A DNA stretch of 42,406 nucleotides from the IMG/VR virus record IMGVR_UViG_3300046836_000104, positions 1 to 42,406 of that record; one strand, given 5' to 3'. Under the pieces are notes generated by a model, which worked only from the letters and a program-made list of their open reading frames with translations, did no database searches and was not told the origin of the DNA. A program made the translations under genes and the position numbers. This document shows, in pieces, positions 1 through 42,406 of this stretch (positions are counted from its first letter, which is position 1; each line of letters opens with the position of its first letter). The stretch comes from a virus.

Positions 1-525
1 GTACGCCGGCGGCAGGTGCGGCGGCACGCTATCAATCCGGCGCCCGTCGAGGAGGCGACAGCCCCACGTATCGTAGTACGCGACGCCCGCGTGGGTCATC
101 GGCGCGACGAGGGCGACGAGCTTCTGGTCAACGTGCGACGCGAGCCGGAGGATCGTGGCGGCCGTCCAGTGCAGGTCACTCTCGACCCAGACGACGACGT
201 CCGCCTTCGTGCCGGTCGCGACGTCGAGCACGCGGTTGAAAATCGTCGAGAGGCCGGCCAGCCGCGCCGGTTCTTCCGTCGACCCCCAGAACGGGCCGCC
301 GTGCGAGACGTCCATGACGAGCGTGCGTCGGTGCCACCAGGCTTTCGCGCGCTCGGCTTCCTGCACGATCGCGAGGCGCGTGTGGTCCCTCGAGTCGCCT
401 TCCGCGATGACGACCGTGAGCGGGGCGTGCAGCCGGCGTTCAAGGGTCCCCACCTGGCGGTGGAAGCGGGCGAGTGTGCCGCGGCTGGCGGCGTCGCGGA
501 CCATCGTACAGAGGGTGAGCATCAT
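1..525 (-). CDS. Glycosyltransferase-like protein, C-terminus cut by window edge
   Basis: The frame is open from the double ATG at 525-520 to base 1, giving 175 residues with no stop, so the C-terminus is missing. The N-terminus (LCTMVRDAA) and the AEGDSRDHT segment at residues 41-49 look like the nucleotide-sugar side of GT-A glycosyltransferases. VVWVESDLHW at 111-120 supplies an acidic, DxD-like metal motif. In phages such enzymes usually modify host surface sugars or phage DNA; which one applies here is not visible. It is the last gene of the left arm and overlaps the upstream stop by ATGA. The assignment rests on motifs only. Confidence 0.5.
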   Translation of the reverse strand, partial: MMLTLCTMVRDAASRGTLARFHRQVGTLERRLHAPLTVVIAEGDSRDHTRLAIVQEAERAKAWWHRRTLVMDVSHGGPFWGSTEEPARLAGLSTIFNRVLDVATGTKADVVVWVESDLHWTAATILRLASHVDQKLVALVAPMTHAGVAYYDTWGCRLLDGRRIDSVPPHLPPAY

Positions 526-827
526 GGCTGGGGCGTCTCCTCGGGAGGATGCGGGACCGGGCGGAGCGTGACGACGCGGCCGTCGGTCAACAGAAGCTGG
601 ACGGTGTCGGTCTCAAGGGACGGCGTCACCGTGTGCACGTGCCCGCTGACGGCCCCGCCCTGCGCGCAGAGGAGGGCGAGCGCGCGTGTGAGCAGGGCCT
701 TCTCGCGCTCGGCGGCCTCGGTGCGTCGGGCCAGACTGAACACTTTGGCGTGCTCGGTTGGCAGCAGGTAGCGTAGCTTCTCTAGCTCGTCCAACTCCGC
801 CGCCGAGAGCGTCGTGGGGTCAGTCAT
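522..827 (-). CDS. Small unknown protein, MTDPTTLSAAELDELE family, left copy
   Basis: This 101-residue protein starts MTDPTTLSAAELDELE and has the segment ARRTEAAER in mid-protein. Both segments recur in the gene at 40382-40642, while the rest differs. The ATG at 827 lies inside an 8-base overlap with the upstream gene (ATGACTGA serves as start and as the end of that gene). No domain is recognised. The predicted helical, charged N-terminal half suggests a soluble protein. It is one of the shared anchor genes of the two-version locus. Confidence 0.7.
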   Translation of the reverse strand: MTDPTTLSAAELDELEKLRYLLPTEHAKVFSLARRTEAAEREKALLTRALALLCAQGGAVSGHVHTVTPSLETDTVQLLLTDGRVVTLRPVPHPPEETPQP

Positions 828-1164
828 GGGTGGCCTCTGAGAGTCGGTTGAGTTCAGCGAGCACGTCGGCCATCGCCTCCATACGCCCTCTCGCGGCCAT
901 TGATTGCAGGTTAGCCGTGCAGAAGGCCCGAATCCCCGCCAGCGTCTCGGCGTCTCGGGCGCACGCGCGCAGCATGGCGATAACTGGGACGTTCTGGTCG
1001 CATGACGGACATGGTGGCTTCGGCCCATCCTCGGTCACGGACCACGCCGCGTCTGGATTCTCAGCCTCGAAATCGTCAATCTGCTGCTTGCAGGCGATGG
1101 CGTCGTCGGCCAGTTCGTCCGCCTTGGCCCGCAGTTCCTCCGCCGAGTAGCGCGTGTCAGTCAT
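820..1164 (-). CDS. Unknown 114-residue protein with CPSC motif
   Basis: The N-terminal half is helical and charged (SAEELRAKADELADDAIACKQ). Residues around 50 hold PPCPSCDQ, a CxxC pair, and a second helical region follows. There is no matching second CxxC, so a zinc site is uncertain. It starts at the ATG at 1164, which overlaps the upstream gene by 8 bases through the same ATGACTGA arrangement used at 820-827. It has no counterpart in the right-hand version of the locus. Confidence 0.65.
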   Translation of the reverse strand: MTDTRYSAEELRAKADELADDAIACKQQIDDFEAENPDAAWSVTEDGPKPPCPSCDQNVPVIAMLRACARDAETLAGIRAFCTANLQSMAARGRMEAMADVLAELNRLSEATHD

Positions 1165-1336
1165 GGGCGGCCTCTTTCGGTCTGATGCGATTCGGGCGGA
1201 ATTGCAGATAGAGCGACACGTATCGCCCCGCGAGACGGCCATTCAGCCAGCAGCCAATGCGACGCGTCCAATCTTCATCGGACACGATGGGCGACAATGC
1301 CATCCGCCACTGACGGCCGAAGTCGAACAGCCTCAT
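1157..1336 (-). CDS. Unknown 59-residue basic protein
   Basis: The protein is rich in Arg, Trp and Tyr (MRLFDFGRQWRMAL at the start, QFRPNRIRPKEAAHD at the end). It starts at the ATG at 1336 and overlaps the upstream gene by 4 bases. Its small size, basic charge and position in a tightly packed early operon are typical of phage accessory proteins. No function can be assigned. Confidence 0.55.
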   Translation of the reverse strand: MRLFDFGRQWRMALSPIVSDEDWTRRIGCWLNGRLAGRYVSLYLQFRPNRIRPKEAAHD

Positions 1337-1545
1337 CGTAGCCCCGCCTTCGGTTCCGGCCCCGCGAACTCGCGCACGAGCTTTCCCAAGTCGGTTGCCG
1401 TGATTCGCACGCACTCCGCCACGGCCGCACGGTGCGGGTCCAATCGCCTGTGCCACTCGCGCGACAACGCCTCAAGGTGATTGCGATCAGCGGTGCTGAG
1501 CCAGAGGCGGCGGCGGTAGCGGAGCGCGAGAGGCTTAGCGGGCAT
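1333..1545 (-). CDS. Unknown 70-residue protein, MPAKPLALRYRRRLW anchor, full-length copy
   Basis: The first 15 residues (MPAKPLALRYRRRLW) are identical to those of the 24-residue ORF at 41201-41275. The C-terminal REFAGPEPKAGLR nearly matches the end of a different protein at 41013-41204. The two ends of this gene are thus found on two separate neighbouring genes in the right-hand version, which points to mosaic recombination inside the gene. The middle is helical (LSTADRNHLEALSREW). The function is unknown. Confidence 0.6.
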   Translation of the reverse strand: MPAKPLALRYRRRLWLSTADRNHLEALSREWHRRLDPHRAAVAECVRITATDLGKLVREFAGPEPKAGLR

Positions 1546-1732
1546 CGGGTCGTCCCTTCCGGACTTCCGCGTGTCGGCGCTCCACCAGTTCTCGGCCGAT
1601 CGCGATCTGCCAGTCGTCGGTCGCGTGACTAAGCCACCACGACAACTGCACGTCGGTCAGCCGCTCGGCCAGCCCACTCGCAATCGTCACCGCCATCTGC
1701 GCCACGGTCTGCGCGTCGGGCTTAGCGGCCAT
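1535..1732 (-). CDS. Unknown 65-residue protein, AKPDAQTVAQMA anchor, left copy
   Basis: The N-terminus MAAKPDAQTVAQMAVTIASGLAE closely matches the gene at 41789-41953 (AKPDAQTVAQMAATIASGLAA); after about residue 22 the two are unrelated. The stop overlaps the next gene's start region by 11 bases. The shared N-terminus with divergent C-terminus is the pattern seen for every anchor gene in this locus. No domain is recognised. Confidence 0.6.
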   Translation of the reverse strand: MAAKPDAQTVAQMAVTIASGLAERLTDVQLSWWLSHATDDWQIAIGRELVERRHAEVRKGRPDAR

Positions 1733-1907
1733 CGTCTAGCTTCGCGTCTGGCTTGATACGCGCTCCGCGTCGACCGTTGATGACCTGATACCGACGGCCC
1801 TTGAACGGCCCCGTGAGCACCGTGACGATTTCGGCGTCCAGCGTGACTCGTTCGGAGTGTTCGTCGCGCGGCTCCCCCTGATAAATCTCACCCGTTCGCA
1901 TGTCCAT
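1722..1907 (-). CDS. MDMRTGEIYQGEPRDE family protein, left copy
   Basis: This 61-residue protein begins MDMRTGEIYQGEPRDE and continues with a beta-rich segment (VTLDAEIVTVLTGPFKGRRY) that resembles a small SH3-like or KOW-like barrel; that comparison is only by eye. The first 40 residues are identical to those of the protein at 42136-42333, and then QVINGRRGARIKPDA replaces RVVNGKRGERVKPDA. The nucleotide identity of the two copies becomes perfect from 1882 rightwards. Confidence 0.7.
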   Translation of the reverse strand: MDMRTGEIYQGEPRDEHSERVTLDAEIVTVLTGPFKGRRYQVINGRRGARIKPDAKLDDGR

Positions 1908-1980
1908 TGGCCTTCTCCTCTTTGGCGAGCCATTCCTGAATCGTCTTCCGCATCGACGCGCGTTCGGCGGAACTGATGTA
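1882..1980. repeat. 99-base direct repeat, internal copy (other copy at the right end)
   Basis: Bases 1882-1980 are identical to 42308-42406, the last 99 bases of the window. Immediately left of it the sequences differ (gctccccctga against ctcaccttggt) but remain related for about 150 bases. The repeat covers the 5' ends of the MDMRTG genes and the 3' part of the gene at 1888-2127. It is where the two versions of the locus meet. Confidence 0.9.
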
Positions 1981-2127
1981 GAAGATGCTGCCGTCCTTGC
2001 CGTAGCTGAACAGGAACAGCGTGAAGCCCCAGCCGTCCGGGCAGTGCTCGTCGATGTCGCCCGCCAGGGTCTTCAGCGCCCGCTCAATCTCAGGATTCTC
2101 GACTTGGTAGCGTTCGTCGTTAGCCAC
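1888..2127 (-). CDS. Unknown 79-residue protein
   Basis: GTG at 2127 is preceded by GGAGGCCGACC, giving a Shine-Dalgarno with 7-base spacing. The protein has an acidic helical N-terminus, a hydrophobic strand pair (WGFTLFLFSYGKDGSIFYISS at about residues 34-54) and a helical C-terminus (RKTIQEWLAKEEKA). The pattern suits a small alpha/beta fold. It lies directly downstream of the gene at 2120-2311. Its last 31 codons are duplicated exactly at 42314-42406. Confidence 0.65.
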   Translation of the reverse strand: MANDERYQVENPEIERALKTLAGDIDEHCPDGWGFTLFLFSYGKDGSIFYISSAERASMRKTIQEWLAKEEKANGHANG

Positions 2128-2311
2128 GGTCGGCCTCCTTCGCCAGTTGCAGCGCACGCATCACATCGTCCAAGTCGCGCGTGTCGAACTCGATACGTCC
2201 ACACGTGTTTCCCTCGCCAGCATCCACCGACGCCTCGTCAATCACGAGCGCAATAGATGCGCTGCGTATCTCCACCGACACGCGCGGCGTCACCTCAATC
2301 ACTCGTCCCAC
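2120..2311 (-). CDS. Unknown 63-residue protein
   Basis: The start is GTG at 2311, again preceded by GGAGGCCGACC; the coding end reads KEADRG, because the next gene's ribosome site is built into the last codons. The protein looks like a small beta-rich domain (VIEVTPRVSVEIRSASIALVID) followed by a helix. The function is unknown. Confidence 0.6.
   Translation of the reverse strand: MGRVIEVTPRVSVEIRSASIALVIDEASVDAGEGNTCGRIEFDTRDLDDVMRALQLAKEADRG
2124..2138 (-). repeat. 15-base gene-junction motif, copy 1 of 3
   Basis: On the minus strand this reads GGAGGCCGACCGTGG. GGAG acts as the ribosome binding site and GTG as the start of the downstream gene, while the same bases encode EADRG at the end of the upstream one. 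Identical copies lie at 2308-2322 and 42140-42154, each at a gene junction. Confidence 0.75.
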
Positions 2312-3227
2312 GGTCGGCCTCCTTCGCGGGCGTCAGGGCCTCTCGGATGCGTAGCCGCACGGCTCCAGATTCAGCCAAGCCTGCCGACGTCGGGCCGCAC
2401 GGCAGATGCTCCCAATCGGGGAGTTCCACCATCTGCCGTCGTGCGAGTCGCATCCACTCGTGAATGTCGCGATCAGCGTCACCCAGCGCCTCCCGCAGCC
2501 GCGCGATCGTCGCGTCCCGATCAGCGATCTCTTGGAGCGACACGCGAACATTTGAGCGGGCGTTGTGGAGTTCCTTCGTGCGCTGCCCAAGCACTGTCAT
2601 CAGCGCGTCCGCGTCCTTCACGTCGCGCTCAATGCGCTCAACTGGCGTCTCGTCGTCTTTCAGGTAAGGCGCGCACGCAGCCAGCATCGCCGTCAGCCGC
2701 GTGATTGTCGCGTCCCGCTCGGCCACCATCTGGTCTGTCGCCATGCCTTTCGTGTCACGGCACAACGCCTTGAGCGCATCACGTTCTTCGCGCATCCGCT
2801 GCCAGTCGTCCTGCCGCTCCTGCACGGTGATGGCTTGACGGGCGAGGCGCTGTCGGCAGTTGGCCAGTTCCGCGTCCCGATCGGCGAGGGCGGCTTCGGC
2901 CACGTTGGCGCGGTGCAGGTTCTTCGCGGCCGTCTCGCACATCGCCTGCACCAGATTCGGCCGAGCCGCTTCCAGCCGCCGCTCCAAGTCCAGTTCCGCC
3001 GTCAGCCGCGCGTTCGCCTCCTGCTGCCGCGCGAGGGCGTCGAGGGCCGCATCAAAATCTCGGGCGTAAACGAACTCGTGCTCGTGTCGCTGACGCAACT
3101 CTGCAAGCCTTTCAGGTGTGAGCGACGTGATGTTCCACACGCCGATGATGCTGCGATTGTCGCGCGCAGACTCGGTTATCAACCGTCGCATCGCCGCCCA
3201 GTCCGCCGCCGTCAGGTCCGTCGCCAT
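2295..3227 (-). CDS. 310-residue coiled-coil protein
   Basis: Long helical stretches dominate (residues about 60-125 and 130-260; for example LARQQEANARLTAELDLERR). Two repeats of a phrase like RDATITRLTAMLA / RDATIARLREALG suggest internal duplication. There is no membrane segment and no enzyme motif. It ends KEADRGTSD, carrying the junction motif that supplies the next gene's start. It could be a structural or scaffold-like coiled coil or a DNA-associated accessory protein; I do not recognise the family. Confidence 0.65.
   Translation of the reverse strand: MATDLTAADWAAMRRLITESARDNRSIIGVWNITSLTPERLAELRQRHEHEFVYARDFDAALDALARQQEANARLTAELDLERRLEAARPNLVQAMCETAAKNLHRANVAEAALADRDAELANCRQRLARQAITVQERQDDWQRMREERDALKALCRDTKGMATDQMVAERDATITRLTAMLAACAPYLKDDETPVERIERDVKDADALMTVLGQRTKELHNARSNVRVSLQEIADRDATIARLREALGDADRDIHEWMRLARRQMVELPDWEHLPCGPTSAGLAESGAVRLRIREALTPAKEADRGTSD
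2308..2322 (-). repeat. 15-base gene-junction motif, copy 2 of 3
   Basis: Same 15 bases as at 2124-2138. Here they join the coiled-coil gene (end) to the 63-residue gene (GTG start at 2311), producing a 17-base overlap between the two frames. Confidence 0.75.
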
Positions 3228-3532
3228 CAGCGGCCGTCCTTCGCGTGCGCGACCGGCACCAACTCGAACACGGCCGCGCCTCTACAGGGCAACGCCTTCA
3301 GCCACGCCTCAGCTTCTCGGCGCGTCATTGGATCGCCAATCGGATGGCCGTGGGACGACAGGCCAGGTTCGGCATTGTGCGTGCTCAGATAGATCAGATT
3401 GCCCGCGTTCAGATAGCCCACGGCGAACCGCCGTCTCACGCGCGCCCAACGTTTCCTCACCACCGTCAATGTCGCCATCGCCTGCCTCCTCCGCTTCGCC
3501 GCCGTCAGGTCCGGCCGTGGCGCGTCCGTCAT
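3227..3532 (-). CDS. Unknown 101-residue basic protein
   Basis: The start is taken as the ATG at 3532, which overlaps the upstream stop by ATGA. The N-terminus is very basic (AAKRRRQAMATLTVVRKRWARVRRR), which would suit nucleic-acid contact. The middle (YLNAGNLIYLSTHNAEPG) and end (REAEAWLKALPCRGAAVFELVPV) suggest a small alpha/beta domain. The function is unknown. Confidence 0.6.
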   Translation of the reverse strand: MTDAPRPDLTAAKRRRQAMATLTVVRKRWARVRRRFAVGYLNAGNLIYLSTHNAEPGLSSHGHPIGDPMTRREAEAWLKALPCRGAAVFELVPVAHAKDGR

Positions 3533-3873
3533 CGGTCGCCTCGCTTCACTTCGGTGATGGAGAATCCCATGCACGCCTCGAACAACTTCGCCTTGAGCCG
3601 GTAGACCGATGTTTTCATGCCCTTCACGTCGATCACTTCCACTTCACCGCCCGCCTTCACCACGAGGAAGTCCGCACGATACCGGCATACTTTCCGGCCG
3701 TTCACCGTCAGGTCGAATGTGGGCTGGCCGCTAATCACGTAGATTTCCCTTGCCGCTTTCCGCAGACACAATTCTCGGTAGTAATTCGCCTCGGCCTGAC
3801 TGTCAAACGTGTGGCCGTCCACCACCGTCTTGCGGTTGCCATACTTCGAGCGGCGGGAGAGACGGAGCGGCAT
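3529..3873 (-). CDS. DUF1064-like PD-(D/E)XK nuclease-fold protein
   Basis: The 114 residues match the pattern of phage DUF1064 proteins: KYGNRKTVVDGHTFDSQAEA near the N-terminus (E28), YRADF with D68, then VIDVKG giving D82-x-K84. This is the acidic, D-x-K layout of PD-(D/E)XK nucleases, a fold already suggested for the family. The length is normal for a stand-alone member. A role in recombination or branched-DNA processing beside the exonuclease at 5272-6102 is inferred. The start overlaps the upstream gene by TAATG. Confidence 0.75.
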   Translation of the reverse strand: MPLRLSRRSKYGNRKTVVDGHTFDSQAEANYYRELCLRKAAREIYVISGQPTFDLTVNGRKVCRYRADFLVVKAGGEVEVIDVKGMKTSVYRLKAKLFEACMGFSITEVKRGDR

Positions 3874-4052
3874 TACTCAGTGTCCTTCGGCATGGGCGGG
3901 TCCATCGTGCCGTAGAGACGGGGCGTGGCCTGACAGCGCGGGCAGATGACCTGCGCGGCCACGCGCTCGGGGGAGGTCGCCCACCAGCGGTCAGGGGCGA
4001 TCATCCCCGCCAGCCACGGGCCGGTGCAGCAGTGGACGAAGACGTAGATCAT
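3873..4052 (-). CDS. Unknown 59-residue protein with CPRC pair
   Basis: Starts at the ATG at 4052 (MIYVFVHCCTGPW) and ends at the TAA shared with the next ATG. Cysteines sit at HCC near the N-terminus and CPRC in the middle, so a zinc-ribbon-like site is possible. The 4-base overlaps on both sides support it as a real gene despite its size. The function is unknown. Confidence 0.6.
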   Translation of the reverse strand: MIYVFVHCCTGPWLAGMIAPDRWWATSPERVAAQVICPRCQATPRLYGTMDPPMPKDTE

Positions 4053-4243
4053 CGCTTCTTCTCTCTGTTGACTTTAGCGGTTGTTTCTTTCGGCGTGCGG
4101 CGTTTCGGCCAATGCCACGCGCTCGGCAATCGAATATGTTCCCCGCAGCCTCGGCATTGCAGGATCACTGAGCACTGCCACGAACTGACCGATAAGGTTT
4201 CGACCGACAGATCGGCGGCCGTGTGTGAGCACGTCGCCTTCAT
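4049..4243 (-). CDS. Unknown 64-residue cysteine-containing protein
   Basis: MKATCSHTAADLSVETLS is followed by a CSVILQCRGCGEHIRLP segment, giving C and H spacing compatible with a small zinc-binding knuckle. The end is basic (KRRTPKETTAKVNREKKR). It overlaps both neighbours by ATGA. Lysine use here is higher than in nearby genes. Function unknown. Confidence 0.6.
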   Translation of the reverse strand: MKATCSHTAADLSVETLSVSSWQCSVILQCRGCGEHIRLPSAWHWPKRRTPKETTAKVNREKKR

Positions 4244-4329
4244 GCCGCCCTCAGCAGCCAGCAGACGCCGAGCGCCAGCGGCAGCGCGTTCAGGAGCAGC
4301 ATTTGCAGCGTGAGACGGAGGCGAGTCAT
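4240..4329 (-). CDS. 29-residue single-helix membrane peptide
   Basis: ATG at 4329 to TGA at 4240 encodes two arginines, then an almost unbroken hydrophobic run (LTLQMLLLNALPLALGVCWLL) and a short RAA tail. It fills what would otherwise be a gap, and its start and stop overlap both neighbours by ATGA. That is the main reason to accept so short a gene. It is probably one inner-membrane helix; the role is unknown. Confidence 0.5.
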   Translation of the reverse strand: MTRLRLTLQMLLLNALPLALGVCWLLRAA

Positions 4330-4562
4330 TTGGCCACCGCCTGCACGATGATGGGATAGTGGCCGATTCCGTTGGGATGATGGGTATGAATTCTCATCCC
4401 AGCCTTCTTGGCCGCCCCGTGGAGAGCCGTCCTGACGCTGGCCGGCTGGGCCGTTGGATGGTCAGTCGCCTCAATCTTCCAGACCTGCCCGTCAATATAG
4501 CGGTCGTAAGTATGCTTGCGCTCGCGAAGGCCGACTGGAAATTTATTCAGCACTTCAGCCAT
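4326..4562 (-). CDS. Unknown 78-residue protein
   Basis: The protein has a small alpha/beta pattern: RKHTYDRYIDGQVWKIEATD, a helix (ASVRTALHGAAKKAG) and a closing strand (HYPIIVQAVAK). The layout, with a helix placing basic residues and HTHHPNG after it, looks like a small nucleic-acid-associated phage protein, but I do not recognise the family. Overlaps of 1 and 4 bases tie it to its neighbours. Confidence 0.6.
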   Translation of the reverse strand: MAEVLNKFPVGLRERKHTYDRYIDGQVWKIEATDHPTAQPASVRTALHGAAKKAGMRIHTHHPNGIGHYPIIVQAVAK

Positions 4563-4690
4563 TACTTGCCCCCCATCGCGCAGCCGGTGGTCAGGCTCGT
4601 CTCGATGCGCGCCAAGCTCATGTTGATGCCGATCACCGCTCCGGCGATCAGCGCGAGCAGGAGGATGACGGCGGCTTCGTGCGGCTTCAT
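4562..4690 (-). CDS. 42-residue membrane peptide
   Basis: ATG at 4690 gives MKPHEAAVILLLALIAGAVIGINMS, a short polar lead and one hydrophobic helix at about residues 6-24, followed by a polar tail with one cysteine. Translation is coupled on both sides (4-base overlap upstream, shared TAATG downstream). Such peptides in early phage operons often act at the inner membrane; nothing more specific is visible. Confidence 0.55.
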   Translation of the reverse strand: MKPHEAAVILLLALIAGAVIGINMSLARIETSLTTGCAMGGK

Positions 4691-4869
4691 CGGCTCACCT
4701 TCTCTGTTTCGATGCTGTAGGGCACGGTGACGCCGCAATGCGAGCAGCGGCGATGGTAACTGCCGTCCTCGGCGCGGTAGCGCAGCATGTCGCGGTGCAT
4801 GCAGAACAACTTCTTCCACGCGAGGCGCTGCGGCGCGGTCAGGAGCTTCTTCGGCCAGCGGCGCGTCAT
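4687..4869 (-). CDS. Unknown 60-residue protein with zinc-knuckle pattern
   Basis: A basic N-terminus (MTRRWPKKLLTAPQRLAWKK) leads to C23 and then HRRCSHCG at about 38-45, giving a CxxC plus flanking His and Cys that could bind one zinc. It overlaps neighbours by 4 bases. It could be nucleic-acid binding; this is inference. Confidence 0.55.
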   Translation of the reverse strand: MTRRWPKKLLTAPQRLAWKKLFCMHRDMLRYRAEDGSYHRRCSHCGVTVPYSIETEKVSR

Positions 4870-5279
4870 GACTCGTCTCCAGGCTCGCGCTCGACGGCGT
4901 CCTTCTTCGGCGCGTCAACCTTCTTGGCGCGAATCCGAACCGCCGACACGATCTGACCGAACGCTGACACAGCCGGGTCCACGTAGAGCGCGATGTGCTG
5001 GCCATACCACTTGCTCGTGTCCGGGCCGAACAGGGCCGCGAGAATGCGGATGTTCGTGCTGTTGAGGCCCAGCTCGCGCTCGCGTCCGACGAACTTGAGC
5101 GACCCGTAGCCGCTTTTCGTCTCGTTCTTGAACTTCACCGACTTGCGGCGCACGACCTTTTCAATCTGCAAGATCGTGTCACGGTCGGCGGGGATCGTCT
5201 CCGCCGACAACCACTGCGAGTCCTTCAGAATGCCGCACGGGCCTCGATACGCTTCGCCGGCTTCGAGCTTCTCAGCCAT
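4866..5279 (-). CDS. Unknown 137-residue protein paired with the RecE-like exonuclease
   Basis: Starts at the ATG at 5279 (MAEKLEAGEAYRGPCG), overlapping the exonuclease gene by 8 bases. The core (RDTILQIEKVVRRKSVKFKNE, then YGSLKFVGRERELGLNSTNIRILAALFG) is a mixed alpha/beta domain with conserved-looking glycines, and the end is basic (RIRAKKVDAPKKDA). Exonucleases of this kind usually sit beside a single-strand binding or annealing protein, so that partner role is possible. No RecT, Erf or SSB motif is visible to confirm it. Confidence 0.6.
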   Translation of the reverse strand: MAEKLEAGEAYRGPCGILKDSQWLSAETIPADRDTILQIEKVVRRKSVKFKNETKSGYGSLKFVGRERELGLNSTNIRILAALFGPDTSKWYGQHIALYVDPAVSAFGQIVSAVRIRAKKVDAPKKDAVEREPGDES

Positions 5280-6102
5280 CAATGTCCTCCACCATTTCCA
5301 ACACGGTTGACGCGATAAGCGCGGACGGGGGCGGTTCAATCAGCATCCACTCGTCAGGCGTGCTTGGCCACGTCTCCGCCTCTCGGCACGTCTTCAGCGC
5401 GTAGAGCGTCTGGGTGTTCTCAATCGCGAGCAGGTCGAGCGCGTCCGGCTTGATTTCCAGCGTGTAGACGAAATACGGCTCTTGCGGATGAATCACAATC
5501 AGCCGCGCGCCGAGCACGCCCAGCCCCACGGCTTCCGCGCCCGTTCGGTAGTGCGCGAGTTGGTGCATCCAGCCTTCCACGAACGCGCGATACGCGAGGT
5601 CGCCGCCCGCGTAACGGCTGATCTTCAGGTCGTAGAGATAGCGCCCATCTAGGCAGTCTGGCCGCGCCTTGCACGGTTCGCCCGTGAGCGCATCGGACCA
5701 GAAGATCGACGCTTCCTGATGCGTGGCGCGCGTCAACGCTTCGCCCACGCGGGACTTCGCAGACAGGGCCAAGCGCATCCGGTCGACCGTCAGCGCTTCG
5801 ACGTAGGTCAGGATGTGCCGGTCGGCGTGCGCGTCACGCCACGCTTTGCCGTCCTTCGTCGCGAAGCTCATGCCGTCCGGCTTCGCGACATACGTCTCGG
5901 CGTAGAGCGTCGGCTGAAACACGGCCATGTGGACCGCCGTGCCGAACGCCATCGCGTCAGACTCGCGGCGATTCTCGCGCTCCCACATGACCCGTGCGGG
6001 TGGACCTTTCCGCATGGCCTTCAGCGAGTGCGATCCCCAGGCGTCAGACGCATGGTAGGCGTCCGATGGCAGGTCGATGAGGAGGACCGGCGCATCGCTC
6101 AC
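5272..6102 (-). CDS. RecE-like PD-(D/E)XK exonuclease
   Basis: The 276-residue length and motif order fit phage exonuclease-VIII-type proteins of the DUF3799/PDDEXK group. GTAVH lies at 54-58. CKARPDCLDG contains D149, and YDLKIS gives D158-x-K160, the metal-binding D...DxK core. QLAHYRTG at 181-188 matches the Q-x3-Y motif of lambda-exonuclease-like enzymes. It would resect double-stranded ends for phage recombination and replication in the host cytoplasm. It is coupled by overlap to its 137-residue neighbour. Confidence 0.8.
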   Translation of the reverse strand: MSDAPVLLIDLPSDAYHASDAWGSHSLKAMRKGPPARVMWERENRRESDAMAFGTAVHMAVFQPTLYAETYVAKPDGMSFATKDGKAWRDAHADRHILTYVEALTVDRMRLALSAKSRVGEALTRATHQEASIFWSDALTGEPCKARPDCLDGRYLYDLKISRYAGGDLAYRAFVEGWMHQLAHYRTGAEAVGLGVLGARLIVIHPQEPYFVYTLEIKPDALDLLAIENTQTLYALKTCREAETWPSTPDEWMLIEPPPSALIASTVLEMVEDIDG

Positions 6103-6377
6103 TTGAGCTCCTCAATCTGTGCGGACTGGCCGAGACGGCTCGCGGTGGACGCGTCGACGTAGGCATCGCGCTGCTCGATGTAGGCGCGCAAGTCGGCCAT
6201 CGTAATGGCGCGCTCCTTGTAATCGCCGTCCTCGTAGCGCACGACGACGATCTTGGCGGTGCTGTCGATGGTGTCGCCGAGGTCAATCGTCATCGTGTCA
6301 CCCTCTGGCGCAGCGATGCGGTTCTCGAAGGAGCGGCACTCGGCGCCGCAGAAACTCACCGTGACGTAGCGTTCCAT
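6099..6377 (-). CDS. Unknown 92-residue protein
   Basis: The ATG at 6377 directly follows the upstream TAA (TAAATGG) and has GGAGG 7-8 bases before it, so I chose it. An internal ATG at 6293 with GAGGG before it would give a 64-residue product (MTIDLGDTIDSTAKIVV), so two forms are possible. The protein is beta-rich, then helical (MADLRAYIEQRDAYVDAS). No family is recognised. Confidence 0.6.
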   Translation of the reverse strand: MERYVTVSFCGAECRSFENRIAAPEGDTMTIDLGDTIDSTAKIVVVRYEDGDYKERAITMADLRAYIEQRDAYVDASTASRLGQSAQIEELK

Positions 6378-6617
6378 TTACAGATCCTCCAACAAGCGGC
6401 GGTCCATTTCGTCGCGCGGGTCGGCATACGTCTGACCGTCGTCGGCGTCGCGCTCGCGGTCGTCCGGGGTGGGGTCCCAATTGTCGACGCAGTCGGCGCA
6501 CCAGCCGTGCTCGTCGACGGACGCCACAAGCTCGTCGCACTTGCCGCAATAGGGCCGACGGTCTTCGTCGGCGCCGCTCGTGAAGTCGTGCAGCGTGGTC
6601 GGGTCGGTCAGGGCCAT
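6378..6617 (-). CDS. Zinc-ribbon protein, 79 residues, very acidic C-terminus
   Basis: RPYCGKCDELVASVDEHGWCADCVDNW at about 21-47 holds two CxxC pairs separated by 12 residues, a typical zinc ribbon. The rest is strongly acidic (DDRERDADDGQTYADPRDEMD). The opening MALTDPTTL resembles the MTDPTTL start of the anchor genes at 522-827 and 40382-40642. Such acidic zinc-ribbon proteins may bind host proteins rather than DNA; this is inference. Confidence 0.65.
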   Translation of the reverse strand: MALTDPTTLHDFTSGADEDRRPYCGKCDELVASVDEHGWCADCVDNWDPTPDDRERDADDGQTYADPRDEMDRRLLEDL

Positions 6618-6784
6618 TAGCGCACCTCCTGCGCGAGGCCGAGCGCCACGAGCCGGGCGAACGGGTCCGGCTGATTCGGGTCGGTTTTCGCGGAGACCGT
6701 TTCAGCACCGCAGAGCGGGCAGTCGACGGTCGGGATGCGCTTGAACCACTTCTCGCACAACTCGCAGTAGCGCAGGGCGGCCAT
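6617..6784 (-). CDS. Zinc-ribbon protein, 55 residues
   Basis: ATG at 6784 gives MAALRYCELCEKWF, then VDCPLCGAE. The two CxxC pairs, at about residues 7-10 and 22-25, form a compact zinc ribbon followed by a helical tail. It shares one base with each neighbour's start or stop. The function is unknown. Confidence 0.65.
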   Translation of the reverse strand: MAALRYCELCEKWFKRIPTVDCPLCGAETVSAKTDPNQPDPFARLVALGLAQEVR

Positions 6785-6969
6785 TAGCGGGCCTCCTGTT
6801 CGCAGCTCACCACGTGCCGCTCGAGTTCGGCGCGGGAGTCGCACAGGCCCGCGAAGGTCATGATGTCGCGGTGCGCGTGCTTCGGCGTGTTCTGCGCCGC
6901 CTGAAGGCGGGCCATCAGGACGGGTTCGGCTTTCCAGGACCAGCGGGCGGCAGCGGCGTGAGTCATCAT
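6784..6969 (-). CDS. Unknown 61-residue protein, first gene of the leftward operon
   Basis: I start at the ATG pair at 6969 (MMTHAAAARWSWKAE). A longer form from 7005 would put the start inside the likely promoter. No Shine-Dalgarno precedes 6969. The protein is helical, with cysteines at CDSRAELERHVVSC. As first gene of the operon it may be the most strongly expressed early product. Confidence 0.55.
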   Translation of the reverse strand: MMTHAAAARWSWKAEPVLMARLQAAQNTPKHAHRDIMTFAGLCDSRAELERHVVSCEQEAR

Positions 6970-7052
6970 GGAAGTAAGCTTATTTCCGGCATATCCGATT
7001 GTCAAGCCTTATTTCACGTTGCGCTGAAAATATTTTTCAGGCATACTGAGCC
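6970..7052. promoter_or_regulatory. Divergent control region with inverted repeat
   Basis: This 83-base, AT-rich gap separates the leftward and rightward operons. CTGAAAA-TAT-TTTTCAG at 7024-7040 is a perfect 7-3-7 inverted repeat, suitable as an operator for a dimeric repressor. On the minus strand TTGACA at 7005-7000 is followed after 17 bases by TAAGCT (6982-6977), a good -35 with a poor -10 for leftward transcription. That spacing would begin the message at or beside the ATG at 6969. No convincing rightward promoter is seen. Confidence 0.5.
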
Positions 7053-7226
7053 ATGACCAAACCGACGCTGGGCCGCCCGAGGCTCAAGAATCCACGCACG
7101 AAGGGTATTTTGCTGAAACTGACAAAGGCCGAGCACGCCGAAGTGCTCCGATTGGCCGATGGGCGGCCGCTCGCGGCGTTCCTGCGTGTCAATGTCTTGA
7201 CACATCTGGCGACCTGCCCGCGATGA
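7053..7226 (+). CDS. 57-residue basic, ribbon-helix-helix-like protein
   Basis: MTKPTLGRPRLKNPRTK is a basic arm containing a GRPR core, followed by KGILLKLTKAEHAEVLRLAD, a strand then a helix, and a second helix (PLAAFLRVNVLTHLA). This order and size fit small ribbon-helix-helix DNA binders. It starts 12 bases after the inverted repeat at 7024-7040, so control of the divergent region is a natural but unproven guess. It ends in an ATGA overlap with the next gene. Confidence 0.5.
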   Translation: MTKPTLGRPRLKNPRTKGILLKLTKAEHAEVLRLADGRPLAAFLRVNVLTHLATCPR

Positions 7227-7438
7227 TCCCCCGCCGCCAGTGCCTGGATTGCCCGATGACCCTTTTCCGGCCCAAGGCGCTCCGCTGCCATGCGTGCGGC
7301 GTGAAACATCGGAACGCGGCGGCCGCGCGGAGTCACGCTAAGGTGCGCGAGTCGCCGGTCGACCTGCCGGCCCACGTGATTGAGGCGAAGCTGGCGCGGC
7401 TCGAGGCCGAGCGTAAATCCAGGAGGATGGGATGGTAG
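7223..7438 (+). CDS. Zinc-finger protein, 71 residues
   Basis: CLDCPMTLFRPKALRCHACGVKHRNAAAARSHA gives two CxxC pairs at about residues 8-11 and 22-25, followed by His residues, then a basic helical tail (LARLEAERKSRR). It is likely a zinc-ribbon nucleic-acid binder near the start of the rightward operon. It overlaps its neighbours by 4 and 7 bases. Confidence 0.6.
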   Translation: MIPRRQCLDCPMTLFRPKALRCHACGVKHRNAAAARSHAKVRESPVDLPAHVIEAKLARLEAERKSRRMGW

Positions 7439-7674
7439 ACGTCGCCGCGCTCGCGCTTGAGGCCCTTGACGGCCGCATTCACTCGCTGCAACAGCAGATC
7501 GACGCCTTGGAAATGGCCAACACTTATGGCCAGCCCTATTCCAAAGTCGCGGACAAGCACATCCGTCTCGAGGCCCTGCGGCGAGAGATTGCCGAGTGTA
7601 AGGCCACGGTTAAATCAGTTCTTCAGCGCCAAAGGCAGCACCGTTTGATTGACACGGCCGACACGCCGTTGTAG
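7432..7674 (+). CDS. 80-residue coiled-coil protein
   Basis: Almost wholly helical, with heptad-like spacing (ALEALDGRIHSLQQQIDALEMA, then RLEALRREIAECKATVKSVLQRQ). There is no catalytic motif. It begins inside the end of the zinc-finger gene and precedes the replication-like protein, so it may be an accessory to it. The family is not recognised. Confidence 0.6.
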   Translation: MVDVAALALEALDGRIHSLQQQIDALEMANTYGQPYSKVADKHIRLEALRREIAECKATVKSVLQRQRQHRLIDTADTPL

Positions 7675-7682
7675 TGTTCGCC

Positions 7683-8639
7683 ATGCCATTTGTAAAGCTC
7701 GATTGCGGCATTCTGTCGTCCACGCTCTGGGTGGACCGACCCGGCCGAGAGGTGTTCATTACAGCCCTCTTAATGGCAGAGCCGAAGGAAGTTATCGAGC
7801 CCCTCCCGCAAATCGCCACCGACACGCTCGATTACACCGGCTTCGTGGTCCCGCCTGGCTGGTATGGCTGGGTGGACGCTGCCGGCGTGGGCATTGTGGG
7901 CAGGGCCGGCGTCGAGCGCGACGTGGGCATTGAATCACTCAAGCGCCTGGCCTCACCAGACCCTGAGAGTCGCAGCAAGGCGTTTGAGGGACGGCGCCTC
8001 GTTCGCGTCGATGGCGGCTATGTCGTCCTCAATTTCATGGAATATCGCGACCGCGATTACACCAGCGCGGAACGGTCGAAGCGTTGGCGCGAGCGTCAAC
8101 GCGCTAAACGACACGCCGTGTCAACCGTGACTGTCAATGACACGACACGCGAAACCGTGTCGTCACACCGTGATATCACGCAAGCAGAAGCAGAAGCATA
8201 TACAGAAAGATCAAGATCAAAACACTTCACCGAACCGACACCACGACCATCGCCTCCGGCGAGCCTTCGCAAAGAGCGCTCAGCGACCGCCATCCCCCTC
8301 GACTTCGCCGAGTTCTGGAAGGTCTACCCGAACAAGACCGGCAAAGGCGCAGCCCTCAAAGCGTGGACGAAGCACACACCCACCCTCTCAGCCGTCCTCA
8401 AAGCCCTCGACTGGCAAACGCGCCAATCCGCATGGACGAAGGACAACGGCCAGTTCATCCCCCACCCAGCGACCTGGCTCAACCGCCAAGGCTGGGAAGA
8501 CGAACCCTTCCACACCCCGCAGCCCACAAGCCACACCCAAGTTGATTGGAAAGCCGAGTGCGCTATCATCCACCACGGCGCCTGTCACACACGCCACTAT
8601 CACGAACTCATGGCCAAACCTGAGCAGGACGTCAGATGA
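7683..8639 (+). CDS. Replication-initiator-like protein
   Basis: ATG at 7683 is preferred over GTG at 7674 because MPFVKLDCGILSSTLW is the usual form of the N-terminal DNA-binding module in these phage proteins. EYRDRDYTSAERSKRWRERQRAKR at about 120-143 is basic. After a low-complexity linker, the C-terminal part FWKVYPNKTGKGAALKAW, then QFIPHPATWLNRQGWEDE, is a widespread signature of phage replisome-organiser proteins. It probably recruits host replication proteins to the phage origin, since no phage polymerase is present. No origin repeats were evident in the gene. Confidence 0.65.
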   Translation: MPFVKLDCGILSSTLWVDRPGREVFITALLMAEPKEVIEPLPQIATDTLDYTGFVVPPGWYGWVDAAGVGIVGRAGVERDVGIESLKRLASPDPESRSKAFEGRRLVRVDGGYVVLNFMEYRDRDYTSAERSKRWRERQRAKRHAVSTVTVNDTTRETVSSHRDITQAEAEAYTERSRSKHFTEPTPRPSPPASLRKERSATAIPLDFAEFWKVYPNKTGKGAALKAWTKHTPTLSAVLKALDWQTRQSAWTKDNGQFIPHPATWLNRQGWEDEPFHTPQPTSHTQVDWKAECAIIHHGACHTRHYHELMAKPEQDVR

Positions 8640-8890
8640 CCGACGACATCACGCCGAAGGAATCCGAGATTAAGTGGCTCAGCGCCGCCGATGCCCTCGA
8701 CGGATGGCTCGACCGTCACCCTGAACACGCCAAAGCCCTCGTCCTCGCCGGCCAGGAACTCATGGCACGACGTCAAGCCGCAATGATCGTCCCGACCGCC
8801 GAAGAACAAAACCGTAAGCCCAGCCGTCCGGACGTGAACGCCCCGCGCTATCGGCTGAGGCTCCCCATCAAGCCGCGTCGGCTGATCTGA
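8636..8890 (+). CDS. Unknown 84-residue protein
   Basis: It begins within an ATGA overlap with the replication-like gene. It is helical at the start (SEIKWLSAADALDGWLDRHPEHAKALVLAGQELMARRQ) with a basic C-terminal tail (YRLRLPIKPRRLI). It could be a replication partner or a DNA-associated protein placed before the terminase genes; nothing specific is visible. Confidence 0.55.
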   Translation: MTDDITPKESEIKWLSAADALDGWLDRHPEHAKALVLAGQELMARRQAAMIVPTAEEQNRKPSRPDVNAPRYRLRLPIKPRRLI

Positions 8891-8905
8891 ATAATCTGAA
8901 CTTTT

Positions 8906-9340
8906 ATGGCTCAGAACGGTGGTGCACGCCCCAACAGTGGCCCCAAGAAAGGCACTGTATTCGCTAAGACGAGAGATAAGCGTGAGGCTGAGGCCAAGGT
9001 GCGGGAGGAATACAAACTCACGGCACAGCGAGTCCTAGAGGAAATCGCGCTCCACTCGTTCTCGAACGTCCAAGACCTCTTTGACGAGGCCGGCAACCTC
9101 AAACCCATCCACACGCTCACCCGAGCGCAGGCAGCGGCCATCTCGAGCTTCGAGGTCATCAAGAAGAACGCCGAGGCGGGCGACGGGGTGACTGACGTCG
9201 TTCACAAGGTCCGGGTGGTGGACAAGCTCAAAACGCTCGAACTCTTGGCCAAGCACTTCGCGCTCCTGACCGAGAAGCTCGATGTCAAAGGCGAGTTCAC
9301 GTTCGGGTGGAAGGGCACGCCGCCGGAGGAGAAGCCATGA
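8906..9340 (+). CDS. terS: Terminase small subunit
   Basis: The 144 residues open with GGARPNSGPKKG, a basic lead common to Terminase_2-type small subunits. A helical region follows with EEIALHSFSNVQDLFDEAGNLKP, then AISSFEVIKK and VVDKLKTLELLAKHFALLTEKLD, which closely follow the known family pattern. It recognises the packaging site on phage DNA and activates the large subunit. The large subunit follows after one small gene. Confidence 0.85.
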   Translation: MAQNGGARPNSGPKKGTVFAKTRDKREAEAKVREEYKLTAQRVLEEIALHSFSNVQDLFDEAGNLKPIHTLTRAQAAAISSFEVIKKNAEAGDGVTDVVHKVRVVDKLKTLELLAKHFALLTEKLDVKGEFTFGWKGTPPEEKP

Positions 9341-9582
9341 CCCGCGCCCGATACCGCGCATTCAAGTGCCGACAGGGCGTGCATCGGTGGCACCAGCGAA
9401 CCGAAATCGACGACGGTTTATTCTGGAAGACTTGCCGGGACTGTCGCCTGTCTGTGTCACATCCCGTCGTGTCGCGGGTTGACGTGCTCTATGGATTCGC
9501 CGTGCTGCGGCCACAGTATCCAGTCTCGTGGATGAGCGCTGGCGAGAGTGACTTTCCATTCGCTCCGGTCCAAGACGCCTGA
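9337..9582 (+). CDS. 81-residue zinc-ribbon-like protein between the terminase genes
   Basis: ATG at 9337 overlaps the terminase small-subunit stop by 4 bases. FKCRQGVHRWHQRTEI, then KTCRDCRLSV, supplies Cys and His residues in a ribbon-like arrangement. A gene here is unusual but not unknown in podoviruses. It could help packaging or be a cargo insertion; its function is unknown. Confidence 0.6.
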   Translation: MTRARYRAFKCRQGVHRWHQRTEIDDGLFWKTCRDCRLSVSHPVVSRVDVLYGFAVLRPQYPVSWMSAGESDFPFAPVQDA

Positions 9583-10865
9583 TGCCGCACGTGGAGCTAG
9601 ATTACGAGCCCAGGCCACTCCAGTGGGCCTTACACGCCGCGCTCGACACCAACCGCTTCGTTGTCGCCGTCTGCCATCGTCGGTTCGGCAAGACCGTGTG
9701 CGCCGTCAACCAGCTCATCAAAGGCGCATTGACGTGTCAGCGTAAACGTCCTAGATACCACTACATAGCGCCGACATTTCGGCAAGGCAAAGCCGCGTGC
9801 TGGGACTACCTGAAGCACTTCGCGTCAGCCGTGCCGAACTGGGAGAAGAACGAATCGGAACTCCGCGTGGACTTCCCGAACGGCGGCCAAGTGCAGATCC
9901 TCGGCGCGGACAACCCCGACTCGATGCGCGGCATCTACTCGGACGGCGCAGTCTTTGACGAATACGGGTTGCAGCCGCCGAACGTCTTCACCGAGGTCAT
10001 GCGGCCGGCCTTAGCCGACCGGATCGGCTGGGCCATGTTCATCGGCACGCCGAACGGTAAGAACCAGTTCTACGACATCGTCCAGCAGGCCAAGGTGAGC
10101 CCCGGCTGGTTCTTTGCCGAGTATCGAGCGTCAGACACCGGCATCGTGGACCCGAAGGAACTCGAAGCGGCGCAGGCCGTGATGACGAAGGACGAGTATC
10201 AGCAGGAGTTCGAGTGCAGCTTTGAGGCGAGCGTCAAGGGCGCGATCTACGCCGACGAACTTCAGGATGCGCGAGCGGCGCAGCGGATGACGCGCGTGCC
10301 GTGGGAGCCGCTGCTCCCGGTCAACACGGCGTGGGACTTGGGCGTCGGTGACTCAACCGCCATCTGGTTCAGCCAGTCGCTCTCCACCGGCGAGGTGCGG
10401 CTGGTGGACTACTACGAAGCGACCGGCGAGGGCCTGCCGCACTACGCGCAGATGCTCAAGGCGAAGGGCTACGCCTACGATCGGCACATCGCGCCGCACG
10501 ACATCCGGGTGCGGGAGTTCTCGTCGGGCCGGTCACGGATGGAGACGGCGGCCAGTCTTGGCATTCACTTCGAGATCGCGCCGCAGATGTCGGTTGAGGA
10601 AGGCATCCACGCGGCCCGGATGCTGTTGCCTCGGTGCTACTTCGACGCCGAGCGGTGCAAGGCGGGGCTTGAAGCGTTGCAGCACTACCGGCGCGATTAC
10701 AACTCCAGGCTGAACGAATTCAAGCCGACGGCGGTGCATGACTGGGCCGAGCATGGCGCGTCAGCGTTTCGGTATCTGGCGTTGACTGAGCGGGCGAAGG
10801 CTGAGCGGCGGCCGGCGAAGTTCACTCTGCCGGTGCTGCGTGGAGACACGGGATGGATGGGTTAG
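9582..10865 (+). CDS. terL: Terminase large subunit
   Basis: This is the ATPase and nuclease that drives DNA into the head. CHRRFGKT at 31-38 is the Walker A-like motif, GAVFDEYG with D126-E127 is Walker B, and AMFIGTPNG at 151-159 is the coupling motif. In the RNase H-like nuclease domain, AWDLGVGDST (D252), HIAPHD (D307) and HDWAEHGASAFRYLA (D387) provide the acidic residues. At 427 residues it is on the short side but complete. The start overlaps the upstream stop by one base. Confidence 0.92.
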   Translation: MPHVELDYEPRPLQWALHAALDTNRFVVAVCHRRFGKTVCAVNQLIKGALTCQRKRPRYHYIAPTFRQGKAACWDYLKHFASAVPNWEKNESELRVDFPNGGQVQILGADNPDSMRGIYSDGAVFDEYGLQPPNVFTEVMRPALADRIGWAMFIGTPNGKNQFYDIVQQAKVSPGWFFAEYRASDTGIVDPKELEAAQAVMTKDEYQQEFECSFEASVKGAIYADELQDARAAQRMTRVPWEPLLPVNTAWDLGVGDSTAIWFSQSLSTGEVRLVDYYEATGEGLPHYAQMLKAKGYAYDRHIAPHDIRVREFSSGRSRMETAASLGIHFEIAPQMSVEEGIHAARMLLPRCYFDAERCKAGLEALQHYRRDYNSRLNEFKPTAVHDWAEHGASAFRYLALTERAKAERRPAKFTLPVLRGDTGWMG

Positions 10866-10870
10866 GGTTC

Positions 10871-10996
10871 ATGGCCGTGGTGTTACAATCGGCGCCCATG
10901 CACGCGCTGGCGGTGGTCGCCTCCCTCTTCTCGGCCTGCGTCGTCCTGTCCGTCTCCGTGCAATCGGTCATTGAGTCGATCTTTCGACGGCTGTAG
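10871..10996 (+). CDS. 41-residue membrane peptide
   Basis: After a short lead the sequence HALAVVASLFSACVVLSVSVQ forms one hydrophobic helix at about residues 11-31, and the end is basic (SIFRRL). It lies 5 bases after the terminase and 3 bases before the next small gene. Tiny membrane proteins here are seen in some podoviruses, but no role is known. The gene call rests on spacing and composition. Confidence 0.45.
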   Translation: MAVVLQSAPMHALAVVASLFSACVVLSVSVQSVIESIFRRL

Positions 10997-10999
10997 CTG

Positions 11000-11176
11000 A
11001 TGCCCACCAAGCGCACGCAGCGTGAGATTCGACGCGCCTTCGGGCCTGAAGCGATGCAGGTCATTGCCGAGATGGCGATGAGAATCGAACGGCTTGAGCG
11101 CATTGTCGGACTGCCCGCCATGAACACCTCGCCCCGCAAGATGGTCGAAGCGCACGCCGACACGTCAGCCGACTAA
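11000..11176 (+). CDS. Unknown 58-residue helical protein
   Basis: MPTKRTQREIRRAFGPEAMQ is basic and helical, followed by a heptad-like helix (IAEMAMRIERLERIVG) and a polar tail. Its stop overlaps the portal start (TAATG), which supports the frame. It may be a small assembly or head-completion helper; this is inference from position only. Confidence 0.5.
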   Translation: MPTKRTQREIRRAFGPEAMQVIAEMAMRIERLERIVGLPAMNTSPRKMVEAHADTSAD

Positions 11177-13650
11177 TGGCCAAAGACATCAAGCTCGGCA
11201 AGCCGATGTATCAGCGTGGCGGCGGCCGCGGCACGGCGCGACGTGTCCCACGGTCAGCAGAGCCGAAGTCCTCGGTCGCCGCCAAATACACACCGAAGGC
11301 TGACGCCGACCTTATCGAGCTGGCCCGGAAGCGGTTCAAGCAGTCCGAATCGGCCGACACCGAACAGCGCGAGCGCGAACTTGAGGACTTGGAGTTCTAC
11401 GCCGGCAAGCAGTGGCCGCAGGATGTGCTGAACTCGCGTCAAGGGCTGCCGGGGAACGCGCAGTCAGGACTGCCGCCTGTCCCAGCGCGGCCGTCACTGA
11501 CCATCAACAAAGTTCGCGCGCCGGTTCGTGCCGTGCTGAACCAGGAGCGGCAGTCGGAGCTCGGCGTGCAGATTGTCGCCGCCGATGACTTTGGCGATGC
11601 GGTCGGGCCGAGCGTCAGTCCCGAAGAGTTGATTCTTCGCGAAGGGCTCGTGCGTCGTATTCAGCGCGATAGCCAGGCACAGGATGCGCGGTCGTGGGCC
11701 TTTGCGCGCGCCGTCATTGCCGGCCGCGGCTACTGGCGCGTGATGACGAAGTTCGCGCCTGGTCGATCCGCCGATCAGGACATCTACGTCGAGCGCATCT
11801 ACAACCAGGCGTCCGTCAGTCTGGACCCGGCGCATGAGCAGCCGGATGGGTCCGACGCCGAGTGGGGCTTCATCGGCACGGACATTCCCTACAGCCAATA
11901 CGTGCGCGAATACGGCGAGATTGACGGCGCGACGAACCCGCTGACGAACGTGGCGTCGAGCGAGTGGCGCGCGCTGGGCGACGAACTGCCGGGCTGGTTC
12001 TCCGAAGATCGCGACATGCGCTCCGTGCGGGTAGTCGAGTATTGGTATACCGATTACGTCTCGACCGAACTCACGCATCTAATGAACGGGCAAGCGCTGC
12101 CGTCCGAAGAACTAACCGAAGCTGATGTGCTCGACCTTGACGAAGACGGGAACACGCAGAGCCACGTCGAGACGACCAAGGTTATCAAGTGGGTGAAGAT
12201 GGATGGGGTGCAAGTCCTCGACGAGACGGACTGGCCCGGCCACTTCCTGCCGATTGTGAAGGTCGTCGGCGAAGAGTTGCAGCCGTTTGACAGCCAGCGG
12301 CGCAGCGAAGGACTTGTCAGGCCGTCACGCGACTCGCAGCGGTCCTACAACGTGATGGTCAGTAAGTGGGTCGAGCAGATCGGGCTGGCGCCGATTCCGC
12401 CGTGGATGGGTCCGGCCGGGTTCGATGAAGGCTACGAGCAGGAATACGCGCTGGCGAATACGCGCGCCCTCTCAGCCCTGCACTACAACTTCGAAGTCAA
12501 CGGCAAGCCGCTGCCGGGGCCGCCGACACGCACGCCCATCACCACCGAGATTCAGGCCATTGCCGCATCAGTGCAACTCTTCGACCAGTCGATTCGCGAT
12601 ACGACGTCGGTGCCCGATGTCACGCTCGGCAACATCGACCCGGCGCTGAAACGAGCCGGTCAGGGCGGCATCAAGGCGGCGCTGGATCAAGCGCAGCAGG
12701 GCACGTCGCACTTCCTCGACAACCTGCAGCGGTCGATCCGCTACGAGGGCATCATCGTCAACGACCTGCTGTATCCGATTTACGGGCGCAAGGGTCGACT
12801 GGCGCGGATGATGACGAGCGCGGGCGAGACGAAAGCGGTGCCGCTGCATGTGCCGTTCGTGCCGCATCCGGAGACGCAGCAGCCGGTGACGTCGGTGCTG
12901 AACCCGATGCCTGGTGCTCCGGCACTCCCCGTGCCGCCCGATCATCCTGACGCCACGCTTTACACGCTCACGAAGGGCGCGACGTTCAACGTCACGATCA
13001 ACGTGACGCAGAACAAAGACACGCGCCGCGAGCAGGTGGAGTCGCTGCTGTCGACCATCGTGCAGGCGGACCCGCAGCAGTTGCAGATTGTCGGCGACTT
13101 GCTCTTCAAGTATTCCGACGCCGAAGGCCACGAAGAACTCGAAGAGCGCTACAAGGCCGTGCTGGCGCCGCCGATTCAGGCGTTGCTCAACAAGGGCCAG
13201 CAGCCGACGACGCAGCAGCTCCAGCAGCAGAACCAGCAGTTGCAGCAGCAGATCGCGCAGATGAAGCCGGCGGCCGATGCGAACCAGGTGAAGCTCCAGA
13301 TCGCACAGATGGACAACGCCGAGAGCCGGGCCGAGAAGCAGATCGACGCGCAGACGAAGATCGCCGTGGCGGAGATTGGCGCGAAGATTGACGACTTCAA
13401 GGCGCAGGTGCAGGTGTTGGCCACGCTCATCAACACGGTGAAGGAAGAGCGCTTGGCCGAGAAGCAGCACGCGCATGAAGCGCTGCAGGACTTGCACGGC
13501 GCGGCGCATGAGGTCGGACTCGCCGGACTGACGCACGCGCAGTCGCTCGCCGAATCGGATCAGGCGCATCAGCAGGCGATGGATCAGGCAAGTCAAGCCG
13601 CGGCGCTTCAACCGCCGCCGCAGGAGATGACCAATGGCCAGACTCAGTAA
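11176..13650 (+). CDS. Portal protein, P22-like
   Basis: At 824 residues this is the size of P22-class portals, which form the dodecameric DNA gate at one head vertex. The N-terminal third has the usual ELEDLEFYAGKQWP helix and RPSLTINKVRAPVRAVLNQERQS. The centre contains PFDSQRRSEGLVRPSRDSQRSYNVMVSKWVEQI, and the GNIDPALKRAGQGGIKAALDQAQQGTSHFLDNL stretch (about 480-512) is strongly portal-like. Residues about 675-770 are Gln-rich and helical, like the extended C-terminal barrel of P22. Position after the terminase agrees. Confidence 0.88.
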   Translation: MAKDIKLGKPMYQRGGGRGTARRVPRSAEPKSSVAAKYTPKADADLIELARKRFKQSESADTEQRERELEDLEFYAGKQWPQDVLNSRQGLPGNAQSGLPPVPARPSLTINKVRAPVRAVLNQERQSELGVQIVAADDFGDAVGPSVSPEELILREGLVRRIQRDSQAQDARSWAFARAVIAGRGYWRVMTKFAPGRSADQDIYVERIYNQASVSLDPAHEQPDGSDAEWGFIGTDIPYSQYVREYGEIDGATNPLTNVASSEWRALGDELPGWFSEDRDMRSVRVVEYWYTDYVSTELTHLMNGQALPSEELTEADVLDLDEDGNTQSHVETTKVIKWVKMDGVQVLDETDWPGHFLPIVKVVGEELQPFDSQRRSEGLVRPSRDSQRSYNVMVSKWVEQIGLAPIPPWMGPAGFDEGYEQEYALANTRALSALHYNFEVNGKPLPGPPTRTPITTEIQAIAASVQLFDQSIRDTTSVPDVTLGNIDPALKRAGQGGIKAALDQAQQGTSHFLDNLQRSIRYEGIIVNDLLYPIYGRKGRLARMMTSAGETKAVPLHVPFVPHPETQQPVTSVLNPMPGAPALPVPPDHPDATLYTLTKGATFNVTINVTQNKDTRREQVESLLSTIVQADPQQLQIVGDLLFKYSDAEGHEELEERYKAVLAPPIQALLNKGQQPTTQQLQQQNQQLQQQIAQMKPAADANQVKLQIAQMDNAESRAEKQIDAQTKIAVAEIGAKIDDFKAQVQVLATLINTVKEERLAEKQHAHEALQDLHGAAHEVGLAGLTHAQSLAESDQAHQQAMDQASQAAALQPPPQEMTNGQTQ

Positions 13651-13909
13651 GAAGCATCGGGCCGAGTTGCCCGCGTCTGTCTTTGCCGGTCCCGGCCGGA
13701 GTTATCCGGTCGATACGCCGGGTCGTGCGCGAGCGGCGGCAGGGTTCGCGGCCATGCATCATGCGCCCGCCGCGGTGAAGGCCAAGATCAAGCAGAAGGC
13801 GAAGCGTCTGGGCGAACAGCATGACCCGATTGGCGAGATGCCGCGGGTGCATGAGCGGCACATGTCGCAGATGGGCCGGTTGCGCGCGCTCGGCGGGAAG
13901 ATGTGCTAG
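13634..13909 (+). CDS. Small head-module protein with FAGPGRSYPVDTPGRA motif
   Basis: 91 residues. LPASVFAGPGRSYPVDTPGRARAAAGFAAMH is a motif found in small proteins, and in domains of prohead proteins, next to phage portal genes. The rest is basic and helical (KAKIKQKAKRLG) and ends MGRLRALGGKMC. The same ending (TLRALGGRQR) appears in the next gene, so the two may be related partners. It starts inside the last codons of the portal gene. Confidence 0.65.
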   Translation: MARLSKKHRAELPASVFAGPGRSYPVDTPGRARAAAGFAAMHHAPAAVKAKIKQKAKRLGEQHDPIGEMPRVHERHMSQMGRLRALGGKMC

Positions 13910-13917
13910 GAGACGAT

Positions 13918-14130
13918 ATGCCGAAGTTCCTCGAAGACAAGCTCAAGGCCGAGTATCCCGATAACCCGCATGCCGTCTACGGCACCATGAACGCCATCGG
14001 CGCGATGCATGGCAACCAGGAAACCGCGAAGGGCAAGGCAATGGAGGCGAAGCACGCGAAGAAGATGCGCGGTGCGCGTCATCACGCCCAGGCCGGCACG
14101 CTTCGCGCCTTGGGCGGGAGGCAGCGCTAA
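13918..14130 (+). CDS. Small head-module protein, 70 residues
   Basis: ATG at 13918 is preceded by AGGAG (13909-13913), so the upstream GTG at 13903 is not needed. MPKFLEDKLKAEYPDNPHAVYGTMNAIGAMHGNQET is a pattern I associate with small proteins in the portal-scaffold interval of other phages. The C-terminus is basic with a LRALGG ending shared with the preceding gene. Its function in the head is unproven. Confidence 0.65.
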   Translation: MPKFLEDKLKAEYPDNPHAVYGTMNAIGAMHGNQETAKGKAMEAKHAKKMRGARHHAQAGTLRALGGRQR

Positions 14131-15266
14131 TGTCACTCGCGGAACACGAAGCTGAGTTCGTCCCGAAGCGTGGCGGCGAGTTTCAGCCGCGGCCGACCGG
14201 GGCGGTGAAGGCCGAATCGGAGACGGCTCCGGAGCCAGAGCCGGAACCGGTCGTCACGGGCGACGAGACGGCCGATGATACGGCGCGTGCGGACATGGAG
14301 CGGCAGCGGGCTGAGGCCGCCAATCCCGCGCTGAAGTTTCAGGAACAGCCGAAGCCGCGCGAGCGGCACCGCGCCAAGTCGCAGGAAGCCAACGCGGGCG
14401 ACTTCGAGACGATTCGCAACCTCTCGGCCACGCTGAAGGAAAAGACGGAAGCCTGGTCAAAACTGAAGAAGGCCGAGGGCGAGTCGCCTCGCGTCTTGGC
14501 GCTCAAGCAGCGCATTCGTGGCATTGAGGCGGATCTGGCTGAAGCGGAAGGTTCAAAGCCGCCGCTGACCCGCGCGGAGCCAGTGCCTCAGCCGAGGGTG
14601 GCGCCCAGCGCGCCCTCGGCGTTTACCGAAGTCGAGCCGTCCTACAAGACGTTCGAAGCTGATCCGGGCAAGTATCCTGACCCGTATTTGGCCTACACGC
14701 GAGCGGTGAACGCCTACGACCGCAGAAAAGAGCGGTTCGACGAGCAGCAGGCGAAGGCCAAGCAGGATGCGGCCGAGTTCAGCACCCGCACGCAGCGCGA
14801 ACAGGCCGAGGCGATCCAGCGCGAAGGCGAGGCGTATCTGACGCGCGCCAAGACGTTCGCCGTGGGCCATCCCGACTACTTCCAGAAGATCACCGACCTC
14901 CAACAGAAGGGCCACGATATTCCGCCCGTCGTCACCGCCGCGATTCGCCGCAGTGACAATGGACCCGAGTTGATGTATGCTCTCGCGCGTCGTCCGGATG
15001 TGCTCGATTCGCTGCTCCTCTCGAATCTCAGCACGCCCGTCACGGACGCCACAGTCGTCGCGATGCGACGGTATTTGACGGCACTCGTTGCGCCAGGTTC
15101 GGCCGGTCAGACCGGAGCGGCCACCTCGCCTTCTCCTGAACCGCGGGTTCCTCGTCCTCCCACTCCGGTGCGGACAGGCCCACTGAAGACGGGAACTGAA
15201 CCTCCCGGCGACGGGGCTTCGTTGTCCGACCACGAGTCGTTCTACCAGCCCAAACGTCGTCGCTAA
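14130..15266 (+). CDS. Scaffolding protein
   Basis: 378 residues, highly charged and mostly helical, with no membrane or enzyme motif. Residues 85-150 and 195-235 are long charged helices (for example AYDRRKERFDEQQAKAKQDAAEF). FEADPGKYPDPYLAYTRAVNAYDRRKERF and GHPDYFQKITDL occur in known podovirus scaffold-like proteins. It lies between portal and coat, the classic scaffold position. It would direct coat assembly and leave the procapsid. Confidence 0.75.
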   Translation: MSLAEHEAEFVPKRGGEFQPRPTGAVKAESETAPEPEPEPVVTGDETADDTARADMERQRAEAANPALKFQEQPKPRERHRAKSQEANAGDFETIRNLSATLKEKTEAWSKLKKAEGESPRVLALKQRIRGIEADLAEAEGSKPPLTRAEPVPQPRVAPSAPSAFTEVEPSYKTFEADPGKYPDPYLAYTRAVNAYDRRKERFDEQQAKAKQDAAEFSTRTQREQAEAIQREGEAYLTRAKTFAVGHPDYFQKITDLQQKGHDIPPVVTAAIRRSDNGPELMYALARRPDVLDSLLLSNLSTPVTDATVVAMRRYLTALVAPGSAGQTGAATSPSPEPRVPRPPTPVRTGPLKTGTEPPGDGASLSDHESFYQPKRRR

Positions 15267-15296
15267 GGCTCGCTCCCGTCGCTGGAGACAGCGACT

Positions 15297-16526
15297 GTGA
15301 ACACATTCATTACGCCGACTTGGGTGACCAAGGATACGGCGGTCAACTTCAAGAACTCGCTCAAGTTCCTCGGCCAGTTCGATCGCACCTGGGACAAGTC
15401 CTGGGAGAACAAGCCGCAGGGCGCCCAGATCGGCTACACCTCGCAGGTCCGCATCCAGCAGCGCTGGACGGTCACCGAGGGTCAGGCGCTCGTGCAGCAG
15501 CCCATCCTCAACCAGACGGTCCCGCTGACCATCAACCATCAGTTCCAGATCGGCATGGGCTGGTCGTCGGCTGACGATGCGTTGCTGGTCGAAGAAGTGC
15601 AGGACCGCTACACCAAGCCCGCGGGCCGCGCGCAGGCGTCGAACTGGGATGCGGTCGCCGGCCGCGAAGTCTACCGCTCGGTCTACACGTCCATCGGGAC
15701 GCCCGGCACGACCATCACGTCGAACGAGACGTGGACGGATGGTGTCGCGGTGCTCGACAACCTCGCGATTCCCGACGAAGCCTACTGCGGCGTCGTGAGT
15801 CCGCAGCAGCGCTCGAAACTGCTGTCGACGAACTTCGCGCTCTTCCAGCCGAAGAACGAGTATTTCCGCACGGGCCAGTTCGCCGATGAGGCGCTCGGCG
15901 TCGAAGAGTGGTATACCGACCCGCTCCTGCCGACGCACACGACCGGCACGTTCACGACCGCGACACCCATCACGACTGCGGGCGGCCAGACCGGATCGAC
16001 ACTCACCGTCAGCGGCATGGGCACCTACGCGCTGAAGGCCGGCGACGTGTTCACGTTCGCGAGCGGCACGGCGGTGGACGCCGTCAACCCGATTGCCTAT
16101 ACCGACACGGGCATCGCGCAGCAGTTCGTGCTCACGCAGGACGTGTCCGGCACGACGACCGCCACGCTGAACATCAGCCCGGCGATCATCACGTCCGGGC
16201 CGCTTCAGACGGTCACGAACTCGCCCGATAACGGCGCGGCGCTCCTCTTCATGGGCGCGACCGGCATCACCGCGGCGACGATGGCGGCGACGCGCAGCAA
16301 ACAGAACTTCCTCTTCCACCGCGCGGCGTTCGCGTTCGTCATGGCGGATCTGCCGGAGCGGCTGGCCGGGGCGCTCGCCAAGCGCGTGAACGACGACGAA
16401 GAGCAGCTCTCGCTGCGGTGGGTCGAGCAATACAACATCCAGACGGATCAGATGCCGTCGCGCGTGGACACCATTGGCGGTGTCGGCGTCATCCTTCCCT
16501 ACTTCGCCCTCCGGGCCTGGAACTAG
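15297..16526 (+). CDS. Major capsid (coat) protein, P22 gp5-like
   Basis: GTG at 15297 with GGAG before it gives 409 residues starting MNTFITPTWVTKDTAVNFKNSLKF. The order of parts follows P22 coat: an N-arm, the HK97-like core, and a later beta domain (LKAGDVFTFASGTAVDAVNP, then TATLNISPAI) like the P22 domain that follows the inserted I-domain. The C-terminal LRWVEQYNIQTDQMPSRVDTIGGVGVILPYF closes the core. A long pre-coat spacer (30 bases) is the largest gap in the head block, which may reflect separate, stronger translation. Confidence 0.85.
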   Translation: MNTFITPTWVTKDTAVNFKNSLKFLGQFDRTWDKSWENKPQGAQIGYTSQVRIQQRWTVTEGQALVQQPILNQTVPLTINHQFQIGMGWSSADDALLVEEVQDRYTKPAGRAQASNWDAVAGREVYRSVYTSIGTPGTTITSNETWTDGVAVLDNLAIPDEAYCGVVSPQQRSKLLSTNFALFQPKNEYFRTGQFADEALGVEEWYTDPLLPTHTTGTFTTATPITTAGGQTGSTLTVSGMGTYALKAGDVFTFASGTAVDAVNPIAYTDTGIAQQFVLTQDVSGTTTATLNISPAIITSGPLQTVTNSPDNGAALLFMGATGITAATMAATRSKQNFLFHRAAFAFVMADLPERLAGALAKRVNDDEEQLSLRWVEQYNIQTDQMPSRVDTIGGVGVILPYFALRAWN

Positions 16527-16538
16527 GAGTCCGCTGAC

Positions 16539-17183
16539 ATGGCACTCACCACGACCACGCTTTCGGCCGCGTGCACGCCGACCGATACGCAGATTTCCGT
16601 GACTTCGGCCACGGGATTCTCTGCGGGCTTCCTCGTCCAGGTGGACAACGAGATCATGGCGATTTCCAACGCCTACGTCTCTGGCACCATCATCCCGGTG
16701 CGGCGCGCGGTGAACGGAACCGTCGTCGCGACGGTCAATCACCCGTCTGGCGCGAACGCCACGGCGGGCGCCGGCTCGGACTTCGCCGGTCCGAACGCCT
16801 CGGTCATCGCGGCCTATGCGCTCTCGGCTCGGCGTCGTCGGGTCGATTCCTACACGGCGGCGGGCGCGATTGCGCTTCCGACCGCTGGTGAGGACGTGCT
16901 CGCCATCCTGAACGGAGCGACCGGATTCGATTACACCGTGGCCGCGCCGACGAAGGACAACGACGGGTCGCATCTGCTCATCATCAGCAACGTCGCCGCG
17001 ACGTCGAACACGGTGACGTTCACAGGCGGACTGTCTGGCGCCGGCTCGAGCTACGACAAACTGACGCTCAACACGTCAGGCCCCGTGGCGATTTCGGCCT
17101 ACGCCTGCAACGGACTGTGGTTCTCACCAATCGCCCCGGCCATGGGCGGCACCGTGACGAACCTCATCGCGACGATTGGTTAA
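16539..17183 (+). CDS. Putative head or surface structural protein, 214 residues
   Basis: AGGAG lies before the ATG at 16539. The protein is Thr, Ala and Gly-rich and beta-sandwich-like, with two similar halves (SVTSATGFSAGFLVQVDNEIMAISNAY and later TFTGGLSGAGSSYDKLTLNTSG). It directly follows the coat gene, where decoration proteins often lie. No family is recognised, so decoration is an inference. Confidence 0.5.
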   Translation: MALTTTTLSAACTPTDTQISVTSATGFSAGFLVQVDNEIMAISNAYVSGTIIPVRRAVNGTVVATVNHPSGANATAGAGSDFAGPNASVIAAYALSARRRRVDSYTAAGAIALPTAGEDVLAILNGATGFDYTVAAPTKDNDGSHLLIISNVAATSNTVTFTGGLSGAGSSYDKLTLNTSGPVAISAYACNGLWFSPIAPAMGGTVTNLIATIG

Positions 17184-17187
17184 CGTC

Positions 17188-17706
17188 ATGGCTGACTTTA
17201 TCGAGCACTTTGAAGGGCCGGGGGGCGTCGTCTACTCCCCGGCCTCAGGCCATTCGAAAGAGCTGGCCAAGTGGGAGACTCGACCGCGGGCGGACGGCTC
17301 GGTGACGCAGCAGATGATCGATGCGGCACGTCGGGCCGGGGTCCATCACGGGTCGTTTGATCACATGGAATATCCGAAGGTGATGTATCACTTCGCACAG
17401 ACACCGAACGGGATTCAGTTGGACGAGTTCCGCACGGTGCATTCGTCGGTCGAAGAGTCGAACCTGAAGTCGCGCGGCTTCCGGGCGGACCAGCTAGAGG
17501 CGGTCAAGGTCGTGGAAGACGCGAACCAGGACGCGGCCGAAGCGGCGGCGAACCGGGCGTTCCACGACCGACGCATGACGGCCAAGGCGCAGGCCGAAGC
17601 CGACGCGCTCGATTCCAAGGTCGCCCGGCATCTGGGCGAGATTCCAGCTGAACCGCTCCCGCCGAAGAAGCGCGGACGGCCGGCCAAGATCGTGGAGACG
17701 GCCTAA
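17188..17706 (+). CDS. 172-residue protein with AT-hook-like tail
   Basis: ATG at 17188 (MADFIEHFEGPGGVVYSP) lies 4 bases after the upstream stop. A mixed N-terminal domain, then a long helix (EAVKVVEDANQDAAEAAANRAFHDRRMTAKAQAEADALD) is followed by KKRGRPAK at 160-167, which has the GRP core of an AT-hook. This suggests DNA contact, perhaps during packaging or for head completion. The role is not known. Confidence 0.55.
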   Translation: MADFIEHFEGPGGVVYSPASGHSKELAKWETRPRADGSVTQQMIDAARRAGVHHGSFDHMEYPKVMYHFAQTPNGIQLDEFRTVHSSVEESNLKSRGFRADQLEAVKVVEDANQDAAEAAANRAFHDRRMTAKAQAEADALDSKVARHLGEIPAEPLPPKKRGRPAKIVETA

Positions 17707-18101
17707 TGGCGAAGCAGACGATCACGCAGGAAGGCGGCGCGTTTCTCGACGAGACGAAGCGCGACATCAACAACAACTTCACCGAACTCTACGCCTCGGC
17801 TCCGGTAGGGGCGCTGACGAACGGGCACATCCTCGTCGGCAATGCCGGCGGCGTGGCGACGGACGTGGCCATGTCCGGCGACGTGACGATCGCGAACACC
17901 GGCGCGACGACCATCAAGACGAGCGTCACGCTCACGACGCCCGTGCTGGGCGTGGCGACGGGCACGTCCGTGAACCTGTCCGGCGATTGCCGCGCGGCGA
18001 CCTACCATGTCGGCGCGACGGCCGGCGCGAGCGGAACCGGGTCAACCATCGCGTCGATTACCGTCGTCAACGGCATCGTGACGGCTATTTCTGTGAGCTA
18101 G
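17706..18101 (+). CDS. Fibre-like beta-repeat protein, 131 residues
   Basis: After a helical lead (ETKRDINNNFTELYA), GHILVGNAGGVATDVAMSGDVTIANTGATTIK is the short beta repeat found in tail-fibre and collar fibres of many phages. Further Thr/Ala/Gly-rich strands follow. The lead may trimerise the fibre. Its place between coat and adaptor suggests a small head or collar fibre. Start and stop overlap the neighbours at one base and leave 10 bases at the 3' side. Confidence 0.6.
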   Translation: MAKQTITQEGGAFLDETKRDINNNFTELYASAPVGALTNGHILVGNAGGVATDVAMSGDVTIANTGATTIKTSVTLTTPVLGVATGTSVNLSGDCRAATYHVGATAGASGTGSTIASITVVNGIVTAISVS

Positions 18102-18111
18102 TCGTGTCGCG

Positions 18112-18876
18112 ATGCCCACGACTGCGCTGCAGATTGCCACGCTGGCCTTCCGAGACATTGGTGTCCTGAGCCAAGGCCAGTCCATTTCGACGTTTCAGTC
18201 GCAGGACGCGCTCGTCAGGCTGAACACCTTCGTCGACAGCCTCGGGACGCAGCCGCAGTCGATGCCGTTCGTCGCCCGGTTGACCTTTGCGCTCATCTCA
18301 GGCAAGGGCACTGAAGCCAATCCCTATACGATTGGACCGGGCGGCGACTTTGATACCCCACGGCCGCTGCGTCTGAACGGCGCCGGCCTCATTCTCAACA
18401 GCCTGCCCGAAGGCCCGAACACGGTGGAGATTCCGCGCGGCGTCTTCACCGATGACGGCTACGAGGCGACCCAGCTCAAGGCGCTCCAGAACTCGCTGCC
18501 GACCTGCGTCTACTACCGGCCGACATTCGCCGCTGGCCTCGGGACGATCATTCTGTGGCCCGTGCCGAACACGGCCCAGAACGCGCTCGCACTCTACATC
18601 CAGCAGCCGATCGCGCAGTTTGCCGACCTCTCGACGGCCTACTACTTCCCGTATGGCTACGCCGAGATGTTCGAATACAACCTCGCGATGCGTCTCGCGC
18701 GGGCGTATGGCGTGCCGCTCGCGCAGATTCCTGACATCACCGACGCGGCGCGGCAGTCGCTCATGGAAATCAAGCGGGCGAATCTGAAACTGACCGACCT
18801 GCCGCAAGATCCGGCGATGACCGGTTCACGGCGCGGCGGCTACAACATCAACACGGGCGGGACGGGTTCCTACTGA
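18112..18876 (+). CDS. Head-tail adaptor, P22 gp4-like
   Basis: 254 residues. The start (TALQIATLAFRDIGVLSQGQSISTFQSQDALVRLNTFVDSL) is the signature of gp4-type packaged-DNA stabilisation and adaptor proteins. YYFPYGYAEMFEYNLAMRLARAYG (about 181-204) is the conserved C-terminal helical region. A beta insertion (GTEANPYTIGPGGDFDTPRP) is normal for the longer family members. It docks on the portal ring and connects to gp10-type protein encoded downstream. Confidence 0.75.
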   Translation: MPTTALQIATLAFRDIGVLSQGQSISTFQSQDALVRLNTFVDSLGTQPQSMPFVARLTFALISGKGTEANPYTIGPGGDFDTPRPLRLNGAGLILNSLPEGPNTVEIPRGVFTDDGYEATQLKALQNSLPTCVYYRPTFAAGLGTIILWPVPNTAQNALALYIQQPIAQFADLSTAYYFPYGYAEMFEYNLAMRLARAYGVPLAQIPDITDAARQSLMEIKRANLKLTDLPQDPAMTGSRRGGYNINTGGTGSY

Positions 18877-19961
18877 TGGCTGAGACACAGTCCGGTCAAG
18901 GCGTGCTCTCAGCGGCGCAACAAGACGTCCGGGCCTCGGTGGCCGGATTCGCTGGCGTGTCGATTCAGGCCACGGGCACCTTCAGCGGCACCATCAGTTT
19001 TGAAGGCAGCATTGATGGGGTGAACTTCGCGGCGCTCCTCGCCAGTCCGATTGGCGTAGCGACCGCCGTCACCAGCGCGACCGCGGCGGGGTTGTGGACC
19101 GGCACGTGTGCGGGCCTGCAGGTCGTCCGCGTGAGAATGTCGTCGTTCAGTTCCGGCAATGTGCTGGTGCATATCAAGTCGGTGCTGTCGTCCCCTGGGG
19201 GCTCTGGGAGCGGCGGCGGCGGTGGCGGCGGTGGCGTCGTCCAGATTTCGGACGGGTCCAACCCGGCGATTCTCGCGACGGTGCGACAGTATGCCGACAG
19301 CAACCCGCTGGCGGTGCAACTGACGGACAGTAACGGCGATCCGATTGCCGGGTCCGCGGTCACGATTGCCGATGGCGCGGACGTCACCGAAGGCGCGATT
19401 GCGAATACCGCGGTCACGGGTGACAACACCGGCACGGTCAGTGCCAAGTTGCGCGGGTTCAACAAAATCTGGGCCGACGTGTGGGACTCGTCCAACCACT
19501 GGCTGAAAGTCTCGATTCAGAACGCGACGCTCGCGGTGACGCAGAGCGGGTCGTGGGTAATCTCGGCCGGGTCGGCGCTCATCGGCAAGGTCGGCATAGA
19601 CCAGACCACGCCCGGAACGACGAATGCGGTCGCCGTCACGACGGCCATTACGATCAAGCGCGTGGCGATTGCGGCGAGCTCGAGCGGCGACAACACCCTC
19701 ATCTCGGCCGTGAGCGGCAAGAAAATCACCGTCCTCGCCTATGAGTTGTCCTTCAGCGGCACGGTGAATGCGAAGTTTACCGATGGCGCGAGCGGCACGA
19801 ACCTCGGCGGCTTGTTCTATGGCGTGACCAATTCCGGTGCCGCGAATGCGCTGGCACTTCCCAGTTTCCTCTTTCAAGGCACGGCGACGACGGCGCTCAT
19901 CCTGAACCTCAGTGGCGCGACCGCAGTCGGTGGCGGCGTCACCTATTACGAGGCGGCGTAA
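18876..19961 (+). CDS. Two-domain surface or fibre protein with poly-Gly linker
   Basis: 361 residues. Residues 1-105 form a jelly-roll-like domain (VSIQATGTFSGTISFEGSIDGVNFAAL), typical of phage surface proteins. A GSGSGGGGGGGG linker follows at about 108-120, then 240 residues of Ala/Thr/Gly-rich beta sequence. It overlaps the adaptor stop and is followed directly by TAAATG with the next ORF in the same frame. It is probably on the virion surface; the receptor is unknown. Confidence 0.55.
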   Translation: MAETQSGQGVLSAAQQDVRASVAGFAGVSIQATGTFSGTISFEGSIDGVNFAALLASPIGVATAVTSATAAGLWTGTCAGLQVVRVRMSSFSSGNVLVHIKSVLSSPGGSGSGGGGGGGGVVQISDGSNPAILATVRQYADSNPLAVQLTDSNGDPIAGSAVTIADGADVTEGAIANTAVTGDNTGTVSAKLRGFNKIWADVWDSSNHWLKVSIQNATLAVTQSGSWVISAGSALIGKVGIDQTTPGTTNAVAVTTAITIKRVAIAASSSGDNTLISAVSGKKITVLAYELSFSGTVNAKFTDGASGTNLGGLFYGVTNSGAANALALPSFLFQGTATTALILNLSGATAVGGGVTYYEAA

Positions 19962-21272
19962 ATGGCCGTACCCACGATTCTCATCGACTCGTCCAGCGGA
20001 TCAGACTCGGCGGCCAGTGGGGCGGGGCCGTCGACTGCGCTGACTGGCACCGTTGCCGCGACCAACGGCGGTGGCACCGTCGTCACGCTGGATGCCGGCA
20101 CCGTCCTCACGGGCGTCTCGACCACCGGATCAGACGTAATCTACGTAGTCGATCCCACGGCTGGCCATCGTCGATTCGCCTCCATCAATGCGACCTCCGG
20201 CAGCGGGGGGGCGACGCCCACTGTGACCGTGAATGAAGCCCTCACGGGGAGTCTCAGCGGCATTGCGTGGGCGATTGGGGGCAAGCGGGCCTCGCTCGGC
20301 AGCACAACCTCGCGCCTGCTGGTGAACAACAACGGCAGCAGCGGCGATGCGATGCCGGGCTGGACGATGCAGTTTCAGTCCGGGCACACGGAAACGACGA
20401 CGCGATTCGATCTGCAACGCGCTGGGGATACGACCACTGGCCCCATCACCATCGAAGGCATCGCGGGGGCGGGCGTGAAGCCCCTGCTGACGTTCACCGA
20501 CGATGACCGATCCTTCGTCAACAACGCGGCCTCGTGGCAACTGCGAAACTTTTCAGCGAAGAACAGCCACGGCAGTCCGGGCACCGGATGCTCGTTCGTG
20601 TTCGTCAATTCGACCCCGTTCATCCTGGACGGCCTCACGATTGGCACCGTGTCGGATGTCTATTACGCGGGCATCGTCACCGGCGGTGCGGTATATCTGA
20701 TCAGGAACTGCGAAGTGGGGTGGTGCTCGGGTGGAGACGGCATCGGCGCAGGCGTGAGCGACCCCCAGATCGAAAACTGCTACTGCCACGACAACGCCGG
20801 TCACGGCATCAACGCGAGCGGGGGCGTGATCGATCTCAACATCGTGAACAATATCTGTGCGCGGAACGGCGGCGACGGCATTCTCATCACCGGGGGCACG
20901 GACTTCAGCCGACGCACGTATCGAGTGGCGGCGAACACGTGCGACAACAACACGAGCCACGGCATCGAGTTCGACGGCCTGATGACGTCCTTCAACGCGA
21001 TGGACTACCTGAACAACATCCTGTCGAATAACGGCGGATGGGGGCTGAAGTTCCATGCCAGTCAGACGTTGCCGGAGCTGCAGGCCAACGGCGCCCGCGG
21101 CGACAACAACGACACGTTCAACAACACGTCCGGCGCGTGCAGCGTCACCGGCTTTCTCACCAACGACCCGGGACTCGACCCCCAGTTCACGAATGCGGCG
21201 GCCGGCGATTTCACCATCGGCACCAACCTTGCCGCGAAGGGATACCCGAGTCTGGTCGGCGGCTCGCAGTAA
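19962..21272 (+). CDS. Right-handed beta-helix surface protein
   Basis: 436 residues. A Ser/Gly/Thr-rich N-terminus leads to a parallel beta-helix with repeated rungs (NCEVGWCSGGDG, IENCYCHDNAGHGINAS, IVNNICARNGGDGILITGG) at about 240-330. The end, TIGTNLAAKGYPSLVGGSQ, stops just short of the (V)DIGAxQR closing motif of this protein class. That motif appears at the start of the next ORF in the same frame. Beta-helix phage proteins usually bind or cleave polysaccharide; no catalytic residues are identified. Confidence 0.65.
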   Translation: MAVPTILIDSSSGSDSAASGAGPSTALTGTVAATNGGGTVVTLDAGTVLTGVSTTGSDVIYVVDPTAGHRRFASINATSGSGGATPTVTVNEALTGSLSGIAWAIGGKRASLGSTTSRLLVNNNGSSGDAMPGWTMQFQSGHTETTTRFDLQRAGDTTTGPITIEGIAGAGVKPLLTFTDDDRSFVNNAASWQLRNFSAKNSHGSPGTGCSFVFVNSTPFILDGLTIGTVSDVYYAGIVTGGAVYLIRNCEVGWCSGGDGIGAGVSDPQIENCYCHDNAGHGINASGGVIDLNIVNNICARNGGDGILITGGTDFSRRTYRVAANTCDNNTSHGIEFDGLMTSFNAMDYLNNILSNNGGWGLKFHASQTLPELQANGARGDNNDTFNNTSGACSVTGFLTNDPGLDPQFTNAAAGDFTIGTNLAAKGYPSLVGGSQ

Positions 21273-22496
21273 ATGGCGACCACGTCCACGGTCGACATTG
21301 GGGCGGTCCAACGCAAAGAAAGCGGCTCGCCTGCGCCCAATACGTCCTATGTGGACATCGGGGCGTCTCAACGAAGTGGCACTACTCCGCCTCCGGCCGC
21401 CTACTGCTACCGCCGCACGCTGACCGTCGATCACACGCAATGCGGCACGGCCAACTCGACTGACTTCCCCGTCGTGGTGCGGCTATCCGACGCGACATTC
21501 AAGACGGTCGCCAATGGCGGGCACGTCCAGCACACGACGACCTCGAACGGGCAGACGGTGCCGGCGGATCTCAACTTCTACAGCGACCTCGCGCTGACGA
21601 CGCCGCTCAACTACGAAACGGAGTCCTACGACCCCACGACCGGCGATCTCGTGTGCTGGGTGAAGCTGCCGACGCTGTCTCATACGGCCGATACCGTGTT
21701 CTACATGGCCTATGGCGATGCCGGGACGACGACGTTTCAAGGCAACGTCAACGGCACGTGGAATAGCAACTTCAAGGGCGTCTGGCATCTGCCGAACGGA
21801 TCGTCACTGGCGGCCACGGATTCCACGGCGGGCGCGCATACCGGGACGATCACGGGACCGGCGGCCACGGCTGGCACCATCGACGGGGGGGCGTCATTCC
21901 CAGGCAGTAGCACGAACACGATCAACTTCGGGGCCAGCGCCGACTGGAACTTCGCGGGCGGATTTACCGTGTCGCTGTGGATGAAGATCGGCGTCGATGC
22001 GGATGGCTTTCTGCTCGGCATCCACAACGGATCGACCGCCTTCGCCTTTGAACTCGTGCAGACGCATTTGGTCGGCGGCGATGGCATCCTGTGGGCCGTG
22101 AATGGGGCGAGCACACAGGCGCACTATTTCGTGAGTGTGGCTGACGGCAACTGGCACCAGATCGTCGGCACCTGGAACAGCGGCACGCAGATTCCCACCT
22201 TGTATGTCGATGGAGCCTTTGTCGCATCAGGCACCGCCTCGGGTGCATTCGGCGGGTCGTCGTCCATCGCCCTCACCGCTGGCAACGACGCGGGCGGCGT
22301 GGGCGTGTTTGGGCTCTATGCCGGGACCTTAGACGAACTCCATGCGGCGAATGCGCTCCTCTCGACTGACTGGATCACGTCTGAGTTCAACAACCAGATG
22401 CCGTCCTCGACATTCTTCAGCCTCAGCGGCGAAACCTTCCTCTGCGGCAATGCGGTAAAATCCTCCGGCATTCGTGGCTGGAGCTGGGGGTTCTAA
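21273..22496 (+). CDS. DUF2341/LamG-like carbohydrate-binding protein
   Basis: 407 residues, in frame with the preceding ORF and separated from it only by TAA. It opens with two VDIGAxQR units. Then YRRTLTVDHTQCGTANSTDFPVVVRLSDATFK and VFYMAYGDAGTTTF follow the DUF2341 pattern (about 45-165). From about 175 a concanavalin-like LamG fold follows (GASFPGSSTNTINFG, FTVSLWMKIG, WHQIVGTWNSGTQIPTLYVDG). Such lectin folds on virions suggest surface-sugar binding. Confidence 0.65.
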   Translation: MATTSTVDIGAVQRKESGSPAPNTSYVDIGASQRSGTTPPPAAYCYRRTLTVDHTQCGTANSTDFPVVVRLSDATFKTVANGGHVQHTTTSNGQTVPADLNFYSDLALTTPLNYETESYDPTTGDLVCWVKLPTLSHTADTVFYMAYGDAGTTTFQGNVNGTWNSNFKGVWHLPNGSSLAATDSTAGAHTGTITGPAATAGTIDGGASFPGSSTNTINFGASADWNFAGGFTVSLWMKIGVDADGFLLGIHNGSTAFAFELVQTHLVGGDGILWAVNGASTQAHYFVSVADGNWHQIVGTWNSGTQIPTLYVDGAFVASGTASGAFGGSSSIALTAGNDAGGVGVFGLYAGTLDELHAANALLSTDWITSEFNNQMPSSTFFSLSGETFLCGNAVKSSGIRGWSWGF

Positions 22497-22497
22497 C

Positions 22498-22854
22498 ATG
22501 ATGATTGCGGCCTACAAACTGTGGATGGTGCTGGCGAGTCTGCCTGTTCTCGGGTTCTTCTTTCGCCGGGCGACGACTATGCACGCGATGGAAGGTGGCG
22601 GCGGAGCAGGCGAATCTCCGGCGTTGCCCATCACGGCGGCCGTTCCTGACGTGCGGCCGAACGGCATTGACGAGGCCATCCGTCAGGCGTTCGATGACTG
22701 CGGACTGCCGCTGCACAAGTTCGCGCCGGACTTCGACGTGGCGTCCACGGGCAAACTGAACGAAGTCATCCACCACGCCTCGGCGCGCATGGGTCGGTCG
22801 CATCCGATTCGGACCGTGCGTGACGTCAACGCTCTTCTGAAGGGAACGCGCTAA
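22498..22854 (+). CDS. 118-residue protein with N-terminal membrane helix
   Basis: Starts ATGATG at 22498, one base after the upstream stop. YKLWMVLASLPVLGFFF (about 6-22) is a hydrophobic helix followed by RRA, so the N-terminus is probably membrane-anchored. Then comes a Gly-rich linker (EGGGGAGES) and a soluble helical domain (GIDEAIRQAFDDCGLPLHKFA, then MGRSHPIRTVRDVNALL). The function is unknown. Confidence 0.5.
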   Translation: MMIAAYKLWMVLASLPVLGFFFRRATTMHAMEGGGGAGESPALPITAAVPDVRPNGIDEAIRQAFDDCGLPLHKFAPDFDVASTGKLNEVIHHASARMGRSHPIRTVRDVNALLKGTR

Positions 22855-23111
22855 TGTCGCTCTTGAACGAAGGCTTCAACGTCTATTACCCGATTACGCC
22901 GAGCGACAGCGTCAACATCCTGTCCGGCTTGACGGATTCGATCTACGTCGGGACGAAGGGATCGACCGGCACCATCGTCGCGGTGATGCAGGATTTGCAG
23001 GTGGCGACGTTTGTCGGCCTCATCCCCGGCACGGTCTATCCGATTCGCTGCGTCCGAGTGAACTCGACCACGACGGATGCCTCGAACCTCGTCGCGCTGT
23101 ATATCCGGTAA
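22854..23111 (+). CDS. 85-residue beta-rich structural protein
   Basis: The sequence alternates strands (FNVYYPITPSDSVNILSGLTDSIYVGTKG and TVYPIRCVRVNSTTTDASNLVALYIR), a pattern common in small virion proteins. Its TAA is followed directly by the ATG of the gp10-like gene, in the same frame. This suggests a small neck or head-completion protein, but no family is recognised. Confidence 0.5.
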   Translation: MSLLNEGFNVYYPITPSDSVNILSGLTDSIYVGTKGSTGTIVAVMQDLQVATFVGLIPGTVYPIRCVRVNSTTTDASNLVALYIR

Positions 23112-24236
23112 ATGGGCGCGTTCCCCGGCTTCATCGGTCCATCCAATCGCACGACCTCGCGCTCGGTGAGTGTCGAGCGGACGATTGATTGGTATGCCGA
23201 ACAGATCACCGACGGGACGCCGAAGGCCCCCTGGCACTTCAACCCGACGCCATGCCTGACACCGTTCACGGGCCTGTATGCCGGCCCCGTGCGCGCGCTC
23301 TTCGGGCAGAACAACCGCGTCTTTGCGGTCGGCGGCGGCGTATTTCACGAAGTCATGGCCTCGCAGGTGAGCGTGCTGAAAGGCCTCGTGGCGATTGACG
23401 GCAGCCCCGCGACCATCGCCAGTAACGGACTCGCCGGCAATCAGGTCATGGTCGTCTCGGGCGGATTGGGCTACATCTATGACCTCGCGGCCAACACGTT
23501 CGCGCAAATCACGTCGCCAGACTTCCCAGCGAATGTGCGATCCGTCGTGTTCTTTGACGGCTACTTCATTGTCCTTACGGCCCTTGGTGAGTTCTTCCTG
23601 TCCGACCTCGAGGACGGCACGACGTGGAACGCCCTGGACTTCGCCGCCGAGTCTCAGTTTTCCGATACCGTCGTCGCGATGACGGCGACCAATGACAACC
23701 TGTGGCTCTACGGCACGCAGCACATCGGGCCGTGGTATGACTCGGGCGATCCGCTGTTTCCGTTCACGCCGGTTCCGGGTTCGGTCATGCAGGTTGGCAC
23801 GGCGGCGCCGTTCTCGGCGTGCAACCTCTTCACGACGCCCGTCTGGCTGGGCCAGAACGCTGACGGCAACGGCATCGTCTACGCGGGGAACGGTTATCAG
23901 CCGACGCCCGTGTCGTCCTTCGCGCTGAATCAGGCCCTCGCCACGGTAACGGCCTCACAACTCTTTCAGTCTGTCGCCTGGACGCATCAGGACTTGGGCC
24001 ATTCGTTCTACGCGCTTCAAGTGCCGGGCCTGCAGACGACGTGGTTCTGGGATCTGACGACGCGAGAGTGGCACGAGCGCGCCGTGTGGAACGCGACGAA
24101 AGAAACGTATGAGCGGCACTTCGGCCAGAACCACACCTATGCGTTCGGGAAGCATCTGGTGGGGGATCGGCAGAGCGGCGTGATCTACTCGATGGACAGC
24201 ACGCTCAACGAAAACCTGCTGTATGTGGTCGCCTGA
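23112..24236 (+). CDS. gp10-like DNA stabilisation protein, N-terminal part
   Basis: 374 residues. MGAFPGFIGPSNRTTSRSVSVERTIDWYAEQI is the hallmark start of P22 gp10-type stabilisation proteins. The beta-rich core includes FFDGYFIVLTALGEFFLSDL and GDRQSGVIYSMDSTLNEN at the end. Family members normally continue here with arginine-rich sequence that lies in this window only at the end of the next ORF (from about 25637). This ORF thus appears to hold the N-terminal three quarters of the protein. It overlaps the next ATG (TGATG). Confidence 0.75.
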   Translation: MGAFPGFIGPSNRTTSRSVSVERTIDWYAEQITDGTPKAPWHFNPTPCLTPFTGLYAGPVRALFGQNNRVFAVGGGVFHEVMASQVSVLKGLVAIDGSPATIASNGLAGNQVMVVSGGLGYIYDLAANTFAQITSPDFPANVRSVVFFDGYFIVLTALGEFFLSDLEDGTTWNALDFAAESQFSDTVVAMTATNDNLWLYGTQHIGPWYDSGDPLFPFTPVPGSVMQVGTAAPFSACNLFTTPVWLGQNADGNGIVYAGNGYQPTPVSSFALNQALATVTASQLFQSVAWTHQDLGHSFYALQVPGLQTTWFWDLTTREWHERAVWNATKETYERHFGQNHTYAFGKHLVGDRQSGVIYSMDSTLNENLLYVVA

Positions 24237-25975
24237 TGGCAGCCCCCACGAACATCTCCGCGCTCACGGCGACGGCGATGAGCACGAACCAAACCATCAC
24301 GCAGCGCGTCGATGATAGCGGCACGACCTACACCGTCTGGTTCAAGATGCTGGCTGACGTTGATGGCGTGGTGGGCGTATGGCCGTTTGGCGACCTGACG
24401 ACGTATGAGCCGCACTCGCAGGTGTTCTACAACGACGGCACGACGCAGTTCATGGACTACAAGTCACCGAACAGTTTCGGGTCCACGAACACGAATCTGC
24501 CGTTTCTGATCCCGGTCACGGCCGGCATCACGTATTACTTCAAGATTCCTCCGAACGCCGGCAATCCGTCTCCGGCCAACCTGACGATCTCGACCGTCTC
24601 GTTCACGTCATCCTCATTGCACGCGGGCGACTTCATTAACAACCGCGAGGAAGACGACAGTTTTGAGCACCCGCTGACGGTGATGGCGCAGACGGCCTAC
24701 ACGTCTCGCGCCTTCGTGCAGCTCGCGCCGCCGATTCCAGGTGCGCGCGATGGCAGCGGCTTACCGCACGGCGATCAGGGCGCGATTCTGAACGACGGTC
24801 ACTTCTTGTATTTGGACAACGGGTTTCTCACAGGCAAGATTTACGACCAGTTTTTCAACGTCGTCGCGACGGTCAACTACGCCGGCACGCATAAGTTCCT
24901 TGTTGGGTCCAATCGGACGAGTGCTCATTTCTACGTCGCGCATCAGGCGTCACCTGGCGGCATCTTCACGATTGACGAACTGAGTACGGCTGGCGTGCTG
25001 ACGAATCAGTGGGCTACCACGATCACGTCCATCGACGCGATTGCGGTCAACAACGACGCGACGATCCTGTATTACGCGACGTCGTCTCTGAGTGCCACGA
25101 TCAAGAGTTGGAACCTGCCAGGCGCTTCGGCGCTGCCGGACATCGAAGCCCTGACGAGTTTTTCGGTGTTCGACATCCTCTACTTGCAGGACAACACGAT
25201 CCTCATCGACGCCTTGGGCACATCTGGCGGCGCTCCGCATCAGGTCATCGCGAAGCAATACGCGACCAATGGGACGATCCTGCACACCTACGACTTCGGC
25301 ACGCTCTGGCGGAACGACCTGAACCCGCCGCGCATCGGCTACGCGCTGGATTCTCCGGCCTCGTTCTGGATTCGCCTTGCCCCTAATGCGGACCAAGGCA
25401 GCGACACGTTCAAGCACGTCAAGATTAGCGATGGGTCGATTCTTGACACCTTCAATCAGGCCAACTACCTCTTCGGCCAATACATCGGCACGGCCACGGC
25501 CACACCGCCGTCTCGGTTCGGTCAAGAAAAGGCCGGGGCGCTCTTGGTGGCTCCGCTTGGTGGTGTGTCACCATCTGCGCTGCGTCCACCGTGGCCGCTC
25601 GTGCCCCCGTTTGTGTCGGGCGTGGGCGGACTTGAAACTGTGCCGCAGCGACGGCTCCGCGTGGCGCCGCACCTCTCGGCCGAGCAGTTCAACATCTTTT
25701 ACGACCAGTTCACGCTCGACCTGCAAGTGGGCAACGGCGTGCTCGTGGGCCAAGGCGTGAACCCGCAGATCATGCTGCGAATGTCGGACAATGGCGGCTA
25801 CACGTGGAGCGATGAGATCCTGCTTGATACTGGCGCGCAGGGTCAATATCTGACGCGCGTCACGGCGAACGGCCTCGGCCAAGCGCGGGACCGCGTGTTC
25901 GAGATTTCGACGTCTGATCCGGTGTCGTGGTCGATCATCGGCGCGTATCTGAACACGCGGAAAGGCCGCTGGTAA
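24236..25975 (+). CDS. Insert domains fused to gp10-like C-terminal part
   Basis: 579 residues in two unlike parts. Residues 468-579 (PQRRLRVAPHLS, then QIMLRMSDNGGYTWSDE, DRVFEISTSDPVSWSIIGAYL) are the conserved C-terminal segment of gp10-like proteins. Residues 1 to about 460 are foreign to that family: a beta-sandwich (APTNISALTATAM to about 125) and a stretch resembling a beta-propeller (ILNDGHFLYLDNGFLTGKIYDQFF onwards). The join with the previous ORF is TGATG, so both halves are probably made together. Whether they assemble as one protein is inference. Confidence 0.7.
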   Translation: MAAPTNISALTATAMSTNQTITQRVDDSGTTYTVWFKMLADVDGVVGVWPFGDLTTYEPHSQVFYNDGTTQFMDYKSPNSFGSTNTNLPFLIPVTAGITYYFKIPPNAGNPSPANLTISTVSFTSSSLHAGDFINNREEDDSFEHPLTVMAQTAYTSRAFVQLAPPIPGARDGSGLPHGDQGAILNDGHFLYLDNGFLTGKIYDQFFNVVATVNYAGTHKFLVGSNRTSAHFYVAHQASPGGIFTIDELSTAGVLTNQWATTITSIDAIAVNNDATILYYATSSLSATIKSWNLPGASALPDIEALTSFSVFDILYLQDNTILIDALGTSGGAPHQVIAKQYATNGTILHTYDFGTLWRNDLNPPRIGYALDSPASFWIRLAPNADQGSDTFKHVKISDGSILDTFNQANYLFGQYIGTATATPPSRFGQEKAGALLVAPLGGVSPSALRPPWPLVPPFVSGVGGLETVPQRRLRVAPHLSAEQFNIFYDQFTLDLQVGNGVLVGQGVNPQIMLRMSDNGGYTWSDEILLDTGAQGQYLTRVTANGLGQARDRVFEISTSDPVSWSIIGAYLNTRKGRW

Positions 25976-26403
25976 TGGCACGCGGTCAAGGCGTCAACCC
26001 GTTCGGCATGCCCACGGATGCACAGCCCATTTCGGACACTCGCGGGATCGTCACGATTCCGTGGCGGCTCTATCTGGCGAAGTTCGGACAGACGCTCGTC
26101 AACACCTACGTCACGCACACGGGCAATCTCACGGTTGACCATCTCGTGCTGGGCAATGGCGGCGGCGACATCAAGTCGATTGCCGCGCATGATGGCGAAG
26201 TCCCAATCGGATCGACCGCGGACGGGACGGTCGTCGCCTCCACGCTCACGGCTGGCGCCGGCATTGCCATCACCAACGCCGCGCACAGTATTACGATCCG
26301 AGCGACAGGCGCCGCGTCATTGATTCCACTCGTGACCGGCGCCGAACCGCCAGTCCTCGTCAGCGATGGTGCTGGCCATCTCATCTTGGTGCCTGCCGCA
26401 TGA
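25975..26403 (+). CDS. 142-residue tail/neck-associated protein
   Basis: ATG at 25975 shares a base with the upstream TAA (TAATG), giving MARGQGVNPFGMPTDAQPISDTRG. The later GIVTIPWRLYLAKFGQTLV segment and the Thr/Gly-rich strands (GNLTVDHLVLGNGGGDIKSI, ASTLTAGAGIAITNAAHSITI) resemble phage fibre-attachment proteins. It probably links the neck to the following fibre protein. The function is inferred. Confidence 0.5.
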   Translation: MARGQGVNPFGMPTDAQPISDTRGIVTIPWRLYLAKFGQTLVNTYVTHTGNLTVDHLVLGNGGGDIKSIAAHDGEVPIGSTADGTVVASTLTAGAGIAITNAAHSITIRATGAASLIPLVTGAEPPVLVSDGAGHLILVPAA

Positions 26404-27164
26404 GCGATTCAGCCCTCAATGAGTTCGTTTCGCAAGGCACCACGACGCAGCGATTGGCGCAGACGCCAACGCCGCCGACACCTGCCAGCGGCAGTCCCTT
26501 GGGCTACTTCTGTTGGGATCACACGCTCCAGCAGATGTTCGCCTATGACACGATCGCTGCCGCGTGGGTAGCTGTCGCCTCGGTCGCAGGCACGGGCGTC
26601 ACTGGCACAGGGCTGACGTCAGGCGCGGTCATCGTCGGCGCTGGAAGTTCCGCCATTGCGGCCGATGCGACCTTAGCTAAGATCAAAGTGGCGACCATCA
26701 CCGTGAGCGATGCCGCGGCCAAGACGTTGCCGACGACGCCGGTGCTCCTGATCGCGGCACCCGGCGCAGGCTTTCGTCTCGTGCTGCACCTCGCGACGCT
26801 GCGATCTGCGCTGACTGGTGCCTACACGAATGTGGACGCGACATGCTTCAGTTACCTTGCGCTCGGGGCCGATGACATCAGCAACTACATCGCGAATGAC
26901 GCGACGACCTCTCCAGTCTTAGCAGACGCGACGAATCTGTTCCACACGAATGCACTCTCGACGGTGGAGTTGGTGAACTTCAGCCAAGTGACCACGCCGG
27001 CCGTGAATGATTGGGGCAATGCGGCGCTCGTGGCGGCGAACGATTACAACAACGTCGCCATGAACTGGGTCGTGACGAACGGCGCGGCCGGCAACTTCAC
27101 GGGCGGCAACGCGGCGAACTCGTGGAAGTGGCACATCTATTACTCAGTGGAGACGGTGCCATGA
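26400..27164 (+). CDS. Putative tail fibre/receptor-binding protein
   Basis: 254 residues. The N-terminus is helical then beta (QRLAQTPTPPTPASGSPLGYFCWDHTLQQMFAYD). The C-terminal half from about 110 is a compact beta domain (PTTPVLLIAAPGAGFRLVLHLATLRS, later NNVAMNWVVTNGAAG), a pattern seen in short fibre tips. It overlaps its upstream neighbour by ATGA. The receptor is unknown. Confidence 0.5.
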   Translation: MSDSALNEFVSQGTTTQRLAQTPTPPTPASGSPLGYFCWDHTLQQMFAYDTIAAAWVAVASVAGTGVTGTGLTSGAVIVGAGSSAIAADATLAKIKVATITVSDAAAKTLPTTPVLLIAAPGAGFRLVLHLATLRSALTGAYTNVDATCFSYLALGADDISNYIANDATTSPVLADATNLFHTNALSTVELVNFSQVTTPAVNDWGNAALVAANDYNNVAMNWVVTNGAAGNFTGGNAANSWKWHIYYSVETVP

Positions 27165-27274
27165 CGCCGACCGAATACTGGATCGGATGGCGATGGCACG
27201 GCGCGATCTTCATCATCGCATTCACGGTGATTTTCTGGACTGTGGGCTACTTCGTGCTCAAGGCCACGCGATGA
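27161..27274 (+). CDS. 37-residue single-helix membrane protein
   Basis: MTPTEYWIGWRWHGAIFIIAFTVIFWTVGYFVLKATR has a polar lead, a long hydrophobic helix at about 14-33 and a basic end. Its start overlaps the fibre gene stop by 4 bases, which supports translation. Candidates include a holin-like or ejection-associated membrane peptide; nothing decides this. Confidence 0.5.
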   Translation: MTPTEYWIGWRWHGAIFIIAFTVIFWTVGYFVLKATR

Positions 27275-27361
27275 TAGCGGCGACTGTTCCTACTCGGCGA
27301 CCCTCGCGGCGCTGAAGTCCGTCAAGTGAGCGACGAAAGGCGTAGAATACGGTGACTTTTC

Positions 27362-28309
27362 ATGGCTAACCTCCCGGAAGCGGATTACGCCAATCTCGAC
27401 AAGCTGAACGCGGCGATTGCGTCGGACCCGACATTCCACTATCTGTCGCTCCACGCGAACAACGGCGACCAGCAGTCGATTCAGGCGCTCAAGGACTTGG
27501 CGGCGTCCAAGGGCTTCCCGGTGCCGGATAACGTGGCATGGGACGCCGGGTCGTTTCAGAACACGGGCGGATCGATTCCGACGTGGATGAAGGTGGCCGG
27601 CATCGGTTTGGGCGGGTTAGCGACATTGGGGCTTGCGGCCCCAGCCCTCTTCGCAGGTGGGGGCGGAGCCGCAGCGGCTGGCGGCGGCGCCGAAGCGGCT
27701 GGGGCTGGCGCCGGAGGGGCCACGGCAGCCGGAGTTGGCGGTTCGACAGTCACACTCCCGGCGCTGACGGGCGGTGGATTGACGATTGATGGCGTTCCTG
27801 CCGTGGGCGCGACACTCGCGAGCGGCGGCCCGATCCTGTCTGCTGGTGCCGGAGGGGGGGCCGCTGGTGCGGCCGGTGGGGCCTCTGGCGGGGCGGCGGG
27901 TGGCGCGGCCGGGGCAGGCAGTGGCTTCCTCAGTGGACTTGGCAAGATCGCCGGGCCGCTCATCAGTGGCGGCTTCGGCCTCGCTGGTGCGGCGCTCCAG
28001 GCCCACGCGACCTCAGATGCCGTCAAGGCCAACGCGCAGATTCAGCAGGAAGCACTCGACTTCGAGAAGGCGCAACTGGCGCAGAAACAGGCGGCGCTGC
28101 AGCCGTATGTGGACACGGGCAATCAGTCGCGCGGCCAACTGGCCTATCTGCTCGGCATCGGCCCGAACAACGGCCCCAATCCAATCAGCACGAACACGCC
28201 GATGCCGGCGCAGGTGCAGATGCGTGACCCGAACGGACAGATTGAGTCGGTCCCCGCCAGTCAGGTGGCGCATTATCAGTCGCTCGGAGCGACCTTGGTG
28301 AACGCATGA
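27362..28309 (+). CDS. Ejection/DNA-transfer-like protein, N-terminal part
   Basis: 315 residues. Residues 78-225 are extremely Gly/Ala-rich with hydrophobic stretches (GIGLGGLATLGLAAPALFAGGGG and GLISGGFGLAGAALQ-like), typical of internal virion proteins that insert into the host membrane. A helical end carries ALDFEKAQLAQKQAALQPYVDTGNQSRGQLAYLLG, which in other phages belongs to one protein with the next ORF. It overlaps that ORF by ATGA. The 87-base gap before it has no clear promoter, although TAGAAT lies shortly upstream. Confidence 0.6.
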   Translation: MANLPEADYANLDKLNAAIASDPTFHYLSLHANNGDQQSIQALKDLAASKGFPVPDNVAWDAGSFQNTGGSIPTWMKVAGIGLGGLATLGLAAPALFAGGGGAAAAGGGAEAAGAGAGGATAAGVGGSTVTLPALTGGGLTIDGVPAVGATLASGGPILSAGAGGGAAGAAGGASGGAAGGAAGAGSGFLSGLGKIAGPLISGGFGLAGAALQAHATSDAVKANAQIQQEALDFEKAQLAQKQAALQPYVDTGNQSRGQLAYLLGIGPNNGPNPISTNTPMPAQVQMRDPNGQIESVPASQVAHYQSLGATLVNA

Positions 28310-29124
28310 GCTGGTTTGACGAGAACGCTCCAGACGACGGCTCCGGCCGCGGCGGCAATCCTCCGCTCGGCTTTGACTCCGGTAACGGCGGCACGCCACC
28401 GGCGCCGACAGGCGGCACCATGTCGCCACAGGGCGCCCCGAACGGCCTCGGCGGTCTTGGCTCGCCCAATGCGCCCGGCTATCAGGCCCCGCAGCAGATT
28501 GGCCCACAGCCGTCCGGTGCGGCTCCTGGTGGGGCGCCGGCAAGCGGCTCGACCGATTGGTCGAACTACACGGGCAACCCGAACGACCCGTCGCAGATTG
28601 CCGCCTATGTGCAGTATCTGTCGACGCTGCCGGGCGCGGACCCGACGCTCGCCTCAGACCCGAGTTACTGGATCGGCAAGATCACCGAAACGGGCGGTCT
28701 GACGCAGGGCAACATAGGCTACTGGAACGGCCGCAGTAAGGCCGGCGCGGGCGGCTCTGGTGGCGGCGGTGGTCAGGGCGGCTTTGGGTCGCTTGCGGCC
28801 GGTTACGGGCAGACCTTCGGCGCCCCGTCGCTCGCGGACTTCCAGAACACGCCCGGCTATCAAGCGATGATTCAGCAGGGCGAACAGGGCATCCAGCGGA
28901 GCGCCGCGGCGAAAGGCTCGCTCCTCACGGGCGGCACGCTGAAGGCACTGGGCAACTACGACGTGAACGCGGCCAACATGAACTACGGCGACGCGTTCAA
29001 TCGGGCGCTGCAGACGTTCAACACGAATTACGGCGTCTACTCGAACGACCAGAACCGGGCGCTCGGCCAATACGACACGCTCTACAACGGCGGCCTGAAC
29101 GCGATTAACGCGGGCTACCAGTAA
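28306..29124 (+). CDS. Ejection/DNA-transfer-like protein, C-terminal part
   Basis: 272 residues. The first half is Gly/Pro/Asn-rich and disordered-looking. The C-terminal part FGAPSLADFQNTPGYQAMIQQGEQGIQRSAAAKGSLLTGGTLKAL (about 166-210) is a widely shared motif of podovirus DNA-transfer (ejection) proteins, and NYGDAFNRALQTFNTNYG follows as usual. Together with the previous ORF it seems to cover one canonical protein. It would leave the head with the DNA during infection. Confidence 0.65.
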   Translation: MSWFDENAPDDGSGRGGNPPLGFDSGNGGTPPAPTGGTMSPQGAPNGLGGLGSPNAPGYQAPQQIGPQPSGAAPGGAPASGSTDWSNYTGNPNDPSQIAAYVQYLSTLPGADPTLASDPSYWIGKITETGGLTQGNIGYWNGRSKAGAGGSGGGGGQGGFGSLAAGYGQTFGAPSLADFQNTPGYQAMIQQGEQGIQRSAAAKGSLLTGGTLKALGNYDVNAANMNYGDAFNRALQTFNTNYGVYSNDQNRALGQYDTLYNGGLNAINAGYQ

Positions 29125-29145
29125 AGTGGGTGCCTTATAGGACTT

Positions 29146-30696
29146 TTGGACTTGATCGCTGGCACGTATCACGACATCGGCCAGCAGAAGCTGGACGCCG
29201 GGCTGCGCTCTGGCCAGATTTGGGGCAACGCGCTCGCCTCGCTCGGCCAGATTCCGGGCCAGATTCAGCAGCAGAAACAACAAGATCTGGAGAACCAGCA
29301 GCGCCAGCAGCAACTCCAGATCGGTCAGACGCAGTTGGCAGGGCTGAAAGCGGAACAAGCGAGTCAAGCCGCAGCGCAGCAGGTGTTGTCGGACCCTGCG
29401 GTGATGAATCCTGACCACACCTACAACTTGCCGGTGCTGTCGCAGAAGCTCGGGGCGGCTGGCATCTCGCCGACGGTGCAGGCGAACTTGCTGGACACGT
29501 TCGGCAAACTGAACACATCATTCGCGAAACAGCACGAAGATCAGTTGAATGCTGACGGCGATCTGGCGAACGGTGCCCTCGAAGGCCATGACGCCAGCAA
29601 TCCGCTGACAAAGGACGAAGCGCAGTGGTATTTGGCGGCGGCCGTCACGCAGGGGCGTGCGACACAGGCGCATATCGACCCGTTGCTGCAGCAGCTTGCG
29701 AACGGCACAGACCCCACGCAGATCTTCAAGACGGTCAAGAGTTTCGCGCCGAAGTATGGCGGCCCCGCGAAGTTCACTGCCGTCGGGCCGAACGGCGTGC
29801 TCAACGAATCGACCGGTCAGGTCATCGGCGGCGAACCGAAGGCCGCGACGGCCGCCGAGCAGGAAGTGGACGCGCAGAAGCTCGGCACGAAGGACGAGAC
29901 GCCGACGTCGCGCTATTCTGCGGCAGCGGTGGCCGCTCGGGCGGCGGCGAAGAAGAAGGAACAAGACCCCACGGAGTTCGGAACGTTCAAGGATGCGTCA
30001 GCGAAAAAGTTGACGGCGAATCCTGATGCCACGTGGTCGGATCTCACGCCCGATCAGCAGTTGGCCGTCATTAAACAGTTCAAGACGCTCACGACGGACG
30101 AATCCGCAGCGGCGGCGGCGGATCGGCAGACGAAGACGATTCAACAGCAGATTGCCCAGCAGGGACGCGCGCAGGACTTCACGGAGTCTCAGGCGGGCCG
30201 CAAAGAACTTGGCGACAAGATCGAAACACCCTACCGAGATGCCCAAGAGAAGGCCGACATCCTGCGAACGGTCGTGCAGGCCGCGAAGAATGGCAATCTC
30301 GAAGCCGCGGCGGTCCAGAAGCTACTCGGCACGCTTGGCGTCGTGACGACCGAAGGCGTTAAGCGCATCAACGGCACCGAGCTCGAGCAGGTCGGAGGCG
30401 CTGGTTCGCTGTGGGACAATATCAAGAGTCGCGCCGGCAAGATCACGGCTGGTCAGCCGCTCGATCCGAAGTTGCAGGACGACCTCGTGCAGTTAGCTGG
30501 CCTCCTAGAGCAGTCGGCTTACAAGAAGTATTCGAGCGGCTTCGATGCGACGACGAAGCGTTACAAGTTGACGGACGAGCAGAAGTTGCCCGATCCGAAC
30601 GCACAGTTCACGCATCAGCCCGTGCCGGGTCATCCGGGCACGTTCGCCAGTTCGACCGATGGCGGCAAGACATGGAAGGTGGACGGCGGTGGGTGA
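29146..30696 (+). CDS. Internal virion protein, 516 residues
   Basis: TTG at 29146 is the start, with an AGGA box about 5 bases before; no ATG fits. The protein is mainly helical and Gln/Ala-rich (IQQQKQQDLENQQRQQQLQIGQTQLAG at about 40-66), with mid and C-terminal helices and no enzyme motif. It lies between two other ejection-type proteins, so an internal virion role is likely by position. It ends in an 8-base overlap with the next gene. Confidence 0.6.
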   Translation: MDLIAGTYHDIGQQKLDAGLRSGQIWGNALASLGQIPGQIQQQKQQDLENQQRQQQLQIGQTQLAGLKAEQASQAAAQQVLSDPAVMNPDHTYNLPVLSQKLGAAGISPTVQANLLDTFGKLNTSFAKQHEDQLNADGDLANGALEGHDASNPLTKDEAQWYLAAAVTQGRATQAHIDPLLQQLANGTDPTQIFKTVKSFAPKYGGPAKFTAVGPNGVLNESTGQVIGGEPKAATAAEQEVDAQKLGTKDETPTSRYSAAAVAARAAAKKKEQDPTEFGTFKDASAKKLTANPDATWSDLTPDQQLAVIKQFKTLTTDESAAAAADRQTKTIQQQIAQQGRAQDFTESQAGRKELGDKIETPYRDAQEKADILRTVVQAAKNGNLEAAAVQKLLGTLGVVTTEGVKRINGTELEQVGGAGSLWDNIKSRAGKITAGQPLDPKLQDDLVQLAGLLEQSAYKKYSSGFDATTKRYKLTDEQKLPDPNAQFTHQPVPGHPGTFASSTDGGKTWKVDGGG

Positions 30697-32299
30697 TCCG
30701 CAGCAGACCTCTACGCTGAAGCCTGGCCAAGACGTGAGTTCGCTCATGGCCGGGCAGGATGTGTCTTCGCTGATGGGTGGCACGGCACCACCGGCGACGC
30801 TGACGCCTGAAAGCCATCCGGCCGTCGCGGCCGGTGTCGGGCAATTCTTCTCGGATCTCAATCCGACCTCGCTGGCGGAACTCATCGCGAAGAATCCAGG
30901 CGATCCGATTGGGGCGGTGCTGGGCGCGCTAGGCCAGTCGTCCAAAGAACACGTCAAAGCCGGCATGGATGCGATGGACAAGGGCGACCATGCGGCCGCG
31001 GCTTCGCATTTTGTCGGCGCGGTGCCGGTTGTCGGCCCTGTGGTGGACAAACTGTTGACCTCAGTGCGGAACAAGGACGAGAAGGGCATCGCGGAATCCT
31101 TGGGCTCATTCGCGGCGCTCGCGGCTCCGGTCGTGGCCTCTGGCGGCGCCGCGGCGGCCGGTGAAGCGGTCGCGCCGAAGATTGGCGAAGCCGCTCAAGC
31201 GCGCGCCGTGTCGAACGTGGCCGACGCGCTAGGTCCGATCAACAACTGGGGCCGCTCGCGCTCGGGCAAGCAGTTCTCGCAGATGGCCGAAGAGGCGGCA
31301 CCGGACGTGCTCGCGGCGAAGCCTCCGGCGACCGCGCTCTCGCGCGATGCGCTGGCGAAGTTCGTCACGAAGCAGTTCGAGAACTCATCAACGGCATGGG
31401 AAACGGCCGAAGATGCTCGCTTCAAGGGTCAATCGCTGCCTACGCAGCCGATCGTCAACGAACTGCAGCAGCGGCTCGACGCCATCACGGCGCATCCCGT
31501 GCCTGGGAACCAAGTGCAGCGCACGGCAGTCACGTCGACCAGCCCGATCCTTGATGCCAGCGGGAAGCCAATTCAGACGACCACGCTCAAGGCGCAGCCG
31601 ATTGGCGAGGACGTGCCCAAGCCGAACACGGACGCACAACGGGCCGTGCTTCAGGATGCGATTGCAAGGTTGAAGAAGCTTGGCCCCATCGCGCGCTACG
31701 ATGACCTGCGGACGTTGCGACAGGGCTATGACCTCGGCGCCGACTACAAGCCGTCGCCGCTCTCGACGCCAGAAGAAAACGTCACGTCTCAGCAGAACTC
31801 GGCGGGCAACCGCATCGCGTCAGGCGCCATCCGAGACACGCTCGCCAAGGCCGATCCGAAACTGGCGCAGGCGAACGCGCAGTTCTCGATGTGGAAGAAC
31901 GCGCAGGATGTCGTCGCCGCAGCCGATGAACTCAACCGCACACAACCCAAGGGCGGCAGTTTTCAGGCCGTGCAGAAAGTCATGCCGATGGTGCTCGGCG
32001 GGCTCGGTGGCGCGGCCACGGGTATTCCAGGCGGCGCGGAGATCGGCGGCTTCATCGCTGGCGCATTGAAGATGGCCAAAGACGGCGGCTATACGACGCA
32101 GGTGGCGACGGCTCGCTACTTGTCTGACTTAGCTGACGCCATCAAAGCCGGGAACGCACCGAAAGTGTTCCGCACCATCGCGGCCATCTCTGCCGCCACA
32201 GGGATGCAGGTGCCGGCTATCAATCAGTCGCTTGCGGGACTCCAGCAGCCCGTCATCAACACCGGACAACCCGTCAATGTCGCCGGAGGCATACGCTAG
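30689..32299 (+). CDS. Internal virion protein, 536 residues
   Basis: I choose GTG at 30689 (MGDPQQTSTLKPGQ) because it has AAGGTGGA just upstream and makes the usual short overlap; the ATG at 30659 would overlap too far. The N-terminal region repeats GQDVSSLM twice. AAPVVASGGAAAAG (about 150) and MVLGGLGGAATGIPGGAEIGGFIAGAL (about 430-456) are membrane-insertion-like. Such features fit an ejection protein. No lysozyme or transglycosylase residues are seen. Confidence 0.6.
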   Translation: MGDPQQTSTLKPGQDVSSLMAGQDVSSLMGGTAPPATLTPESHPAVAAGVGQFFSDLNPTSLAELIAKNPGDPIGAVLGALGQSSKEHVKAGMDAMDKGDHAAAASHFVGAVPVVGPVVDKLLTSVRNKDEKGIAESLGSFAALAAPVVASGGAAAAGEAVAPKIGEAAQARAVSNVADALGPINNWGRSRSGKQFSQMAEEAAPDVLAAKPPATALSRDALAKFVTKQFENSSTAWETAEDARFKGQSLPTQPIVNELQQRLDAITAHPVPGNQVQRTAVTSTSPILDASGKPIQTTTLKAQPIGEDVPKPNTDAQRAVLQDAIARLKKLGPIARYDDLRTLRQGYDLGADYKPSPLSTPEENVTSQQNSAGNRIASGAIRDTLAKADPKLAQANAQFSMWKNAQDVVAAADELNRTQPKGGSFQAVQKVMPMVLGGLGGAATGIPGGAEIGGFIAGALKMAKDGGYTTQVATARYLSDLADAIKAGNAPKVFRTIAAISAATGMQVPAINQSLAGLQQPVINTGQPVNVAGGIR

Positions 32300-32947
32300 A
32301 TGTCGCTCCCGCTCTCGCTCCTCTTCGGCAAGTGGCAGCAGTTCACCGACGACCTCGGGGCACCGCTCGCCAACGGCAGCCTCAAGTTTTTCATCGCCGG
32401 CACCACGACGCCGCAAGCGGTCTATGCCGACAGCGACGGCATGACATCGCTCGGCACGACGGTGGACTTGAACGGCGCGGGCCGGCCGTCGTCGGGATCG
32501 AATCTCGTCGGTGTCTACCTGCTGCCCACCGGCTACAAGGTGAACGTCTACAACCAAGCCGCCGTGCTGCAGAGCTCGACCGATGACGTGGAAGACGTCG
32601 GATCGGCGTTCCTCGCAGACTTGGCGAACATCTGGGCGACGGGCTCGAAGTCGGTCACGACCGGCTACACCGTGGCTGACAGCGATAACTGGGTGTCAGT
32701 CTCCGAACCGACGACCAATCCGGCCATTCTCAACTTGCCAGCGGCGGCCTCTCGAGGCGGCGTGCTGTTCGTGCAGAATATCGGCCCGACGCCCGTATCG
32801 GTCACGCCGAACGGGAGCGAAACCATCAACAGTATCGCTGGCGCCTATGCGTTGCCGATTGCGGCGTCCCCCGTGTTCCCGGCGCTGCTCCTGCTGTCCG
32901 ATGGCGTGAGTAACTGGCTGGCATTCCAGAGCCTTGGCGCGCACTAA
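32300..32947 (+). CDS. Tailspike or tail-fibre protein with virion-binding start
   Basis: 215 residues. The N-terminus (DDLGAPLANGSLKFFIAGTTTPQAVYADSDGMTSLG and VDLNGAGRP) is the common head- or neck-binding module of phage tailspikes and fibres. The rest is a beta domain (SDNWVSVSEPTTNPAILNLP to the end). It is much shorter than enzymatic tailspikes, so it may be a short fibre or an adaptor for another spike. The TAG of the upstream gene is followed directly by its ATG, in the same frame. Confidence 0.65.
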   Translation: MSLPLSLLFGKWQQFTDDLGAPLANGSLKFFIAGTTTPQAVYADSDGMTSLGTTVDLNGAGRPSSGSNLVGVYLLPTGYKVNVYNQAAVLQSSTDDVEDVGSAFLADLANIWATGSKSVTTGYTVADSDNWVSVSEPTTNPAILNLPAAASRGGVLFVQNIGPTPVSVTPNGSETINSIAGAYALPIAASPVFPALLLLSDGVSNWLAFQSLGAH

Positions 32948-32966
32948 CCACTCAGGAGACAGAACC

Positions 32967-33206
32967 ATGAAGCATCAGACTGAGCACGACGCCCACGTGG
33001 CGGCCGTCACCGCCAGGATCGCCGCGATTCCGGCCTCAGACCACCGCGGCCGATTCCTCACGGCGGCCGCACCCATCATCGACAAGGGGCTGGAGATTCT
33101 GGACGATCCGACACTCGACCCGTCCGACAAGGTCGAGCTGGTCAGAGAGGCGCTGAACGAACTGCGGCACAAGGGCCTGCATCAGATTGCGGATCAGATT
33201 TTCTGA
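32967..33206 (+). CDS. Unknown 79-residue helical protein
   Basis: AGGAG at 32954-32958 before the ATG at 32967 is one of the better Shine-Dalgarno sites of the window. The protein is helical and acidic (HDAHVAAVTARIAAIPASD, then DKVELVREALNELRHKGLHQIADQIF). It is placed between the fibre gene and the membrane protein at 33468. The role is unknown. Confidence 0.6.
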   Translation: MKHQTEHDAHVAAVTARIAAIPASDHRGRFLTAAAPIIDKGLEILDDPTLDPSDKVELVREALNELRHKGLHQIADQIF

Positions 33207-33209
33207 AGT

Positions 33210-33410
33210 ATGGCTCGGGACGACCGGACCTCCGTGCGGTTGTTTATCTGGCTCCGCACGGGCGAAGTGATTGAGCAGGCGTGCTTTAAGCATCAGGTGG
33301 CGAAGACGACGCGCCGGCTGATGGCCCGTGGCTGTTACGCGCGGGTGTGGTCGACGGATCACACGCGAGAATCCTTGAGCCGCGTGGACCGGATTGAATG
33401 GACGACATAG
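33210..33410 (+). CDS. Unknown 66-residue protein
   Basis: Basic alpha/beta pattern: SVRLFIWLRTGEVIEQACFKHQVAKTTRRLMARGCYARVWSTD. It lies 3 bases after the previous stop. The alternating strand-helix-strand layout would suit a small nucleic-acid or protein-binding domain. The family is not recognised. Confidence 0.55.
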   Translation: MARDDRTSVRLFIWLRTGEVIEQACFKHQVAKTTRRLMARGCYARVWSTDHTRESLSRVDRIEWTT

Positions 33411-33467
33411 GACTCCTACGACAGCGGAGCGCAGAATGGTAGGATTTCGGTTAAATTATGGCCACTC

Positions 33468-33662
33468 ATGGACGTGACGCCGCTCCTCACCGCGCTGGAC
33501 AAATACGGCGCGCTGTTCGTGTTGGCCGCCCTATTGGCTTCGGGGTGGCTGATTCCGAAGAGCGTATATTTACGGGAAGTGGTGCGCGCCGACACTTACG
33601 AGAAGCTGGCCCAGAATGCCTTGGAGACGATGGCACGGTTGGTGAATCCGCCCAAGCCGTGA
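33468..33662 (+). CDS. Holin-like single-helix membrane protein
   Basis: 64 residues: a helical lead, GALFVLAALLASGWLIP at about 14-30 as one transmembrane helix, then a charged helical tail (REVVRADTYEKLAQNALETMARL). Its size and topology fit class III-like phage holins and small tail-end membrane proteins. I chose the ATG at 33468 because its stop overlaps the next start (GTGA). The assignment as holin is a guess from topology and position. Confidence 0.5.
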   Translation: MDVTPLLTALDKYGALFVLAALLASGWLIPKSVYLREVVRADTYEKLAQNALETMARLVNPPKP

Positions 33663-33841
33663 AGTGGACGATCTCGGCCTTCTGGGATTATCTGGCCGCC
33701 AAGTGGAACCCACGCTATGTCGTGAGCATGGCGAAGGCGCGGGAACTGGAGACTAAAGTCGCCGCCTATCGCGACGTGGTGGAAACCGCGATTACTCGCG
33801 CGCAGGCACGGCCGGTCGTGGATCGTCACGATCCGTCGTGA
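33659..33841 (+). CDS. Unknown 60-residue helical protein, last rightward gene
   Basis: GTG at 33659 overlaps the holin-like stop by 4 bases. The N-terminal part has aromatic residues (WTISAFWDYLAAKWNPRYVV) and the rest is a charged helix (AKARELETKVAAYRDVVETAITRAQAR), a shape seen in membrane-associated partners of holins, though no clear transmembrane helix exists. A leftward ORF at 33792-33908 overlaps its end. Confidence 0.5.
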   Translation: MKWTISAFWDYLAAKWNPRYVVSMAKARELETKVAAYRDVVETAITRAQARPVVDRHDPS

Positions 33842-33908
33842 CGGGCTGACGCCTGACGACGATCACCTTCTGCTCCCAGTCCTCGCAGACGTAGTCGCGT
33901 CCGACCAT
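33792..33908 (-). CDS. Possible 38-residue protein at the convergence
   Basis: The ATG at 33908 lies 5 bases after the stop of the HNH gene and reads MVGRDYVCEDWEQKVIVVRRQ, ending at TAA 33792-33794. It would overlap the rightward gene by 50 bases on the opposite strand. Sound composition and operon-like spacing support it; the very small size and antisense overlap weaken it. Confidence 0.35.
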   Translation of the reverse strand: MVGRDYVCEDWEQKVIVVRRQPVTTDRDDPRPAVPARE

Positions 33909-33913
33909 CGCGC

Positions 33914-34363
33914 TTATGTGACTTTCTTCCATCGACGCCGTTGGGCTGCATTGGCGCATAAGCGGCACCTTCTTTTTCCTGATTTGTAAGTCGCATTTAC
34001 TCCGGGAAGGTTGAGGTCATGCAGACCGTTTCTGCATAAGCCGTCTAATCGAACCCACGGATGTCGCCCTTTACGGTTCATATCGTCGGTGTTGTCTTTC
34101 GCCGTTCCCAAGAACAAATGAGCGGGATTCACGCATGCGCGCACATCGCACTTATGGAGCACCCACAGGCCATCAGGAATGGGTCCGTGAGTTAACTCCC
34201 ATGCCACTCGATGAGCCGGTGCCACGCGACGAGGATTACAGACGCCGATCTTCCCGTATCCCTTGTTGCTGAGTGTCGCGGTCCAAAGCCAACACGTTTC
34301 TGTTTTGAGGACTTTTGGCCAGAATAGATCTTGAAGTGGAGTAGGCTTAATGCCGGGCCGCAT
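33914..34363 (-). CDS. HNH endonuclease (HNH_3-like, homing type)
   Basis: 149 residues. AHRVAWELTHGPIPDGLWVLHKCDVRACVNPAHLFLGTAKDN (about 50-91) matches the HNH_3 pattern with H70, C72, C77, N79 and H82. A second Cys-rich end (GLCRNGLHDLN and RRCRLCANAAQRRR) could bind zinc and DNA. Such stand-alone phage HNH genes are usually mobile homing nucleases. GGAAGGA precedes the ATG at 34363. Its bases look less GC-rich than the structural genes nearby. Confidence 0.8.
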   Translation of the reverse strand: MRPGIKPTPLQDLFWPKVLKTETCWLWTATLSNKGYGKIGVCNPRRVAPAHRVAWELTHGPIPDGLWVLHKCDVRACVNPAHLFLGTAKDNTDDMNRKGRHPWVRLDGLCRNGLHDLNLPGVNATYKSGKRRCRLCANAAQRRRWKKVT

Positions 34364-34505
34364 GTTGGCATCCTTCCGAGATGCGAACGTCTGCCAAGGG
34401 CGCGGCGCGATTCCCCATGAATCGGTCGCGTCCGTTTATTTTACCTTTATTTCAGCCGCCTGTTGACGCTTCAGCCACATGGATGTGGCTTCAGACATGA
34501 CGACT

Positions 34506-34513
34506 TTTGCGGA
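34506..34513. repeat. 8-base target-site duplication, left copy
   Basis: TTTGCGGA at 34506-34513 abuts the left inverted repeat and is repeated exactly at 37039-37046, abutting the right one. Eight bases is the duplication length known for the IS1595 family. Confidence 0.92.
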
Positions 34514-34539
34514 GGTAATAATAGACTTGACTCACAGGC
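34514..34539 (+). repeat. Left terminal inverted repeat of the IS element
   Basis: GGTAATAAT, two bases, ACTTGACTCACA, one base, GC. The reverse complement of 37038-37013 gives the same apart from the two spacer bases after GGTAATAAT and the base after CACA. Confidence 0.9.
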
Positions 34540-34555
34540 TTAATCCTGCCATGAT
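34527..34555 (+). promoter_or_regulatory. Possible transposase promoter inside the left repeat
   Basis: TTGACT at 34527-34532 and CATGAT at 34550-34555 are 17 bases apart, a fair -35/-10 pair. A start 6-7 bases later would coincide with the transposase ATG at 34562, so translation could be leaderless. No ribosome site precedes that ATG. Confidence 0.35.
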
Positions 34556-34561
34556 TCCCTT

Positions 34562-35557
34562 ATGGCAACCGCGAACTGGCCCAAGACGCTTCAAGAGGCG
34601 GTGATCTACTTCTCGAATCCGGACACCTGCTTTCAGGCGGCTATCCGGATGCGCTGGAGCGGCGGCCCGGTGGCTTGCCCGACCTGCGGTTCGACCAACG
34701 TTCATTTCATCGCCACGCGCCAACTGTGGCGCTGCAAGGGCGAAAAACACGCCCGTCAGCAGTTCTCCGTCCGTATCGGCACGGTGATGGAGGACTCCCC
34801 GATCTCCTTGGACAAGTGGATGGTCGCCATGTGGCTTCTGGCGTCCGCGAAGAACGGGATTTCGTCCTACGAACTCGGTCGGGCCATTGGCATCTCGCAG
34901 AAGTCCGCGTGGTTCCTGCTCCACCGGATTCGGCTGGCGATGCAGGCGACGAACGGCGGCAAGCTGGGCGGCTCGGTCGAAGCGGACGAAACGTTCATCG
35001 GCGGCCGTGCGCGGAACATGCACGCGGGACGCAAGGCGCGTGTCCTGAAGGGCCGCGCGAGCGGCACAGTGGGCAAGATGGCCGTGATGGGTCTGCTCCA
35101 GCGCAACTCGCCTGACGGGCATTCTAAGGTCGTGACGGCCATCGTGCCGAACGTGCGCCGCTATCCGCTGCAGATGCAGATCCGGAAGCACGTCAAGACG
35201 GGATCGACGCTCTACACCGATGCACTGCGTTCTTACGAGACTCCTGCCGCGTGGGGCCCGCAGGATCTTTACGTCCACAAGGTGATCGACCATGCCGAGC
35301 GTTACGTGGACGGCGAAATCCACACGAACTCGATGGAGAACTTCTGGTCGCTCCTGAAGCGCACGATTCGCGGCACATACGTATCGGTCGAACCGTTCCA
35401 CCTGTTCCGCTACTTGGACGAACAGACGTTCCGCTTCAACTCGCGCAAGATGACGGACTCGGAGCGGTTTGAAGCCACGGGCCGAATGATTGTCGGCAAG
35501 CGACTGACGTTCAATGCGCTGACCGGACGTGACCTCTCGGAAAGTCGAACGAACTAA
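34562..35557 (+). CDS. IS1595-family (ISXO2-like) transposase
   Basis: 331 residues, full length for the family. The N-terminal zinc-ribbon part has CPTCGS (C39, C42) and WRCKG (C58). A helix-turn-helix-like stretch, SYELGRAIGISQKSAW, is at about 102-117. The catalytic domain has VEADETFIGG (D142), LYTDALRSY (D220) and HTNSMENFWSLLKR (N256/E259), the DDE/DDN core of this family. It cuts and joins the element ends. The reading frame is intact, so it may be active. Confidence 0.92.
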   Translation: MATANWPKTLQEAVIYFSNPDTCFQAAIRMRWSGGPVACPTCGSTNVHFIATRQLWRCKGEKHARQQFSVRIGTVMEDSPISLDKWMVAMWLLASAKNGISSYELGRAIGISQKSAWFLLHRIRLAMQATNGGKLGGSVEADETFIGGRARNMHAGRKARVLKGRASGTVGKMAVMGLLQRNSPDGHSKVVTAIVPNVRRYPLQMQIRKHVKTGSTLYTDALRSYETPAAWGPQDLYVHKVIDHAERYVDGEIHTNSMENFWSLLKRTIRGTYVSVEPFHLFRYLDEQTFRFNSRKMTDSERFEATGRMIVGKRLTFNALTGRDLSESRTN

Positions 35558-35599
35558 CGACAATAAAGGCCAACTGCGGCGAGGCAAGAGGAAACGCAA

Positions 35600-36016
35600 G
35601 TGAGGACCGAAATGGAAATACCGAAGGCTTATAACTGGGTGAAGGCGCGTTCTGCGTGCTCCGTGGATCAGTTGTTCCTGCTGCTCGCGCAGACGATCAA
35701 GGCCGATGTTGAGGCTGCGAATGCCCTGACGCCTAATCATCAAAACTTCAAATATGCGACCCCAACCACGGATCGCATCGTCGTGGTTCGGCCGGTGAAC
35801 GGCGGCCAATATACCGCTGGCGCGATCGTGTTTCGAAGGACGGTTACGGCCATTGAAGCGATCGACATGCCCAAAGATCCATCGACAGAGCAGGTAATGT
35901 TTTCCGGCATCCCATCCTTGGATGTCGGCGGAGAGTGCCGTCTTGAAGTTGAAGGCGAACCGCTGGAATTGTGGCAGTTCAGCCGCCGAGCATTGGAACC
36001 CTTCTTTTTCGCGTGA
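35600..36016 (+). CDS. IS passenger: unknown 138-residue protein
   Basis: GTG at 35600 has AGAGGAAA before it; an ATG at 35612 is the alternative. The product has a helical start (VKARSACSVDQLFLLLAQTIKADVEAAN) and a beta-rich second half (DRIVVVRPVNGGQYTAGAIVFRRTVTAIE and CRLEVEGEPLELWQFSRRAL). It is cargo of the element and not a phage gene. No toxin, resistance or enzyme motif is seen. Confidence 0.65.
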   Translation: MRTEMEIPKAYNWVKARSACSVDQLFLLLAQTIKADVEAANALTPNHQNFKYATPTTDRIVVVRPVNGGQYTAGAIVFRRTVTAIEAIDMPKDPSTEQVMFSGIPSLDVGGECRLEVEGEPLELWQFSRRALEPFFFA

Positions 36017-36021
36017 ACGAT

Positions 36022-36165
36022 ATGAGTCGAAACCCAATCCCAATCCCAAAGCTGGCAAGTAGCACGCCTGAAGATCGGTTCTACGAACTAGGCGCCAAGG
36101 TGATGCGATCAAGGCCGAAGAAACGAGCCGAGAAACGGCCATCGAAGGCGCGGAAGCCATCCTAA
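36022..36165 (+). CDS. IS passenger: 47-residue basic protein
   Basis: MSRNPIPIPKLASSTPEDRFYELGAKVMRSRPKKRAEKRPSKARKPS is highly basic at the end. It lies 5 bases after the previous passenger and overlaps the next start (TAATG). With its neighbours it forms a compact operon inside the element. It may bind nucleic acid or be a disordered partner; this is not shown. Confidence 0.5.
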   Translation: MSRNPIPIPKLASSTPEDRFYELGAKVMRSRPKKRAEKRPSKARKPS

Positions 36166-36974
36166 TGGGGTCCAGTGTCACGGAGATCATTCAGTCGGTT
36201 CGGCTGAAAATCACCCGTGCCGAACGACATTTCCAAGAGTTCAAAGACGCATTCAGTGGGAACAAGGGAACGATAAAAGGTCTCCACGAATGGTCCCTGC
36301 ATCTCGATTCTGTTCGGCAGGAATGGTCGTGGAGCGCCGATCTCCCTGAACCAACGCCCGAATGGGGAATCATCGTGGGAGACGCTATTCACCAATTGCG
36401 CGCCGCCTTGGATAACCTGGCGAGTCAGTTGGTGTTTGACCGCCTGAAGGACAAGAGCCTTTGGCGCAAGACCGCGTTTCCAATTTTCAAGAGCGATACC
36501 GAGCTTGCTAGCAGTCGTGTGGTTTGTAAGTTCAGAGATGCCCTGTTGCCACTCCATCCCGACCTGTGGGACGCCTTTGTCGATGCCCAACCATACAAGC
36601 GCCAAAGCGCCGCCCCCACCCAATGGCCCCTGTGGATACTGAGCGAATTGGACAACATCGACAAACACCGCACCATCGTCGTGGTGGGCAATGTAATCGC
36701 CGCACACATCAGTTCCATTGACCCATCGGGCCAGCGCGTCCCCGTCGAACTCCGCGAGAAAATACGATCTGGACAGAAAACGGGCCAATTCGCGTGGCCG
36801 GTCCCATTTCCCCCACAAGAAACGCATAGCGAGGGGACTATTAACCCTGAACTTTTCAGCGAGTTCACGGACACTGACGGCCTCTGCGATGGATGGGCTG
36901 TCGGCCGCACCGTCAGGGACATCATCACGACCGTGAATTGCACCGTGTCCGATTTCGAGCGTCGATTCGTCTAA
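36165..36974 (+). CDS. IS passenger: unknown 269-residue protein
   Basis: Helical first half (SVTEIIQSVRLKITRAERHFQEFKDAF) with GDAIHQLRAALDNLASQLVFDRL (about 72-94), a segment I have seen in uncharacterised bacterial proteins. NNIDKHRT-like sequence (ELDNIDKHRTIVVVGNVI at about 161-178) follows. It could be a HEPN-like or all-helical sensor fold, but no RX4-6H motif is evident, so I do not assign it. Its base composition is poorer in GC than the phage genes. Confidence 0.6.
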   Translation: MGSSVTEIIQSVRLKITRAERHFQEFKDAFSGNKGTIKGLHEWSLHLDSVRQEWSWSADLPEPTPEWGIIVGDAIHQLRAALDNLASQLVFDRLKDKSLWRKTAFPIFKSDTELASSRVVCKFRDALLPLHPDLWDAFVDAQPYKRQSAAPTQWPLWILSELDNIDKHRTIVVVGNVIAAHISSIDPSGQRVPVELREKIRSGQKTGQFAWPVPFPPQETHSEGTINPELFSEFTDTDGLCDGWAVGRTVRDIITTVNCTVSDFERRFV

Positions 36975-37012
36975 CCGGCCTGTCACGCCAGCGGCATTTT
37001 TCGACGGGGCAT

Positions 37013-37038
37013 GCTTGTGAGTCAAGTTAATTATTACC
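37013..37038 (-). repeat. Right terminal inverted repeat of the IS element
   Basis: On the minus strand: GGTAATAAT, two bases, ACTTGACTCACA, one base, GC, facing the left repeat. 37039-37046 repeats the 8-base target. Confidence 0.9.
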
Positions 37039-37046
37039 TTTGCGGA
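37039..37046. repeat. 8-base target-site duplication, right copy
   Basis: TTTGCGGA, identical to 34506-34513 and directly next to the right inverted repeat. Confidence 0.92.
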
Positions 37047-37153
37047 CCATTCTGGGCAGGTATTATCCACTTTGGCTTTAGTGAGATGAAGCCAGCAGAC
37101 GCCATGAAAAGTTGAGCGGTGCTTGAAATGAAGGCAGTCACCGCACGTCGGCA

Positions 37154-37381
37154 TCAGCCCTTCAACGCGTCCCGCGCCACATCTCGCATCGCCTGCACAT
37201 CCGCGAGCTTCACTTTCGGCCCGAAGCTGTCGCCGGGCAGCGCGGGGAACGACGGAATCCCACTGTTGGCAATCTCGGTCAGCGCGTCATGGTAGCGGCT
37301 GGCGCGGCGGGCCAGATCGGTCTGGTAGTCGGCGGCGTCGTTCGTGGCGGGCTTGGCGAGGCGGAACTGGTCAGGATGCAC
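37154..37381 (-). CDS. Unknown 75-residue protein
   Basis: MHPDQFRLAKPATNDAADYQTDLARRASRYHDALTEIAN is helical, followed by a Pro/Gly stretch and a C-terminal helix (KLADVQAMRDVARDALKG). Its stop overlaps the start of the gene disrupted by the IS. It is thus in the same operon, whose downstream part may be cut off by the insertion. Function unknown. Confidence 0.6.
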   Translation of the reverse strand: MHPDQFRLAKPATNDAADYQTDLARRASRYHDALTEIANSGIPSFPALPGDSFGPKVKLADVQAMRDVARDALKG

Positions 37382-37383
37382 GG

Positions 37384-37662
37384 TTAGTTCAACTCCGCTG
37401 GGCCGTCCCAGTCGTCGGCAGGTTCGGTGTGGGTGTAGCGCGTCGGCAGCTTGATGCTGATGGTGGTGCCGACCTTCGCGCCAGTCACCATGATCGGGTC
37501 GTCGCTCATCAGCCGTTTCATGACCTTCATTTCGCGTTCACAGTCGCGGACGTAGTGCTCTCTGGCCTTGTCCAACTGCTGCTGGCAGAAGGCCCGATGG
37601 TCGTCATCGGTCGCCATCGCCAGCGAGAACGCCCACGCTTCCATGAAGATCGTGTCAGGCAC
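37384..37662 (-). CDS. Unknown 92-residue protein
   Basis: GTG at 37662 (MPDTIFMEAWAFS) is used; an internal ATG at 37644 is possible and neither has a good ribosome site. The first half is helical and charged (DDDHRAFCQQQLDKAREHYVRDCEREMKVMKRLM), the second beta-like (IMVTGAKVGTTISIKLPTRYTH). No family is recognised. Confidence 0.6.
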   Translation of the reverse strand: MPDTIFMEAWAFSLAMATDDDHRAFCQQQLDKAREHYVRDCEREMKVMKRLMSDDPIMVTGAKVGTTISIKLPTRYTHTEPADDWDGPAELN

Positions 37663-37664
37663 GG

Positions 37665-37844
37665 TTACGCCCCCGTGTTCGGCGGGAAGAAGCCGTGGTC
37701 CCTGAGCCAGCGATCATTCGCCAACGTCTGATCGTTGATCTCCTGCGCAACCTGCGCCGCCGTCTTGCCGCCGTTCAACAGCGACAGCACCTTCTCGGCC
37801 AAGGCGATGGCGAGTTCGATTTCCTGCGGGGTGATGTCAGCCAT
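37665..37844 (-). CDS. Unknown 59-residue protein
   Basis: MADITPQEIELAIALAEKVLSLLNGGKTAAQVAQEINDQT is helical, with a short end (LRDHGFFPPNTGA). It is small, acidic and soluble, probably a helical bundle. Its ATG overlaps the upstream stop by TAATG and it lies 2 bases from the next start. Confidence 0.55.
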   Translation of the reverse strand: MADITPQEIELAIALAEKVLSLLNGGKTAAQVAQEINDQTLANDRWLRDHGFFPPNTGA

Positions 37845-38020
37845 TAGGTGATGTCCATTTCTTCGATGATTTCAATGACGCGAGATTCGAGCAGTTCAGC
37901 GGTCCCGCCGCATGTGGGACATTCGACCTTGGCGGGCTCGCGGCCGTCTGTAAAGACGATCGATCCGTTGGTGCATTCGCTGCACTTACGGTAAGTCGCC
38001 GTGTTCGTGACCCGTCTCAC
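37844..38020 (-). CDS. Zinc-ribbon protein, 58 residues
   Basis: GTG at 38020 overlaps the upstream TGA. RKCSECTNGSIVFTDG and VECPTCGGTAELLE place CxxC pairs at about 13-16 and 34-37, the usual zinc-ribbon spacing. The end is acidic (EIIEEMDIT). It is of the same general type as the ribbons at 6378-6784. Confidence 0.6.
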   Translation of the reverse strand: MRRVTNTATYRKCSECTNGSIVFTDGREPAKVECPTCGGTAELLESRVIEIIEEMDIT

Positions 38021-38388
38021 AGCGCCCCAATCGCGGCCGTGACCGCCGCCAGCGCCACGCGCAAGGTCGTCCCGGCGTTCGGATGCTTCGCCTGAGTGTC
38101 ATCGACGGCAGCGGACCAGCCGGTCTTGAGCGCGATCTTCCAACCCGAGGCCGAGGCTTGGATGACGACCAGTCCTTGATTCGCGTATTGCAGCACCGCG
38201 CCCGTGTCGGCCGTGGACAAGAGCGGCTTGCCGTTGGCGTCGAGCGTGCTGTTGGCGAGGATGGCCGCCTGAGAGAGCCCAATCAAGGCTTCCGCTGCCG
38301 TAGTTTTTTCATTACACGCCGACACAATCGACAGCGCCAGCACGAGCGCGACAGCGGACACGGCACGGGAGCGAAGCAGTCTCACCAT
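38017..38388 (-). CDS. Lipoprotein
   Basis: The ATG at 38388 (sharing a base with the upstream TGA) gives an N-terminus MVRLLRSRAVSAVALVLALS, then VSAC with lipidated C25: a basic n-region, hydrophobic h-region and lipobox typical of bacterial lipoproteins. The mature part is helical and polar, about 99 residues. Next to a two-helix membrane gene it could be the outer-membrane part of a lysis (spanin-like) system, but the length and Pro-poor content do not match Rz1. The mature protein's role is unknown. Confidence 0.65.
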   Translation of the reverse strand: MVRLLRSRAVSAVALVLALSIVSACNEKTTAAEALIGLSQAAILANSTLDANGKPLLSTADTGAVLQYANQGLVVIQASASGWKIALKTGWSAAVDDTQAKHPNAGTTLRVALAAVTAAIGAL

Positions 38389-38576
38389 CAGGGCTTCTCC
38401 TTGATCGGACACACAAGTAAATGGTCTTTCCAGCGTTCTTCGAGTCGCGCTGATCCGCCGTCGCCGTGTTCAACGAATGATGCGCCGCACAGGCACAGGG
38501 ACATCGAGACGCCTTCTTCCACCTTGACGGTGACTGGGACGTATTTGTCGTTCCAGAGCATCTTGATTTTGGCCAT
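38388..38576 (-). CDS. Unknown 62-residue protein with Cys motif
   Basis: MAKIKMLWNDKYVPVTVKVEEG is beta-like, followed by LCLCGASFVEHGD and CPIKEKP, giving three Cys and a His that might bind zinc. Its end overlaps the lipoprotein start by one base. The function is unknown. Confidence 0.55.
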   Translation of the reverse strand: MAKIKMLWNDKYVPVTVKVEEGVSMSLCLCGASFVEHGDGGSARLEERWKDHLLVCPIKEKP

Positions 38577-38710
38577 CAGAACTTACCGCCACGGGCACTC
38601 AGTGTGCTGTCACGCACGTCGTAGCCGCCGCCCGGCGACCATCGACTCCCAGCTTGCCCGCGACGGCTGAGAGAGTCTACTACCAGGGCACCGGCACGGG
38701 CTTGCCCCAA
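38576..38710 (-). CDS. Possible 44-residue protein, doubtful start
   Basis: The frame ends at TGA 38578-38576, which shares a base with the next ATG, as real genes do here. It reads DSLSRRGQAGSRWSPGGGYD and then RDSTLSARGGKF. The only in-frame start is TTG at 38710, inside the membrane gene upstream. It could instead be a vestige of a longer gene. Confidence 0.3.
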   Translation of the reverse strand: MGQARAGALVVDSLSRRGQAGSRWSPGGGYDVRDSTLSARGGKF

Positions 38711-38871
38711 ATCGCATACACCAGCACCCCAAGCGCCAGCACGACGTGAAGCAGCGTCAGCATGTCCTCGCCAATGCTAAAGCCCATCAGATGCAGCACC
38801 GGCGGCAAACACAGAAAGAACGCGACATAGAGCACGACGCCGAGGATGACTCGCACGAGGAACTGAAACAT
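38680..38871 (-). CDS. Two-helix membrane protein, holin-like
   Basis: AGGAG lies just before the ATG at 38871. FLVRVILGVVLYVAFFLCLPPVLHLMG (about 4-30) and MLTLLHVVLALGVLVYAIW (about 37-55) are two hydrophobic helices with a short charged loop. Two-helix proteins of about 60-70 residues are often class II holins. There is no endolysin beside it that I can recognise, so holin is only a topology-based suggestion. Confidence 0.5.
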   Translation of the reverse strand: MFQFLVRVILGVVLYVAFFLCLPPVLHLMGFSIGEDMLTLLHVVLALGVLVYAIWGKPVPVPW

Positions 38872-38880
38872 CGGAGGCTC

Positions 38881-40008
38881 CTAGCCGTTGGTGTTGCAAC
38901 CGCAGAGGCGGATGCCCATGCGGATCGTGTCGAGCTGTTCAGGCGTCACGCCGTCCTGATGCGTCCACCCGAAGGTGTTGATTTCTTCCCAACTGTAGGT
39001 CGTCTCGCCGCGGGCGGTGTTGAACGTGTAGGTCGTAGGGTGCCGCGCATCGGCGCTCACCGTGACGGGTTGCCCATTTTGCGGACCACCGATCCCGAGG
39101 CCGCCAGGCACGTCAAACGGTTCGTCCGGTGGCGGCACCCACGATCCGGCTTGCACCCTCCGCGCCATCATTTGGACGAACTGAAGCCATCCTGACGGGT
39201 CTGAGGCCCAGTTGGGCTGATAGATGCCGTGCTCGGCGTCCCACTGCGAACCGGGCAGGATGGCCGGCCACGGGGCAAGGAACTCACATTGGGTCGTCGC
39301 TGGCCCCTCTTGGCAGAAACGGTCCACGCATGCCTCGGCCTGATGCACGTCGGCTTCGCTCAGGTTCTCTGCGCCCAACCGTCCCCATCCCGCCGGCAGC
39401 CACAGGCACAGCACCATCGGATCGGGCATCTGCGAACGGAGCGACACGAACACCCGCGCCCAGTTGTCGCCTGGGTCGCTCCAGTCGCCATCGGCGTCTG
39501 AGTCAAACGTCGGCGTCACCATCACGCCGCCTTGCGTGAGGTCGCCTAACCGAGAATGCCGCAGCGCCTCGAGCAGCGCCGGGAACTGGTCGATGACGGC
39601 CTGACTGCCGAGTTCGTCGCCGCCGAGTTCGATGCCGGGGCACAGTCCCGCTTCTAGAATCTCGCAGCAGAGCTCGGCCACATACGGGAAGTCATGGGTA
39701 AAGTCGTTCCACGCGGCTTTGCCATCTGGATACGCCACGCCATCTTCCTGGTAGTGGCAGAATGTGCAGAACCACAGGCCCTTCGCGCCGGCGTCTTTAT
39801 GTGCCGCATAGACGGCTTGGCGGTCGGCCTTCTCGGTGAGCATCCCGATCTCCGGCCCCCACGACGGGATGCGCCCGAGTTGGCCCGTGTCGGCCCACAC
39901 GCCCCCGCCGAAGCGCGTCGGGGCATGGATAAGGGTCTGACGGCCCGGGAGCGTCACGGGCGGTCCTGACGCCTTGGCGCGGCCTGTGGCGAACGGCGCG
40001 AGGTTCAC
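38881..40008 (-). CDS. Unknown 375-residue protein, possible TIM-barrel enzyme
   Basis: GTG at 40008 overlaps the upstream TGA. The first 250 residues alternate strands and helices with a barrel-like rhythm (KGLWFCTFCHYQEDG, LCPGIELGGDELG, PMVLCLWLPAGWG, TQCEFLAPWPAIL), and acidic residues stand at strand ends, as in glycoside hydrolases. The C-terminal part (TTYTFNTARGETTYSWEEI) looks beta-rich. It might act on host polysaccharide or as an endolysin. I recognise no specific family, and it is encoded opposite to the structural block. Confidence 0.55.
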   Translation of the reverse strand: MNLAPFATGRAKASGPPVTLPGRQTLIHAPTRFGGGVWADTGQLGRIPSWGPEIGMLTEKADRQAVYAAHKDAGAKGLWFCTFCHYQEDGVAYPDGKAAWNDFTHDFPYVAELCCEILEAGLCPGIELGGDELGSQAVIDQFPALLEALRHSRLGDLTQGGVMVTPTFDSDADGDWSDPGDNWARVFVSLRSQMPDPMVLCLWLPAGWGRLGAENLSEADVHQAEACVDRFCQEGPATTQCEFLAPWPAILPGSQWDAEHGIYQPNWASDPSGWLQFVQMMARRVQAGSWVPPPDEPFDVPGGLGIGGPQNGQPVTVSADARHPTTYTFNTARGETTYSWEEINTFGWTHQDGVTPEQLDTIRMGIRLCGCNTNG

Positions 40009-40370
40009 TGATCCGTCCGCGTGCAGACGTAGCGGCGGCCGTTGGCCCCGACACCCTTGCTGGTGCGCCAGTCGAAGCCGACCTCGGTCGAGGCTCCCGC
40101 GCCGTCGAACCGCACCTGATAGGTCGAATCCCAGTCCGGCGGCTTGCCGGTTTCATGGGCAATGCCGGTGATGGCGTCGAACTGGAGATACGCCCCGGAG
40201 CAGTTGACGATGTAGATCGGGCCGCCGCCGCAGTCGGTCGAGGCATCGCCAATCTTCTCTAGCCCGCCCCGGTGCAACGTCTGGTCGCCCAAGGTTTCGC
40301 TGACGCCAGGCGATGGCACCGGAGCGCGGAGCGTCCACGGGTTATAGCTGATCAGGATGGGAATGCTCAT
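40005..40370 (-). CDS. Unknown 121-residue beta-rich protein
   Basis: MSIPILISYNPWTLRAPVPSPGVSETLGDQTLH, then PIYIVNCSGAYLQFDAITGIAHETG and VRFDGAGASTEVGFDW suggest a beta-sandwich with two cysteines, as in small virion or secreted surface proteins. It overlaps the 375-residue gene by GTGA, so the two are probably made together and may form one complex. The function is unknown. Confidence 0.5.
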   Translation of the reverse strand: MSIPILISYNPWTLRAPVPSPGVSETLGDQTLHRGGLEKIGDASTDCGGGPIYIVNCSGAYLQFDAITGIAHETGKPPDWDSTYQVRFDGAGASTEVGFDWRTSKGVGANGRRYVCTRTDQ

Positions 40371-40381
40371 GGGTTCGCAGT

Positions 40382-40642
40382 TTACTCCTGTCCGGTAACA
40401 CTGAGTTTGTCGAGATGAGCCAGCACCGCTTTCCCATAAGCAATCGCGTGCTTATCGAACTCATCCGGGTGTGAATATTTCAGAATGAACGCCCGAATCC
40501 CAGCAACCGTCCGCTCGGCGGCCTCGGTGCGTCGGGCCATGGCAAAGACTGGCGCGATTTCGCTGAGGAATAGCGATTGCGTGCGTGCCGCCTGTTCGAG
40601 TTCGTCCAACTCCGCCGCCGAGAGCGTCGTGGGGTCAGTCAT
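40382..40642 (-). CDS. MTDPTTLSAAELDELE family protein, right copy
   Basis: 86 residues. The first 16 residues are identical to those of the gene at 522-827, and ARRTEAAER recurs, but the rest (RAFILKYSHPDEFDKHAIAYGKAVLAHLDKL) is different. At the nucleotide level the start block (40602-40642) is nearly perfect against 787-827. It is the last anchor gene of the right-hand version, and beyond it the two versions have unrelated genes. Confidence 0.65.
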   Translation of the reverse strand: MTDPTTLSAAELDELEQAARTQSLFLSEIAPVFAMARRTEAAERTVAGIRAFILKYSHPDEFDKHAIAYGKAVLAHLDKLSVTGQE

Positions 40643-40644
40643 GG

Positions 40645-41016
40645 CTACTCCGCCAGCGCGATTGATGATTCGGCCGCGCCGATTTTGATCCAGCCGCGTT
40701 CGTAGTCCCACCGATGCGTCCGGCAGAACGGCGCGCACGAGGGCGTATCGTTCATCTGCGTCAACCGCCGATCGGCATCCTCAGCCACGCGCTCGCGATA
40801 CACCACGAGTGACTTCAGCGCCCGTGCGAGTTCACCAGTCGAATGCGCTAATTCCTTGGCGAGCACGCTGTTGTTTTCTAGGCTCGACTTCAGCGCCGTC
40901 CGCAGATGGGAGATGACTTCCCGTTGCACGTCGTTCTCTGCGCGAATCACGGCGCCATACTGGACTTCATCGGCCTGTGTGCGATCGCCATTCTTTGGAT
41001 GCTTGTCCACGCTCAT
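40645..41016 (-). CDS. Unknown 123-residue helical protein
   Basis: A long charged helix (AVIRAENDVQREVISHLRTALKSSLENNSVLAKELAHSTGELARALKSL) is followed by CAPFCRTHRWDYERGW, giving a CxxxC plus His arrangement. It may be a coiled coil with a small zinc site. It has no counterpart in the left-hand version and lies 2 bases before the anchor gene at 40642. Confidence 0.6.
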   Translation of the reverse strand: MSVDKHPKNGDRTQADEVQYGAVIRAENDVQREVISHLRTALKSSLENNSVLAKELAHSTGELARALKSLVVYRERVAEDADRRLTQMNDTPSCAPFCRTHRWDYERGWIKIGAAESSIALAE

Positions 41017-41204
41017 CGTCGCCCCGCCTTCGGTTCCGGCCCCGCGAACTCGCGCAGTGGCTCAAACTCGCCGCGCTGCTCCCGCTCTGAACATGGCGTG
41101 TCCTTGCGTTCGCGCAGCAGGTCCGCGTAGTGGTCCGCCACGAAGCCGCCCAGGGTTAGCATGCGGAAGTTCGCATCTCGCCAGCATTTCTCACAGGCGC
41201 TCAT
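41013..41204 (-). CDS. Unknown 63-residue protein with mosaic C-terminus
   Basis: Starts MSACEKCWRDANFRM with a CxxC pair and ends FEPLREFAGPEPKAGRR. The last 13 residues match the end of a different gene in the left arm (1333-1545), because a block of about 40 bases (from 41017) is shared with 1334-1374. It overlaps both neighbours by ATGA. The function is unknown. Confidence 0.55.
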   Translation of the reverse strand: MSACEKCWRDANFRMLTLGGFVADHYADLLRERKDTPCSEREQRGEFEPLREFAGPEPKAGRR

Positions 41205-41275
41205 AACTGCTCCACCGTCCTGAGCGTCTGCCAGAGGCGGCGGCGGTAGCGGAGCGCGAGGGGCTTAGCGGGCAT
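41201..41275 (-). CDS. 24-residue remnant of the MPAKPLALRYRRRLW gene
   Basis: ATG at 41275 gives the same first 15 residues as the gene at 1333-1545, followed by QTLRTVEQL and TGA overlapping the next ATG. Its remainder seems replaced, so this is either a truncated gene or a translation-coupling leader for its neighbour. Confidence 0.45.
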   Translation of the reverse strand: MPAKPLALRYRRRLWQTLRTVEQL

Positions 41276-41792
41276 CGGCGGGCTCCTTCTTCGGCATCGT
41301 CAAACCGATGGCGCTCCGGCCGTGGCCGTCCGAGACAGCGTGCCGTGCATTCGCGACACTCTGCGGCTGGATCTGAAAGTCAATCGGCAGGCCTGTTCGC
41401 AGCGATAGATATTCCGAGATCGACACGGTGAGCAAGAGCCATCGCGCGTTGTGTTCGTAATGGTTCACCGAGTAGCAATCTGGAAACTCAGCCATAAAGG
41501 CGTCGTCATCGAGAATGAGGCGCACGTCCACGTCTCGCCAGTCCGGGCGCACGAGTGCCGAACCCACGAGATAGCAGCCGCCAACACCTTCATACGCGCC
41601 GAACGCGGAGCACACAGGGCGAATGGCCTCTTCCAGTTTGAACACGGCCGGAGCGCCGATGTGGTTCGCCTTGTGGCCCGTGGCTGTTACGCCGGGAATA
41701 TCGTAGATGTCGCTCCCGCACGCTGGACAGCGATCCGGGGTATTTAGCCCGCTCCACGTCGTCTTGCATTCAGCGCAGCGTTTTGTGGTCAT
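41265..41792 (-). CDS. Zinc-ribbon plus nucleotidyltransferase-like protein
   Basis: 175 residues. The N-terminus has CAECKTTWSGLNTPDRCPACGSD (6-28), two CxxC pairs forming a zinc ribbon. GCYLVGSALVRPDWRDVDVRLILD carries GS at 77-78 and D87-x-D89, then LPIDFQI gives D138. That is the GS...DxD...D core of the DNA polymerase beta-like nucleotidyltransferase superfamily. Such small enzymes transfer nucleotides to proteins, RNA or drugs; the target here is unknown. The gene is found only in the right-hand version of the locus. Confidence 0.6.
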   Translation of the reverse strand: MTTKRCAECKTTWSGLNTPDRCPACGSDIYDIPGVTATGHKANHIGAPAVFKLEEAIRPVCSAFGAYEGVGGCYLVGSALVRPDWRDVDVRLILDDDAFMAEFPDCYSVNHYEHNARWLLLTVSISEYLSLRTGLPIDFQIQPQSVANARHAVSDGHGRSAIGLTMPKKEPADAR

Positions 41793-41953
41793 CGCTCCTC
41801 CGGCTGCGTCCGCTTCACTTCCGCGACGATGGCGCGGGCGATGCGGACGGCATCAACAGCTAGTTCGCTGATATTCGCGCTGCCACTTGCCGCCAACCCA
41901 CTCGCAATCGTCGCCGCCATCTGTGCCACGGTCTGCGCGTCGGGCTTAGCCAT
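41789..41953 (-). CDS. AKPDAQTVAQMA family protein, right copy
   Basis: 54 residues beginning MAKPDAQTVAQMAATIASGLAASG, like the gene at 1535-1732 up to about residue 22, then ISELAVDAVRIARAIVAEVKRTQPEER, a helix unlike the left copy's end. It overlaps the nucleotidyltransferase-like gene by ATGA and is the third shared anchor. Function unknown. Confidence 0.6.
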   Translation of the reverse strand: MAKPDAQTVAQMAATIASGLAASGSANISELAVDAVRIARAIVAEVKRTQPEER

Positions 41954-42143
41954 TGGGCGATTCCTCCAGATCGTAGGGCTGCCATGCGTCAATCGGCCGC
42001 GCTGGGCAGTCGGGCATCTGCTCCCACGTTTTGTAACGTCCGAGCATCTTCACGACGTCGGTCCACATCCGGCCGCAATACATGCAGCGCGGACGTCCGC
42101 TGTCGAGCGTGGACAGGCACGGGTAGCACATGGGCTTAGCCAC
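41946..42143 (-). CDS. Zinc-ribbon protein, 65 residues
   Basis: GTG at 42143, driven by the GGAGGCCGACC junction motif, gives MAKPMCYPCLSTLDSGRPRCMYCGRMW with CxxC pairs at about 6-9 and 20-23. The rest (DVVKMLGRYKTWEQMPDC) is helical. It is cargo specific to the right-hand version. Function unknown. Confidence 0.6.
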   Translation of the reverse strand: MAKPMCYPCLSTLDSGRPRCMYCGRMWTDVVKMLGRYKTWEQMPDCPARPIDAWQPYDLEESPNG

Positions 42144-42333
42144 GGTCGGCCTCCAGTTCGGCCCGCGTGGCATCCGGCTTTACGCGCTCGCCACGCTTGC
42201 CGTTCACCACGCGATACCGTCGGCCTTTAAACGGCCCCGTCAGCACCGTGACGATTTCGGCGTCCAGTGTGACCCGCTCGGAGTGTTCGTCGCGCGGCTC
42301 ACCTTGGTAAATCTCACCCGTTCGCATGTCCAT
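42136..42333 (-). CDS. MDMRTGEIYQGEPRDE family protein, right copy
   Basis: 65 residues, with the first 40 identical to the protein at 1722-1907. The end (RVVNGKRGERVKPDATRAELEADRG) differs and carries the EADRG junction motif at its last codons. This is where the two versions of the locus begin to differ as one moves left on the minus strand. Confidence 0.7.
   Translation of the reverse strand: MDMRTGEIYQGEPRDEHSERVTLDAEIVTVLTGPFKGRRYRVVNGKRGERVKPDATRAELEADRG
42140..42154 (-). repeat. 15-base gene-junction motif, copy 3 of 3
   Basis: Identical to 2124-2138 and 2308-2322. It joins the end of the MDMRTG gene to the GTG start of the zinc-ribbon gene at 42143. Confidence 0.75.
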
Positions 42334-42406
42334 TGGCCTTCTCCTCTTTGGCGAGCCATTCCTGAATCGTCTTCCGCATCGACGCGCGTTCGGCGGAACT
42401 GATGTA
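42308..42406. repeat. 99-base direct repeat, terminal copy
   Basis: Identical to 1882-1980 and ends the window exactly. 42307 and 1881 are the first differing bases. Confidence 0.9.
42314..42406 (-). CDS. C-terminal end of the 79-residue protein, cut by window edge
   Basis: The frame continues from the window end and reads YISSAERASMRK, then AKEEKANGHANG and stop, identical to the last 30 residues of the gene at 1888-2127. It is probably the same gene met again, if the molecule is circular, not a second copy. Confidence 0.6.
   Translation of the reverse strand, partial: YISSAERASMRKTIQEWLAKEEKANGHANG

Follow-up and report, generated by a model that had tools for sequence, protein, structure and literature searches.

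In bacteria and archaea, termination-reinitiation pairs (Huber et al, PMC10666635; PMC6728339) are co-directional, have near-zero gaps or overlaps and often belong to one complex. Very short gene distances permit reinitiation, which drops steeply with distance, and such pairs are enriched for complex subunits (PMC10666635). It is in these features that the locus described here is like them; the difference is that −4 and −1 overlaps dominate there, whereas an exact zero-gap TAAATG recurs here, and that the coupling here is predicted. Among phage adhesins, short conserved N-terminal peptides dock second adhesins in K1-5, G7C and Klebsiella phages (KP32) (PMC6872550). These anchor-branch RBPs share with our locus a short conserved N-terminal peptide, divergent proteins and a variable cassette, but here the peptide is doubled, and its single copy ends a beta-helix protein in fused relatives. 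Lateral tail fibres offer another parallel, with a single Ltf in T5 and LtfA/LtfB in DT57C and DT571/2 (PMC4728585): compared by description, what is a single protein in some phages has a two-protein counterpart in others, and the duplicated short motif present here is unmentioned at the start of that article's abstract. Right-handed beta-helix tailspikes and lyases (7w1c; LKA1 gp49, 4ru4) are alike in fold by Pfam and by a weak structural match, with low TM-scores and low model confidence; the beta-helix protein studied here differs from them in lacking its closing motif and in being known from sequence alone.

The window analysed, i.e. the whole stretch of 42,406 bases, is a virus record. 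It contains three ORFs (ORF1, ORF2 and ORF3; Table 1), whose coordinates and common frame were confirmed by an ORF check as originally predicted. ORF1 has no match in Pfam or PHROG profile searches, and its N-terminal third weakly matches two phages (three records). The PF13229 score of ORF2, 35.7 bits, lies above the Pfam gathering score of 25.9; a PDB profile search of the beta-helix returned mannuronan epimerases and a few other proteins, which align to the helix part and leave the motif uncovered, and AlphaFold2 gave the helix at moderate confidence and the C-terminus and motif at pLDDT about 30 (shallow alignments). ORF2 and ORF3 have no tblastn match among named phages, and an NCBIfam search gave no matches. 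The gene upstream of ORF1 (18112) resembles phrog_12985 and, weakly, the head-tail adaptor Ad3 (PHROG). Downstream, the head closure gene Hc3 has a sub-threshold Pfam match to Phage_stabilise and relatives in 46 named phage records, all below 60% identity; we take its product to be P22 gp10-like. From the profile matches of these flanking genes, the adhesin-like genes form a cassette between two connector genes.

Table 1. Features of the cassette and of the adjoining head closure gene, in window coordinates.
Feature	Position	Strand	Basis
ORF1, 361 aa surface protein, own gene	18876..19961	+	ORF call
GAGG, possible ribosome site, 8 nt upstream of the ATG at 19962	19950..19953	+	sequence
TAAATG joint 1	19959..19964	+	string search
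ORF2, right-handed beta-helix protein of 436 aa lacking the closing DIGAxQR	19962..21272	+	PF13229 8.1e-09; model and PDB matches
GGCGG, weak ribosome site (GGAGG in L003)	21258..21262	+	sequence
TAAATG joint 2	21270..21275	+	string search; kept in L003
ORF3, 407 aa, head and DUF2341-LamG body	21273..22496	+	ORF call, Pfam
35-residue head with two DIGAxQR copies	21273..21377	+	head comparison
Motif copy 1, DIGAVQR	21294..21313	+	pattern search
Motif copy 2, DIGASQR	21354..21373	+	pattern search
DUF2341 domain (PF10102) of ORF3	21567..21752	+	Pfam 8.8e-07
Laminin_G_3 domain (PF13385) of ORF3	21912..22376	+	Pfam 4.4e-14
TAAATG joint before head closure gene, mosaic seam	23109..23114	+	identity with L003 drops from 100% to 35% across it
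Head closure Hc3 / P22 gp10-like gene	23112..24236	+	phrog_578 2.3e-67

In the connector region itself, the phrog_578 (Hc3) profile is divided over two ORFs, 23112-24236 and 24236-25975: profile positions 10-360 lie in the first. Positions 368-472 fall within the C-terminal ~108 residues of the second, and the 470 residues that open this ORF are sequence other than the Hc3 profile. The named-phage matches to the first ORF end near residue 362. This may be another split, or an insertion, in a connector gene.

We recovered all the predicted TAAATG joints, including the one of the same form at 23111/23112, by a string search of the window. Note that a zero gap forces one frame, so that the same frame of ORF1, ORF2 and ORF3 is no second observation. 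The string is not enriched in the window (six copies on both strands versus 4.0 expected), and three of its four plus-strand copies are gene joints; a gene-end TAA stands directly before ATG in 3 of 12 cases, with a chance of ~4e-4 by a simple binomial. The genes called in the window use TAA, TAG and TGA as stops. With a simple gene call, the 23 plus-strand junctions of the window include five with a gap of −1, four of 0 and two of −4; with a both-strand call, the 36 same-strand pairs include five, four and four with gaps of −1, −4 and 0, respectively. Across 22 loci (25 named, three of <4000 bases skipped; L001 and L002 apparently identical sequence, judging from equal match values), gap 0 was found in 13 of 200 same-strand neighbour pairs. 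Nine of these 13 belong to the window and L010, i.e. 9/56 pairs against 4/144 elsewhere (p 0.0017 by Fisher's test, uncorrected for shared ancestry: L010 is the record of L003, discussed below, and joints common to it and the window are not independent). Given these counts, joining genes stop to start is a local habit within a tightly packed operon. At 32297-32302 the window has one more zero-gap joint, TAGATG, which is preceded by GGAGG and kept in L010 at 18205.

The joints had been described as having no clear ribosome site before them, which was not confirmed for the first two: GAGG precedes the ATG at 19962, and GGCGG precedes the ATG at 21273. A good ribosome site is absent at the ATG at 23112 (duplex energy −1.1). 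In L003 the homologues are genes of their own, and a ribosome site, GGAGG, precedes joint 2; the original prediction had itself named such an arrangement as refuting it.

Loci L003, L008 and L010 are one record, IMGVR_UViG_3300047316_000051, which carries the same connector genes as the window on both sides of its cassette. The order there is 88 aa, 144 aa, 102 aa, beta-helix, 131-aa head ORF, DUF2341-LamG and Hc3, with TAAATG at four joints, including the one before the separate DUF2341-LamG ORF. The L003 beta-helix is 87% identical to that of the window, and the gene preceding it differs from ORF1; the gene preceding Hc3 also differs from the window's, again with a TAAATG joint. Window and L003 DNA are 95.9% identical over 23108-26069; immediately before the ATG at 23112 only 4 bases match unbroken, and the 60 bases before it are 35% identical. 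This identity break at the Hc3 start therefore marks the TAAATG at 23109 as a mosaic seam. Further upstream, the DNA similarity spans joint 2 and stops at base 21373, where the pattern of motif copy 2 also ends, so that the head is the module edge. The DUF2341-LamG module forming the body behind the window head is met elsewhere too: it stands alone in L003 and L004 and is fused to another N-terminal part in L002. Since modules are rearranged in this way among relatives, ORF1, ORF2 and ORF3 are not pieces of one ancestral protein. The proposal of one long protein broken by stops thus fails for joint 1 and for 23112, where L003 has other neighbours, and stands in part for joint 2, where the motif is displaced; on these alignments, the first and last joints are plain module seams.

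Some parts recur between these cassettes. A similar small ORF ending in CVR..LG precedes the beta-helix gene in L003 (3378-3686) and in L021, and is absent before that of the window. The body of the L003 head ORF (5001-5396) shares a repeat module at its C-terminus with the DUF2341 proteins of L003 (5397-6536) and L004 (4208-5545); the last residues of the module are a variant of GNFPQCLNIAVMGL. This module of three adhesin-like proteins is possibly a second attachment module.

Joint 2 was examined through the closing motif. The beta-helix ORF ends at GYPSLVGGSQ and the next ORF begins with MATTSTVDIGAVQRKESGSPAPNTSYVDIGASQRS, as originally read. That the motif is one of the beta-helix family, cut off in the window, was borne out by a pattern scan, in that fused relatives exist: [YF]xDIGAxQR ends these, is absent from ORF2 and occurs twice in ORF3. 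Scanning viral contigs with [YF]xDIGAVQR gave 13 loci (L019-L031). In nine of them (L020, L022, L023, L025 and L027-L031) the motif and beta-helix-like sequence are in one ORF; in three (L019, L021 and L024) the motif opens a new ORF right behind a beta-helix ORF; the last, L026, is cut off. With the window and L003, there are five split cases, all from IMG/VR, two of which (the window and L003) are near relatives. The five heads are 34-35 residues long; copy 1 has an identical position in each, and copy 2 follows 20 residues on (19 in L021). A whole-record pattern search over 13 records (L023 and L031 left out) found two motif copies in 5/5 split records, one in 7/7 fused records and one in the edge-cut L026, and a reversed control pattern gave 0 matches in all 13 whole records. 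The bodies behind the five heads have no significant BLASTP similarity among themselves; as in anchor-branch RBPs, a conserved N-terminal peptide is thus carried by differing proteins.

Several other candidates and sources were considered. The two-copy pattern had 0 matches in genome contigs. A looser start-plus-motif pattern hit 21 stretches there, which we took as chance, as no second copy was found behind a beta-helix ORF among the matches listed. L018 (TAAATG and motif) was likewise treated as chance, having one motif copy and no in-frame beta-helix ORF upstream. A DNA-level repeat as the source of the copies was rejected, the copies differing at synonymous positions. The head peptides matched named phages either not at all or in three cases at E = 7. 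The string DIGAVQR was found in none of the paper texts searched, and the motif was absent from the titles and the opening parts of the abstracts of the papers listed.

The stops and gaps of the split cases bear directly on the proposal that the TAA codons are leaky, some ribosomes reading through to produce long fused forms beside short ones. In four of the five split loci the two ORFs share a frame and the start follows the stop at 0-3 nt, and one-ORF fused relatives exist, both of which readthrough would account for. Yet L019 is out of frame, and stops and gaps vary, namely TAA/0 nt in the window and L003, TGA/3 in L021 (TGA-CCC-ATG), TAG/3 in L024 (TAG-CGC-ATG) and TAA/1 in L019 (TAA-T-ATG), so that an in-frame extension is not conserved across relatives. 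Moreover, an ATG, needless for readthrough, is kept ≤3 nt from the stop in 5/5 split loci; a readthrough product would hold two motif copies where the fused form holds one; and at six joints we found no stimulating RNA structure, the folds being no more stable than those of shuffles (z −0.82 to +2.0). On this evidence we give long and short forms by readthrough hardly any credence. An ATG that always stays within 3 nt of the stop, while stop, gap and frame vary, fits the restart of a terminating ribosome. A start near the upstream stop, as in coupled pairs, is what we found at the three window joints (gap 0) and at the five heads (0-3 nt).

A stop mutation might also have broken a single beta-helix gene, leaving ORF3 as a remnant or a repaired fusion and the split functionless. 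The closing motif does lie past the stop instead of before it, and fused relatives are known, but a point mutation should yield a single motif copy, not the two seen in 5/5 split loci, and the bodies that follow the head are for the most part unrelated. The comparison of the window with L003 speaks against it as well: the beta-helix is under strong purifying selection (dN/dS = 0.11), and the head has kept its motif while its synonymous sites are saturated, so that both beta-helix and head are kept as proteins. Since the split state, in addition, requires three changes on the tree (see below), a broken gene is quite improbable.

The tree was built from the beta-helix with the motif excluded (12 rows, L023, L026 and L031 left out), and the split/fused label changes three times on it, the direction of the changes (gain versus loss) not being told by it. 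The closest relative of the split L024 is the fused L020 (42% over 435 columns), and that of the split L019 is the fused L022 (44% over 477 columns). A single split clade is rejected (AU p 2e-21, a value not from a blind test, the split group having been named after the motif data were seen). From these sequences, either the split would have arisen several times or heads would have been passed between phages. One tentative reading, to which we give about a third of our belief, is that several lineages independently detached the closing peptide, doubled it and put it on a second protein as a transferable docking tag. If so, the outer adhesin could be swapped without touching the beta-helix gene.

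Alternatively, the head could be the N-terminus of a separate adhesin family, its motif likeness coming from a common tail site and not from contact with the beta-helix. It is found on different bodies, its motif is unstructured in the models, and profile scans placed connector or head genes near the split head where neighbours could be named (window, L021 and L024), the three scanned neighbours in L019 being without a profile match. Against this, 5/5 heads lie directly behind a motif-less beta-helix ORF, and records with a motif-bearing beta-helix ORF show no second copy anywhere; we therefore regard a separate family as rather unlikely. As for structure, the motif as a folded beta-helix cap is not supported, its pLDDT being about 30 in models of L020 and of a read-through window (shallow alignments). 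Such a value fits a flexible docking peptide, but also the shallow 11-row alignment.

The reading that we favour, and consider likely, is a tail adhesin of several parts, produced by coupled termination-reinitiation, whose docking peptide has been transferred, as two copies, to a second protein that can be swapped. Its components differ in strength: separate translation of the ORFs is well supported, and we infer reinitiation, docking and the adhesin role, docking by analogy with the anchor-branch RBPs. ORF1, ORF2 and ORF3 would each be a gene of its own within the tail-adhesin cassette of an uncultured tailed phage, placed between a gp4-like connector gene and the head closure gene. The ribosome ending one gene would restart on the next through the stop-to-start joints, probably helped at two of them by a purine-rich site within the upstream gene. 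The closing motif, gone from the beta-helix ORF and found in two copies 20 residues apart within residues 1-35 of the protein that follows, would make the head a docking peptide that holds the swappable protein (DUF2341-LamG here) either on the beta-helix adhesin or at the place on the tail where the fused protein would attach.

Same-frame ORFs that abut stop-to-start should not be taken as readthrough without relatives. If our reading is right, a pattern of a stop followed by two DIGAxQR copies would find such systems in raw sequence, and in uncultured phages the 35-residue peptide would mark where adhesin parts can be plugged in.
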